The notes under the pieces are model-generated. The model ran no database searches. It was not told where the DNA came from and saw nothing but the letters and a program-made list of their open reading frames with translations. A program made the translations under genes and the position numbers. Positions 1 to 64,000 of a stretch of 64,000 nucleotides of DNA are shown piece by piece. The stretch's first letter is position 1. Each line of letters begins with the position of its first letter. This DNA is from Sipunculus nudus (taxonomy: Eukaryota > Annelida > Sipuncula > Golfingiida > Sipunculidae), in the NCBI GenBank assembly GCA_026874595.1, contig CM049317.1:31546901-31610900 (forward strand), given 5' to 3'.

Positions 1-2844
1 CTTTCTCCTTAAAATATTATATCTGCCAATATTTCATTCAGATCTAACAAATATAAGTACACCCTTGTACAAAAGTGGTGAAAAGCTTTTACCTGGCGAA
101 ATCAGTGGTGCAAAATAAAAACATAGCGGACGCGCCAACTGGTGGCTATACCGTGTGAATTCACAAATCAAGATTTTTCAAGCATCCAACCGGTATTTCT
201 TCTGTGTTTCTCCTTACCTGTCACTTCTCCTTGTTTGGAAGTTGTGCATGTGCAAGATAGGACCTCTGTCCATTCAGTCTTGTTATGGTAAACAAACGCA
301 CAGGGCTGTGCCTACTCACATGCAAAACCAAAACAACGAATAAACAGGTGAACTGGAGATACGTGTGGATTGAAGTCCGAGTGTCGGGAGAGTTTAGAAT
401 GAAAAAAATGTATTCAGCTACAATGTACGCAATGTACGGATAAGTGTAAATCAATTTTGACTAAGATCAACGGTAATATTTAGTCATTTAGGTTGTGCGC
501 GTATGGGTTTATATACACTTATTTTCTAATAATTTAGCATTTGAGTTGTAACAAATTATGGGGCATTTGACTCAATGCTTATTAATTGGAAATGACAATT
601 AATACATTGCTATCAAACTGCGCATAATTCCTTAGGAATCGGAAATCAAGGTATGGACAGAATAAAATCCGCCAGGATTTCAAATATAAAACCAGGAAAT
701 CAAATATAAAACAAAACTAGGCTCCAACCAATACATTCAGCTTCTGCATCTGAAATGCCCTGTATTTAATGACTCTAGCAAATAAAGCATATCAAGTGAT
801 AGCCATCCCATATTTCATTTGATATAATAAAAATTGTCAAAATAGTTTATCTTCATTCTTACATGTATATAAAGTTAAGCTTGCATTAAACAGATAGTAA
901 AACCCGGCTGCAACTCATAGTATATAAAATACTGTTTTCAAAACGAAAGATTTGGAAGAATGCTGTACCAATCTTGCTCATACGAATGGAACAGCTTATG
1001 TTTTTATATGTCAGTTTATGTCTTGTGTCTGCTAAGATTTTGATTCTTAATCTGGTATAGCCTAAATGCCTACAATTTCATATTCCCTGAAATATAAAAA
1101 AATCATCCCGCCCAAGGAAATCATTTACAAACTTACCTACGGGGGATGAGATAGAAGAATATATACAAACACGTATAGGAAATTATGATATGACTCAATG
1201 TGACACTCCTGACTTATGATTCAATTTAATATTTAATTTAAAAAGAAATTTCCTTTGTTTTCTTCAACAGAACCTTATTTTGATACATTTTCAAAAAACA
1301 TCCTACAAGTTTATCCCTGACAGTCTCCTCAATGCATTTTTTTATATAAAATAATATGCTTTTCATTAAGTCATACTTGTCTGCTCTTTTCGTCTCATCC
1401 TAAAGGTGAATGTTTGTACATATTTGTCTACTGTGAACTATCTGATGTCAACAGCTAACAAAATATTATAAATAAAGAGTAAAATGATTTATGCTAACAG
1501 CTGCCCCACAGAAGGTGTATTTGTTCCTAAATAATATGTTATTGCCCGCACAAAGAAGTTGGTTGACATTAGATGGTCAGCATTGTACATTCTTTTGCTA
1601 GTTAACACGTCCACACACTAGCTACAACAATTGAATAAAACCTAGTAACATTGTGAATTGTGGACTAGTGACCATCTCCTAAAACCTTTGGATGGATCTG
1701 TGCGATGTGAGAGAGGATCTGGAACTAAATATACAGACTAAGTTGTCCCTATTTCCTGTTGTGTATAAAATATAAATAATCCGCCTAAACCTTTTTTTAT
1801 AAATCTCTTGACTCATGCCCAAAATATTCACAAGAATACTTAAAATTCATTAAGAACCATTGTATATATTTTTGGATAAACTAATCGAAAGAGATGGATT
1901 TCTAAGAATTCACTATCTGCGAGAGCGTGATAATGGTGTCAGTGATGTGATGATTGGAAAATGGATTGACAAAATAGCAAAATCATAATGGAAGTATAAC
2001 AGGGTCATTTTCATATGTTCTATGTAAATAAGGCTAAATATTTATCCATCAGTGAAATCCAGGGATCATGGAGCGATAGTGTATACAATTCAGGTTACCT
2101 GAAATCAGCAAGTGGTCCGCCTTACCCATTGTGCAAATTACAACAGAATCTATATTGTCTCAACACATATTTTCTATGGATTTCAATGAAATTTTGTAGA
2201 ACCATGGACCTTGGGCCTAGGAACAACTGATTTGATTATTTAATTATATTTTCCTGGTTATATAGTCTGTTAAAATTTGGGTGTATGTTGATGTGGATCC
2301 AAGTGTTGGCGGAGGTTTTGCGCTCTATGAATGGTCTCGAAATTTGCAATTTATCTAGTCCAAGTTATTGAAAGTTAACGTACCACACTGGCCATTGTGA
2401 GGTGTTATGTTGAAAGATTTTCCTCTCAAATACATATTATTACACATTGGTCCTCAGTTTTTGCTCTAAACTAAAAATTGATAAGGAAAAATGACCGAAC
2501 CCCTTTAGAAAAATGGGCACAATATTTTTTTGCATAGGTTTAGACCAAAGGATAAAAAAATGTAGGGTGTCAACTTTTTACAAAAAAAAAAAAAAAAAAT
2601 ACTCGGTGACATATGCTCCCACACTAATTGGAGTGCCAACAGGCTAGCCTTGCTTGGCCCCTATGAGCAAATCAAATGTACCTGGAAGTTGCAAGCTCAA
2701 TGGCAGGATTGGTTCAGTTGACATCAAACGAGATCTGTATAGATGTACATAAATGTGTATTAATTCTATTCACCTATTACAGGAGAGTATATAATTTTAT
2801 GAGGAATACTTTTAGGTGATATACTAACAATTCAGATATGTAAA
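1..2844. other. Unassigned AT-rich DNA
   Basis: No coding region, RNA gene or repeat could be recognised here on either strand. Open frames are short, lack protein-like composition and have no splice context. A homopolymer of about 19 A lies at 2581-2599. Confidence 0.6.
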
Positions 2845-3238
2845 CCGGCTTCTATGGCTCAGGGGTAGAGCGCAGGACTCAAAGCCGGGAGATCCTGGGT
2901 CCGAATATCAGCCGAGGCGGTGAAGTTTTTCACGGTCGGCCCTACCCAGGATGAGCGATCTGCAGGCTTTATTGGAAGGCTGTGCCTCACTGCCAGTCAT
3001 CACTCACATACGAGTGCGTCTTTGTGGGGTTCCTCGGTGTAATGACCCAGCAATGGGGATGATTACACACCCAGGACCAACAGGTGCGGTAGACACCGGG
3101 CTTGGGTGACACCAGGATACAAAATAAAAAAAAAAAATGATAGGACGCGAGTGCTACCCGCCCTGTTAAGTAGTCCCAAACCGAAATGGAAACTCTGCAG
3201 ATGTACATACTTAGGTTAAGAATTAGATAAGTCAGCAT
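2845..3238 (+). repeat. tRNA-derived SINE with internal A-rich tract
   Basis: The head resembles a tRNA: a GCTC/GAGC D-arm within an A-box-like stretch near 2855-2871, then a B-box-like GGGTCCGAATATC at 2897-2909. The anticodon stem does not pair, so this is not a working tRNA. A body of about 200 bases follows, then an A-rich tract at 3120-3137, then a further 100 bases ending near 3238. A second copy without the head lies at 34135-34375 and shares the body, the A tract and the post-A module. The element therefore continues past its A-rich tract. Transcription would be by RNA polymerase III, by family knowledge. Confidence 0.8.
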
Positions 3239-3373
3239 AAAAAATGGAGGCGGTTACCTCCACCAAAAAATTATCCCCCCAAAAAAATCACATATGCATT
3301 CTGATGCTCAACTGGGCCCTTGGTAGAAAATTTAAAATTACCGCTGCTTTTCCCCATTTAAAAGAATTTATAT

Positions 3374-3560
3374 ATGACATCTGACTCCAACTGTAAATGT
3401 AAATGCAAAGCGTTTTTTTCCAAATGCAAATATAAATTCACTACATTAGCTTTGGAAATGAATGCAAATGGAAATGTTCTTTCAAGATACCCGCATTTAA
3501 ATACAAATGTAAATGTCCAAAATGTACATGCAAATACAAATGCATTTGGCCAAAATTGAC
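3374..3560. repeat. Degenerate AAATGY hexamer tract with POU octamers
   Basis: The stretch is built from imperfect copies of AAATGTAAATGC-like units. Three exact ATGCAAAT octamers, the site bound by POU-domain factors, fall at 3424-3431, 3462-3469 and 3528-3535. The open frame across it (repeating Asn, Val and Lys-Cys) is a by-product of the hexamer periodicity and is not called as a gene. The octamers may likewise follow only from the repeat. Confidence 0.6.
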
Positions 3561-6500
3561 ATCAAAATATGATACATAAAATAATCTTCGTAAATCATGA
3601 CATTTCGCTACACTGGTCTATTATTTGATTATACATTCAATGTGGCGCCTCTGTTGGTCACATGACAGGATCCCCGTAACCTTTGACATATTTACAACCC
3701 ACTGATTTATTTTATAGGACATCTGATCTAAGGTCTTACCTGTTTATTGAAATATATTTTCATTAATCAAACTTTAATGAAATTCAGGCATATCATCATT
3801 TTGCCTTATTCCACAATTTAGTGGAATCAGGCCACAATTTTCATTAATTACACCGTACAGTGTGTACCGAATTTGCTTATCCTGATTTGATAATGGAAAA
3901 TTATACAAATGCAGTACAAACTCTTATGCCTAAATACAGTTGCTGTTGCACTTACATTTTATAAACCGTGAAAATAGAATTATTAAAATATTGAAAAAAA
4001 ATATTAAATGTGTTTTATTATACTTTGATAAACTGGCCTCCACTTTCTTCCTTTTTGTTTTATAATTTACATGCATATCACAGTCACTCAGATGATATTC
4101 TGATGCATATACAAATATGTGATCAAGAAAGGCTCCGGTATCTTTTCTGTAGTCCATAAAACAGCACGGGCAACTCCAAATGTGTGCATTGCGTACATTC
4201 TCAAATAGTCAGTCTGAGAATTTCGCAAGTTTTACAAAGGGTTGCAAAACACAGTGTCCTTTTCAATTCAGATCATTTGCCCATTTTGCAAAATAGCTAT
4301 CTGGTGCAATTGAAAATCAGTCGGTATATAACTAATAAAACTTTCGGAATGCTGATTATATTCCAATTTTATCATCTTGCGTAATTTCTAATTTACTTTC
4401 AAATATCAACTAATTCCACCGAAGGGGAATGACATATTATTCCATAATAGATACATAAGTATTCATGTATTCTTACTGTGCAGTTGACTTTTTATTTCTG
4501 TGTGAATCTCACACACCTTGTTTTATTTCTTTTCTCAAACAAACTGCCACTGCCACTGTGTATTCCTGCAATTTTTATACATTCTTACTTTCCCATCCAT
4601 ATTAATTAAAGAAGTATTCCATATGAGCTAATCAAAAACCTATTCCTCCGTTTTTGGACAAGTATAATATATAATTGTACTTACACTGGCATGCAAGAAC
4701 CTCTCGACAAAATGTATACTTTGATTACCATATTTTGAACAAATTATCGTGTGATATATTATATTAAACAAAAATCCCTACCGGAGATCGTAGCATTAAT
4801 GCATTTTCATATAATGGTAATAAATCAACCAAAAGCACTCTTGCCTAACATGGACACTGTACATGTCAAGGATAGATTAAGAACTTTAATATACATTCCG
4901 CATCTGCATTTTATGAAAGCGGCTATTGCAGGTTTCAAATATTAATGTCAAACTAGATATCACCTAAAATGTTTAACCGTACACAACCTTTCCTGTACGT
5001 GTTGTATAATTTGTAACATTTGTTCAGAGGCAGAAGGGTATTTGCGTATTTCCTTGCAGCAATTCCCAGATTTAATGCACTCAATCTTTGTATTATCTCC
5101 TACATATGTGGCCTAAATCTTTGTATTTGTATAATCAATAATATCACTAGCATTCGATTTCAACAAACCCAGCTGATAAAGAACTCTTGCAGCAACAGTA
5201 TAAGACACCATATACTATGGTAAATAGTGTTATAGTGTTTTTTTTTGTAGAATGGACATTTGAATTAGATAGATGCAAAGCATTATGAGAAGCCAATATT
5301 GACTATACCAAAGATATATGTAAATAAAACTTGGGCAACCAAACAACAATTTCTGCAGATATGACAAGTCACAGAAGCTTGAAAATATAGGAGTACCTTC
5401 ATTCAGCAGAAAGGGGGTTGAGTTATTACCTCATAAAATGTCAAACGTCAGGATAAGTATCTGCACGCATCATAAAATAATTGCCCTTGATTCAGTCATA
5501 TGCATCAGTTGTAAGGTAATGGAGCATTTCAGTTTCCATGTTCAAACATCTTAAACAGTAGAGGATACTCTCAGCTTCTCAACATGTTTCTCCAACCATG
5601 CGATCGTGTGAGACACAATACGAGCAAAGTTTTAAATGTTTATGATAAATAATGATAACAATCACCGAACAGCTATTTCGATATAAGGGTAACATCAAAT
5701 GTTAGAATGTCAGGGTAAAAGCCCGATGTGAATAAAAAGTGAACAAAAGCCATGTAAGTTTAAATTATCTAAAGTTATGAGGAAAAATTTAAAATTTATT
5801 AAACTGTTTTATCTAAAGAATTTGCAATAGTCTCAATCACAATTAAATTTTTCAGGTAATTGAATGGTTCTGCATATAAAACACGATTATGGTAGCAAGC
5901 TTTCTACTATCACTGTAGCAATTTTCTAATAATTTTTCACATTATGCCATTAGAAAGACTTTGCTAGTTACGTCACCATTGTTCTGTACAACCGTGACAC
6001 AAACCACTTAAACTTAAGGCTATTGTAAAAGCAACCGAGGCTGATTCATTTGTCTACAAATAAATCCACAGATGCATTACAATACCATACAAGGTCAAGA
6101 TCATGATTAAGCAGGTTATTAAATATAAATATTAGAAAAAATTATAAAACTCTATATAATAAAATATGTTAAAGAAAAATTGCTGTTTGAAATTGCAAGT
6201 AAAACAAATGCCCACTAGCAATACTTTGCCTTGTGGCAAAAATAACGAATTTCGAACCTTGCACTTGATATTGTAAAGTTCAAGGAAGTTAGGGTTAAGG
6301 CGCACTATTTAGGTTAGGGGGACTCTTATGGTTATCAATAATTTCAGATACACCGTGAGTCCTGCATGACGGCTAATTTAGAATGGGGTTTTCCTCTTCA
6401 TACGTATCAATTTTACCAGTTTAAATGTTCTGTTAACATAAAGTTATCCATATGCATGTGTCATGATGATTACGTAGAGTTTTAAATCACGTAAGATTTC

Positions 6501-6889
6501 CGGAACCCATAAACAAGTGACATGGTGATTTATGACTTAAGGCCTATACATCCAGTTTGAAGCTGATAACTATCAGTGTCGCATGGTTAAACTTCCCGCA
6601 CCTAACTCTCCGGAAATATCTGTTTGCTGTTCTATAGTATAATATCTGTAAAGGGAGGTCGACGGAAGTTAAAAGTTCAGGTAATACAAATATCTTGATA
6701 AGGTTCCATTTAGAATTGTCTGCCCTCTAGGCTTTGTTTTACTGATAGAAGTAGAGTCCTCAGTGCAGTGCGGGCATTTTATATGCAGAACATACACTTC
6801 CATCAATGATCCCTGTCTGAACACAATTTGAAGTAAGCTGGTGTAGAGGGATCCTTCAGTATTACTACAACCTTATTTGAAAAATTCTG
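3561..6889. other. Unassigned AT-rich DNA
   Basis: No gene, RNA or mobile element could be recognised. Open frames near 3930-4157, 4184-4384 and 5020-5223 look random in composition and have no recognisable motif. Confidence 0.55.
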
Positions 6890-6990
6890 GATATTTTCAA
6901 TCAATCGGTCACGACAACATTTCGTCGATGGTACCTGTGCCAAAACGTTACCCTAGTACACAGCAATCGGCTAATAATATATCAATGAAA
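6890..6990. repeat. Dispersed repeat R5, copy 1
   Basis: It holds the phrase 'caacatttcgtcgatggtac', followed by a run of alternating ACC/TACC-like words. A similar phrase recurs at 25175-25265 (GCACAACATTTTGTTGACGG) and more loosely at 11210-11290, where GGTACCAAAATATTACC occurs. Family identity is unknown. Confidence 0.45.
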
Positions 6991-7764
6991 GAAGTTAATA
7001 ATTGGTAACGCTGAAGGCGGAAACATCTGGCAGCCTGGCATATTCTCTTCAGATGGATGATCTTATAATTGTTTACTAATGTACGCTTGCTTATCTTGGT
7101 ATAAGGCACTTATTTTGTTTCGTTAGGTCAATGCAGCATGCGTTCGGAAAAGGTAAGGATTTGTATAATATGTAAATATCATGCAAAGACGTTAACACGG
7201 CACTACGAGCAAGAAATTTAGAATCAATATGAATGATACAAATATGATTGATTTAGGACAGAAAACAAAGGAAACGGAGCCGTCAGTACATCTAAAGTCT
7301 AAATTAGTTAAACATGGGCATCAACAGGTTAAAAGCATGTGTTATATGTGGCTTTGTGTGTTCGAGAAAACATGTTCAAGCTGAAAAGAATGGAACTGCA
7401 GACGCGTTGTCTAGAAGCATAACCTTATCATGCACGGTTACGTGAGGTTTTTATGCCACGAGGTTTTGTGAGGGCAGGTTTAGTTGGTCACTCGGTTTTG
7501 CCAAACTCAGAAGGCAAAGCGAAATCTGTGTGAATGCTATGTATTTGGTATGAACGCACAAAGTAACAACACGCTTAAGTTAACACCACCAACTTATATA
7601 GATGAGTTAATTCATGAGGTTGCATCTAAATGTAATTTTTTCAGACTGCTTTACACTAAATTTGTTATTCTGTATATAATCTTAAAGAAATTGCCTTATC
7701 TCAAAAGTCCATTGTGATATTTAATGAAGTAATTTAACTTGACCATTGAAAGTGTATGTTAGGG
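6991..7764. other. Unassigned DNA
   Basis: No recognisable feature. The open frame at 7484-7717 has no motif and no splice or promoter context that would support it. Confidence 0.5.
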
Positions 7765-7918
7765 TGTTACGAACCTAATATAAACAGACCACGTATGCGT
7801 GATGAACACAAATTTTGTAACGGAGATAAAAAAATCAGATTCTGTAACACAAGGCAGCGGGAAATGTCTAGGGGAATGAATAAAGAAGTCAGTGGTTTTT
7901 GTTAACAAATAACTATAA

Positions 7919-7924
7919 TTTATT
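7919..7924 (-). promoter_or_regulatory. AATAAA polyadenylation signal of the LTR
   Basis: AATAAA on the minus strand, about 150 bases before the downstream LTR end, fits the R/U5 position of an LTR. Confidence 0.55.
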
Positions 7925-8282
7925 CTTAAAACAACCCTAACAATACAATACACTAAATCAATATAATTATACAGTAAAACAGCGGTATAACAACAAGGCA
8001 ATACAATCACATAGAAAAACAATGCGCACAGTACCTGGATACCAACACCAACACAATGATAAGTCCTTTAAATGTAAACTCCCGGAGAATGACAGTCCAG
8101 TGGAAAGTTCTTGCCACACCCTGAAAGTATACTGAAGTCCAAATGCATAAAATCCAGGAGAAAGTCTTTGAAAATGTATAATTGCCGCATTCGTCGGATA
8201 AGGTCCTAGAATCTGACACACGCTTCTGCATCCGCTGGAATCTTCTCTGCTCTCTGCCCTGCCCGTTCTAAAGCACTGCCCC

Positions 8283-8290
8283 TTTATATA
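8283..8290 (-). promoter_or_regulatory. TATA box of the LTR
   Basis: GTATATAAAGGGGCAG on the minus strand gives a strong TATA box with a GC-rich downstream edge, about 245 bases inside the U3 end of the LTR. Confidence 0.6.
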
Positions 8291-8496
8291 CCTTCACACC
8301 TCAAGCCGAGAATTTTCCACTTCTCGAACAGTCTATAAGATCTTGCATTTCAGGAATTATGGAGAAAACATAGCCGTGTGTATCCCCTTACACCAATGTC
8401 ATCACATGACCCACGACCAGGCGTGAAAACCCAAGGCTTACATGACAACAAGAGTTCAACCAGTACGGATTAAACATAGAATGTAATACGCGGCCA

Positions 8497-8531
8497 GACA
8501 CGGGCGCCACAACAGGAGTTACGCCCGTGTC
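8497..8531. repeat. Perfect hairpin at the U3 end of the LTR
   Basis: GACACGGGCG at 8497-8506 is exactly complementary to CGCCCGTGTC at 8522-8531, with a 15-base loop. It lies immediately inside the LTR terminus. Confidence 0.9.
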
Positions 8532-8534
8532 ACA

Positions 8535-9180
8535 TAATAAAAAGAGCACCTGTAACAAGGGTTATGGTGCCTCATACTCGGGGGGACGCTCGATGTAAAC
8601 CAAAGATATATTAGTCTCACAGGAGATAAGATACGTATGTTCTGATTCTGTTCCAGCACATCAATAACTGCAAGATTGTTCTAACACATCAATAACTGTA
8701 AGGTATCTAATTATCTCACGTATTATAAAGATAAAAAAATGAATCGACTGTGCATTGTTGCAGTAACTAGTCTGAAGAACAATTCTCATATGTCTAAGTC
8801 TTCGGAAGGGAATATGGATATATTTTGTCAGTGCTTTACAACCATAGTTCAATTCATTTTAGAATACCGAGAAGCAAATTATATTTTTCAACTTTTTGCA
8901 TAAACTATAGCAATTGACACCAAAAATCATAATTATATCCCTCTAAATAGACTTAATAATTACTTTATGGTAACACTTTAGTAGGCCTTTTTTGTTTAGT
9001 AAACATCAATATTGCCGTACACCTATGAGATCCTACATCAGCTTGAACATACATGCGATGTGTGTTGCTCTTGTCAAAATTTATTGCAGATAAATTTCAG
9101 GTAAGTATCACGCTGTCTATACATCAACTGGTGTTCAAATCGTTCGACAACATGGAAATACAAAATTGTAAACTATTTGA
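8535..9180. other. Unassigned DNA
   Basis: Nothing recognisable apart from a short local repeat of ACATCAATAACTG at about 8657 and 8687. Confidence 0.5.
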
Positions 9181-9210
9181 GCTTTTTTTTATTTTTTTTT
9201 CTCTCTGTAG

Positions 9211-9522
9211 CCTCCACATGTGAATACAATGCCAGCTGTGGTCGTAATATTAATTGTATGTATTTATTTTTGCTTCTCCCAAATGGTCACACTAGTGAGT
9301 TTCTCACCAGGTTTCAGTACTATGTTGTTATGTATAGCTGAAACATACCAATCTTTGTCCTGTCTGAAGACAATACATAATAACCAGAGATACACATGTG
9401 AACTTTATTATGAATTACGTGCTAATATGTTGGTTATAAAGAGGCTTTTACATGAACTCCCATCTAAACACATTCTATCTGGAAGAAAACTTTACTCAGA
9501 TGTGATGAAACTGGAAATCTAA
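9211..9522 (+). CDS. Candidate terminal exon, small possibly secreted protein
   Basis: A long pyrimidine tract (9182-9207) ending in CTCTCTGTAG at 9210 makes a strong 3' splice site. Directly after it a frame stays open to a stop at 9520-9522. An ATG at 9229 would give 97 residues. They start MPAVVVILIVCIYF, a hydrophobic stretch like a signal peptide or membrane anchor, and then show scattered Cys (CIAETYQSLSCL, YTCELYYEL) and a basic C-terminal half. The product is not recognised. No partner exon was identified upstream, and the pyrimidine tract could be chance in AT-rich DNA. It is listed because the splice signal and the hydrophobic N-terminus occur together. Confidence 0.25.
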   Translation, partial: PPHVNTMPAVVVILIVCIYFCFSQMVTLVSFSPGFSTMLLCIAETYQSLSCLKTIHNNQRYTCELYYELRANMLVIKRLLHELPSKHILSGRKLYSDVMKLEI

Positions 9523-9849
9523 AAAGAAGATGGTTTTAACACGATACCGCTTGTGCAAAAAGTTTATTTAAATGATTGTTGGCAGAATTATTGGACATTT
9601 AAGAATGAAAAGACTACATCTTTTATTATTCATAAAAATTTGATAAAAATCTTATGAATATGTCATCTTGACGAAAAGCAGTTTAGCCAAATTCTTTTAG
9701 TATGTGTAAACAGATTTACCATCAGGTCAAGATTGTGTCTGCATCTGTAAATAGCTTTACTCATAAAGTAGCTGCATTTGCAATGTGCCCAGTACACCAA
9801 AACAAGTTTGATGTATCGTCCTGACATATGAACTGGTCCATGTAACTTT

Positions 9850-10245
9850 GATGTTGTGCCGCCAACTACATTCACTTTTGCACAGTGTTTTGTCCCTGCT
9901 TATTTCTCAGGGGGATTTGATATATCAGCCTGAAATTGTGCATATCTATACATATCGGACAGCCTCGTCATTTACAAGACTGGTGGCGCCACCTAAAATA
10001 ATGTATGCACTGTATGGTACTGTGTATTTCTCAGAATTGATTTGACGTATAAGCCTGAAATTAAGCATACCGATACATCTCGGATAGTTTCGTTGTATAC
10101 AAGACTTGTGGCGCCACCAACAATTTTTTCAGGCATCTGTGCACCTAGCTGAAGAGTGGTTTAAAGCAGCTGCCTGACAATTTGCATGTCCATATATCTT
10201 TGATGGTTTTCTCGTACACAAAACTGGTGGCGCCACCTTCAATCA
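9850..10245. repeat. Four-unit tandem array with GGTGGCGCCACC core
   Basis: Four diverged units follow each other with cores at 9858-9863 (GCCGCC), 9985-9990, 10110-10115 and 10229-10234 (GGCGCC), spaced 127, 125 and 119 bases. Each unit also carries a version of CAGCCTGAAATT...CATAT and TACAAGACTGGTGGCGCCACC. The core is a 12-base palindrome in the best units. Similar GTGGCGCCAC words occur inside repeats near 44311, 44812, 48930 and 58843. Confidence 0.8.
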
Positions 10246-10373
10246 TTTTATTGCAGTGTGCTTTCTGTGAGAAATAATGTATATACATAGAGTATATTTG
10301 GCTTGTACATCTAATTATGTTAATTTGCTACAGCATAATAATCCGATTAATTCTGAACAATCCTGGCTATCAT

Positions 10374-10434
10374 AATGGGATACAGGCCTGTGTAAAAAAA
10401 GTGTGTAATTCACATCAACCCAGTATCCCATTAC
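10374..10434. repeat. Perfect 11-base inverted repeat
   Basis: TAATGGGATAC at 10374-10384 is exactly complementary to GTATCCCATTA at 10424-10434, with a 39-base loop. No gene or element could be tied to it. Confidence 0.7.
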
Positions 10435-11017
10435 ATTGTGAATATTAGTTTTCTTTAATAAATGATTTATAAATATAAATTTCCTGTATAAAATGTTATA
10501 AATATATACCATGTCTTGTACTGACGACGGCACCTGACACAACAGCGATGTCTTTTGTCTGGTCATATAATATTTCAAATAACTTAATCTTTACCAAAAA
10601 TATAATATCCTACAATTTAAAAAAATATAATTAAACAGTTACATTTTTGCAACAACATGGGTAACATTTCATGCCATTGACGAGGATATATGATCATAGG
10701 TGTATCCAGGCAGCTTTACACTGGTATTATTATACTCAGCTTTAAATCCATTTTGTAGACCACTACTATATGTTGCCTGATCACACTGAATGTAAAATAA
10801 GTCTCGTACAAGTATGCTGCACAAGAAAATTTACAAGACCATCGTTTGATATTAAATTTGTCAAGAACACCTTATGAACGGTACTTAGTATGAAGTGTCT
10901 TCATCATAGCCTTTGTTGTACTGTTATTTGGAGCGGGACGGGACGAATCTGTACAGGTATTTATAAATACGTAATTCAACATTTACTGGCATGTTATTGG
11001 GTTGATGTCAGGGTTAA

Positions 11018-11019
<2 letters not shown>
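10435..11019. other. Unassigned DNA
   Basis: No gene or element recognised between the inverted repeat and the (TA)n tract. Confidence 0.5.

Positions 11020-11112
<93 letters not shown>
11020..11112. repeat. (TA)n microsatellite
   Basis: About 46 uninterrupted TA units. Frames reading Tyr-Ile repeats across it are artefacts. Confidence 0.98.
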
Positions 11113-11115
<3 letters not shown>

Positions 11116-11304
11116 GGTGTGATTTATATAAGCAGTCTGTCTACAAAACAGATTCGGGAAATGTCAGAGATACATTCTCGATTTTGTAATCAGTCCCTAC
11201 GCACAACTGGCTGAACGTGGTACCAAAATATTACCTGTACCAAATATTACCTCAGTACATCGCACCAATGGTAATTACTTTAATATGAACCTTTTTAATG
11301 GGGC

Positions 11305-11307
<3 letters not shown>

Positions 11308-11349
<42 letters not shown>

Positions 11350-11450
11350 GGAAATGGTGTACACAGAAAAGTCATTTTACTGACGATGGGAAACGATCTT
11401 ATGATCTTCCGATTTCCGGTCGGGTGCCTTAACCACTTGGCTTCCTCAGG
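11308..11450 (-). repeat. Truncated tRNA-SINE with (TA)n end
   Basis: A (TA)n tract at 11308-11348 abuts a tail reading, on the minus strand, GACTTTTCTGTGTACACC then ATTTCCGTA. Next to the tail is a tRNA-like head: GCCAAGTGGTTAAGGC (A-box-like), a CCGA/TCGG stem around a 7-base loop, and a decayed T-arm GTTTCCCATCGTCAG. The same tail and T-arm words occur in the element at 41321-41752. No second inverted end is visible here, so this copy is incomplete. Confidence 0.65.
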
Positions 11451-12120
11451 TTTCCTTCCCTGTCAGTGATGGTCCTGTTGTGAATCAAATTAATCGAGGT
11501 TGAGTTGTGAATGAAAGGATTTACAATCCGGCAGTCACCAATGTATGCTCACTTATCTTTGTAATTTAAACCAAATATAGGAAATCTTTAGAATTGTATG
11601 GTCTCTTTAAAGGATGGACAAAAAGAACTCATAAAAACCATTACAATGCAGGCATCAAAGAAAGTGTTTACTTTACAGTAAGTATGTATTAATCTTAATA
11701 ATTAATAATTAATATCAAATAATATGTAATAAGAAATAAATATTTAAAAAAAAAATCATTCACCTTTCTTAATCACAGTAGCTTCAATTGAATTTCATAA
11801 GTTATAACTCATTTTAAATAAATCAAATGGGAAGAATGAAGAATCCAGTTTGACGGACCAAACAATTTTAATTTATATTGCCGAGCCGTTATATTGCAGT
11901 TTACATATGCTTGATATAACCCTGGCCGGGTTAAAGTATTCGCAAAGATACAATAAAGAAACTTTCATTATACTATTCTTCACGCCGTGGGGCGGTCACC
12001 CTTCGGTAATCATTCCACACAAACGGCAGATATGAACTGAACAATTATTAATGAATGACACAGACTGCGCAAAATATAAAGCATCTTATTAATCACTATA
12101 ATCAGGGAGATAGCTCTGAA
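11451..12120. other. Unassigned AT-rich DNA
   Basis: No feature recognised. The stretch near 11690-11750 is simple AT-rich sequence. Confidence 0.5.
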
Positions 12121-12129
12121 GAGAACAAC

Positions 12130-12350
12130 GTATCTATGCTGTGTACTTTGGTAATGATAACACATATGTATCATTCATAACCGGGGTGCACATATGTATC
12201 ATTCATAACCGGGGTGTTCCATGAAAGACAAAATTAAAGCTTTGTTGTATTTTACTTTAAGCTATAATTCATAATGTGATGAGTGAATCCGAAGTTTAGA
12301 ATAAAAAAATATGATATGATTTCAATTTAAACACTTCTCAATCACAGAGG
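12130..12350 (+). repeat. Dispersed repeat R4, copy 1
   Basis: The run CTGTGTACTTTGGTAATG, then ACACATATGTATCAT, a GTTCCATGAAAGA word and AATGTGATGAGTGA recurs in the same order at 34555-34740 (ACTCTGGTAATGTTTACACA, CCATGGAAGATG, GACGTGATGAGGGA). The first words recur at 18425-18490. The family is unknown. Confidence 0.55.
12161..12216. repeat. Perfect 28-base tandem duplication
   Basis: A 28-base unit starting CACATATGTATC and ending AACCGGGGTG occurs at 12161-12188 and again, without a mismatch, at 12189-12216. It sits inside dispersed repeat R4. The other copies of R4 have only one unit, so the duplication looks recent. Confidence 0.95.
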
Positions 12351-13249
12351 CCAGCATTTAATTGAAAAGCAGTGGCACTGATATACCATTACCCTAAACT
12401 TGAACTTTCTACTCTCCCCTAACGGTTTCATAATGTCGAGAAATAACTATAAGATTCTTGAACATATTCCTTGCTGTAAATAAAAAGTTGACGAATACGC
12501 AGACAGAGAATTTTGAAAACAATTGTTGCACATTCACCGGCAGTATTTCGTTGCTGATATTTGAAAAATCACATTCTGCTTCTGAAGTGGAATGAATTAA
12601 TAGAAGAGTTTGGGAAGTCGACGTACATTTTCATCATTTATTAACTCAAATGTCGAAGAGTATCAACAAGAACTAAAAAAATAAAATCTCAATAAAGCTC
12701 ACCTCAATATTAGTGAAAGGAAACAACTTCTATTTGCGATTATTAAATTCACATGGTAACTCTAAATCATGATAGACCAAGTGAATAATCACTTCGGATG
12801 GGTGTAGAAAAGTCACAACGGCATGTCAAAGCAGAATTAGTCCTTTGCTCGTTTTAACGCACTCAAATGTATTAGGATAACAAGATATTTTTTTGCTATA
12901 GGAAATGTATGCCAGACAAATGTTTCTTTGGACTTTCTAAACATAGAAATCAAATATATATCTGAATTGGATTAGCTAAAACGCAACCATAAACCGAAGC
13001 ATTGCCTGTTGGTAAGAAAAATTCGAGATATATTTATACATCAGTTAGGTTTTTGATACACTGTCTACAACCGCCTCATCAGTAGTCTGAAGTGGCAGGG
13101 CCATCAGTAGGAGAACACCACACGAGGTAAATCTGAAGCCTCTCCTGGTATAATTTAAACGCTACATATGTAGATATTGAATACCAGCACTCTATCATTA
13201 TTACTCTCATAACTAGCTACCATGAGATGATAAACTCTTTAAAAATCAA
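12351..13249. other. Unassigned DNA
   Basis: No gene, RNA or clear repeat recognised. Confidence 0.5.
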
Positions 13250-13880
13250 AGATGTACATCTGCATTGAACACATAAATCGTTTTCGGTTTAATTAAATCC
13301 GAGCATATGGAGGATTATATATTATGCTTGATACCTGATATTGCAGATAAAGATATACATTTTACAATTTTAGTAAATATATACCATTCACAAAGAGAAC
13401 ATATGGATTACGGCTGCTGCTGAATGATATTCTAGATATATATCGACTGGTTGCCGATACAGATCACATGTCGTACAGTGTTTGAGACATGCATTTATAG
13501 ATATGGTATATCTCAGTGGTTATACTTGTGGCTGTTTACAAAACATTCACTCATTGAGGAAAAGAGTATTTGCTGGGTAATTTATTTTAATTTATCGCCT
13601 TTATTTACACGTTGGTCCAGATGAAATGAGTATTTGATGTGACTTAGTTTGGCCCACGCTTAGGTAGATGTGTGCAAACAGCTAGTGCCAGTTTTGTGTT
13701 TTTCTGGTGAACATCCTTTTTGAAAGTTTAGAGATTATTCTTTAGCCGTTAATGTCAGGGACTTCTTCAATAAATTTGCAAAAACATATTTGAAATAAAA
13801 TGTCCAGGATTATGCTGTTATTTTGTTTATGATGGTAAAATTATATGTCTAAGAAAATGGCTTTATGATGTCCTGGAGTT
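13250..13880 (+). repeat. Diverged direct repeat R9, left copy
   Basis: Several phrases recur in the same order at 17440-18100: GGATTATATATTATGCTTGA with TACCTGATA, then TACATTTTACAATTTTAGTA, GTTTTTCTGGTGAACATCCT, GCTAATGTCAGGGACT-like, AAAATGTCCAGGATTATG and TGTCTAAGAAAATGGC. Divergence and indels are heavy. The two copies flank the gypsy relic in direct orientation. They could be its worn LTRs or copies of an unrelated repeat. Confidence 0.65.
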
Positions 13881-14214
13881 TTACTTTATTACAATATTTT
13901 CCAAATAAATTCTATAATTAACAATATGTTTATTTTATTTAGATTAAAGCAGTCCCCTATCATAATTTAAAAAAAGTAACAGAAACTGAAACCAAACCAG
14001 GTGAAGCAGCGCGCCATTTTTTTAGCACAATGGGGGGGGGGTGGGATTTATGGACTTATCAGGAATTTTCTCTCACCGGAGAAGCCTGATAGAAGAACTA
14101 TTTTTTTTCAACTGACTGTACCGGTAAAGCAGCACCCCGGGGCATCAGTGATTATGGAAGGGTACAAGTTAAACTCCAGGTACTGAAAACCGGGAGAAAT
14201 TGTTGCTGTTTTGC

Positions 14215-16190
14215 AGTAGAATTTAGGCGAATCACTGAGGACCGACAATATGGCGACGCCCTGGAAGACATGCTTCGTGACAGGTTTGTGGTTGGGGCGA
14301 GGGATGATGAAACAAGTGTTAGTACTGGTAATGTCCATAACCTTCACAACTTGTAACAAACCATGTAAATGTGGAACCGTATCACATAGAAGCCAGAGAA
14401 ACAAGACGTGTTCGAGATGTGGAGCCTTACATGATTTAAGGAAATGTAAATTTAGGGAGGCTGAATGTTGTAACTGAAGTGCTTGTGGTCATATAAAACC
14501 ATGTGTAGAAAACCCAGGAAAGCCTCCAACCGTGCTAAAGGCGGAGTTAGTAGAGCTCAAGCAATTAACTTGAAAACACAATAGACAGTGTCTAATATGT
14601 CTATCAAACAAGATGATATGGAAACTATGTTCCATGTGGGAAATAAAACCGGTGTAAACAGTGGCATACGGGTGAATGTGGAGATGCACAACATTGATCA
14701 AGATATGAAAGTTGATTCAGGGGCTGCGGTGTCTGTAATTAGCGCAGAAACTTTCCATAAATTGAACTTACAATACTGCAATACTGAAGACCTATACTGA
14801 GGAAACTATACCAGTTATGGGTGAGATACATGTCCAAGTTTATAAGGAGAATCAAAGTAATCGTTTGACTTTATTGGTAATAAACAGTTCGGGACCAAGT
14901 CTGATTGGTAGAAACTGGTTTAAACATATTAAGCTTAACTGGCCTGACATATTCTGTGACAGTGTCTTAAAGTAATCAGTAAGTTCATGACCTAGTTTCG
15001 AAACTCAGATGTGTTCAAGGCAGAACTTGGCTGTTATAAAATCGCCGAGTCGCCGAGGTTTCATAAGCTGCGTGTTGTTCCTTTCTCCTTGAAGGCTAAA
15101 GTTGCCTATTAATTAGATCGGCTAGAATCTGAGGGTGTAATTTAACCAGTGTGATACTCAGAATGGGCTTGTCTCATAGCTCCGCTGTTGAAACCTAATA
15201 ACACTGTAAGAATATGCGGAGATTATCGTCTCGCAGTAAATCTAGTTGCTAAAAACAGAGAATTATCCAATACCGCGAATAGGAGAGCTTTATAGCAAGT
15301 TAGCAGGAGGGTAACCTTTACTAAACTGGATATGAGCCAGGCATATTTACAGATCCCACTGGATGAGGACTCAAAGAAATTAGTCACTATCAATACACAA
15401 AAGGGACTGTATCAAGATTACCCTTCGGAGTTTCAAGTAGGTGATATTCCAGGTTTGTGTTGTCAATTTAGATGACACTTTGTGTACTCGGAAAACAGAA
15501 CAGGGCGGTTTTAACTCACAAAACTGTCGTCTAGAGATAAGAGCCAGGACTAAGACTTCGTCCGTAAAAATGTGTTTTCCAAGTTCTTTAAGTGTGTTAT
15601 CTGGGTTACAAAATTGACAAGGAAGGTTTACACCCCTTGCAAGAAAAGGTTAGAGCAGATCAAGAAGTCCAGAGTCCTGCCAATATCACTGAGTTAAAAT
15701 CTGAGAATACTGAACTATTATGTAAGATTTCTTCCTAACCTAGCATCGGTATTAGAAAATTGCACAGACTGCTAAGAAAAGGGTGAGCAGTGGAATGGAA
15801 TTGGACATGTTTTAAGAACAAGCGTCCAAGACTTCAAAATTGATGTTGAACGCTGAGAAGGTCTTGGTGCATTATGATCCAAACGAAGAACTAATACTTG
15901 CCTGTGATATATCACCACATGGTGTTGGCGCAGTTCTGTTGCATCCGACCAGTGATAGCAAGGATCAACCAATTGCATTTGCTTCCAGAACTTTATCCAG
16001 TTTAGAAAAAGGTTATTTGGTATTTGGAACAAAGAAATTTTACGAGTATTTGAGTGGGAGAAAATTTACCATTTTGACTGATCACATACCTCTTACAAGG
16101 TATTAGTTAGTTAAAGAAACCAAAGTAGTACCAACTATGGCCTATGTTAGAATACAGAGATGGCCATCGTTAAACATGATATCAACATGA
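14215..16190 (+). pseudogene. Ty3/gypsy retrotransposon relic: gag, protease, RT, RNase H
   Basis: The order of domains fits a Ty3/gypsy element of invertebrates. Gag capsid C-terminus: LEDMLRDRFVVGARDDE near 14255-14310. Zinc knuckle: CSRCGALHDLRKC at about 14410-14450, with a stop before its last Cys and GHIKPC. Aspartic protease: DSGAAVSVIS from 14713. RT: LDRLESEGV, YSEWA and VRICGDY at about 15110-15230, [15 protein letters not shown] near 15322, and NLDD in place of the usual YLDD near 15465. RNase H: LACDISPHGVGAVL near 15900 and ASRTLSSLEK. The connection ends with RIQRW near 16155. Several in-frame stops and frame changes break it throughout, and no integrase is seen. In a live element these domains would cut the polyprotein and copy RNA to DNA; this copy is dead. 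Confidence 0.9.
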
Positions 16191-16799
16191 AAATAAAAAC
16201 ACAGAGAAAGGTGATCTGAATAAACTTGTTAAACTAATATCTAGACAAACAACTATCTGTTAACTAAATGAAAATATGTGTTTAGCCTGTAGATTCGTAG
16301 TATGTCTTTAATACAGTATCCTATCGAAAGAAGGTGTTTCAGGGATAGGGGTAAGACTTCGCCAAGCGGTTAAGAGATTGACCGTAGTGATGATAAGGTG
16401 AATAATGGTAACACAGATTAGTGGTCAATGGGAATAATGCCTGTTAAGAAATTACAAAGCATCAAACCAATGTCGTGATTACACGGGAAAGAAATTCTTG
16501 TTTGGATGATATTTATGAAAAAACATTAAAGCATGCCTGAATTTTGGCAAAATGGAGGTATTAGATCATTTTGATATATATCAGGTACTATTTTCATTTC
16601 ATATTAAAAGCTATATCAAACACCTTGAATGTATGACCTCTTACTGTTGTTTAATACTCACGAGATTAGTTCAGCATTTTTAATAAAGAAGTCTATAAGA
16701 CCTACGAGCTCTATGAGTCATTGACACAATTGGTGGGGTACTAAATCGATAAATCATATGAAAGGGTGGTTTTATTGGGGAATGGTGGGTATAAAGCTT
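16191..16799. other. Unassigned DNA after the gypsy relic
   Basis: The integrase domain expected here in an intact element is not visible. A short CGCCAAGCGGTTAAGAG at about 16359-16375 looks like a tRNA A box, but no B box follows. Confidence 0.45.
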
Positions 16800-16960
16800 T
16801 CGAGTAAGTCTATTTGCACAGCTGGTCGACCACATGATAGCTTTATCCTGTCATATTGCACGCCGTGTAGCTCGTTCCACTAGGATGTTACTGTCATTGC
16901 ACTAGGGGATGTAAATTGGATACATCCAATTTATTAAATATGCTCCCGAGCTTCACTCAC
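16800..16960 (+). repeat. Dispersed repeat R3, copy 1
   Basis: It shares phrases with 35840-36010 and 40740-40925: a run ending TTATCCTGTCA, GCACGCCGTGTAGCTCGTTC and CGAGCTTCACTCACGA. Relatives lie at the 35.9, 40.8 and 53.4 kb copies. The family is unknown and no coding content is seen. Confidence 0.5.
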
Positions 16961-17439
16961 GATAATTTCAATCGATCTGTTGCATCCCTAGCACTGCAAT
17001 GGTCACACATAATGTACTCCTGGATTCTCGTCAGCATACAGAACAGTACATCAATACATGCCATGATAGTCATGCCATAAGACTGTCAGTTCAACCCACT
17101 TGATATCCCTGAATGAATAAAATATTATTCTCATTTAAAATTTTGAACTTTTATAAGATTTATTATTTACCGGTAGCAACAATACCCGGTAAAACCAAAC
17201 AACCCTTCTGAAAGTATCAATAATGTAGGACACGCAACGCAATATAACAATTGGGCATCTAGTCAATGTGTTAAGTTACGAAGTGGTTTTCATTCTCGGG
17301 TGAATTAAGTCAAAATATGTTTTGTTGTAGGTAATATAATTATTATGACAAATATATGGAATAACTGGTATAGTTCTCTCTATACGTGTTTCTGCTTTGA
17401 CGATGACGTGTCACTTTATCCTCCCAAAGAAGTCTTTAT
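16961..17439. other. Unassigned DNA
   Basis: No recognisable feature between repeat R3 and the right copy of R9. Confidence 0.45.
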
Positions 17440-18100
17440 GTACTATTTATTCAGTTATTATTTGTGCATTGAATCAAAATACCATTTTAACTCAAATTTA
17501 TGCTAAGCATATAGCGGATTATATATTTTGCTTGATACCTGTAGAAAAAAATACATTTTACATTTTTAGTAGAATATATGTTATCCTCATAGATAATGAG
17601 TCTTTATACAATTGCGTAAAAACATATGTTGGAAACAAATTCAGGGTTTCTTCAACTTTTTTATATACATAGTTTATCTAACTGACAGGAAGACAGTATT
17701 TGCCGGCCAATTGATTTGTTATACTTCGTCTTTATCTACATTTCGAATTATATTAAACATACTTTGTTGTGGAGGGCGTGTTATCTGTTTGGCGCCTGCT
17801 CATGTATATTGATGTAAACAACTGATACCTGTATTGTGTTTCTGGGGAACATCCTTGCAGCATAAATGGTGCAATTTTTGCTTACATATCCAGGTGTCAT
17901 ATCTAGTCATGTTTCCACGAATAGGTAGTCATTGTTCCAACAACGTATTTGAGATTGATTTTTATTTAGACGCTAATGTCAGAGACTAATTCATATTGTT
18001 GAATATAATACTTGAGAAAAAATGTCAACGACCATATTATTATTTTGTTAATGAATATAAAGTGACAAGTCTAATAAAATAGCTACTTTTTCATGATGCC
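17440..18100 (+). repeat. Diverged direct repeat R9, right copy
   Basis: Counterpart of 13250-13880 in the same orientation, about 4.2 kb downstream. Shared words include GGATTATATATTTTGCTTGA, GTGTTTCTGGGGAACATCCT, GCTAATGTCAGAGACTAAT and AAAAATGTCAACGACCAT. The open frames at 17397-17672 and 17612-17812 are not matched by open frames in the other copy, so they are not called genes. Confidence 0.65.
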
Positions 18101-18839
18101 TTCAAAATGACATCCCTATTTATAAGAAGTTTTGTTTTATTTTGGTTCCATCCAGTATTAAAAAAAACAGGATGAGATGTACCGGAAATTTGACAATGCA
18201 GTGTATAATAAAATACATTCTGAGTAAGTCCAGCCTTATATCTCGATGCATTTGTTCGTAAGCCTTTCATCATACCTACCTACATGCTGGGTTGTGGAGA
18301 CCCTTCCGACACAATCGTGGTATCACTCAAGAACTTTTCAATGAAACCAAACAAGAATCCTTGCAGACACTGACAGAATGAGAGGTAAATAGGTAGGTTC
18401 CGTTATCAGCAGATAACATATTTACCGATTGCTGTATACTTTGGTAAAGTTTGCACACATGTATCACCGATAGATTGTGTGGTGATACGATGTTTGACTA
18501 CATATTGGTTCCATTTTTTGCAGATTGCACTATGGACTCATTATGTTTTAAATTTAATTTAAAAAATATATTGTCAACTGGATTTCCACCGAAATTGCTC
18601 ATAATCAGAGAGTTTTATTAATCTGATCTGATAAGTAACTTTCTGCTACTTACCTCCTCCAAAACATTGTATTGCAAATTCTTTCCAAATTTCATGCAGA
18701 ATATGGACAATTTGACAATTGATTTAATTAAGCAAAAACAAAATCAATATCTGACAAATGTGTGCGCCGATATCTTGTAGAGTTCTATTTTAATTTGGCA
18801 AAAATTTTTATCATTTACCTATTTCGAGATTAAAATAAT
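18101..18839. other. Mostly unassigned; short R4 trace
   Basis: At 18425-18490 the words TGCTGTATACTTTGGTAAAG and ACACATGTATCA match the start of dispersed repeat R4. Nothing else was recognised. Confidence 0.4.
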
Positions 18840-18844
18840 AAAAA

Positions 18845-19046
18845 ATCTAGTTGTTTAAAGGTTATGCATATGCATAACTTTGTGACTGGTGGTGTACAGA
18901 AACAATCAGACGCAATCCATAAAAAAAGCATTAGATAAAGCTGACTTCATATATAACTGACAAAATGACCAAAATTGCACGAACATGTCAGTTGTTGGCA
19001 GTTGTTAAGTGTAAATTTTATAACAGTATTTGAATATATTTCAGCA
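18845..19046 (+). repeat. Tandem pair, unit 1, with perfect palindrome
   Basis: This unit of about 200 bases recurs at 19101-19302, offset by 255-256 bases, with only a few differences. It contains the perfect 18-base palindrome GTTATGCATATGCATAAC at 18861-18878. It ends in TTTGAATATATTTCAGCAAA. Confidence 0.9.
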
Positions 19047-19100
19047 AAAACAAAAGAATAGGTGTCAGAGTAGCTAACTGCCGGAATCCTTTAATATAAA

Positions 19101-19302
19101 ATCTAATTTTTTGAAGGTTATGCATACGCATAACTTTGTAACTGGCGGTTTACAGTAACAATCAGACGCAATCCATAAAAAAGCGTCAGATGACGCTTAC
19201 TACATATATAACTGACAAAATGACCAAAATTGCACGAACATGTAAGTTGTTGGCAGTTGTTATGTGTAAATTTTGTAACAGTATTTGAATATATTTCAGC
19301 AA
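19101..19302 (+). repeat. Tandem pair, unit 2, with second hairpin
   Basis: Second copy of the unit at 18845-19046. Its palindrome is GTTATGCATACGCATAAC, with one mismatch. It also carries AAGCGTCA-GA-TGACGCTT near 19182, a perfect 8-base inverted repeat that is lost or not yet present in unit 1, where the matching stretch is AAGCATTAGATAAAGCT. Confidence 0.9.
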
Positions 19303-21879
19303 ATAATGGTAAAGTATGCTTAGCAATAGGGACAGAAAGGGTATGGTAAATATACTGGCTTGAAAATTAAATATAACAGACTAATCATAGAGATATGTAA
19401 TTATATAATATAAAAAACTTTGTTAATGGATAATTTCCAATACAGGCAATCAACCATGATATTTTTTAGTACTTGTAATTGCATACCATTTGCAGAAATT
19501 TGATATACAAAAACCTTCTATTGACTTGGTTAAATTACAAGGGATGAAATGTATTTCAATTAGTTATTTAATTATCACACTGTATTTTTACCTGGTACAG
19601 GCTTTGAATTCGTTATCCTGTTTTATAATGTAACGGTTAGGCTGAATAAATTTTGTGTCAAACACACACATGGTATACCTGTTTAAAACGGATATTTTCT
19701 TTGTTTTTTAAATACATTTTAGGCAAACTGTTTAATCAGGCATTGAATAAATTAATTTTGGCACTTCACCAAAATGATTGACTTAGTTGAATAAAATAGC
19801 TTAAATTTTAAGGGGATTTCTGCTTTAGTTTATGCTTTGCTGACGTAAAAATGGATGTTATCCTCAGGTTCGAAGCATCGGCACCAATTATAACTACATA
19901 TGTTTTAAAAAAGTGGCACTATCTGAAAAACTATTAGTGTTAATAGAGGTCCTACAAAGAGGGAACGTAGGCCATACTATTGCTATAGTTTACAGCCTAC
20001 CTTTAACATAACAATCGAAATGTTTTGAGTTTATAAGAATAAAATGAATAAATGGCTAGATTGAATATGCATACTCAATCGTGACCGTGTAAGCTTTGGG
20101 TAGTTTTGTTTATTTTCATTTCTTTGATATTGGAATACCAGCTGTTTAATAAGCCATCTTAACACTGTCGTCAAGGTTAACTTCTGATTAATCTCGGCAC
20201 TTTACCCTTACAAGATGACCTATATCACATATTACCTGTGATTGCATCGTTTTTGAACGCTTTTGTCACCAGAATTTTAATCCATAATACAAAGCCACAA
20301 ATTGCCTGATGGAAGGAATTTATACAGCCCATAGGAGAACCGACCGAATAAATAATAAGATCTATATTAGCACATATAAACTGTATGTAGCACATTTAAA
20401 ACTGTTAACTATATATTCAAACTATGTTAGAAGATAAAAATGGTACTTTTGCTGCCTTTATCTATCAAACATATAGTACCAAGAACGACAATGTTTATTT
20501 TTTACTCAGGTCCTTTTAAGATTCATATACTTCCTCAAAAGGTGTGTAAACAGGTTTCCTGGCCAAGTTGCAGAGACTAATACGGGGCAAAGACAAATAC
20601 ACGTGCCACCCGTATAGCGTCAAAACCCCAATACTTACGACATTGGCTTTATATTCTAAAGATTATATTATGATTTGACAAAGCAGATACATACACCTAT
20701 GGGCACCAAACATCCCAAGCCAATGCAAACAGACTTTCAGTTGTTTCCGCAAGTCTGTCAAGCATATTATTCTTAATCTTTTTATTATTACTATCTTAAT
20801 TATTTTAGTATATTATTGATTTTTTTTTTAATTTGACGGGTACGACATCATCATTTCTGGAGGCGTCATGACAATATGATAGATACAACGATTGCATATC
20901 GAAGCTATGTTAAATACATGACTAATATGGGCATTCTAGCTAAGGTTTGGAGGCTCCGACGACAAATTTTAGTCTGTTAACGGAATCTATATCAGTTTAA
21001 AGAAGTATTGGCAACATGTTGTCCTATAAAATGGTATAGAGATCAGCATGCATTGAAACCATACATGTCCGGGTAACTGCTCAGATTTCCCAGTGTTGAC
21101 CAAACTGAAAAGCCCTCGCATTGACAGAAAGAGTTCTTTCTTTAACGTTTGAATCTAAAACCTTCACTTAGATTTATCACTGAAATAAAAAAGTCTGGGT
21201 TTGTCAACCTATAATTCAACATAATGCCAAGAGATATTCTGATCACGATCTGAATAAAAGAAATATTTGCATGTTCTGTCAAAGTCTATGGTAATATATT
21301 ATAATTGAATATAAAATCGCAAACAGTGACGTCAATGTTTTATGGATTGAAGGCAAAATGTAATACTGTTTCCTACAGAAAGCGCAGAGCTGAGTAGAAT
21401 TTGAAAGCCAATTGAGAGCTTACACAGGACACCATGATAGCGGACTAAGGTTAATCTTGCTCTATAGATGTAGCTTTATAGGGCTCCAAGTGTCGTGACT
21501 ATGTCAAGACAACAGTCGGGTTATGCATCATGGAACTTTGCTGAAACGAAATTCAGGATGGATTGAAAGCTAATGTCTTTCATGCACCTGGCAAAACCGA
21601 TGGGCGGAGTAATCATTAGTTAACATTTGTCAATTCTGTACCCATCCCAAGTTCAAATCTTCGTAATAACTACTGCAACTGATAAAGAACAGGCCAGGGT
21701 TCTTTTAATATAAGTAATTTTTAATTAACGTAAAATCAAAATATGTGAAAAAAGTTTTTTTTTATAAATAAAGAAGACATGTTTTTTTCACAGAAGACTT
21801 TCTCTTCTTCAGTATCTTTATCTGTGCCAATACTATCATTTTATTTTCCCTTTTTATGCCCACCTTACAAATCTCTGCA
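19303..21879. other. Unassigned AT-rich DNA
   Basis: No gene, RNA gene or mobile element recognised over about 2.6 kb. Even short open frames are rare. Confidence 0.5.
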
Positions 21880-22060
21880 CAGAATAATCCAGGTAACAGT
21901 AAGGAATCTACCTCCAATTGGGAACGAGTGCTAGACTGTTACATCCTGTATAACTGATCTTTGGTAATAGCGATAGCGGATTTGGTAAATTGTTCGATTG
22001 TATTCCTGCTCATAGGCTTACTAGAAACCATGATTAATCGGTGTGAATCCGCCGTCAGAG
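21880..22060 (+). repeat. Dispersed repeat R6, plus copy
   Basis: The words CAGAATAATCCAGGTAACAG, AAGGAATCTACCTCCAATTG, GACTGTTACATCC and GATTGTATTCCTGCTCA occur in the same order on the minus strand of 52490-52740. The family is unknown. Confidence 0.65.
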
Positions 22061-24469
22061 CCATCGTGGTTCACATGTTACTGACACTAACTAAGCCGTG
22101 CACCTTGAAAACGTTTATTGGTGTCTATTGATGGTTTCTTTGAAATAGGTTCGGTCAGCCAGCTCTTACTCGATTTTTTTCTAAAGACACAAGAGCAGTT
22201 GACGGATACATGGACCAACCAACTGACATCAAAGCTTTCAAATATACCAGGTGTCGCTATCATGAATAGAGGCCTGCTGTTGATCTCGAACCACTAGATC
22301 CTAACGGGATGGCTACCCCCAGCACTTATAATCAACAGAACTCTGCAAATATCAAGTTAACATCAATTCTTGAGGTTCTGTCAGCAGTGGGAGTCTAGTT
22401 AATGCTAGATTTTCCTGATTGAAATAGTATATTCATCGGCTAATTTTACTTGAATGTCGATATTTTAGTTTGCAAAGATGAAACTTGTTACCGATGGCCC
22501 TAGTCAAAATGTCACCACTCTAAAGTCATATCATATCATTAAATTTTATACAGTGGTGGGCTGCGCATTCATCATTATCCTGGTGTCCATGGTTGAAAAA
22601 GCAGGGGTCAGTTAGGCATTCGGAATAAAAAAATAAATTCTACAGTTTAGAGATAAGCCTAATCAAGTACAGTAAACCTGGTTTAGGTGAGGTTTCACTA
22701 TTATGGTCTTGCCGAACATTAACATTAAGTGCACTACATCACAGCTAATCAATGTAAATATAAATTACTTTCTATTAAGTTTTCGACCTGAATCTGCATA
22801 ATAAAACATAAATTGAAGACGCGATAAAAAGTGTAAAGTTTAATTATTGAAACTGAGCAAAAGGGTAACAGTAAAAAAGTAATAAATTAAAAAAAAAATA
22901 AATATCATATCTAAGTACATTAAGGTAGCAGGACAGTTCCCCCCGCATGACCTGACTTTTATCCTGGTTTTTCCTTTGCATTGAACAATCTAATACTTAA
23001 CGACCCCTCTAAGTATACATTTTCTAAAAGCGAATAAGAATGTCTAAAATCTTGCAAATATAAACTGTGTTTTGGAGGAAACGTTTTGAATTTAGAAGCT
23101 TTTTTTTAAAATTAATTTATATATAAAACCGCACAATTAAAGCAGATAGAGAATATCGCTATATATTAATAAATTTAGAAAAAACATTCCAAGGCGTTAT
23201 TTTTGGTTTGTGAGTGAAGTTTAGAAATTTTGATTTTACAGAGATTTTAAGTTTGAAATCTCACAAATCATTTCATTTTTTGCGTTTTCCTAAATTTATC
23301 CTTCCATTCGAGTTTAGGCGTTAAAAAATTGACATATTAACCACAGCATATATGGCCATTTAAGGAGAACGAGGCTGTTAGGATTGATTTATGATCACCG
23401 TTTACACTCTTTATAAGTGTTCGGGAGTTGAAAATAAAATTAAATTTCAACCATCATACAAATGTCGCATACCTATAGGCCTACTATTTACTTGAAGTCT
23501 TGATTTTTGTCGTTGAGGGAAGCAGGGAGAGGATGATTTCTAACATTCGTACACAATGCATACACATGCACACTACATATTGCGCCCGAATTTATCTTGT
23601 AACAAGATTTGTTAACTGGTAATCAATAAATGATAACTAATTAATCAACAAATAAAAGCTTCCGAGAAAGTCCCGAGGGTTCATCAGGTTCGGCCCGCAG
23701 AGACTTTAGTTCATTCAACATCTGCACTTTGCCAAGTGGCGTTCAAGATTTGCGTCGTGGGTCAATTGTATTTTTCGATATTTGTCTTGTAATATTTAGT
23801 TTTTGCGATGTTGACTGTATGAATAGACGTTGTTATTGGGCTAGGAAGTAATTTATTATGAAATGATTTTGCGTATCTTTCTATAGGCTCGGAATATAGT
23901 AGAAATAACATGATTTCATACTTAATTTTAAGTTTCAACATAATATACACGCCAAAAGACAGAAAGGCCAACAATACCTAAACAAGAGACCAACAGATCA
24001 TTCAATAGATCACATGTGTTTGAACAGTAATTACAGTTGTGGTTGCTCTCCAACGTGTATCAGTTGTGTGCTCAGCTAATTATATTAGGCTCTCAAACGT
24101 CGACCGTCAACTCTGGCCGCCCCGTGCAGGGACTTTTCCCATGCATGCATTAATTAACAACTTGTATCTGTCTATTGGTCGACTGACCCATTCGAGGGCT
24201 GGGGCACAGTGACTGGAAGCCCTATGGCAGGGCAGGAGTTAGTTTCAAAACACCCTGTCAAGTTAACTGAAAAGAAAAAAATATATTTTTCCGAAAAAAA
24301 AGCAACCGGCGACCCAAAACGTGCTCTAGTCCTTAGATCCGCCCAATATTAAATATTAAGTATACCTTTTATTGCATAAAATAATCACCTTTTATGAGGT
24401 TAAATTTAGGAATTTAACCAGTCTTGCTACGTTGTTACAATATGTACCATAAATGTTGTCCAGTAACTT
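22061..24469. other. Unassigned DNA
   Basis: No recognisable gene or element over 2.4 kb. The minus-strand frame at 23762-23974 is AT-rich and has no motif. Confidence 0.5.
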
Positions 24470-24570
24470 ACTTGACATAGCATAACCGTTAAGCACAGAT
24501 CAAGCATATTCATTCTATATGGACACGTCTCTGATAAAGTCTATTTCCTGGAAACTGTACATTTCTTAAT
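24470..24570 (-). repeat. Dispersed repeat R7, minus copy
   Basis: On the minus strand it reads ACAGTTTCCAGGAAATAGAC, TTTATCAGAGACGTGT and GCTTGATCTGTGCTTAA. It matches the plus strand at 50995-51070 nearly word for word. The family is unknown. Confidence 0.7.
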
Positions 24571-26640
24571 TACTCTACAGTATTGACATATATAATATTT
24601 AAATTTGAATGTCTAGAAATGAGTTTAAGTACTTACTTCAACCTTTACAATTAACTATTATTCCCCTCTAATTTACTAATGAGTGTACGTGTATGAAACA
24701 TAAACCATACATGTTGGTCTAGGAAGCTTATAGCCATAGGCATATGCAGCCATTTGAAGCCGACAACGCTGTGAATTAGTGTGCAATCATAATCACTGTA
24801 TTCAAAGCTCTCTCTCCCAAGGGCCTCTCATATCTACTGCAAGAAAGAATCGATCCATCGATTCAATATTTGGTGTACTTGCTGATGCCGGTCATAAAAA
24901 AAAGTAGACCATATTAAGTAGTTCAGTTAACACTAGTAACATAAAAAGGCCCCAATAGGAATTGTCTGCATCAGAACCTTTGTTGTACTGATTGAAGAAC
25001 AGTCCTTTATGCAAACTGTGTATTCAACCAGTTATAGATAAGAATAAAACGGATAATGTCGGCATTTTGAATATCTCAGTCACTCTTGTTTATTGGCATT
25101 GTCTGATAACTGTATACATATTCAGTTTATTAGATATATTACCCGAAACTGATTTAAAAATACCGGAATGTATCAATCAGTCGGTCTGCACAACATTTTG
25201 TTGACGGTACCAATGCATAAATATTACAAGAGAACATATCAATCAGGTAAGAACATTTCCCGATTACTCGGCTATGACTTACGCAAAGGTGTATAAAGTA
25301 TAGCCAATGCCTGTGAACGGATTCCTAATTATGAAAGTTATATGAAGACTGATTTTATTTTATAAATGGTTATTATAAAAAACATAAGTAAATGGTCACC
25401 CGTAATCTTATTAACTCAGCAGGTGGGTTCCGTAATTATTTGACATGAACAATTTCATTAGAAATACTATATAATTTGCTTATATAAATTTGACAACTAT
25501 AAATGTTGTTAAATTTTAATTAAAGGAAGCTGTAGATAATTTGCTTACATAAATTTTACCTTATAAATGATCTTATGGCTTCTTTCCTTATCAAGATAAA
25601 ACGAATTTTGTTCTCACAGTCACATCCGCGATTACTTGTACAGAAATATTTCAGGATCATATTAAGTCAGCAGTACATCTTTTCAAAATGCAAACTGTTC
25701 AAGAGACTAGCATGAAGGTGTTTATGGGATACCAAGCAAACAGAACATGAATCATAGATCTGAATCAGGCAGGTGCTATGGTAATGTAAGCATGATGTAA
25801 CATAATTGCAGAATCACACTAACGAGGAAAACTTAAGCATTTTCCCTTGGTTTACAATAAAAGATTTAGTTACACTTAGAAAAACGTATATCTGTTGAAT
25901 GTTAAAATATTGAATTTATTGTCAATAGGTTGAAATTTAGATGTTCATGTCACGCTACAGGCAGGCAAGGCTTTGTGCTGCGATAATTTTTATTGGTACG
26001 TTTTGAAAATGTCAACCTTTTTTAAAGATTAAAGAATGAAAAGTAACTGTCAAAAGATTATTAGAATGTTTACATTAAAAACGATAGGTGCTGGTAATAG
26101 AGTTTTATGATACAATACGAAATTTAGGCGTTTTCCGGCGGCATAAACATGAGTACTTGTTTATTAAAAACAGTTTATGTTACAACTGTAAAAACCGTTA
26201 TTCTTAAAACAGTTAGCCATTGTCAATTTGCCAACAGTGTGTGAATAGTGCATGTACCTTTATTATATTTCGCGTCTGCAAATTGATGATTTGCATGGCC
26301 CGTTTCATTTACAAATATACAAATTCATATACATATACACAGTCATAAGAAAACTGTCATGAACTGTTGTTACAAGTAATGGACAAGTCATGATATTTTG
26401 TTGTATTTGAAGTGTATGGACGTTGTGATACTGTGAACACAGCATTAAAAAGGACCAGGAGAGACACTCTTTTTAAAGACTATGCCCTCCATGTGAATGA
26501 TAAAAAAGGTGTAGGTGTGTACATGTCCTTTGGAAGTGGACGCCCATTGGTCCACGCGGTAAAGAAAGGAGTGCTGAAATCATTGAACTTGCTTTAAGTA
26601 AGAATAGCCATTTTTAACCATTCCAAATAATGTTAATAAA
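24571..26640. other. Unassigned DNA with one R5 trace
   Basis: A trace of dispersed repeat R5 lies at 25175-25265 (GCACAACATTTTGTTGACGG, then GGTACCAATGCA). Two open frames, 24992-25204 and 26412-26597, show no recognisable domain. The rest holds nothing that could be identified. Confidence 0.4.
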
Positions 26641-26647
26641 GTGGCGG

Positions 26648-27022
26648 TTAATAAAGATATATCCTTTGAAAAGCACCATGGGACATAACACATAACCCTA
26701 CACATAATCCTAGCATTTGTTTAGAGGCAATCAGATCAAATATTAGAGCCATCTTCCATGAAAGACGTTTAACCTCGTCTCTTGGCATATACTTGTGGTC
26801 CATTTTCCTCTGTCTGATGGAAGGAAACTGAGAAAAAAACTTGGCAAACCAATTTCTGAGTATGCGACAACCAAAGTTAGTTAAAAAAACCCTGGTAACT
26901 GCGAACCATCGGTTGTCATTGTTGGTGGAATTGTTCCAACCTGAGTGTCGCACCGCCGAAGGAAAGAATTTTTCACGTTCTTTTAAACGGTGAACTAAAT
27001 CGGCTGAATTTTTAAAATGCAC
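26648..27022 (-). other. Unrecognised 124-codon open frame within repeat R8
   Basis: This is one of the longest open frames in the window. It is rich in Phe, Arg and Lys, with phrases such as NRWFAVTRVFLTNFGCRILRN and a Leu-rich end, and has no domain that could be named. Part of the DNA (26810-26950) matches 39235-39400, a second copy in which the frame is not kept open. That suggests a fragment of a dispersed repeat, perhaps once coding. It could also be chance. Confidence 0.25.
26810..26950. repeat. Dispersed repeat R8, copy 1
   Basis: Shared words with 39235-39400 in the same order: AACTGAGAAAAAAACTTGGC, GAGTATGCGACAACCAAAGT, a GGTTGTCATTGTTGGTGGA-like run and CCTGAG. Divergence is about a quarter of the positions by eye. 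Confidence 0.6.
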
Positions 27023-27249
27023 TCAAGAGGATGAAAAAGACGTGTGAAAAAAAATAAAATAAAATTTAACTTACAATTCTCTGGAGAGGCGTTCCATGAA
27101 CAAGGTTTACTAATCCATAGTCTCCATATGGTTACACAAATCACAGTCCTAATCAATCCTGACACTCGCCTTAAGCACAAATCACAAAAGGGTCGCCTGA
27201 CACCACATCCGCTGGACACATGATAATCGCGCACGTGATAATTAGGTTT

Positions 27250-28690
27250 TCACCCCCCCCCCCCCCAGTCCTGAATCACCGTAAAATAAATCTATGGCTT
27301 GACAGATTCTTTCAACTAGAAATACTGGTTTATCTTAATCACTAACAGATAGACTCACAGCCTTCTCTGTAGCACATCTCAGACAATATCTATACCGACA
27401 TAATCACCCTGGGTATATCCAAGAATCTGTACTCAAATTTTTCAGCTTACACAACAATATTTGGTCTTTGTCTGTTTGCTAAGCTTCACTTGGCAGATAT
27501 ACATCGGCTGATTATTAGTCGTTCTGCAAACACATCTCACAAGTGCGTTAGTGAGTTTACGTTTGTCGCCCGCAGACTCTGACATACAATACACCAGGAA
27601 ATCGTCCCTCGGCTGATCAGTTCACACATAACCACGGACCGTCCTCTGGACCGAAAAACTGTAGGACTTCACCATTTACCGCGTTGACCTAGGAGATTGT
27701 GCCTTTAATTTCACGTTTCCAGCATATATACTGTTGCTCACGTCATACATCCTGGCCTATAGCCTTAAAGTATTATTTGGCCTGTCGTCCAATGCATGAA
27801 TACTAAAATGGATACGCCTCCAGAGGCAAAAGTCTGGGAAAAATTATGTGAGCATATGTGTTCCCTTTGAAGTCTGCTATTTACAATGATATTTCGGGAA
27901 ACCGTCTAGACCAAGACCAACAAGAACCAAATTACATGAAATAACGACTGTACTGAAACGAACATGAAGTAAAACATTTAGTTTCCATAAACCTACGTTC
28001 CAAGTTGTCCAAGCAAACATGTAGTAATTTATGTTATTCTGAATCAAAGCATAATAAATTATTTTGACACTAGTCGTATCCAACATTTGACTAAGTCTAT
28101 AAGAATACGAAGGTTAGACACATTTTTAAAGAAAGTGATATGTTCGAACGTTGAAATTTCTTATCTTTTTTGGTGATTATATAACCTTTGGACTTTTGTC
28201 AAATAAAATTATCATAAAAGTATGATTGATTAGATTTATCTAGAAGTTATAGGGACATTAGTGTACCTTACTGGGTAAGTAGAGTTCACTCTCTTGTCAG
28301 AAATATTTCATTTGAGTGACAGCCGATTCCGATTATTTAAGTAATTTAGCTAGATAACCGGGGTCTTTTTTTACACCATACTTTTCATATTTTAATAATT
28401 AAGATATGATCGAGGCTGGCAGAAATCCTTGTTCCATGAACATATTATGCAGCACTACATTGTAGTTCTTAATGTTGATTAGGCATTTGTTGAATAGACT
28501 CTGAAAGGGAATTTGAATCTCTTTGAAAGATACGCAAACTAATTCTTGGTCAGGAAAAAAGGGTGTAAAAATCGACATGCCTGTGGTACAGGCACGGAAC
28601 ATTCAGCAGACCACAAATACTCCAAGTTATGCCCTCCAACTAACTGTTTCATATACATTTAGCGTAAATACTAGGACATTTGTTTATTTC
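27250..28690. other. Unassigned DNA with a poly-C run
   Basis: A run of 15 C lies at 27252-27266. No gene or element was recognised in the rest. Confidence 0.5.
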
Positions 28691-28695
28691 TTATC

Positions 28696-28746
28696 ATATA
28701 TAAATATATATATATATATATTTATATATTATCATATATATTGTCA

Positions 28747-28814
<68 letters not shown>
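28696..28814. repeat. Compound (TA)n microsatellite
   Basis: Interrupted TA units with TTTATATA, TGTCAATATA and GTATATA variants. Open frames on both strands across it (Ile-Tyr repeats) are artefacts. Confidence 0.97.
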
Positions 28815-28817
<3 letters not shown>

Positions 28818-29585
28818 CTGTCGGTAGAATAAAAAAATGTGTGGGCTGCCAGAGCAGTACCCATTTCATAGGAGGACATCTAAGATACTATTATTACAAG
28901 GGAACGGGAACGATTGATGGGAAGGCTAAGTAAAGTGTATCATAATTATGTCCCTGTATCATTTTCATAGATAGCCTACGACTTTGACGTGTATATGACT
29001 TAAAATAGTTTGATATGCAAACTACTACCTAAATAATATGGCACATTTGATAGGAAAACTGCATACATGTTTAAATTGACTGAGTTTTTATTACCTGATA
29101 CCTAATAATCAACTGATAATCAACTGCAATATATGATTTGCAAGAATATTTGTTTTTTAATTTGTGAATTCAAGCTGTAGTATGAAATCTTCCAACATAG
29201 CAAAATACCTTGGGCATGTTTAGTTCAAGAACAGGAAATCTATACTTGGCATATCCAACATATTTATATGACAGACAAATTCTAACAATAAGGCTAACAA
29301 TGTCGAATTTATGAGCCAATTGAGAACAAATCTTTGTTTGAACAAGAAAATACATGAGGTACATACTTTATCTTTGCAAGCAATTAAATCCGATAGTACA
29401 TCAAAAATTTTAAGATGTCGTTATCATGTCCAGGTGCCTCTTGAGGATTTTTTTATTTCTAATTTACACATATAACATACATAATACATAATCCCGCATC
29501 TTACCTTCCATGTATTTCTATGTCATCCTGATTATCTAATTATATCTATCAGCCACCAATCCATGCACAATACCCTTGTTCCAGT
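28815..29585. other. Unassigned DNA
   Basis: No gene or element recognised. Confidence 0.45.
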
Positions 29586-29589
29586 TATA

Positions 29590-29760
29590 TGGTTAGTGGC
29601 CTAGATAGTCGAGGGTTGAAATGCTCGGTTCTCGCCTCTGGAGACCCGAGTTTGATCACACTGGAGGCTTTGATAGTGGGCTCTGGATGCCCGTTCGAGG
29701 CCTATGGTTTTCTCGGGGTTCCCCTAGTCCTACAGACGGTTGAACCACAGCATATGATCC
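29590..29760 (+). repeat. Probable tRNA-derived SINE fragment
   Basis: TGGCCTAGATAGTCGAG looks like a worn A box, and CCGAGTTTGATCAC (from 29646) like a B box, with spacing suitable for a tRNA promoter. Downstream GGTTTTCTCGGGGTTCCCCT resembles the CTCCGGGTT...TCCTCC core seen in many animal SINEs and in the copy at 47294-47545. No terminal poly(A) is clear. The open frame over it is not a gene. Confidence 0.5.
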
Positions 29761-31035
29761 ATGGACAGTGTCGCGATTTTTTTATGATAACTATTTCTAC
29801 AATCCATAAAAAATGAATATGATTATATTAAATTAACTGCTATAGGTGACTTAAAGCCTAATTATAAGTCATGTTTTAAAACCAGATGTGTCAGTCATTA
29901 AACGAACAACAGTAAGCGTGAAAAGCCTGTTCTTAATCTTGCTAGACAGGCATGCAACATTTGCCATTACAGTTTTGACGATTGCAATAAATTGGACTCT
30001 TATACTGAAGATGTCATTGTCATATGACAGAGGATTATATTCCCCAGGTACTGTGTAGAGTCCTGCCATTTTCAATAAATACCATGTAAAACCATTTTAT
30101 CTCGCCTTTCTTGATATCCCACACTAAAATAATACATTTTGTTTCTTTGGGTTATATAATATATAATTTTTTTAGCAAAACGTTCACATTCTTTAACCAT
30201 CTTTTGAAGTCCTGTCCTGTCCTGGTCTGGCAAAAGAGCGTAAGACCGTCAGCGCAGTCAATAGCACCAGCAAAATTACATATTATATATGTATGTATAT
30301 ATATATGTATGTATCTATCAAATACATCAAATACTTCAATAATAAATATATGTTTACCTATAATAAATTTGTACTACTGAAAAGGTAAAAATTAGAAAAG
30401 TTTTTCATTTAAACATATGCTGGTGTCCTCATGAGAGAAAATTAGCCCCGATATTTTTTAGGTTGCCACATACTAATAGGAAACTTCACAATAAAAGTGA
30501 TATTTCTCTTCACATATTAACAGAAAACGTTACAGTAAACGTTATTTTTCTCTGCGGTCTAGAAAATTAGTGTGCTTACTGATCAAGCATATTATTCCCA
30601 AATACTAATTCTACCTACATTTTAAGGGTAGCTATTTTTTTATTTGATAAAATAGAAATATAACTGTATTAATAGTAAATATAATCTCAGCAATTAAAGA
30701 TATTATCTGTTATGCCCCAAAAAATACTTTTTTTTATATTTAGAACAAAAATCTGCAGTTAAAATGGGTCAGAGAACTAAAAACATACTATTTTGGTGAT
30801 TTTACAATAATTCAAAATGGAATATTTATATATTTATATTACTAATGGAATATTAGTGGAACATTTCTTTAAAAAATATACACATCAGAGAATAAAAGTC
30901 CTACACAGAAAATAAAATGTATTTAAGTTATACTGATATTATGATTTTAACGGCTGAAGAAAATTAGTCTCTATGCAAGCCACTAACAACAACGGAATAT
31001 TATCAAACAATTTAATCTCTTCAAAATAATAAGAT
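29761..31035. other. Unassigned AT-rich DNA
   Basis: A short TATG/TA repeat lies near 30285-30315. The minus-strand frame at 29869-30075 has no motif. Nothing else recognised. Confidence 0.45.
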
Positions 31036-31039
31036 GAGC

Positions 31040-31437
31040 AGTTTTCATCATGGGTCAAATTATTATACAGGGATATATGCAGCTTCATGATAAACAATGG
31101 AAGGACATCTGGCTATTATAATGTGATAAGTGGAGTTAAACAAGGGAACCCTCTGTTACAATACCATTATATTCTTACCATTCGAAACATAATCAATTAA
31201 TATGAGGGCTAATAATAAAATCATCAGAATCGGAGATGCAGAAATTAAATGCGAACAATATGCAGGATTACACCTTAGCTATTATATCAGAGAAAACCTT
31301 AGGAATTTATATCTTAAACAGTGTTAAAACCTTTGGAGAGATCAGTGGGCTAATATTAAACTGAAAAAAATCAGAAGGTTTTAATTAGGAAAATTAAGAA
31401 ATAGTTTAAAGAAAAAATATGGTATTACTTGGCCTGA

Positions 31438-31503
<66 letters not shown>

Positions 31504-32433
31504 TATAATAAACAGGAAAATGAACGACTAAAATTTGAATATAATTTCAAACAGATGGAAAAGACTTTAACCTTTTGGAAACATAGAAATCTTAACCTTA
31601 CAAAGAAAAATCCTGATAATTAAAACCTAAAATATCTCTTAATTGACCTATTATTTCAGTAATAACTGCCTTTCTGAGAAGTATATTCATAGATTTAACA
31701 AAATCTTTCGTTGTTTATGGAATGGTGGGAGAGAAAGGAAACAATATTTGTGCTGATCCAAGTAATTGAAAAGGGAGGACTACATGGTCCACATTTACAG
31801 GCAATATTTTTAGCAAGAAGAATATCATGGATAAATAGATATTTTATTAATTAGATTAGACTATGAAAATCCCTTTGGAATTATTTTTAAATTATAATTT
31901 CTAAAGTTTTTAGTGAGATAAAATAATTGTTTTACTTAAAAAAACCACCAATTAGTTTTGAAAACGATTGGACAGTTTTGCAGAGAAGTATTGCAGAGTT
32001 AGTGCTTTGTGAAGATTGACTACTATCCTGACCTAAGTGTAAAAGAACATGATCTGTTGCACAATAAGAATAAACTGTTGGATTATGAAACTTTTTGTCA
32101 CTTTTTACAGAGATGGGTTACGGAAAATACAATATGTCTAATACAATATAAACTTAGAGGATTACAAGGTGTACATTTTTCAGTGTTACAATCTAATATC
32201 AGTAGTCATGAAACTTTGTAAAAATAATGAACATCAAACTGTTAGAACTGCAAATTGACCAGAAACACATTCGAAATGAGCCTACTTATGAACCGAACAT
32301 TGCATTAAAAGAAATTAACAAAATTAGTAAGCAGACACCTCATCAGACAGATAAGAGATCAAATTTTAAAAAAATACACTCAACCAAATATATGGATCTA
32401 ATGAAAAAGATGGACAATACAATATTGTTTTAA
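31040..32433 (+). pseudogene. L1/Tx1-like LINE relic, reverse transcriptase C-terminal half
   Basis: Successive RT motifs are readable in two or three frames. SSWVKLLYRDI and MINNGRTSGYYNVI lead into SGVKQGNPL (usually RGVRQGDPLS) at about 31045-31160. Then RANNKIIRIGDAEIK is followed by QYAGL at about 31258, where an active element has YADD. LGKLRNSLKKKYGITWPE comes next. A (TA)n tract of 64 bases interrupts the relic at 31438-31501. After it come FWKHRNLNLT (near 31576), the GGLHGPHLQAIFLARRISW block near 31773, and a thumb/C-terminal stretch with DLLHNKNKLLDYETFCHFL. Loss of the YADD aspartates, many stops and frame changes mark it as dead. The final zinc knuckle is not seen. Confidence 0.85.
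31438..31501. repeat. (TA)n microsatellite inside the LINE relic
   Basis: TA units with one TTTATA variant, between the WPE motif and the FWKHRNL motif of the reverse transcriptase. Confidence 0.97.
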
Positions 32434-34130
32434 TAACTTAAAATATTGTTTTTATGTAGAGATAAAAGCAGAAACCAAACATAAGTGGGTTTGAAAACTC
32501 TATTTATAAATATACAGGACATTTTATAAACTAAGTGTAAAAAAAAAAACCAAAAAAAACCCAAAAAACAAAAAAAAAAATAAAGAAGACAGGTCAAATA
32601 AAAAGGGGATCGCATTATTTGACTAATTACGAAATTTTGTCTTGACACTATTATTTATTAAATAAATGTGGATTTGAGATACCGTATGGCATATGTTACG
32701 CTTTATGTATATATATTTGTAACTTAATAAAAAACCTGTTATGGAAAGTGCATCAGAAAAATGGTTTCACTGTAAAAAAATATTGTTTTCCTGAACATGC
32801 CTGTTAGATGCATCAAATGTCACTTGCACCCATAATATAGTAAAGGGATTTGATTCAGAATATTTGCTTTATCAGACAGATAATGTCATATAAATAATGT
32901 TTATTGTTTAAATTAATTTTTAATGCTTGTGATAATTACGGCTGGATGTTGAATTTCGGTGACATACCAAGGCTGGTAACCAATTAATGTTAATGTGCCG
33001 ATATTTATGCATAAAGACTTTCAGTATTAAAAAAGATTTTATTTTAAAAAGTTAAAGTGTTTATGTGTTCTTCGGTACTTATTTACGGTATGATCATCAA
33101 ATAATCCAGGGATAATATTTTTTCATTCAGTTATATTCCAAATTTTAAAAGAAATCTAAATGATTGTATATCAGAGGAGAGTAACATACTATTTTTATAT
33201 TACTTTTTATTTCAAATTAGTTTAAATTATTTTATAATAAAAGAAAATAGTAACATTCCAAAACAATATTTATATTATAAACATGCAGTTTGGGACGTGC
33301 CTAGAGCCTTAAAGGGTTTCCGTATTTTCTGTCATCAATAGCGAATTGTCCACATTATAATAAAACACTTTGAATTTTTAATTTATAAACAAAAAAAAAT
33401 ATTTTAATATTTCGAAATTTTGTTCTTATAGACGCTTACCACCTCCAATTTATTAACGGTTATACTTGATTATAATATCCTTTATTAAAATTTAGGAAGC
33501 ATTAATTCTTAGGATCACTTTCTATGGCGTTAGTTAAATTGAAATTAACCATGTCTCCAATGAAAGATACCCTGGAACTTTTGATATATCAAACAGTGCA
33601 CCTTATAAGAATGCTTGGTTAACAAGGAATTTCTATAGCAATTCGTTCAAAGTTTGGTGTTAATACTGGCTAGATTTACTGCGCTAATTTTACCAGGAAC
33701 CAGACACCTACACCAATACTTAAAAGATTTGAAGGCGATATTGTCAACTTGAAATATCTAATACCGCGATTTAATGTTCATCGGGTTCGACATCATTTGG
33801 ACTTGCTCTAAAGTCTTCTCTGAATCTCTTTAGTATAAATCAATTGGAATTTTTAAATAAAAGGGGTGTCATTTGAGTTAATAACAAATATGACATCATT
33901 TGTAAACGATCAAGATTTATTAACAGTTCATCTACCCCAACGTTAGAAGAGAATCACCGGAACCGGTATCCAGCGTTCCACTTATTCTATAACAATACCA
34001 AGGTTAGAAGCGTTTTATTTAAAGAGATGTTTCTTTTATTCAAATAAACCAACCACCAATGATAATGTGTGAACGTTGATTTTTTATTTAATTTTGTGTT
34101 AATTAAAAAAGGATTTTGACTTTCGGCCAA
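32434..34130. other. Unassigned AT-rich DNA
   Basis: An A-rich, C-interrupted tract lies at 32537-32582, just after the LINE relic. It could be its worn tail. No gene recognised. Confidence 0.45.
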
Positions 34131-34134
34131 AACA

Positions 34135-34375
34135 TTTTGAATGGTTTAATGAGAAGACTGTGCCCCACAGGCGTTTATTAATTGCGTACGAGTCATCTTT
34201 GGTGTTACTCGGTGTCACCCCGGGACCCCTCAGTGGCACCCGGATAAAAAAAAACGCATAAAAGGAAGCGATCTCTACCAACTTGTCAAGTAGCCTACAG
34301 CCGACATGCATGGAGACTCTGCAGATGCAGATACTAAGGTTAAGAATCAGATAAATCAACATTCAGACAAGGACG
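34135..34375 (+). repeat. 5'-truncated copy of the SINE at 2845-3238
   Basis: It matches the body and end of the first copy: GAAGACTGTGCCCCAC, TACGAGTCATCTTTG, ACTCGGTGTCACCC, the internal A-run GGATAAAAAAAAACGC, then GGAGACTCTGCAGATG and ACTAAGGTTAAGAATCAG. The tRNA-like head is absent. The minus-strand open frames over the two copies share a start (Leu-Ile-Tyr/Leu-Thr-Tyr) only because the DNA is homologous. Confidence 0.8.
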
Positions 34376-34554
34376 CAATTACATAAACTAAAAGATCATT
34401 TATGATTTAATATATTGAGAATTGCATTTAGTGATATGCCACTGTTGCATTTTGATGATCCTTCTGCCTCGTGTGCCTAAATTTTCTATCGAGTTACAGA
34501 GTCATTCCGTATCGTTTTTAGACCTTGCCGAAACTTAGAACTGAAAAATTACTG

Positions 34555-34740
34555 TTTACTCTGGTAATGTTTACACATATGTAGCATAGAAAACTAGGGT
34601 ATGCCATGGAAGATGCACTGTTATATCTCGCTTGAAGCTTTATTTAATGACGTGATGAGGGACTTAGGAGAGACGCAAAGAATTGTTTTATGATGTGATT
34701 TCAGTCTAAAAAATACAGCATTTATTTGACATTGATATCC
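34555..34740 (+). repeat. Dispersed repeat R4, copy 2
   Basis: Matches 12130-12350 in the order CTGTTTACTCTGGTAATG, ACACATATGTAGCAT, CCATGGAAGATG, GAAGCTTTATTTAATGACG, TGATGAGGGA, ATGATGTGATTTCAGT. Only one copy of the unit duplicated at 12161-12216 is present. Confidence 0.55.
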
Positions 34741-35835
34741 CTTGATGAAGACAGGAATCTTCTGCTGCCTCCTGGATTCTGGGTTTATAATGTTGTGATA
34801 TTACAATAATTACACATAATACTAGCAGCTAATAGAACATGTGATTGCCATAGGTGTTTGGTAAATTATTGTTGCATCTTCCCTGGCATTATTTCATTAA
34901 TTAGCATTTTACTTATTATATGTTTCAATTTCAAACGATAGTTAAATCGACAGATATTCCCATCAGTAAGTAATTTAAAGGGAACTGGAAGTTTAGTACA
35001 TTTCATGAATCGTTAATTTTCCAAAACAAAGCTTAAGTGATCGTTTGATTATCAAAGAACAACAACTAGACATTCACTTGCGATATAAGTCGCAGGAATG
35101 TGACTAATTTTTTAGCGAAAAGCACGATAACCGAGATCGGTTTTCCTAATCGACCACAAGGGACCTACATTTAAAAGGGAAGAGTCAGTTGTTCGAAAAT
35201 TTGAAATTTGCCAATAAGATAAGAGCTAGCCACCATAAAAGGTTTCAACTACATTCCTTTGATGGTACTTAGTGATTCCAAAACAATACAGGATTTATAG
35301 TATAAGTAAAATACAGCACTAGTCCTATGTAACTAAAATCCAGACAAAAAACTCTTTCTGCAGAGATCCCTTAAAGAAAAGTGGCCTTATTTTGCCTTTC
35401 ATCAAAATTATACCAGTCAGCACCACGGATCAGAAATAAATATACAGCATAGTAACATTGCAGAAAACAGTAGATAGGGATCCTAAATGTAGTGATCCGA
35501 CACTCCTAACCTAAAAATGAATTTCTTTTTAATATATTTTAAAACTTTCATTGTACAAATGTCGTGTTCCCACGAGAAGCCAATGATTGTTCTGATGATG
35601 TATTTGAGATTTTACTTTCTCTCATTTGCATACTATTTAAAAGCATCACTGCCGGTGGTAAACTTAAGACATCTGATCAAAAGAAAATCAGTATTAGTCA
35701 CTAATGCAAGTTTTACAGTGGGATTATATTGAACCTGTGCAGTCTAGACGGTTACATGGCTCTTTCATGTTGATGGGGAAAGCCAAACCAGCTGTCTATA
35801 AGGAAGGAAGTTTGGCCAGGGTATCGATACGTGTC
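34741..35835. other. Unassigned DNA
   Basis: No gene recognised. The open frame at 35517-35732 is hydrophobic and Phe/Tyr/Leu-rich, as expected of chance frames in AT-rich DNA. Confidence 0.45.
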
Positions 35836-35839
35836 ACTC

Positions 35840-36010
35840 ACACAAACTAGGCAGTGAAATGCGATAACTCAATCTCATGCAAGGTTGATGTTGTTCGCAG
35901 CGGCGGAAATTATCCTGACAGGTTCCTGTTAGTGTCTGTAGATAGCCATCTGACCATGTTTTCTTAGTATTATGCACGCCGCACAGATCGTTTCACTCAG
36001 ATATTATCGT
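35840..36010 (+). repeat. Dispersed repeat R3, copy 2
   Basis: Carries GTTGATGTTGTTCGCAGCGG, CGGAAATTATCCTGACAGG, TTCCTGTTAGTGTCTGTAG and TGCACGCCGCACAGATCGTT, matching the 40740-40925 copy closely and the 16.8 kb copy more loosely. Confidence 0.7.
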
Positions 36011-36625
36011 CACATATATAAAAAATGAAATCTTATGAAAAATCACCCGCCACGTGTAAAAGCTTCTCCACAATTTCCTTTACGCATTGTGGTAATTGGC
36101 ATAATATATTTTGTTTATCTGTTAAATAAAGGAAAATGCCATCATCAAGGTGCAAGCCTTCCCATTGTGTCTGAAAAAAAGACACTCCAAAGTAACGAAA
36201 TGTTTTCCAGATCCTATAACCATTAGGATAACCATGGTTCATGAGAGAAAGTGTGTATATACTTTGCCTCATCATGAATTATTAGGATTCTTTCTTTATT
36301 GCAAATGTTCCTACGGAATAAAAAGACCCGGCATTAATAAAATTCTGATCGAATAAGCCATAGAGATTGAGCTAAAAAACCTTCACACATGCTATCGCCC
36401 TTATACATATAACAATGTGAACAAGCACCTTTTAACCGAATAGAACGTCACCCGACCCAGGATTGCCTTTAAACATTTAGCAGTCGGCATATCTTTTTTT
36501 TTTTTTACAAATTTTGATGAAACCTCTTATTATTTTTTTCCCATTTAACTGATACATTTAATGATAATAGATTGTCCGGAATGAACATTATTTTCAATGA
36601 ATGATTCTGTGTTTGACACAGTGGA
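36011..36625. other. Unassigned DNA
   Basis: No feature recognised beyond a T-run near 36494-36505. Confidence 0.45.
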
Positions 36626-36886
36626 CTATTTCACTGAAAAATAAAGTACTGTCACAAACTCAGTTTTAAGACACTCTGGATAAAGAAGAAGGCTACTTGT
36701 GTCTGTTGCTTGCTCGTTGGTAGCTGACAATGCCGATGCAGAAATAGAAGCCCGTACGTAGCGAGCTGAGTGGGGAGTCTGTTCTGGGTTTGGTGCCACT
36801 GTGTTTCGGTCTCCCACTGCTCCATTTGTTCTTAAGTCAGATGTTGACGATAGAAGCGACAGTTCGATGGACGGTGTTTCTAGCAC
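36626..36886 (-). CDS. Possible coding exon, unrecognised
   Basis: A minus-strand frame of about 86 codons lies in DNA richer in G+C than its surroundings. Its composition is protein-like: LETPSIELSLLSSTSDLRTN, then DRNTVAPNPEQTPHSARYVR and a Ser/Ala/Thr-rich stretch. The first codon is GTG, inside TGACGTGCTAG, so a true start is not seen. The CTAG just upstream could be a splice acceptor after an AT-rich stretch. Low complexity suggests a disordered segment. No domain, neighbour exon or repeat partner was found. It may be chance. Confidence 0.25.
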   Translation of the reverse strand: MLETPSIELSLLSSTSDLRTNGAVGDRNTVAPNPEQTPHSARYVRASISASALSATNEQATDTSSLLLYPECLKTEFVTVLYFSVK

Positions 36887-39180
36887 GTCAATTAAAAGAT
36901 TTATGTTTCAAGAAACTAAGTTTTGCATGTTATAATGTAATATTGTAGTTTATGAGAAGCTCCGATTGTATACCATTCTCCGGCATCATTTAAACGACCT
37001 CAACGCGCAATTCACATGCACATGGAAAGGTCGCTTTGTTTCTAATCTTTGCTGAGTCAAGACGGTTCACATAATGTATTCATTAAGCAAACGACATTGG
37101 ATATTATGAACGACAATCGATAATATATATGAAACTCTGTGCAGAAGAATCAATTAGCAGCAATTTATTATCATTGTGTCCTAGATTCAAGGAAAACTGA
37201 AAAAAGTACCTATACTTTATAAAGGTAATCCTACCCTTGCATAACGATTACAGGCCAGTGGCTCTACACAAGCTGCTATGAAATGTTTTAGGAGGTGTGA
37301 ATTAGAGTACTTTGAACCTTACAGATGAATACTAGTATATGGATGATTAACAATTTGATTAAAGAAAAGGATGCGTGACTGAAGACGATAGTTTTTTTAT
37401 GCTCCTGCTTGTATATAGATATTTAGATAATCCACAATTGATAGAACGATTTTTGAAGGCAAGGAACCCACATGGATGTGTTCTTTCCCATTTCCTTTCA
37501 TAATGTTTAATAATTATATCAGGGCTACAAAACAAGGATGTCTTATTTTGAAGTATACGCATAATACCGCAATTGTTGGATTGATATCCAGTTGTAATTA
37601 CAATAACATCGAAAAAGAATCGGGCACGTAGCAACTTAGTGCAAGATAATAATTTGCTATAACATCCCATAATTTATTTTGGGTAGAGACCAACCTGTCA
37701 ATATCCAGTATCTATTGATAGAAAAGAAGTTGAAATTGCACAAAAGTATAATACTTAGAGGTAGTTTACGGCGACACACTTGATTTGATAATCATTTAAA
37801 CATTGTATATTGCAAGAGCAGCATAGTTAGGATTTTCTGAGGGAACGTAATTGATTTATATCATTGGAGTTATTGACAAGGCATATATATCTCTTGAAAC
37901 ACGGTCAATGAGCAAATTAAGTCTCATAAAAATACTAGCCAAGAAGATAATGCCAAAGAGTTGGGCTGATGTTCCAAGGGCATGCTACCATGGCTTGAAA
38001 AAAATAAATGTAAAAAAAAAAAACACGGATCAATCAATCAATAAATACATACAGTACTCCAGCTGAAAAGACATGGTACCGATAGGTCTCAGTCCCAGTC
38101 GTCAATCATCAGTCATTATCAAGGTCTGACCTGCGGCAACTGAAGAATAATACTTTTTTAGACAGGCTTCTTTAAAAGTCTCCCAGATACATGCAAGTTA
38201 TCAGACGAAAAGTCACAGTTTCCCTCTCAACAAGTACAAATCCCAGAGGAATGGTGGATCTTTTCACTATATGTTACGGAAGAAATTCGACCCCACGTAC
38301 TAACATACACACGCACACACGCACACACACGCATACAGGCTTCTTTTAGATCCGCATTAAGGTTCCAGGCGCGTGCTTAAACGTTTCGAACGGAATCCTC
38401 ATTTGCTTCCTAATAGAAAGAAAAATCTTGTTTATGCCCATTAAAGATTAAATTAAAACTTATCAACTTTGGTGTCGACCAAATAAAAGGGATTCAGATT
38501 ACGCACCTGTGTGGATCATACTACACTGCTGGTGCCTCGCCTTCCTGCAGGGTGCTTAGGAGCTGGTACATCATCAGATGATTTATCACGTTATTTGTTT
38601 TTCTCTTGTCAGTGCTTCACTGCACGGAGATCTGATTTCTTTGATGTTATCTTTTATAAAAATTAAATCTTAAAGTTACGGAATGATTGAAATATAAAAT
38701 ACCAAATCAAGTAAGGAATTATTTGTGAAGCAGTTTTTAATCTCGTACCGGTGCAGTGTTTAATCTCGTAGCGCTCGAGACATGGTAAACATAAAAGTAA
38801 TGCCTAATCTATCTGGCTTGAAGATGATTTTCCTTGAGAAGAAAACTCACTTTACCAGGACTCAAAAGAAGGTCATACTTTGCAAAATGCAGATGATTGG
38901 GCATTGTCTATTGTTTACTCCTTTTCTGTGTTCAAACAACGGAGAGCCATCGCCATTGCCAATGATCGTCAGGGTTAACAATGAGCTGCGACGTTTTAGG
39001 TCAAAGCACTTTTTCTGTTATCTGTAGAAAGCGATCAGTAAATTGCAGTCCCTAGAGCAGTCGTTGGACCTTCCCGGCCTTTCATATGACATAGTAAGCG
39101 TACCATTTTTGGTCAACATGGTCACCTTTTCTTTACGTTCGAAGCTTAATAATCTGCGCAAACATCTCATATAAAAAAAA
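36887..39180. other. Unassigned DNA
   Basis: A short CA-rich microsatellite lies at about 38306-38335. The open frames at 37359-37670 (minus), 37851-38066 and 38782-39027 show no recognised domain. Confidence 0.45.
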
Positions 39181-39234
39181 AACTATAGACTTGTCTTTTG
39201 GCGTGTGCATTAGTCCCATTTTCCACTGCTACAT

Positions 39235-39400
39235 AGAAGATAACTGAGAAAACAACTTGGCACACCGTCGTCTAATTCATCAGGTGATAAATTGTTGAGT
39301 ATGTGAGACCAAAGTCCTTGTCAGAATTGATCACAACTAACTGTGAATGATTGATGGCAGTTGTTGGCGGAGTATTTACTTCCTGAGCCATGACTTCGGG
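39235..39400. repeat. Dispersed repeat R8, copy 2
   Basis: Matches 26810-26950: AACTGAGAAAACAACTTGGC, GAGTATGTGAGACCAAAGT, TGGCAGTTGTTGGCGGAGTA, CCTGAG. The open frame of the first copy is not preserved. Confidence 0.6.
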
Positions 39401-40735
39401 ATTCTTAATAATGGAAATCAAGGAATACTCTCTGCAGGTGTAGGCAAATCGGTCCATGAGTCGATGAAGGCTCCCTTTGATGTAACTGACTAGAGCAGCG
39501 TCACACGCAAAGAGATTTTGCTTAAGTATTATACAGGTGGCCTATGTCTTGGCTCATGTAAAAAGTTTCCCTGTCTTGCTGCATGTTTTGTTGACACCTT
39601 CGGTTGGAAAGTGGAAGCAAACATAAATATTCACAGAAGAAGGTGCCGAACAAGGAAGGTGATGGGATGAGACTTTGTTTCACAACATAGTCTGCTACTT
39701 TTTATTTTGTCTTTGTTTGAAAACGAAGGGCTTTTCCAATAATTTTGATGGTAGTTTATCCTTATCCTCTGAGAAAAAGTTTTCTATAATCATTGATATG
39801 CAAAACATATTATGCGGTTATGCATTGACATTTTCTTATCAACATGTTAAATCATGTTATATTCAAACACGTGAGGCTTTGATACAAATGATAAAAGACA
39901 TTTTTTCATTCCATTGTTTATTTAGTTAATATTTAAGTGGAAATATTGATTCGTACAAGCTGAAACTTTATTTGCGTGTTAAGTTTGAAGATTAATACTA
40001 TGCCGAAAGTAGAAAGATCTTTATTGCAGCGAAGGATAGCAATTTTAGCGGTCGACAAGATCCACTGAATAATGGGTTAGTGACATCAATCGATATACTA
40101 ATGCAGCGTTTAACAAAAATGTGTGGATGTTGTAGAATTTGTATTACCCCATTATTCTACATGCAATCATAAAATATTACTCCAATGATCCGATGTATTG
40201 CAATGAATTAATGAGAATAGTGTTGTAATATAAACCACACATGTGTCAGTTATATTAATTGAAAGTCGAACGGATGGTACACTAATTCCCTGAATATAAA
40301 GGTAACAATGAAAAAATTCGAAATAGCAACCAAGGTTACTTGGCAAACAGAGAAAAACTAAAATGAAATAAAGGCAAAATAGCTGACCAGGAATTAGGAA
40401 AAATGTTTAAATGTATATATTTAGATATGTTTATTTTTTGTTTTACTTTTTTTCGAAAGGAATATTCATGTTAATTCATTTTAAACACTGTAAGGTCGAA
40501 AGATACTTGGTTATGCTATATTTAAGAACAGTTAATTTGTTTCAAATTAAACGTAATCAATGCTGTCATCAGGCACTAACATAATTGCCCCTTACATTAA
40601 AATACTAGTTATCAGTAATCTTGAATCTGTACCTTCATATCATTTTCTAAGGCTCCATGATCAGACAGCTCATTTTACAGAACGTCGTTAATTCAAGCTA
40701 CCAGCCACACAGCTCTGTATGTGTCATAATCACAA
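39401..40735. other. Unassigned DNA
   Basis: No gene or element recognised. The open frame at 39675-39929 is Phe/Leu/Ser-rich without motif. Confidence 0.45.
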
Positions 40736-40739
40736 TCTG

Positions 40740-40925
40740 GGAGGATGTAATATATGATGACTCAATCAGATGAAAGGTTCATGTTGTTGACAGCGGCGGA
40801 TATGATCCTGACAGGTTCCTCTCTGTCCTTTAATTCAGCACTCGATCACGTGTATCTTATCATCATGCAGGCCGTAAAAGGATAATTTTATTGTATAATC
40901 TCCCTCTCAGCTTCACTCACGCATT
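40740..40925 (+). repeat. Dispersed repeat R3, copy 3
   Basis: Carries TTCATGTTGTTGACAGCGGC, GGATATGATCCTGACAGG, TTCCTCTCTGTC, a GCAGGCCGTAAAAGG word and CAGCTTCACTCACGC. These are shared in order with copies at 35840-36010 and 16800-16960. Confidence 0.7.
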
Positions 40926-41319
40926 TTTTTCATTAAAGGATGTACTAAGGATTTTTATAATATGTTTTGGGGTTTTGTTTTTGAAGTTTATCTATCGACC
41001 CTCACCTTTTCTTTTACATTAGCACTGCAGTACATTACGCATAATGCATGCGAAAATGCAAATTTATTTAATATCAAAGCGGCATATATTTTAAATTTCT
41101 ACACTAGTCTCAGAGCATAAATAAATTGAATTTATACAAACACGCATGTTTGTATTGTTCGTGCTTTCATGTTGTTTGTGTTTGGCAAGAGCCACTTGAC
41201 ACACAAAGGAATTAATTCATATGAACAAAACATTTTTCCTACAAACACTTTTTTCCATGAATATTTTACCCATACTTAATGTCCATGATACGAGGATTAC
41301 AACAAACCACTTTTCAATC

Positions 41320-41320
<1 letters not shown>
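40926..41320. other. Unassigned DNA
   Basis: No recognised feature before the (TA)n-edged element. Confidence 0.45.
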
Positions 41321-41382
<62 letters not shown>

Positions 41383-41708
41383 TATAATAAATGGAACATT
41401 AAAACACAGAAAAGTTGGCTATTCATTCATCTCTATATATTTTATATGCCGCACTCCATATAAGGCCACAATTTCTCCCTGCTGTAAGCAAAGTTGCTGT
41501 CCCAACACATGTAGTGGGTAGTACTCTGACTACCGTGACGTCACTTCGCTGGTTCTGTAAAAGTGTTCAAATACACAGAGGGGTCGGGGATCTGCTGTAG
41601 CTCAGTGGATAGAGCAAGCAACCGGCAATCATAAGGTCATGGGTTCGATTCCCATCGGCAGTGAACCGACTTTTCTGTGTATTCATGTTCCATTTCTTCG
41701 TACGTACG

Positions 41709-41752
<44 letters not shown>
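41321..41752. mobile_element. Short element with inverted ends, (TA)n edges and tRNA-like core
   Basis: A (TA)n tract at 41321-41382 leads into AAATGGAACATTAAAACACA then GAAAAGTTGG at about 41389-41418. At the other end, GACTTTTCTGTGTATTCATG then TTCCATTT (about 41669-41696) is its inverted partner with few mismatches, and is followed after 15 bases by another (TA)n tract at 41712-41752. Between the arms is a tRNA-like sequence on the plus strand. The layout is that of a non-autonomous inverted-repeat element inserted at, or carrying, TA repeats. A partial relative is at 11308-11450. The open frames across it are artefacts. Confidence 0.75.
41589..41663 (+). other. tRNA-like sequence (not a functional tRNA)
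   Basis: Acceptor strands TCTGCTG and CGGCAGT pair at six of seven positions. The D arm is GCTC/GAGC with loop AGTGGATA. The T arm is ATGGG/CCCAT with loop TTCGATT. Spacing is canonical throughout, but the anticodon arm (AGCAA / TCATA) does not pair and position 33 is C instead of T. The A and B boxes are good, so polymerase III could still start here. It is read as the core of the surrounding short element. Confidence 0.75.
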
Positions 41753-41755
<3 letters not shown>

Positions 41756-42225
41756 GACAAAGTTCTCCTTCCCGACGCCAGGGTGACAAACGACCTCCAT
41801 CCTAGTTAGGGGTATCTGCACCCCAAGGGTCATGTGATTATCTAAATTTGATCTATACAGATCTAAAACGGCTCTTTCGCATCATGTTTGGTGCCTATAC
41901 TCAGATCATATTGATGGTAGCGCTGTCAAGATTCCGGCGCAGCCACACTAGACGTTTATTGATTCCATGGTTTTAATAACAGGTCTTTGGTAGACATCTG
42001 CTAATATTCTAATGAGAACAGAAAACAATTGCGTTTCATAAGTAAATAGAACAACTTAGGAGTATTAATCCTGTCAAAATCATCTGACGCATGAACAAAT
42101 CAACTATACACTTGTGCACCGTTTGACATATTATGAACACTGTGTATCTTAGCTAATTAGCAATGGTATTAAGTTTATTCCAACTTTGGGAACAAGGGTT
42201 GTAGTATAAGAATAAAAAGTGTCTG
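41753..42225. other. Unassigned DNA
   Basis: No gene or element recognised. Confidence 0.45.
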
Positions 42226-42229
42226 ATTT

Positions 42230-42385
42230 CTTTCGCCGGGAATCGAACCCGGACCGTCGGAGCGAAAAGCAGGGAATCTTACCGCTGGGCCATAGATTCA
42301 CATTAACAACACTCCCCGACTTGACGAATCCGCACCACCGGAGGGAAGGGCCGGGATTCTAACCGTTAAGCCATCACATCAGAAA
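42230..42385 (-). repeat. Two tRNA-like heads in tandem (SINE-like)
   Basis: On the minus strand, the first head (about 42385-42318) reads GATGGCTTAACGGTTAGAAT, then CCCGGCCCTTCCCTCCG and a worn GCGGATTCGTCAAG. The second (about 42300-42232) reads TATGGCCCAGCGGTAAGATT, CCCTGCTTTTCGCTCCG and a perfect B box GGGTTCGATTCCCGG. The two are homologous and lie head to tail. The acceptor stem of the second does not close, so these are tRNA-derived repeats and not tRNA genes. Confidence 0.7.
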
Positions 42386-43975
42386 CAGGCCTGCTTTGGT
42401 AAAATGGCTTCATTCTCTTAACTTTTCTACAAAATTCTTTGTCAGGACTATTATTTATCTGTTCTGTAATACATTTTTTACGTGAGTTAGTCTGAAGTCT
42501 TTGTTCACTATTCTGTGGTATTCTGCGCGAGTACTATGTGTAATATTGGCCTCTTCCCCGATTTGTCTGGGACCATTCTGTATCCATTGCCAATGCCAGA
42601 ACAAGGACTGCTCTTTAAATGGTTTTTATCGTATGGTATTATTTTTCATTTGGAGCTGATATGTTTTCTGAATTTTAAACACTGTTAACTTGTAGTTCAA
42701 CAATATTAAACAATATCTCCAAAAAGTTACCGTTATGCTTTTTGTGTGTGATGAATATACATGTTTGCCGGAACATGTTAAAAATATCACAAGAAAAATG
42801 ATTTTTCCCTTGACGCATTTAGCTGATTAAAGTCGGTAGATTAGGAAACGCAAAAAAATCTGAATTTAACTGCTGATTGCTAAGTGCTTAACTATTTGTA
42901 TTTAAAAAAGTGACCTAATGAGGTAAGCAATAACTAATTTACATGAAGGACCAGCTTTGTTCATCCTCTCACCCTTAAGCGCAGAATAAACTACAAAGAC
43001 AAACAGGTAAAATGAATTATTATATTAATTAACTCCGTATATATAAGACATGTTTTTGGGGTAGAAAATATACATATATTAAAACATATAAAATAAGCCA
43101 TGCACGTGGATAAATTTTTGGAGGGAGATAATATGACTAGTACTTACCGAAACAGAAGAGTTAAATGATATATACTTCTTGGTGACCCGTAATCGCGTCT
43201 CTTAAAAATATATACCCATTGCGCGGAGGTCCAATATACATGTTTCTATGATGCTACTAAAAGTACGGATAATATTATTAAAAACAAGACGTTCTTTATC
43301 AAGGAGTCTCCCGAGGAAATTTGATATTTATTAAGGTCGCCAAACAAATCGTTTAATTTACTGCTGTACTGCAAACATGGAAATGCCGACGAGACTTGTG
43401 TCAGCGCTTATTCTGTCATGACCAGACACAAAATAAATGTAATGTTACGTTATATGAGCATATGTCATAACTACCCCATGTCAAAAGTACACTAGTGTAA
43501 TGAAGCGTAAGGGCTGCGACACGCGCATTATTTTTTAATATAAGCCAATCACAAGATAAGATAAAAGTGTACGGCAAACACAGGACGCTAAGTTCTAAGC
43601 CTTAGCACTGATCACTCTTCACATTTCACATTTAAAGTCACATAGCTCAGCATGGCTCATTATCTAACATACGTATGCCTATATACGGAAACACATACAC
43701 ATACATAAACAATATTCATTAAACTTTAAAATAACAAACAGCATGATAAAACTAAATTTATTTCAACTGATAAGGTGCCAATGATTATCTCCTAGAGAGC
43801 CATGTCGAGGTTCAGCAATTGTGTTGTTTTGTGTTACTTATGCGACGTCAACAATATATGCAAACTGACGCAATTTTCCAAATGCGTATTGAGTGAGCCA
43901 CATCTACTATATTTTATTAAAAGATTTGGTGAATAACTTTTACAGGTAACTATTTTGTTGCAATAGCAACCTCGA
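42386..43975. other. Unassigned DNA
   Basis: No gene, RNA gene or clear repeat recognised. Confidence 0.45.
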
Positions 43976-43980
43976 TTTTT

Positions 43981-45330
43981 TGCTCAGCTCACTGAAAGTC
44001 ATCTGACCTACAGCGATCACTCTTTGTCCGGCGTCCGTCCGTCTGTCCGTCAGCGCGTCCGTTAACCAAGCACACTTGACCTACAATCAGCTAACTTTAC
44101 ATGCTGGGAGGTCCATGAAAAATCTCCTTGGAAACCTGAACTTAAGTCTCGGTTACTCATATCCTCGGAGCTCTGTTGCTATGAATAACCCCCAGAATAA
44201 ATAAAATTTGATACAACGGCTCTAGTATTTGAAGAACTAATGCATCGATCGCCATGATTCTTTGCATGCATATTCACCATGGAGTGTTTCATCAGTTCCT
44301 GCAGACTAGTAGCGCCACCTGGATTTTTTTCTAGAATTTAAGCAATTATTTTCTCTATTTTTGAGACCTATAAAGATACAGTCATTCATTTACATGGCAC
44401 AACATAACAACTGCACCCAGAATCTTCTTAATTGACATCCAGGAAGGTCGATAAAAATCTCCTGGAAAACCTAAAATAGGGTCTCTGTTTCTCATATTCT
44501 TTGAGCTGTCGGGCTTATAGTACCCCCCCCCCCCCCATTATTAAACATTTGATACGAAAGCAGGGTACAAATCAGAATCATTGGATCTAGAATCTTCTAA
44601 CTTGAAATCCTGAGGGTTCCTCAAAATTTCTGTTCAGACCGAAATTAGGTCTCTGTTACTGATATTCTCTGTGCAATGGGACTCAGAAGTACTCCCATAA
44701 TAATTAAAAGTTTGATACAAAAGGTCGCGTATCTGACAACTAATGCATTGGTCACCATGATTCTTTGCATGCATATTGATCAAGAAGTGTTTCTTCAGTT
44801 TCTGGCAGACTAGTGACGCCACCTGGATTTTTTCGAATGTTAACACATTTTTCTCAATTTTTTAAACCTTTAAAGATACGCTCGTCCGTTTACAGGGCAC
44901 AAATTGTTATCGTTGGTCCTAGAATCTTCTCACTTAAAATCCAGGGAGGTCCGTAAAAATATCCTTTGAAACGTGAAATTAGGTCTCTCTTATCCACATT
45001 CTCTGAGCTATAGGGCCAATAAACAGTTGATACCAAAGCAGGGCACAAATCTAACCATTGGACCTAGAATCTTATAACTTAAAATCGGGGGGGGGGTCCA
45101 TTAAAAGTGTCCTTGGAAACCTTATATTAGGTCTCTGTTACCCATATTCTCCGAGCTAGGGGTCTTATATTCACCCCAGAATAATTGAAAAAATTATACC
45201 AAAGTAGGGCACAAATCATTACCATTGGACCCTGTATCTTGACATCCAGAGAGTTCCTCAATAGTTCTGCCCAGAAACCTGAAATTGGGTCACTGACCTA
45301 TATTCTCAGAGTTTCGGGGTTATTTGAGCA
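43981..45330 (+). repeat. Left arm of inverted, tandem-repeat-filled element
   Basis: The outer 100 bases (43981-44080) read GCTCAGCTCACTGAAAGTCA, TCTGACCTACAGCGATCACT, CTTTGTCCGGCGTCCGTCC and so on. They match the minus strand of 49083-49172. Inside, the phrase TCTCTGTTACCCATATTCTC or a variant recurs near 44149, 44482, 44651, 44983, 45132 and 45288, so units alternate between about 330 and 150-170 bases. A longer module with GATTCTTTGCATGCATATT and GACTAGTAGCGCCACCTGG occurs at 44242-44335 and 44743-44835. Poly-C and poly-G runs at 44523-44536 and 45089-45097 punctuate the units. Confidence 0.8.
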
Positions 45331-47290
45331 CGAAAGAAATAATACGAAATACACACAAATTGCCAGATTCCTCAGGAAAGGTTGGTTGGCTTGTCATCAG
45401 ATTTGTTGTGCTCATGGGTCTTAATGAACTTAAGCTAATATGCAGGAACGATGAGCTACCTACATTATTTTAATTAGTTGTCTGTGCAAGAACAAATTCT
45501 TTACATGTTAGACATGGGAGTCTTGACTCATGGGTCACTTGTTCTGTTATCACCCGGCATCACCACACTTTACCTGATATGGTTTATATAATACATGGAT
45601 AAAAATGCAAAACTATGTTCTAATTAAGATACTAATGCCAAATATATTATATCATTATTACTCGGTTGTACTAGAAGTGTTAGCAACGAAAGCATGTTCT
45701 TCATTTAGATGATGAGCTATATTATCTGGATTGTGCCGTTGAAAGATGGCTAAAGATGCATGAAATATTTTATAGCGGTTAGCAAACTAAGAACTGATGA
45801 ACAGTTTGGAAGAAATCAAGAAACGTATCACATGCAGTTAATGGAGATGTTATATGACTGCAAATAACAATCTTTCCTCAATAGTACTGTACTATGCAGA
45901 AATCTTCAGGTAGCTGATTTTACGATAAGGACGAAATAAGCGCAACACATGTGTAGTACTGAAACACCTAGGGACCTACCATGTAGAATGACTTCAGTTT
46001 AAAGAACAGTTAGAGGAGCTTACGCGACAGACAGTATTTGCCTTTCAAAAGCTAGAAAAAAAACTTTCGGTCTCCCGAGACTTGGTGCATGTGACCCTGA
46101 ACGTTACGAGATGTTCACCTGACAGCTTGAAATTATATTAATTTTTATTTCCGTATATTTAAATAATCGTGAGACACAATTTAGTAGACGTGCAAATCTC
46201 TGATTCTGTTGCAGCCCATAAAGCGAAGGTGCAGGAGGAAATTTTAAAGCTGATTTGCTGAGGGACACACGTTTTGGACAGATAAAGCTGGTTTAGCTCG
46301 CCCAGAATACTCAGTCACGTAGTTAAAGAACAAGACCCCTTTGCTATTTATCAGTTTGTTCATACAGGAATAATCTTTGTGGAGAATAAGAAAAACTCGC
46401 TGTACCCAACGATCTGAATGCACTGACAGGAAAGCGGTGATATTTTCAGTTTTGTAACATAAAATCTACCTGATATGAATACATAGGTAATTCAATGGAA
46501 AAGACTATGAGGGGAGCTAACATATACTGTTTATGTCTCGGGTATTTCATTGAAACATTGTTTCATTTAATTATTTGACAGTGTTCATATTCAGAAAAAT
46601 GGAGAAACGTTTGGCACTGCTCCATTGTAATATGATGATAAGAAAAGAAAATAAACTAATATCTGTACAGAAGTGCAAAGGAGATAACTGCACATTACAA
46701 ATGGAACATTTCATCAATAAACAACTGTTCAGTTAATGCGTCACTTGTTTTCGACATAATTTAAATTCCTAAGTTGTTCTCGTTACTTGTGAAACAAATT
46801 GTTCGCCTATTTCCTTGGAAAACTGACAGATATCTATCGAGACCTATCATCAAGACAAAATGGGATCATATTGCTCTGAATAGTTTGGAGTTAATAAAGA
46901 TCTACGCCAAGGGGGTGTATTTTCTGAGGACCTTACGATCCGATAGCCGACTTGGACTGGACTGCAAAATATACTTAAGGAATTTTTGAAGTTCTTCAGA
47001 AGAAATCTGCAAATGGCGGTGTCCTACTAAGCCATATAGGATTGTTTTATATGGTGTTTCTCAAGAATGTCACTTGTAAGGTAACAACGATGTCTTCCAT
47101 ATAAAAGTCAAATTGATCGCAAGCTTCAACACTTTAACGGCAAATATTTGATGTCTATTTACCAAGATCAATAACAGGCTATTTATTATTTTGTCGTACC
47201 TTGCATGGATGTCTGACCTGTTTTTTAAACATCAGTAACTTGAGCGATTTCACCTAAAGCGCTAAATTGAAACTTTATTAAATAATTTAT
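45331..47290. other. Interior between the inverted arms, unassigned
   Basis: No transposase or other gene could be recognised. The open frames at 45185-45424 (partly in the arm) and 46774-46989 have no known motif. Confidence 0.45.
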
Positions 47291-47293
47291 TTT

Positions 47294-47545
47294 GGGGCCT
47301 GGATGGCTGAGTTGTAAAACGCCCGGCCCTCTACGCTGACGACCCGGGGTCGAACACAAGTGTTGCCATGAGAGTGGGTTGTAGTGGTCCGTCCAATGTC
47401 CGTCGTTCTCTCCGGGTTACTCGGCTTCCTCCACCTGTCCCACTACACTGGCGTAACTTGTTTGCACTGACAACTCGCCTTCAAGCCCGGACCATCCATT
47501 ACAAAAGCTTGAACTGCCAAAATCTGGTCGAGGGAGCAGTTCAGA
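47294..47545 (+). repeat. tRNA-derived SINE
   Basis: The head has CCTGGATGGCTGAGTTGTAA (A box region) and GGGGTCGAACACAAG at 47346 (B box region). The body carries GTCCAATGTCCGTCGTTCTC followed by TCCGGGTTACTCGGCTTCCT, a core often seen in animal SINEs. Its end, near a run of AATTAAAAAATA after 47558, is vague. The open frame over it (47368-47550) is not a gene. Confidence 0.7.
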
Positions 47546-48170
47546 CATAGCTTCAAAATAATTAAAAAATACTTATTTATTTTGCAAGATTTGTATATAT
47601 TATTGTTTTAACTAATCGGTGCTCTCTCCATGGCTCAGATGCTGGATATCAGTAGTTCTGGATGAAATATTTATTAAATTTAATGCAATATGTTTTCTTT
47701 TGCCTGATAAAAGTGAAAAAATATTCTATTTTTCCTATATTTTGGTCGGGATATGGTTCCTCAATATGGACTTTTATTTGTAACTTGTAATTTAATATGT
47801 AAATAAATAAATAATTCATATCCTTGGCAAAAACAATCATTAGAAACTGGCTTCAGAGAAATGTGTCCGGGGTTGCCCTGGATTTGATTGGCCTCTTTCG
47901 ATTCATTTACTGATCCCCGTACGCCAAAGGGCACAGCATGTACAGCCATTACGTTAAGCTTCCTTACATTTATTATGATACGTAAAATAATTTAAAATTC
48001 CATTTCTTAGGTTACTTAAACCTTCAGTAGATGCCGATGTAAAAATAAATTACAAACATAAGAATAAACTCGCTGTATAAGCCTATGGCAATAGAGGCTC
48101 ATGGCCATATGATGCTTATGGGCTTTCTTTCGGACGGATTTTGGAGTGATTATTAGGAATATATTTGTTA
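47546..48170. other. Unassigned DNA
   Basis: No feature recognised. Minus-strand frames at 47649-47949 lack motifs. Confidence 0.4.
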
Positions 48171-48175
48171 TCGTA

Positions 48176-48185
48176 ATTATTATTA

Positions 48186-48225
<40 letters not shown>

Positions 48226-48230
48226 CATTT
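48176..48230. repeat. (ATT)n microsatellite
   Basis: Trinucleotide repeat of ATT with two ATC interruptions. The poly-Ile frame on the minus strand is an artefact. Confidence 0.97.
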
Positions 48231-48489
48231 TATTTTGCTAGTTTCCTGTTGCTCATTTATTTGCATTTCCTGGAAAAATACCATTAAATGGGCTATGACG
48301 CTAAGCATAGGATGTTGATCATTGAGCAAAATGACTGCCAGAGTGCAAAAAATCATGAATTTTGTGAATAGTCCTCAGAAATGGGTTACAGTGGGCTTTT
48401 GGAGAGATGACCACCTCATTTGAAGGTCTCATAAATAGAAACAAAAAGTGTGAAAGTGTAAAAATTTGAAAAAATAACTGTCTGCATTA

Positions 48490-49172
48490 ACTAATGAAAC
48501 ACTCTATGGAAATACATATCCAAAGAACCATGGTGATCAATGCATTAGTTATTCAGATACTTGAGCTTTTGTATCAAATCTGTTATTTTTCAAGGGGTAC
48601 TTAAGACCCCCATAGCTCAAAGAATATGGGTAACAGGGACCTAATTTTAGGAGATTTTTCATGGACCTTCCTGGATGTCAAATCAAACAATCATGGTGAT
48701 CAATGCATTAGTTATTCAGATACTTGCTCTCTTGTATCAAATCGGTTATTATTCTAGGGGGTACCTACGAGCCAAACAGCTCGAAGAATATGGGTAACAG
48801 AGACCTAATTTAAGGTTTCAAAGGAGATTTTTCATGGACCTTCCTGGATGTCAAATGAAAAGATGATGGCTTCTTTGAAGGTATCAAAAATAGGGTAACA
48901 AATTGTAAAAATTAAAAAAAAAATACAGGTGGCGCCCACAGTTTGCAGGAACTGATGGAACACTGATGACAAATATTCATGCGAAAAATCGAGGTGATCA
49001 ATGAAGTTGTTATTAGGATACTTGAGCTTTTGTATTTTTTTTTTATTATTCTGGGGGGGGGGGTTTCCGCCCAGCGGTTACGATTTGTGCCCTGTTAACG
49101 GACGGCCGGGCGGCCAGACGACGGAAAAAGAGTGATCGCTATAGCTCAGATGACTTTCAGTCAGCTGAGCTA
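48490..49172 (-). repeat. Right arm of inverted, tandem-repeat-filled element
   Basis: Read on the minus strand it starts AGCTCAGCTGACTGAAAGTC, then ATCTGAGCTATAGCGATCAC, CTTTTTCCGTCGTC and CGTCCGTTAACAGGGCAC, matching the left terminus. The unit phrase GTTACCCATATTCTTTGAGC appears twice (plus-strand positions near 48613 and 48778). The GCGCCACCTG module lies at 48920-49005. The terminal AGCTCAGCTGA/TCATCTGAGCT can fold with one mismatch. It is shorter than the left arm. Confidence 0.8.
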
Positions 49173-49299
49173 ATAATTGCTCAAATGATAAAGATGGAAA
49201 ACCGCTTTACCCTCCATTGAATGCAGTCATGGCGCATTACAAGTCGATTAAAACCAGACTAAGGGCTAACTAATAGCGAACATTTAATCCCATCTGTCA

Positions 49300-49700
49300 T
49301 CCGAAGATAATAGCCAATAACGATAAAAGTGTGACACAGATGTAGCTAGTCCGTTCACGTAACCACAAAGGGAACTAGTCATACGTTCGGTGAACTGCTT
49401 ATGCTTAAGTGAAGTGGAATGAGGGGAGACTTCACAAAGACCTAACTCTATTCCAAATCTCCAATTTCTTTTCGATGTGGGTCCTCTATTTTCTGCTTTG
49501 GAAATGTCCACTGCAACATTTTCCTTTCATATCCGGGCTTCCTCACCAACGTACTCATTAACGACGTTTCCTCAGCAATACTTGTCACAACTTCCATATA
49601 TAATCAACTTAGTCTGGTTTTACTTGCTAGGGAAAAGTAGACTACGCCAAAGCAAATATAATCTGATCCTTTTCGTTAATGATAGACTGATTCATCTGTC
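49300..49700 (+). repeat. Dispersed repeat R1, copy 1
   Basis: Shared in order with 53790-54080: GTGTGACACAGATGTAGCTA, GTCCGTTCACG, GACTTCACAAAGACCTAACT, CTATTCCAAAT and CATTTTCCTTTCATATCCGG. The 3' half is shared with the minus strand of 55370-55560: TGTCACAACTTCCATATATA, ATCAACTTAGT, AAATATAATCTGATCC. Confidence 0.7.
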
Positions 49701-50222
49701 ATAAAAATAGGATACACCTTGGAAATGTCTGAGTTGCATCATTGGTTAGTCATCGGCAGAGTGCCATTTGAATCCGTAATATTAAAATAAAGAAATGTTG
49801 GTATTTTAATAATATCATAAGGACTAACTTGACATAATCATAAACATACAAAACCAAAAGATCCTACGGCATCATCGAATTTCATTGTCCCGAAACCCTA
49901 GGATATAAAGAACTAAAAAATCCCTCGTTTAATTCTATGTATCTCAAAATTTAGTTGGTATTAATGAAATATACTTCAGAGGATCAAGGAAGTAGTTACC
50001 GTCTAAGTAGTATCCAATTAAATGTTATGCTGTAAACCATAAAACTTTAATTCAAGACAAGATGAGTTGTCAGGATCATTCATACTCTCTGTGTGTATTT
50101 CAAATGTAATTTCGTTACGGATTGTTTGGTAAGTTTAAAAATGTTTCTGCTTTTCCTCTTCCTGCATATTGTGTTTTTGGCTCTGTACATGTTTAAGCAA
50201 GATAAACATATGTATATTAGTG
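49701..50222. other. Unassigned DNA
   Basis: No feature recognised. Confidence 0.45.
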
Positions 50223-50297
<75 letters not shown>

Positions 50298-50300
50298 ATA
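50223..50300. repeat. (TA)n microsatellite
   Basis: TA units with TATGTATG and TTTATA variants. Confidence 0.97.
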
Positions 50301-50994
50301 AATCAATCAGACACCGTTTGTAAGTGAATACGTTTTTCAGGTATTTAATCTATTCATATGTTATCGATGTTTTTTTTAAATCAAAGATCCTATTTTTACC
50401 AATACTACAAACTTCATAGACCCAAGCTGGATAACTGAATGAAAGGGACCGATATTTAGTGGTCGAAATAGTCAACAATTTCCACAAAGCAGCTGAGGAT
50501 ATTTAAGATAGAATTTACACGTCCCGTATCACTTTGTTATCAGAAGCGAGCCGAAATATTTTTTTTTAATTCGGGGCACCGTCAGGCCGGTTTGCGATAA
50601 ATGCGTCAGGTCGGAACAAGATACGACTTCGGTTTCAACATCACTTAGTTGGTCCCAAAAAAGGGGAGATCCTTGCTCGGGGGGGGGGGGGGGGGGGTAA
50701 GGTTTCGGTGACGGTCTCCATTCGCATCCTTTACCTGGCGACCCATACAAGGCCCACTGAATTAAATATTCTTACTTTCAAACTTTCATATAAGCGGTTA
50801 AAGTGGTATCTCTGATTTAACTTCATTTTCAATTAAGAACATATATGGTTTATGTTACATATACGTTCACTCATTAGTTAAAATCGCAAAATTAAAGGGG
50901 AACAGGAGTTTGTTGTACGTTTAATAAAAGGTGAACTTAAACTTATTGTTATACACTTAAATCTAAATATAAAGCATGTCAATACAGTAGGGGA
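50301..50994. other. Unassigned DNA with a poly-G run
   Basis: A run of about 18 G lies at 50680-50697. The Pro-rich minus-strand frame across it is an artefact of that run. Confidence 0.45.
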
Positions 50995-51070
50995 ATTAAC
51001 AAATTACAGTTTCCAGGAAATAGACTTTATCAGGGATGTGTTCGTATAAAGTTTGATCTGTGTTTAATGT
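50995..51070 (+). repeat. Dispersed repeat R7, plus copy
   Basis: ACAGTTTCCAGGAAATAGAC, TTTATCAGGGATGTGT and GTTTGATCTGTGTTTAA match the minus strand of 24470-24570. Confidence 0.7.
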
Positions 51071-51184
51071 TTATGATATATGTTGATATGTTCAGGATGC
51101 CGAATTACCTTTTGTATCACCAATTTAGATATCCAGAATCAAATATTTGTATTAAGTGAGTTTGGCCTGTTCTTTATTAAGCAT

Positions 51185-52215
51185 TGATCTCAGCTCTGCG
51201 TTCCATTAACATCTATTTGTGGATTGTGAGATCAGTTTTACGCCTCAGCCTTACTGCCTGTCTACGACGCTGTTTTGCCTCGCGAATTTCATTGTTATAT
51301 CACTTCGCATCTGGTCGCAATGTTACCATGCGTGCTGTGATTGGTGCTAATTTATCAAGAATACCCGCCAGGTCTGTATTGTAAAGTTCCCCAGCTCTGC
51401 TACTGATAATTCTGACAATTGGAATCTAGAAAGAGATTTTATTGATGAGAGTCCAAGTAAATACTTTTGATTTTCCTGTACAAAACGTTATGCTTAGGAA
51501 GCTTGGGCTTTGCAGTTGGTAGTTGTACGAATACAGGATCATGGTTCGGAAATCTGTGGTCAGCCGAATGTGTAGACAGCACCAGGCAGCGACTGACCTT
51601 TTAATGAAAAGGTCCAATGCATGACCATTAGAGTGCGCACTATGGTTTACATGTTGTTTCAGGCCTTAGGAATTGATCAGATTGCAAAAATCTAAGGCCT
51701 ATTTATTGTTGTGGTCATTCACATGAAAATTGAAGTCTCCGACTAATAAAAGCAAACCAGGAGCATTAAATGATTTAAGTAGTCTGAAATCTCTTCAATT
51801 TAACGTTTAATGGATAATTTGTTTCTTTTTAAAGGCGGTGGTCTGTATACACCTTCACGTCTGGCTTATTTCAGGATACATTCCATTGATTCATTAAGTT
51901 CCACGTTGTTCGTTTTGCTAAGGAGATGTTCAGGCTGCTTCGATTTATAATGGCTACATCCCCACCTCTACCTTGTCTTGTTTAATGTTAGGTTGCGTAA
52001 CCTTGGGGATGTAGGGTACTTGCAGCAACCTTGTTTTTATCAGTCCCAGTCAGCCATGTTTCAGTATAAGCAAGTAAATCTAACTTTTGATCCATGGTAA
52101 AGTCACTGTTACATGTTACTTTGTTGCAAACTGACCATGGGTTTAAGGTACATATGCTGAAAGTGTTATCTTGTACAGTAGACTGATAGCTAATCCTTTT
52201 GTCCATGAGTCCTTG
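51185..52215 (-). pseudogene. LINE endonuclease and EN-RT linker relic
   Basis: Reading the minus strand from 52215 downward, the pieces fit the apurinic-type endonuclease of CR1/jockey-group LINEs. They are ICTLNPWSVCNKVT, LDLLAYTETWLTGTD and LHPQGYATPNIK (52206-51990), then VGDFNFHVNDHNNK (near 51745) and NHSAHSNGHALDLFIKR (near 51640). The TETWL, GDFN and H..GH.LDL motifs hold the residues expected in the fold. After this comes a linker typical of the stretch before the RT: ILDKLAPITARMVTLRPDAK, WYNNEIREAKQRRRQAVRLR and KTDLTIHK (51390-51215). Stops and frame changes occur throughout and no RT follows. In a live element this enzyme nicks target DNA to start reverse transcription. Confidence 0.85.
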
Positions 52216-52489
52216 AGTCCTTGAGAATGGAACTTAAAGTCCCTGAGTAAAATTTTAACCAAATTGTTTTGATGTGCTCCACTTGGCCGGTATTCAGGCC
52301 TATAATTGCTCACCGACCCATTGACCTTCACTGGAATGTGTCTTTGTGTCTATGTCTAAATCATCTGCTTTTGTGTGTTTAAAAAGAATCGAGAAAGAAC
52401 TGACCGGGTCTTAGTTCAATGAAATTATCCGCTTGACAGACACCGGTTAACGTTTTCTAGGTGTACGGCTTACGTAGTGTCATTACCAG
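52216..52489. other. Unassigned DNA upstream of the LINE relic
   Basis: The element's ORF1 is not visible. A minus-strand frame at 52143-52331 has no motif. Confidence 0.4.
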
Positions 52490-52740
52490 GTGATTTCCCA
52501 ATAGCTCAGATTGCGGCTTCTCACCGAAACAATCATGGGCTAAAGTATGTTGATCAGAAGGAATACAATCAAAGAATTTACAAGATTAGCAACAAATGTT
52601 GCCCAATCTGAAAATTAAGAACGATGCTAAGACATTCTGAGTTCAGCTATAACGGATGCTACAGTCTCGCGCCTCCCATTGCCAATAGGAGATAGATTCC
52701 TTAAATGTGTTACCTGATTATTCTGGGCAGAGGAAATATT
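52490..52740 (-). repeat. Dispersed repeat R6, minus copy
   Basis: On the minus strand: CAGAATAATCAGGTAACACA, AAGGAATCTATCTCCTATTG, GACTGTAGCATCCG, GATTGTATTCCTTCTGATCA and CATGATTGTTTCGGTGAG. These match 21880-22060 in order. Confidence 0.65.
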
Positions 52741-53369
52741 CTTCTGTAAAAATATATATTCAACTTGTCTTCTTTATTTGTGTTTTTTCCCTCAGATTTT
52801 TTTATCTTACTTTAAAAAAATATATATATATTAAAAGAAAACCTATGGGATGTACTTTATTATAAACACGTGATTTGTATAATTAATTAACATGAAGAGA
52901 TGAACATTTTCTTTATGACCCGTCTGCGCCTTATTGAAATATTCTATTTCATGTGCATCTAAGCTCTGCTAGTCGTCAAGAAGTGCAATCAAAGGGACAG
53001 TGTGTACCCGCTTGTTGCACTGACATACACTCATGTATTTAAATCAACCTTACATACTCGTATTTCCACGAGTAGCCTCTTCCTGCTCTTATAGCGTTTT
53101 CGAGATTTTGCTTAGACATTCTTTCACAAAGGGCGATATTATACTGTGTATAAGCGAAAACAAAGGAATTAAGTAATGAAGGTATACATTCAGATAGTAT
53201 TTCTATTTTTATTTCAGCAGAAAAGACCATCCGGTCCGAGACGTATTAGTTTATTGCTGATATAGAAACAACACTGATATAACACAGGGATACTGTTATT
53301 GGCGTGTAGTGTCAGGACCATTGATATCCTTGTTTCTAAGTTAGAACCTCATCGTAGTGGCCAGGGTCA
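52741..53369. other. Unassigned DNA
   Basis: No gene recognised. The minus frame at 53039-53230 has no known motif. Confidence 0.45.
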
Positions 53370-53420
53370 TGTTAGCTATGGCGGATATAATCCTGACGTG
53401 TTTGTAAAGCCACAATGGTC
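53370..53420 (+). repeat. Dispersed repeat R3, short copy 4
   Basis: TTAGCTATGGCGGATATAAT then CCTGACGTGTTTGTAAAG corresponds to the GGCGGATATGATCCTGACAG core of the 35.9 and 40.8 kb copies. Confidence 0.5.
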
Positions 53421-53509
53421 ATACTAATCTGAATATCCTGCCGTTACATTTTGTTTATTATAGTTCCCCTTGTGGACCCTGTGCATGACTGCACACAATG
53501 AACCAACAC

Positions 53510-53690
53510 AATCTTTATCGAAGTGGAAGCTTTGTATACACATCAATCAGGTTTTTATGTTTATACATATGTATCATGGAGAATGCTCGATACTGACCGA
53601 CTCATTGAAGAGTTATCCTATTCTTCTGGACGCCTGAATTATCCCTGAATTAATCCGTGTATTAATTATATTCTTCTGAAAAAAATTAAC
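53510..53690 (+). repeat. Dispersed repeat R2 (module A), plus copy
   Basis: GAAGCTTTGTATACACATCA, ATCAGGTTTTTATG, ATGGAGAATGCTCGATACTG, TTCTTCTGGACGCCTGAATT and CGTGTATTAATTATATTCTT match the minus strand of 54935-55115 in order. Confidence 0.75.
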
Positions 53691-53789
53691 AAAGTAATTG
53701 AGTGTAATTTAAAGATGGCTGATAATTTCGATTAAATGATAGCCTGGTCGATCTAATATTGTTCGGGGCCCTATATCTTTTCCTGAGAA

Positions 53790-54100
53790 AAGCCAAGAAT
53801 GGTAAAAATGTGACATGGATGTGGCTAGTCCGTTCATGAAACTACAAAAATTAAAATTAAAGTCTTCCATTCATTCCTGACAGTGACACATAATCGTTGA
53901 AATAGTTCTGCGAAAGTGAAAGCTAATGTGGAAAGACTTCACAAATACCCAACTCTATTCTATATTTCTAATTTAATTTAGATGTGGAAAGACCAAGCCC
54001 TGCTCAGGAAATATCTACTGGAAGATTTTCCATACAAATCCGGTCCTTATCATTAACAAAGACATCCTACAAAATATGTAAGCGCATCATCAGGGGTAAA
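53790..54100 (+). repeat. Dispersed repeat R1 (modules B and C), copy 2
   Basis: It carries the R1 words of 49300-49700, then CCATACAAATCCGGTCCTTA (module B, near 54030) and AGACATCCTACAAAATATGT then AAGCGCATCATC (module C, 54062-54095). B is also on the minus strand near 55490-55530 and C on the minus strand near 55160-55195. Confidence 0.75.
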
Positions 54101-54934
54101 CATAATAGAAAATATGAACTGACAGCGGCAAGACTCTCTAGGAAAAGGTCACGCACTCCATTTGTATGTTTTAAAAGACCTTTTAGGATTATGACGACCC
54201 TATAATAAAGGTGTCGCTACCCCTTTCTTGACAGCTGTAAGGGTCAAAATCGTCCCCTTACATTTATCCCATGGTACTGACTTGGTTGAATATGACTTGA
54301 ATTCCCATATGTTATTTAAGACATTCTCTGTTACTAGGCTTGATTTATCACTGTTTATTTCCGCCTGTATTGTTGCTTTGATGACAGTACTATAAATAAA
54401 GTATTAAAAAGAACTAATAGTTATTACATATGTTTATTATTTTAATTGGTTATGTCAGTGTTTTACATTGTTGCTGTAATTGTGTTGTCTCTGCACGTAA
54501 TTAAAACGGGGTGTGAGATCCACTTAATGGTATTAAATGCCAGAGTTTTAAACTCCTATCTAACGATGTAACCTGTTAATACAAGAGGGCATCCCAGATG
54601 GCCGCATAATAATGTTACACTAAGACTAACGTTGCCAGAGGGCATTAAAGTAAGATTAATGTTTCCGTTAAAATGAGAATAAATATAATTGAGAATTAAA
54701 ATATTTAAAAAAATATATATCAAACGTGGTGTCCAAGATGGCCAACAAAATGGAAAAAGAGCAATCGCGTCTTTTTCCCTTATAGCTTTTTAAACATAGG
54801 AGATACCCCTAATATAGTCAGGAAAACATATTTGGCCACTAACAGTGATCAGGCTCTCATTGAATCCACAATATCAGTCATTTTTAAATTACGCTTAATA
54901 ACTTCACTAATTTATTGATTATTCAGCAGTAGAT
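54101..54934. other. Unassigned DNA
   Basis: No gene or element recognised. Confidence 0.45.
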
Positions 54935-55560
54935 ATAATTAATACACGTATTGAGAATAATTCACGTGTCCAGAAGAACATGATGAATCTTCAATCAATC
55001 GGTCTGAATCGGGCGTTCTCTGTGATACTTATGCGTAACACTTACCCGATAACAACAACAATCTGATTGATGTATATACAAAGCCTCCGCTGCGATATAG
55101 AATTAAACAATGCAACTCTTTAGTTTCGCTTTATATCCAAGGGTTTCGGAAGAAAAAATTCGATGATGCGCTCACATATTTTGTAGGATGTCTTGGTTAT
55201 CTGAGTGCAAGATTGTGTCAAAGAAGTCCTTATTATTAAATAATTAACATTATTAAAATACTAACCGTTCTTTATTTAAATATTATATTTAAAAATCATA
55301 AGCAGCTATGCAAATGGCAGACTAAATGATCCAACCTAGACATTTTAAGAGAGATTAGTTAGTATATCATGATGAAAAGGATGAGATTATATTTTCTATG
55401 GCCTGGTATGCTTTTCTTCGCCCCTAGGAAGTATACCGAAGTCAGATTGATTATATAGGGAAGCTGTGACAAAAACTGCAGATGAAATGTAAGTGATAAG
55501 GACCGGATTTGTATGGAAATTCTTCCATTAGATACGCACGCCAGTGGGTGCATGGCCGAG
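54935..55560 (-). repeat. Permuted minus-strand copy of modules B, C and A
   Basis: Reading the minus strand from 55560 down, the modules are B (CCATACAAATCCGGTCCTTA, followed by the R1 3' half), C (AGACATCCTACAAAATATGT, GAGCGCATCATC, near 55195-55160) and A (GAGGCTTTGTATATACATCA to CGTGTATTAATTATAT, 55115-54935). The plus-strand copy at 53510-54100 has the order A, B, C. Confidence 0.7.
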
Positions 55561-56263
55561 GTAGCTTAAGGAACCCAGAACAAACTAAAATGTTGATACT
55601 GTCCACTGCCTTTACTGGCTGCATTGTATACGGTAGGCGGTATGTGGTATTCGAAAACTAGAATTGTTTTTGTAATATAAACTATTTATTACAATGTTTT
55701 ACTGCCCGCTTAAGACAACGCATATATTAGTATATTCTGTGTAACAGGTCTTCTCTGATTTATATAACAAACCTCGTTCCAGCTTAATTCAATGTTTTTC
55801 AGTCTGCAGCATAATGCAACAACGGAAGAGCCCGATATGAGGTGGTTTCTTCCTTTATAACGAATTAGATTGATTACGCAACACAAGGTCGCTTTGTGGG
55901 TTGTAAAATTTATGAATCAAGTATTTGAGATCCAGTTTAGAGACACATATACACATAATGATAATACACAGTCCTAAAAAATCCTTTTTAAAGGGACGAA
56001 AGTCAAGCATATATTTAATTTGCAAGGGAGCTCCATTCTAATTGACCTGTTTACTTATCTGCTTAAATTTTTATCGTTTTTTTTTGTTTACATTTATTCA
56101 TTTTTGTTCACTTCTTTGAAAGCAGTTTGCATGGGTTGTATACTGCAAAAAATAACTGTATGTTGAAAATCGCATTGATTCAATTCAATATTTTATTGAA
56201 AGAGAGTCTGAATCGATAATACTTCTAAATATATGTATTGTTAATTGAAAGAGGTCCCCGGAA
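55561..56263. other. Unassigned DNA
   Basis: No feature recognised. Confidence 0.45.
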
Positions 56264-56473
56264 CTAAAACTCATGAACAATTTCTATAATGTGCTCCTTT
56301 CCATTTCTTGGCACTACCGCTATTTTGGCCCCTACTCCTTCCAAAGGTTTTTCGAATAAATTTTTTTTTTCAAACCAATCATGTTCTGACCCCTGACTTA
56401 AATGGTAACCGAAGAAAGCACCATACTCGGAGATAAGATTAAAATGATGATCCAGGCCATTTAGCCTCATCAT
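56264..56473 (-). CDS. Small hypothetical protein, protein-like composition
   Basis: A 69-codon frame opens with two ATG codons and ends in TAG. Its composition is balanced: MMRLNGLDHHFNLISEYGAF at the start and AKIAVVPRNGKEHIIEIVHE near the end, with many charged residues and few Leu/Ile runs. This is unlike the other short frames here. Upstream on the same strand is a stretch with more CpG than its surroundings (56480-56740). There is no signal peptide, membrane segment or recognised domain. It could be a small gene, an exon of a larger one, or a piece of an unrecognised mobile element. Confidence 0.35.
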   Translation of the reverse strand: MMRLNGLDHHFNLISEYGAFFGYHLSQGSEHDWFEKKNLFEKPLEGVGAKIAVVPRNGKEHIIEIVHEF

Positions 56474-56479
56474 AGACGT

Positions 56480-56740
56480 CTTTCAAAATTTACGCAGGCC
56501 ATTACCTTACAAATTCAAAGCGAGGCTAAGCGTGGCACCGCGTAAACAAACTCGCATGTCAAAATGGCCGATCAACAGGTTCGCCTGGAACCGCATGACG
56601 GTCGTAAACTGTAAAAGTGATAGCTCAAGACAGCTGAGGGCCAGAAGAAGACCTACCATAGGTTTCTTACAAATCCTACAACCATGAAAGCGTGGGTCGT
56701 TAACATTCCACGGGACGAAGGGGCGCTTTTTAAGGTAGTA
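56480..56740. promoter_or_regulatory. CpG-richer block, possible bidirectional promoter
   Basis: CpG is frequent here compared with nearby DNA. On the plus strand TCAAAATGGCCG at about 56551-56562 is a good start context opening a 16-codon frame (MADQQVRLEPHDGRKL). On the minus strand the frame at 56264-56473 begins just outside. A divergent promoter is possible, but no TATA box or other element proves it. Confidence 0.25.
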
Positions 56741-57467
56741 GTTTCACTGTCACTGAATGAATTACATTTCAAAGTAAATTTTTGGAAGGTAATTCTTATT
56801 TATGGGCGGTCGTAACTTATTTTTAATGCAACTGAAAATATACTTGTATCAAGAAGTTAATATTTTGAAAGGAATGATGAATGTAACCTCAAGAACTGTG
56901 AACATAACATCGGGCGAGACCTATTATACAAAGGGGGGTTTTTTAAAGTCAAAATAAACGAATGCACGTGTCTAGCTGTCAATTTTGTTATTGTTAACCA
57001 CGGTTGTCAGCAAAGTCTACACCGTAGTACAAAGCGTTTCATAGACAGGAGACTAAAATGCTCCTTAATAGTTGGTATATAGAAAAATTCTGTGCAGATG
57101 AATGGAAAGACTGAGGCCATGAGGGCCAAAACAGTCTGCTACCGCAAATAATGCCCTCCTTTGAGGATTACTTGTAACAAATAGATGAAGTGATATGCCT
57201 TGTAAAGATATGCGATCAGCTGAGATCTTTCTGGAATAAGGATATTTTTTTTAACCTAGAAACACATCTTTTTGTAAAACATGCGTTTATCTTTGTTTAT
57301 AAGTAACAATATTAATTAATATAATTTTGTTATATTACAAACCCTCCAAAGATATTAAATATACTACTAGGCTTATTTTCATTGTATATCAAATTTATAT
57401 TGTTTATATCCACTATTAATAAAACATTGTGACATATTTTAAAATACTAACAACATTTTTATCATAA

Positions 57468-57471
<4 letters not shown>
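56741..57471. other. Unassigned DNA
   Basis: No feature recognised. Confidence 0.45.
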
Positions 57472-57506
<35 letters not shown>

Positions 57507-57522
57507 TATGTATATATATATC
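57472..57522. repeat. (TA)n microsatellite
   Basis: TA units with a TTAATATG interruption. Confidence 0.95.
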
Positions 57523-57935
57523 CTTTTGGCAATATACATATTTATTAAAAAAAAAAGTAATTAATTGCTGTAAAAAAGTTTGAGATTTTATATAAAGATT
57601 CATTTTTAGTCATTTGTTGAACTGAATGTTGGTGTTATTTTAAAATAACTGAAATATGTTATAATAAGGCAATATGATAATAAGGCAAAATAATTAGGCA
57701 AATGTTGTGGGCCATGATATATATTATCATATGCACTAAAATGATAGCACTGAAGTTCAACATATGAATATTTTTTGTTTGCATATTTACGATACAATGG
57801 AAATTAAACAGCTAATTTACTGGATTGAACACATGTATTGCAGGTATGGTCTAAAGCTTAGTTAAGATAGTGTTGCTTAAATATCTTTGATATATTTAAA
57901 ATTTATTTATGTTATACACATTTTACTTCTTTTAG

Positions 57936-59537
57936 GTGACAAGCAACACAGTAGTGTGCTCAGGCCACTTTTGCCATGAAGACTTCAAGTGGACTCCAGT
58001 GAGGAAAACATTGAGACCCACGGCTATACCAACTGCATTTGCCTGGAAGCCAATGCCATCCCATCGTTCAGGAAAAGCTACCAATCGCCATTTGATAAGG
58101 TAATTATGTTCTCAGTATGTATTATAAAATTCAGTTTCCTGAAAAAAAGTTATGCATGATGCCTGTCTCAAGGTGGATCTTCAGAAGAATTATTTGCTGG
58201 CCTCAGTCCATAGTGTTGGTTCCTCAGCTGTCTTCAATAAAAATTGTTTTGGTGGTTGTTTTTTTCTGAACTTTGAGACCAGGCAGACATTTAAATTTTA
58301 CAATTAAGACACTATCGTTTCAGCGTTTCATTTAATATCACTCATAGCCCCAAACCTGCAGACTTTGATCTCCACAAACGTCAGATTATCCCTGATCTTT
58401 ACCAGTATCCAAACCAATTTAAAACTAATATATACATCTTCAAGCTCATTTTCGTTATATTGTAAATAAATTATTCAGCACATTTTATTGCAACAGAGAA
58501 GTGTAAGCGAGAGAAAGAGAGAGACAGGAGGGAGGGAAGGGGGCTGGAAGAGGGTTAACAAAGATGGGTTTTTAAGGGAAATGTTTGTATGTGGGTAGGT
58601 ATGTTTGCAGTGTGCATATATATACATATTGTTATTGATAAATTTTACTGGAAATTACCCATTCATGTTAATGTAGTTTCTGAAAATTGCTTGAAGTAAT
58701 ATTTATTGTGTTTGGATTTATGTGGAAATGCCCCCCTGAGGACACGCTTTGCATTGTTCCTCATAGTTGAGAAGTCAGTAAACCCACAAAATAGGCATAT
58801 ATTTAGGTGTTACCAAAGAGGAGTTCCATTACAAAAGTTGAGTGGCGCCACCATCAATAATAATAAAGATTAAGACAGGACCGCATCAGAAAACTTCAGT
58901 TTGTTTACAATAAGTGATATGGTTAAATATTTTGTATTTTTAACAAATCAGCCAATCTAGTTACCAAAGAGTCAAATTCAGCAGATGATGCCAGATGTGT
59001 TTCAAGCTAAATATAGCAACACTCGTGTTGTTATTGATTGCACTGAGATAAGGTCTCAGCACCCCTCATCCCTTGTGCTGAACTCCCAGCTTTTTTTCTT
59101 ATTATAAAAACTATACCACCTACAAAGCATTAATTGGGATTGAACCCCATGGTGCTGTTACATTTGTTTCATCTCTCTATACTGGCTGTATATCAGACAA
59201 AGAAATTACTAAAACATGTGGGCTCCTGGACCTATTAGAGCCAGGTGACAGTATCATGGCTGATAAGGGTTTTTTGGTACATGACCTTCTGAAAGGAAAA
59301 CAGTGTTCTCTAAATATTCCTCCATTCCTTAAAGATAGAGGTCAGTTCAGTCTTACAGACATCACACAATCATTAGAAATTGCTAGTCTTAGTATTCATG
59401 TGGAACGCTTTATAAGGCGTGTTAAGGAGAACCACATGTTTGATAGTGAGATTCCATTGAAAATTATGGGATCAATTAACCAACGGTGGACACTGGCTGT
59501 TATTCTTGCAACCTTCAAAGGGCCACTGATTAAGTAA
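57936..59537 (+). pseudogene. THAP-DDE transposase, ISL2EU-like, broken
   Basis: The first exon (57936-58099) follows a CTTCTTTTAG acceptor and ends at a GATAAG/GTAATT donor. It encodes the second half of a THAP zinc finger: VVCSGHFCHEDFKWTPVRK and LRPTAIPTAF. The DDE domain (about 58978-59537) starts QMMPDVFQAKYSNTRVV. Its catalytic acids are visible in VIDCTEIR (D), GDSIMADKGF (D) and HVERFIRRVKENHMF (E); the frame ends in KGPLIK. One base is gained or lost in the T7 run at 59091-59097, so IDCTE and the rest lie in different frames. The first half of the THAP domain and the helix-turn-helix region normally between the two domains are not seen. The enzyme would cut and join transposon ends; this copy probably cannot. 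It is convergent with the nuclease gene at 59897-60886. Confidence 0.88.
58100..58977. other. Intron-like spacer inside the transposase gene
   Basis: No coding content is recognised where the transposase linker should be. A GA-rich stretch (58505-58560) and a TGTATG-rich stretch (58585-58610) are present. GTTGAGTGGCGCCACCATC at 58837-58855 carries the palindromic core seen in the 9.9-10.2 kb array. Confidence 0.5.
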
Positions 59538-59896
59538 TGGAATCAAATCAAGTATATGCATTATCAGAACTACATAATCCTACATGACCAATTAACTTAG
59601 TGTAGAATGTAATTGTAAATAACTTGCTTACCATGTTCAATGCTGATTAAATTACAAGCTGGAAAATACAACAACTCCAAGGAGTATTTCAGTTATCCAG
59701 CCACGGTTAATACCAAGTAATCAAGTTAAAATGTGGACTCCAGTGCCTTTGTGTACATGCTTATATTAAGATAAGACCAAACAAAAAAGTTCCACCACTC
59801 CAGACCAGTGACCGCTAACTGGGTTTGTACCTGAGTATAATGCTCGTGCTTTCTATCAAGCCGGAGACCTCCTTATGTTGATTTAAAGTAACTAAC
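59538..59896. other. Spacer between convergent transposon genes
   Basis: No gene is recognised. The C-terminal exon of the nuclease gene, expected here on the minus strand, is not visible. Confidence 0.45.
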
Positions 59897-60886
59897 CTCT
59901 AAAACTGACATAAATCGTGGACATTTAATTTCCAGTAATCCAAAGGAAGGAGCTCTGCTGGGCGTGTAAACTTTCCGGTCAGGGCTCGCAGCTAACCAAA
60001 ATGCCCATGTACTAACAATAATACCACATGGAAGAATGTTGACTGTGTGCTGCAGGGCCCTCACATATCCTGCTGCAGGTATGGGCTCATCTGCCAGGCC
60101 ATCCCTCATGGCTTGAGTCTGAACCCTTCTGCCTGATTTTAATTGTAATGTTAGTGTATCAAAATTCTTCTGTCTCCTGAACACAAGGTGAGCCTTTGAA
60201 GCTGTGATCCGGTTGGATCTCATTTGATGCCACAGACTGGTGTCACTCTCTGTAGTCTTGTGTCCATCTCGATACCATGAGCTTGTGTTTCAGTGACCCC
60301 TAGATCATTTAGCATGACACTCTCTGGCTGTGTTAGAACAATATTAAAGTCGTTGATCATCCTGTTAGCAAGAGGGAGCTTTGGAAAATCCACGCCATCA
60401 AGAATGTTAAAACAATACAGAGAGTTATACTGCTGTCGTGTGGTTACAGCAGAACCTTTTGGGAAGCTCCCAAATTTGATATGAACCATAGGTGTTGACC
60501 GATAATTCCTGAGGGCTGGTATAATCAGGTAATTTGGTGCAACCTGCTCCAGTGAATCTGCAAGAGAGGACATGTCAGGCATGCCCCCACTGATGGGATT
60601 GTACAAGGCATTACCTTTACTGTCAGGTGTATCACTGCTGCATGCCTTCACACAAAGTTCCTGGACAGCAGCTCCACATATCTTTGGGGCCCCTCGGTTG
60701 ATGGAACTCTTGTAAGACTGAGGTTTTGGCCACATCGGACGGTACACCCCTGAGTCCTCTGGCTTTGTAGTCTGCAAGCTGGTACAGGAGTGCAGCCACA
60801 TGACTACACCCCTCACCTAACCCCTTTGCACATGTACAATAGGCTGCCTTGATGGTCACTCCAGGCATGTCCACAACTAACTGAAC
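59897..60886 (-). pseudogene. SWIM zinc finger plus YqaJ-type nuclease, transposon-borne, broken
   Basis: The exon starts after a TTGATTTCAG acceptor at 60887 with VQLVVDMPGVTIKAAY. It enters a SWIM zinc finger CTCAKGLGEGCSH (CxC-x7-CxH, about 60838-60800). A basic linker with LQEFHQPRGPK follows, then a helical middle part with PNYLIIPALRNY. The YqaJ/lambda-exonuclease-like domain shows SNRITASKAHLVF, GLADEPIPAAGYV, AASPDRK and LLEIKCP; the SPD and ExK acids are the usual catalytic set. The second residue after SPD is K and the first R, where G is common. Two frameshifts break the frame, one at GGGGCCCC (60686-60693) and one in the CTCTCTG stretch at about 60247-60254. The exon seems to end at GAG/GTTAGT (59897), and the C-terminal part was not found. 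The family acts on double-stranded DNA ends; its role in the transposon is not settled. Confidence 0.85.
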
Positions 60887-61790
60887 CTGAAATCAAATTA
60901 AGTGTAAATTAACCTAAATAATGATATATCTTTACACAAATACAAGCTTCTAATTACAAGTACTTCCATTGTACTCCCACCACCCTACAAGAACAAGGCA
61001 CCCATGGGTCTTTGCGCTCAGCTGAAACTGATCATGAGAATATTTTCATAAATACCTACTTTGTTAAAAAATACAGCAACACGAATTTTTTTAGTATAGT
61101 TATTTGAGAAATGAACACAATACACACATCTGGAGTTAAAAAACCTGTGTACTTTTATGGGCACAATGCAGGAGCTTCTAATAATTACATATTTTTCTTT
61201 AATAATTATAAAGTTAAATCAAAAGAGATTTCACAGTTGATTGAAAATGAACAATAGTAGAGTTTGTTTTAAACTCATTTGCAGAGAGGGTATATCTGAT
61301 ACAGTTGAATGTGGCATCATTGAATCAAGTTTATCTTTAAGATGTTTGGATAAAAGCAAAACATAAACATTTACATTAGAACATTAATGATGTTCATTGT
61401 ACTGTGTGTATGTGAGGTGGGTGGGGGGGGGTTGGTTCTCAGATTTTAATAAATCTGCTCTCTCTCTCTCAGTCTCAGCAGTGGACTAAGCCCATTAGTC
61501 TATACTGTACTTAATGGCATTAGAACAGAAAAGTCTGAACCCTTTAGAGCAAAAACTAACTCAAAAGCCTTTTATGGCAAACACTGACTCATCATCTTAT
61601 TAGAGAATTAAAGATTACATCATCTCATATTTTTGTATTACCCCAAAAAATTACAGACAGTAATACCACCCATGATAACAAGACAGTACACCAAAACAGT
61701 AACAAAACCAACATACAAAAAGAACATACAAAAAGGGTACTATATAAAAAGTACATATATGAATACAAATTGACCTGTTTGTTCAAAGTA
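60887..61790. other. Upstream intron/flank of the nuclease gene, unassigned
   Basis: Further exons of the nuclease gene would be expected on the minus strand but none could be recognised. A G-run lies at 61421-61430 and a CT-repeat at 61459-61471. Confidence 0.45.
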
Positions 61791-61794
61791 CCGT

Positions 61795-64000
61795 ATGACT
61801 AACAATTTATCATCTTTTCCATCTATACATTATTTTAGAAATACTTATGATGTTAATTTAAAGAAGCTAAATATTTTTGTTTTCCTTTATATGTCAAATA
61901 TATTGTGTCATACAAATTATCTATTGTGTAGTAATGGATCAAGTTTCCGTTGTCCTTCTGATATTTTGCCACAAAAGTTTCCATTTTTTTTTCTGCAGGC
62001 TTATCTGTACATTCAATCTTCCTTTGATAATCCATGTATTTTTTTAAGTTTTCAAGGTTTATCTGAACATAATTTTAGTTCTATATATAAAAGCTTTTGC
62101 ATGTATAAGAATTTTATTTTCCATTATCATATTCTTTTAAGATATTCCTAAAATAATATTCCTTTTTGTAAATAAACCAATTGGTAAACCATAAAAAATG
62201 CTTATATCTTGCCAAAACCGTTTAACAGTAGAACAATTACAAAAGAAATGCTCATACTTTTCTACCTCTGTATGGCAAAACCTACAATATGGGTCTTCAG
62301 TAAAACCAAACTTATATAATCTTTCTTTAAGATATAAATAATTATGGAGTATTTTAAACTGAAACTCACTCACTTTCTTATCCTTACATAATGTTAGACT
62401 ATTGGTATATAAAAGACCCCACTCTTCATCTATCACATTATATTTAGTACTAAACTTTTGCCTTGTACTTGAATCCTGTGTTTTAACAAGACTAATAAAA
62501 TAATCATATACCTGCTTTGCAATAACATTTTCAACTGCAATTAGCCCTTGTCTTGTTTAACAAATAAATAGATTTTGTAAAATCGACTGTCCATTATATC
62601 TCCATTGATTCAATATTTAACTTTGATTAATTATTGACCTATAAACCAAATAGTCTCTTTGTTTTGCTCCTTTTTCTTCCCACTCTTTCAAACTGACTGG
62701 ATTCCCATTCACACCAAATAATTGTTTTACATATATTAAATCTGACTGATAAAGTGACTTACAGAAGAACGCTTTGCATTTTATTTTAATATTCTTATTA
62801 TTCCATATGCAATAAGATAACTCTGGAACACGAACTTGCTTCCATGCAATAAACATATCTATGTATACATCTGGCATTGAACCTTTTAGACAGTTTTTGG
62901 TATAATTACACTCTAACAATAATTTTGTGGTCCCAAATATATCACAAAATGAGTCTATAATCACTTTCGAATCTTTTTTGGTTTTATCTAAATATCTTTT
63001 AATCCACATTATCTGTTGTGCTTTTATATAGCCATCAATACTTACCAATTCAGCCCCCTATTTTCAAATGGTTTATCAGCAGATCTCTTTTAACTCTTCC
63101 CTTTTTTTTTGTCCCTTCCATATAAAACACCATAATATATTATTTAATCGCTTTTTTTAAGTTTCCGGCATATTGAAATTTGCCAAGAGATGAGAGAGTT
63201 TAGAAAAACATAGTGTTTTAACTATTAAAATTCGCCCTTGCAATGTTAAATTTCTTTGTTTCCACATGTTTGTTATATGATATATGCTATTAATTTTATT
63301 TTCAAAATTTAATGTATTACTCATTTCTGTATTATATGATATATATGTGCCTAGCACTTTCACACATTTTGACCACACTAACCCTAAAGGTTTACTATTG
63401 CTATCTTTGTTTTTTTCTTAACCACATTGTTTCAGTTTTAGCATTATAAATGTGTAAACCTGAACATTTAGTAAACTCTCTGAACAAATCTAAAACAGTT
63501 TTAAGCGAGTCCAAATCTTTTAAGATAACAGTGGTGTCATCAGCATATAAAACCACTTTTAACTTCCTTGTTTTTAATCTTTATACCATGAATGTCTTGA
63601 TGATTCCTAATTAAACTGCAATTATTTCTAAACAGATAATAAATAAATATGGTGATAAGGGGTCTTCTTGTCTAACTCCTCTTCCTATTTTAAAATATCC
63701 TGAAGAATGTCCATTTTTCATGATACAAGCTTACACATCTTTATACAATACTTTAACCCATTTAATAAATGATTCACCAAAATTAAATCTTTTTAGCGCT
63801 GCAAAAATAAACTGCCATTCCACTGTATCGAACGCTTTTTCAAATTTAAAACCATTTAATTTACATTTATCTACATAAAATAAAGAATCTAAGATGGTTC
63901 TTATTGCCTCTGTCATTGGTGTATTTTTTACATATCCAAATTGGTTTCTATGTATGATTTTTGACAAAACATGCTTACCTCTAAAAGATAAGGCTTTTGT
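61795..64000 (-). pseudogene. L1/Tx1-like LINE, RT and C-terminal part, continues beyond window
   Basis: Read from 64000 down, the RT has KIIHRNQFGYVKNTPMTEAI, FEKAFDTVEWQFIFAALKRF, GRGVRQEDPLSPYLFII (about 63690-63640), IHGIKIKNKEVK, VLYADDTTVILKDLDSLK (YADD at 63536-63547) and VKVLGTYISYNTE with WKQRNLTLQGRILIVKTLCF (63378-63160). The C-terminal part has a tail with PELSYCIWNN (62617-63048) and a zinc knuckle CRFCHTEVEKYEHFFCNC (near 62285-62230), then the remnant NKILIHAKAFIYRTK with stops. Frames shift at about 63553-63562 and 63611-63620. Motif A reads GFKFEKAFD instead of the usual DFEKAFD, so its catalytic Asp is missing. In a live copy this protein primes and copies RNA at the nicked target. 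Confidence 0.9.

Follow-up and report, generated by a model that had tools for sequence, protein, structure and literature searches.

A decayed ISL2EU-type transposon in Sipunculus nudus with convergent THAP-DDE transposase and SWIM-YqaJ nuclease genes

The 64,000-nucleotide stretch of Sipunculus nudus DNA analyzed here, referred to as the window (C12:31546901-31610900, in a genome of 1.43 Gb), contains a dead copy of a cut-and-paste transposon of the ISL2EU group, PHIS superfamily, as judged by matching to the published description. In this copy, a transposase gene on the forward strand converges with a nuclease gene on the reverse strand. We consider it likely that these remnants reflect a single unit carrying both genes, in which the nuclease would act on the DNA ends made during transposition.

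The pairing of a transposase with a YqaJ gene, which an initial annotation of this DNA had taken to be known, is already published as ISL2EU, and the window copy adds a new member. PMC4482050 reports ISL2EU only from animals and states that it is not known what the additional gene does; the same two genes are described in PMC9179366. The word SWIM is absent from the main texts of both papers, and within the open-licence papers covered no mention was found of a SWIM- or SAP-YqaJ fusion.

Domains were called in a Pfam scan of eight translated stretches (Table 1). The initial annotation had placed THAP, DDE, SWIM and YqaJ domains, in two convergent genes, at 57936..60886; Pfam matches on opposite strands bear out both the domains and the convergence, with the THAP match covering the C-terminal half of that domain only, and the SWIM finger on the nuclease is recovered by Pfam as well as by a motif scan. 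As a description of the element the interval stood only in part, because it covers just the middle of a unit that extends from 56474 to 68677; the true borders, an upstream THAP exon and a LINE-like insertion had been missed. Chance is excluded by the Pfam E-values together with the 89-93% DNA identity, in three blocks, between the window copy and a relative on C2.

Table 1. Features of the decayed element, in window coordinates
Feature	Position	Strand	Basis or remark
AT dinucleotide, candidate target-site duplication	56472..56473	.	left border
ISL2EU-type transposon, family A, decayed copy	56474..64000, on to 68677 outside window	+	blastn
Subterminal motif AAAGCGAGGCTAAGCG	56517..56532	+	CGAGGC starts 47 nt inside left end
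Remnant of THAP exon 1, with stops and without its Cys pair	56546..56812	+	tblastn with C2 exon, E 9e-45
THAP exon 2, C-terminal half of domain	57936..58100	+	Pfam THAP profile 50-87, E 3.4e-05
DDE exon, frameshifted; start without 547 bp including HTH	58953..59534	+	
DDE_Tnp_4	59082-59534	+	Pfam E 3e-27
SWIM-YqaJ exon, spread over three frames; 760 bp gone at 59773	59729..60892	-	
YqaJ nuclease core, SPD ... LEIK catalytic motif retained	59876..60289	-	Pfam E 1.4e-09
SWIM zinc finger CTCAKGLGEGCSHVAALLY	60635..60892	-	Pfam E 1.2e-04 and motif scan
LINE-like insertion interrupting element	61617..64000, to ~67151 outside window	-	zf-RVT and similarity gap

Both genes of the window copy are broken, by frameshifts in the DDE and nuclease frames, two deletions and the LINE-like insertion. 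The residues of the DDE core are nevertheless readable: VVIDCTE (first D) lies in 58961-59098, a stretch that alone gave no Pfam match, while MADKGF (second D) and HVERFIRR (E) lie in 59082-59534. The SPD ... LEIK motif of the nuclease was read in the open reading frame against the nuclease alignment described below. Compared with the C2 copy, the bases absent at 58952 correspond to the HTH and a stretch that by eye resembles a coiled coil, and those absent at 59773 to the nuclease C-terminus and intergenic sequence; inspection of the deletion junctions by eye revealed no clear pattern. Similarity to the family breaks off at 61616 and restarts at C12:31614052, leaving a gap of ~5.5 kb in which a zf-RVT match is found at 62140-62556 (Pfam E 2.3e-09). 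A target duplication belonging to this LINE-like insertion itself was not recognized. Elsewhere in the window, two tRNA matches exceed the Rfam gathering score, at 41591-41663 (+) and 11378-11450 (-).

The borders were set by copies in the same genome. The closest ones are family A copies on C2 (L009/L029), C11 (L010/L030) and C15 at 19.72 Mb (L036/L037), together with two sites on C12, namely a copy at 31.72 Mb (L017/L034) and a tandem triplet at 19.49-19.52 Mb (L011-L013, L031-L033). The family extent was obtained from blastn to the C2, C11, triplet and C12:31.72 Mb copies, which puts the right end of the window copy at C12:31615577, beyond the window. The flanks differ among family A copies except within the triplet (C12:19490000-19524999), where the three copies have common flanks and all lack the nuclease core.

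At the left end, six of seven family A copies have AT followed by AGAC, while one tandem copy has AC; the C15 left end also reads AGAC after AT. In all six copies in which the right end was read, the element is followed by AT, preceded by GTCT in five and by a substituted form in C12:31.72 Mb; the right ends of the window copy and of a copy at C15:56.30 Mb are GTCT, then AT. The dinucleotide is consequently found at both ends of the window, C2, C11, C12:31.72 Mb and triplet copies, and likewise in families B and C described below. This AT is a candidate target duplication, although an invariant AT is indistinguishable from terminal bases. Inverted repeats starting with GG were not seen in families A, B and C, where the ends start with AG, whereas the start described in PMC4482050 is "usually" GG. 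The very ends of family A have only AGAC in common, in addition to a mirrored subterminal motif.

The transposase of the C2 copy matches THAP, HTH_Tnp_4 and DDE_Tnp_4 in Pfam (THAP exon 1, E 3.5e-10), and open frames of 380 aa (HTH and DDE) and 410 aa (SWIM and YqaJ) remain. The likeness to ISL2EU comprises a transposase with DDE, HTH and THAP parts, YqaJ as the second gene, and AT at both ends. A difference is the length, which is 8473 bp for C2 once a nested element is removed, as compared to an average of ~4840 bp for ISL2EU. The nested element (local positions 10060-12270 in L009/L029) is 2.2 kb long, has ~415-bp inverted ends, GGCAATAAATAA, that are 83% alike, and is flanked by a 9-bp duplication, GTTGTTGTA.

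The mirrored motif of family A, AAAGCGAGGC, places CGAGGC 47 nt inside both ends of the C2, C12:31.72 and window copies, in the last of these with the right-hand motif outside the window. At the left end of C11 the bases preceding CGAGGC carry a one-base variant, AAATCGAGGC. In family B, the corresponding motif, AAAACGAGGCTGCCA, puts CGAGGC 37 nt inside both ends, and at the locus L014 it is found 47 nt inside the right end, the left end of that copy not having been found. A motif scan of the family C ends found no CGAGGC-type subterminal motif. The difference of 10 nt between the two spacings amounts to roughly one helix turn. We infer that the motif is a putative protein-binding site, the binder of which is probably the THAP domain.

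Whether the two genes travel together is best seen from copies at different sites. In the sister family C, L021 and L022 are 99.76% identical across 5729 aligned bases, occupy different sites and have the same ends, AAT followed by AGCGCTGATCGG, with frames of 432 and 571 aa open in both; the A-AT-T context of both copies is one described in PMC4482050. In family B, L015 and L024 share AT-AGGCC ends and are 95.9% identical; L024 has a broken DDE frame. A further pair, L026/L028, has the left end ATAAGTC in common. Families A (C2, C11), B (L015/L024) and C (L021/L022) all have both genes between common ends at different sites, as expected from the proposal in the initial annotation of a single ISL2EU-type unit; L021/L022 are examples of the intact relatives that it thought worth finding elsewhere in the genome. 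Whether both genes always lie within the ends, the further test named there, comes out positive in these three families but not in solo copies of family A. Of these, the C15:19.72 Mb copy has the nuclease but no DDE core, and the triplet on C12 has kept DDE but lost its nuclease by deletion. These solo copies retain the family left end and have internal deletions. Among 20 loci examined, a nuclease was found in 14 by tblastn and in two more (L019, L020) from the YqaJ places; L018 has no YqaJ among the places listed.

Genome-wide counts of the pairing were made from the best 150 of 271 candidates for DDE loci similar to the window transposase, which merged to 141 loci, from the best 150 of 701 candidates for other DDE_Tnp_4 loci in a Pfam search, and from the best 150 of 171 candidates for YqaJ places. 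All pairing counts are lower bounds; the C11 copy, for example, is absent among the YqaJ places listed although its nuclease is present. Among the matches listed, a convergent YqaJ, placed downstream of the DDE gene on the other strand and no more than 6 kb away, was seen at at least 80 of the 141 similar loci; three have one in another orientation and 58 have none. At the loci found in the Pfam search only, a convergent YqaJ was seen at 2/66 and none at 64/66 among the matches listed. Taking all 207 loci together gives 82 with a convergent YqaJ, three in another orientation and 122 without, again among the matches listed, as compared to a mean of 0.275 and a maximum of 4 pairs in 200 circular shifts of these loci (chromosomes taken as 80 Mb). 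Pairing with YqaJ is, among the matches listed, specific to window-like transposases, and this favors one transposon in the test set by the initial annotation for genes in separate elements.

That the two genes stem from different neighboring elements, or that one of them is a host gene, can be given hardly any credence. The nuclease without a DDE core at C15:19.72 Mb, the DDE without a nuclease in the C12 triplet, and the 45 of 130 YqaJ places (the other 85 have one) that have no DDE_Tnp_4 within 6 kb among the matches listed could be read in that way, but the solo family A copies keep the family left end and have internal deletions, and L021/L022 carry both genes between identical ends. Separate elements were rejected on account of these ends common to both genes.

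To characterize the nuclease, seven proteins standing for six families were aligned (alignment A1, from which L027 and L016 were left out); the other members share 25-49% identity with the first. Residues D308, E324, K326, Q357 and Q361 are invariant in 7/7 sequences. The YqaJ profile and the D...ExK motif, kept in the window copy as SPD and LEIK, assign these proteins to the lambda/alkaline exonuclease family, from which they differ in having a SWIM finger fused to the nuclease. Searched against the PDB, the A1 profile matches 3syy ("Exonuclease", 2.5e-22), 1avq (lambda exonuclease, 7.1e-11), 5yet (R354, 8e-11), 3pov (ORF 37, 3.3e-07) and 2w45 (alkaline exonuclease, 3.7e-07), while the single window sequence gave no match in that database. 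The only PDB match of the SWIM part of the profile is ZSWIM8, at E 0.91.

The Pfam SWIM profile scores above the cut-off in the window, L015 and L023 and below it in L009 and L027, and has no match in L014, L021, L025, L026 and the L019 piece. A contiguous CxCx(n)CxH motif is present in 10 of the 21 sequences scanned, the window among them; in L019, L026 and L027, the SWIM halves seem, by eye, to be split between two exons. The product of the nuclease gene at L026:6658-9505 also has a SAP domain, located towards the N-terminus, and a C-terminal PHD finger.

Because the catalytic residues are conserved in six of the seven families aligned, the nuclease probably works. In the decayed member L016 the E and K are retained, and in L027 both are replaced although the frame is still open. 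Three of four nuclease copy pairs have dN/dS ratios below one (NG86): C2/C15 (dN 0.018, dS 0.041, ratio ~0.44), L015/L024 (0.0146, 0.0439, 0.33) and L026/L028 (0.0025, 0.0097, 0.25). The transposases of C2/C11 (0.0052, 0.049) and L026/L028 (0.0144, 0.0293) differ as well, while those of L021/L022 are identical; between families, silent sites are saturated. The changes are few throughout, and the transposase of the C15 copy is lost, so that part of them may be decay. Two of these observations count against the overall explanation given at the outset, namely the loss of the active-site E and K in L027, one of seven families, and the ratio of ~1.1 for the L021/L022 nuclease (dN 0.0030, dS 0.0027, five differences), as do the 58 of 141 similar DDE loci without YqaJ within 6 kb and the three in another orientation, among the matches listed. 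A mirror-tree comparison was discarded as evidence: its correlation of 0.88 with eight rows (67/40320 permutations) falls to 0.70 with seven rows (51/5040) when L016, which is decayed and belongs to the L014 family, is dropped, and to 0.19 (173/720) without L014 as well.

In complete relatives, the left gene encodes a transposase with THAP, HTH and DDE parts and the convergent right gene a SWIM-YqaJ nuclease, to which SAP and PHD domains are added in one family. In the mechanism that we propose, the THAP domain would bind the subterminal motif, the DDE core would cut the element ends and join them at a new AT site, and the nuclease would act catalytically on the DNA ends made in the process. 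As to what the nuclease is used for, we rank donor repair first, second-strand cutting next and a structural role last. Specifically, we tentatively prefer 5'-end resection of the donor break, with repair from the sister or homologue restoring the element there; SWIM and SAP would keep the nuclease on DNA or on recombination proteins. A more far-reaching formulation, possible but doubtful, is that ISL2EU encodes its own recombination step, in which a SWIM-guided exonuclease resects the excision break and a template heals it; if true, a cut-and-paste transposon would become replicative in effect.

YqaJ and Tn7 TnsA both fall in the broad PD-(D/E)XK class of nucleases, and a TnsA-like split is conceivable in which DDE cuts and joins the 3' ends while YqaJ cuts the 5' ends for a clean exit. 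Such a division of labor would agree with YqaJ adjoining DDE at at least 80 of the 141 similar loci, among the matches listed, and with the active site conserved in 6/7 families, but the relatives of known structure that come closest are exonucleases of the lambda and alkaline types, enzymes that require a free end, and we regard it as improbable. Slightly less probable still is that the second protein is a structural or import partner that binds the ends or takes the transposase to the nucleus, its nuclease activity being incidental. SWIM, SAP and PHD, all present among these nucleases, are binding domains, the L027 frame has stayed open despite the loss of two catalytic residues, and the Myb-like second protein of Harbinger has such a role according to PMC9179366; the D, E and K that are invariant in 7/7 A1 nucleases (six families) speak against this role.

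Spy, reported as the sister clade of ISL2EU in a transposase tree (PMC11304231), differs in having no target duplication and no second gene described (PMC4482050, PMC9179366, PMC11304231), yet its transposases are active (PMC11304231), which counts against our overall explanation. Because Spy is active and described without a second gene, the nuclease seems dispensable for the basic reaction and that of ISL2EU should serve beyond cutting and joining. Like ISL2EU, KolobokE is a eukaryotic transposon of the DDD/E type that carries a PD-D/ExK nuclease resembling lambda exonuclease, but it belongs to a different transposase superfamily (PMC9587614). The association of a transposon with an exonuclease probably arose twice, and its presence in a second lineage hints that carrying such a nuclease is of general benefit. 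With several families in this genome, including near-identical copies in which both frames are open, the role of the nuclease becomes testable.

Relatives were also sought in viral contigs. In two scans with the window proteins, none of the 16 and 7 pattern matches was confirmed as a relative, while a profile scan found 26 YqaJ relatives out of 180 pattern matches; a motif scan of the fetched stretches of these 26 revealed no SWIM. In the S. nudus genome, four equal-scoring copies of one YqaJ family (C12:16906540-16907004, C3:82037477, C9:37468068 and C17:16821815) have an open frame of 566 aa, and a further copy, at C5:87493676, has a stop; among the matches listed, this family has no DDE_Tnp_4 within 6 kb. 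At 2.5 kb from one of these copies, a convergent THAP half-exon is found without a long DDE frame (L067, 547-816), and the family may be a nonautonomous form in which the nuclease has been retained.
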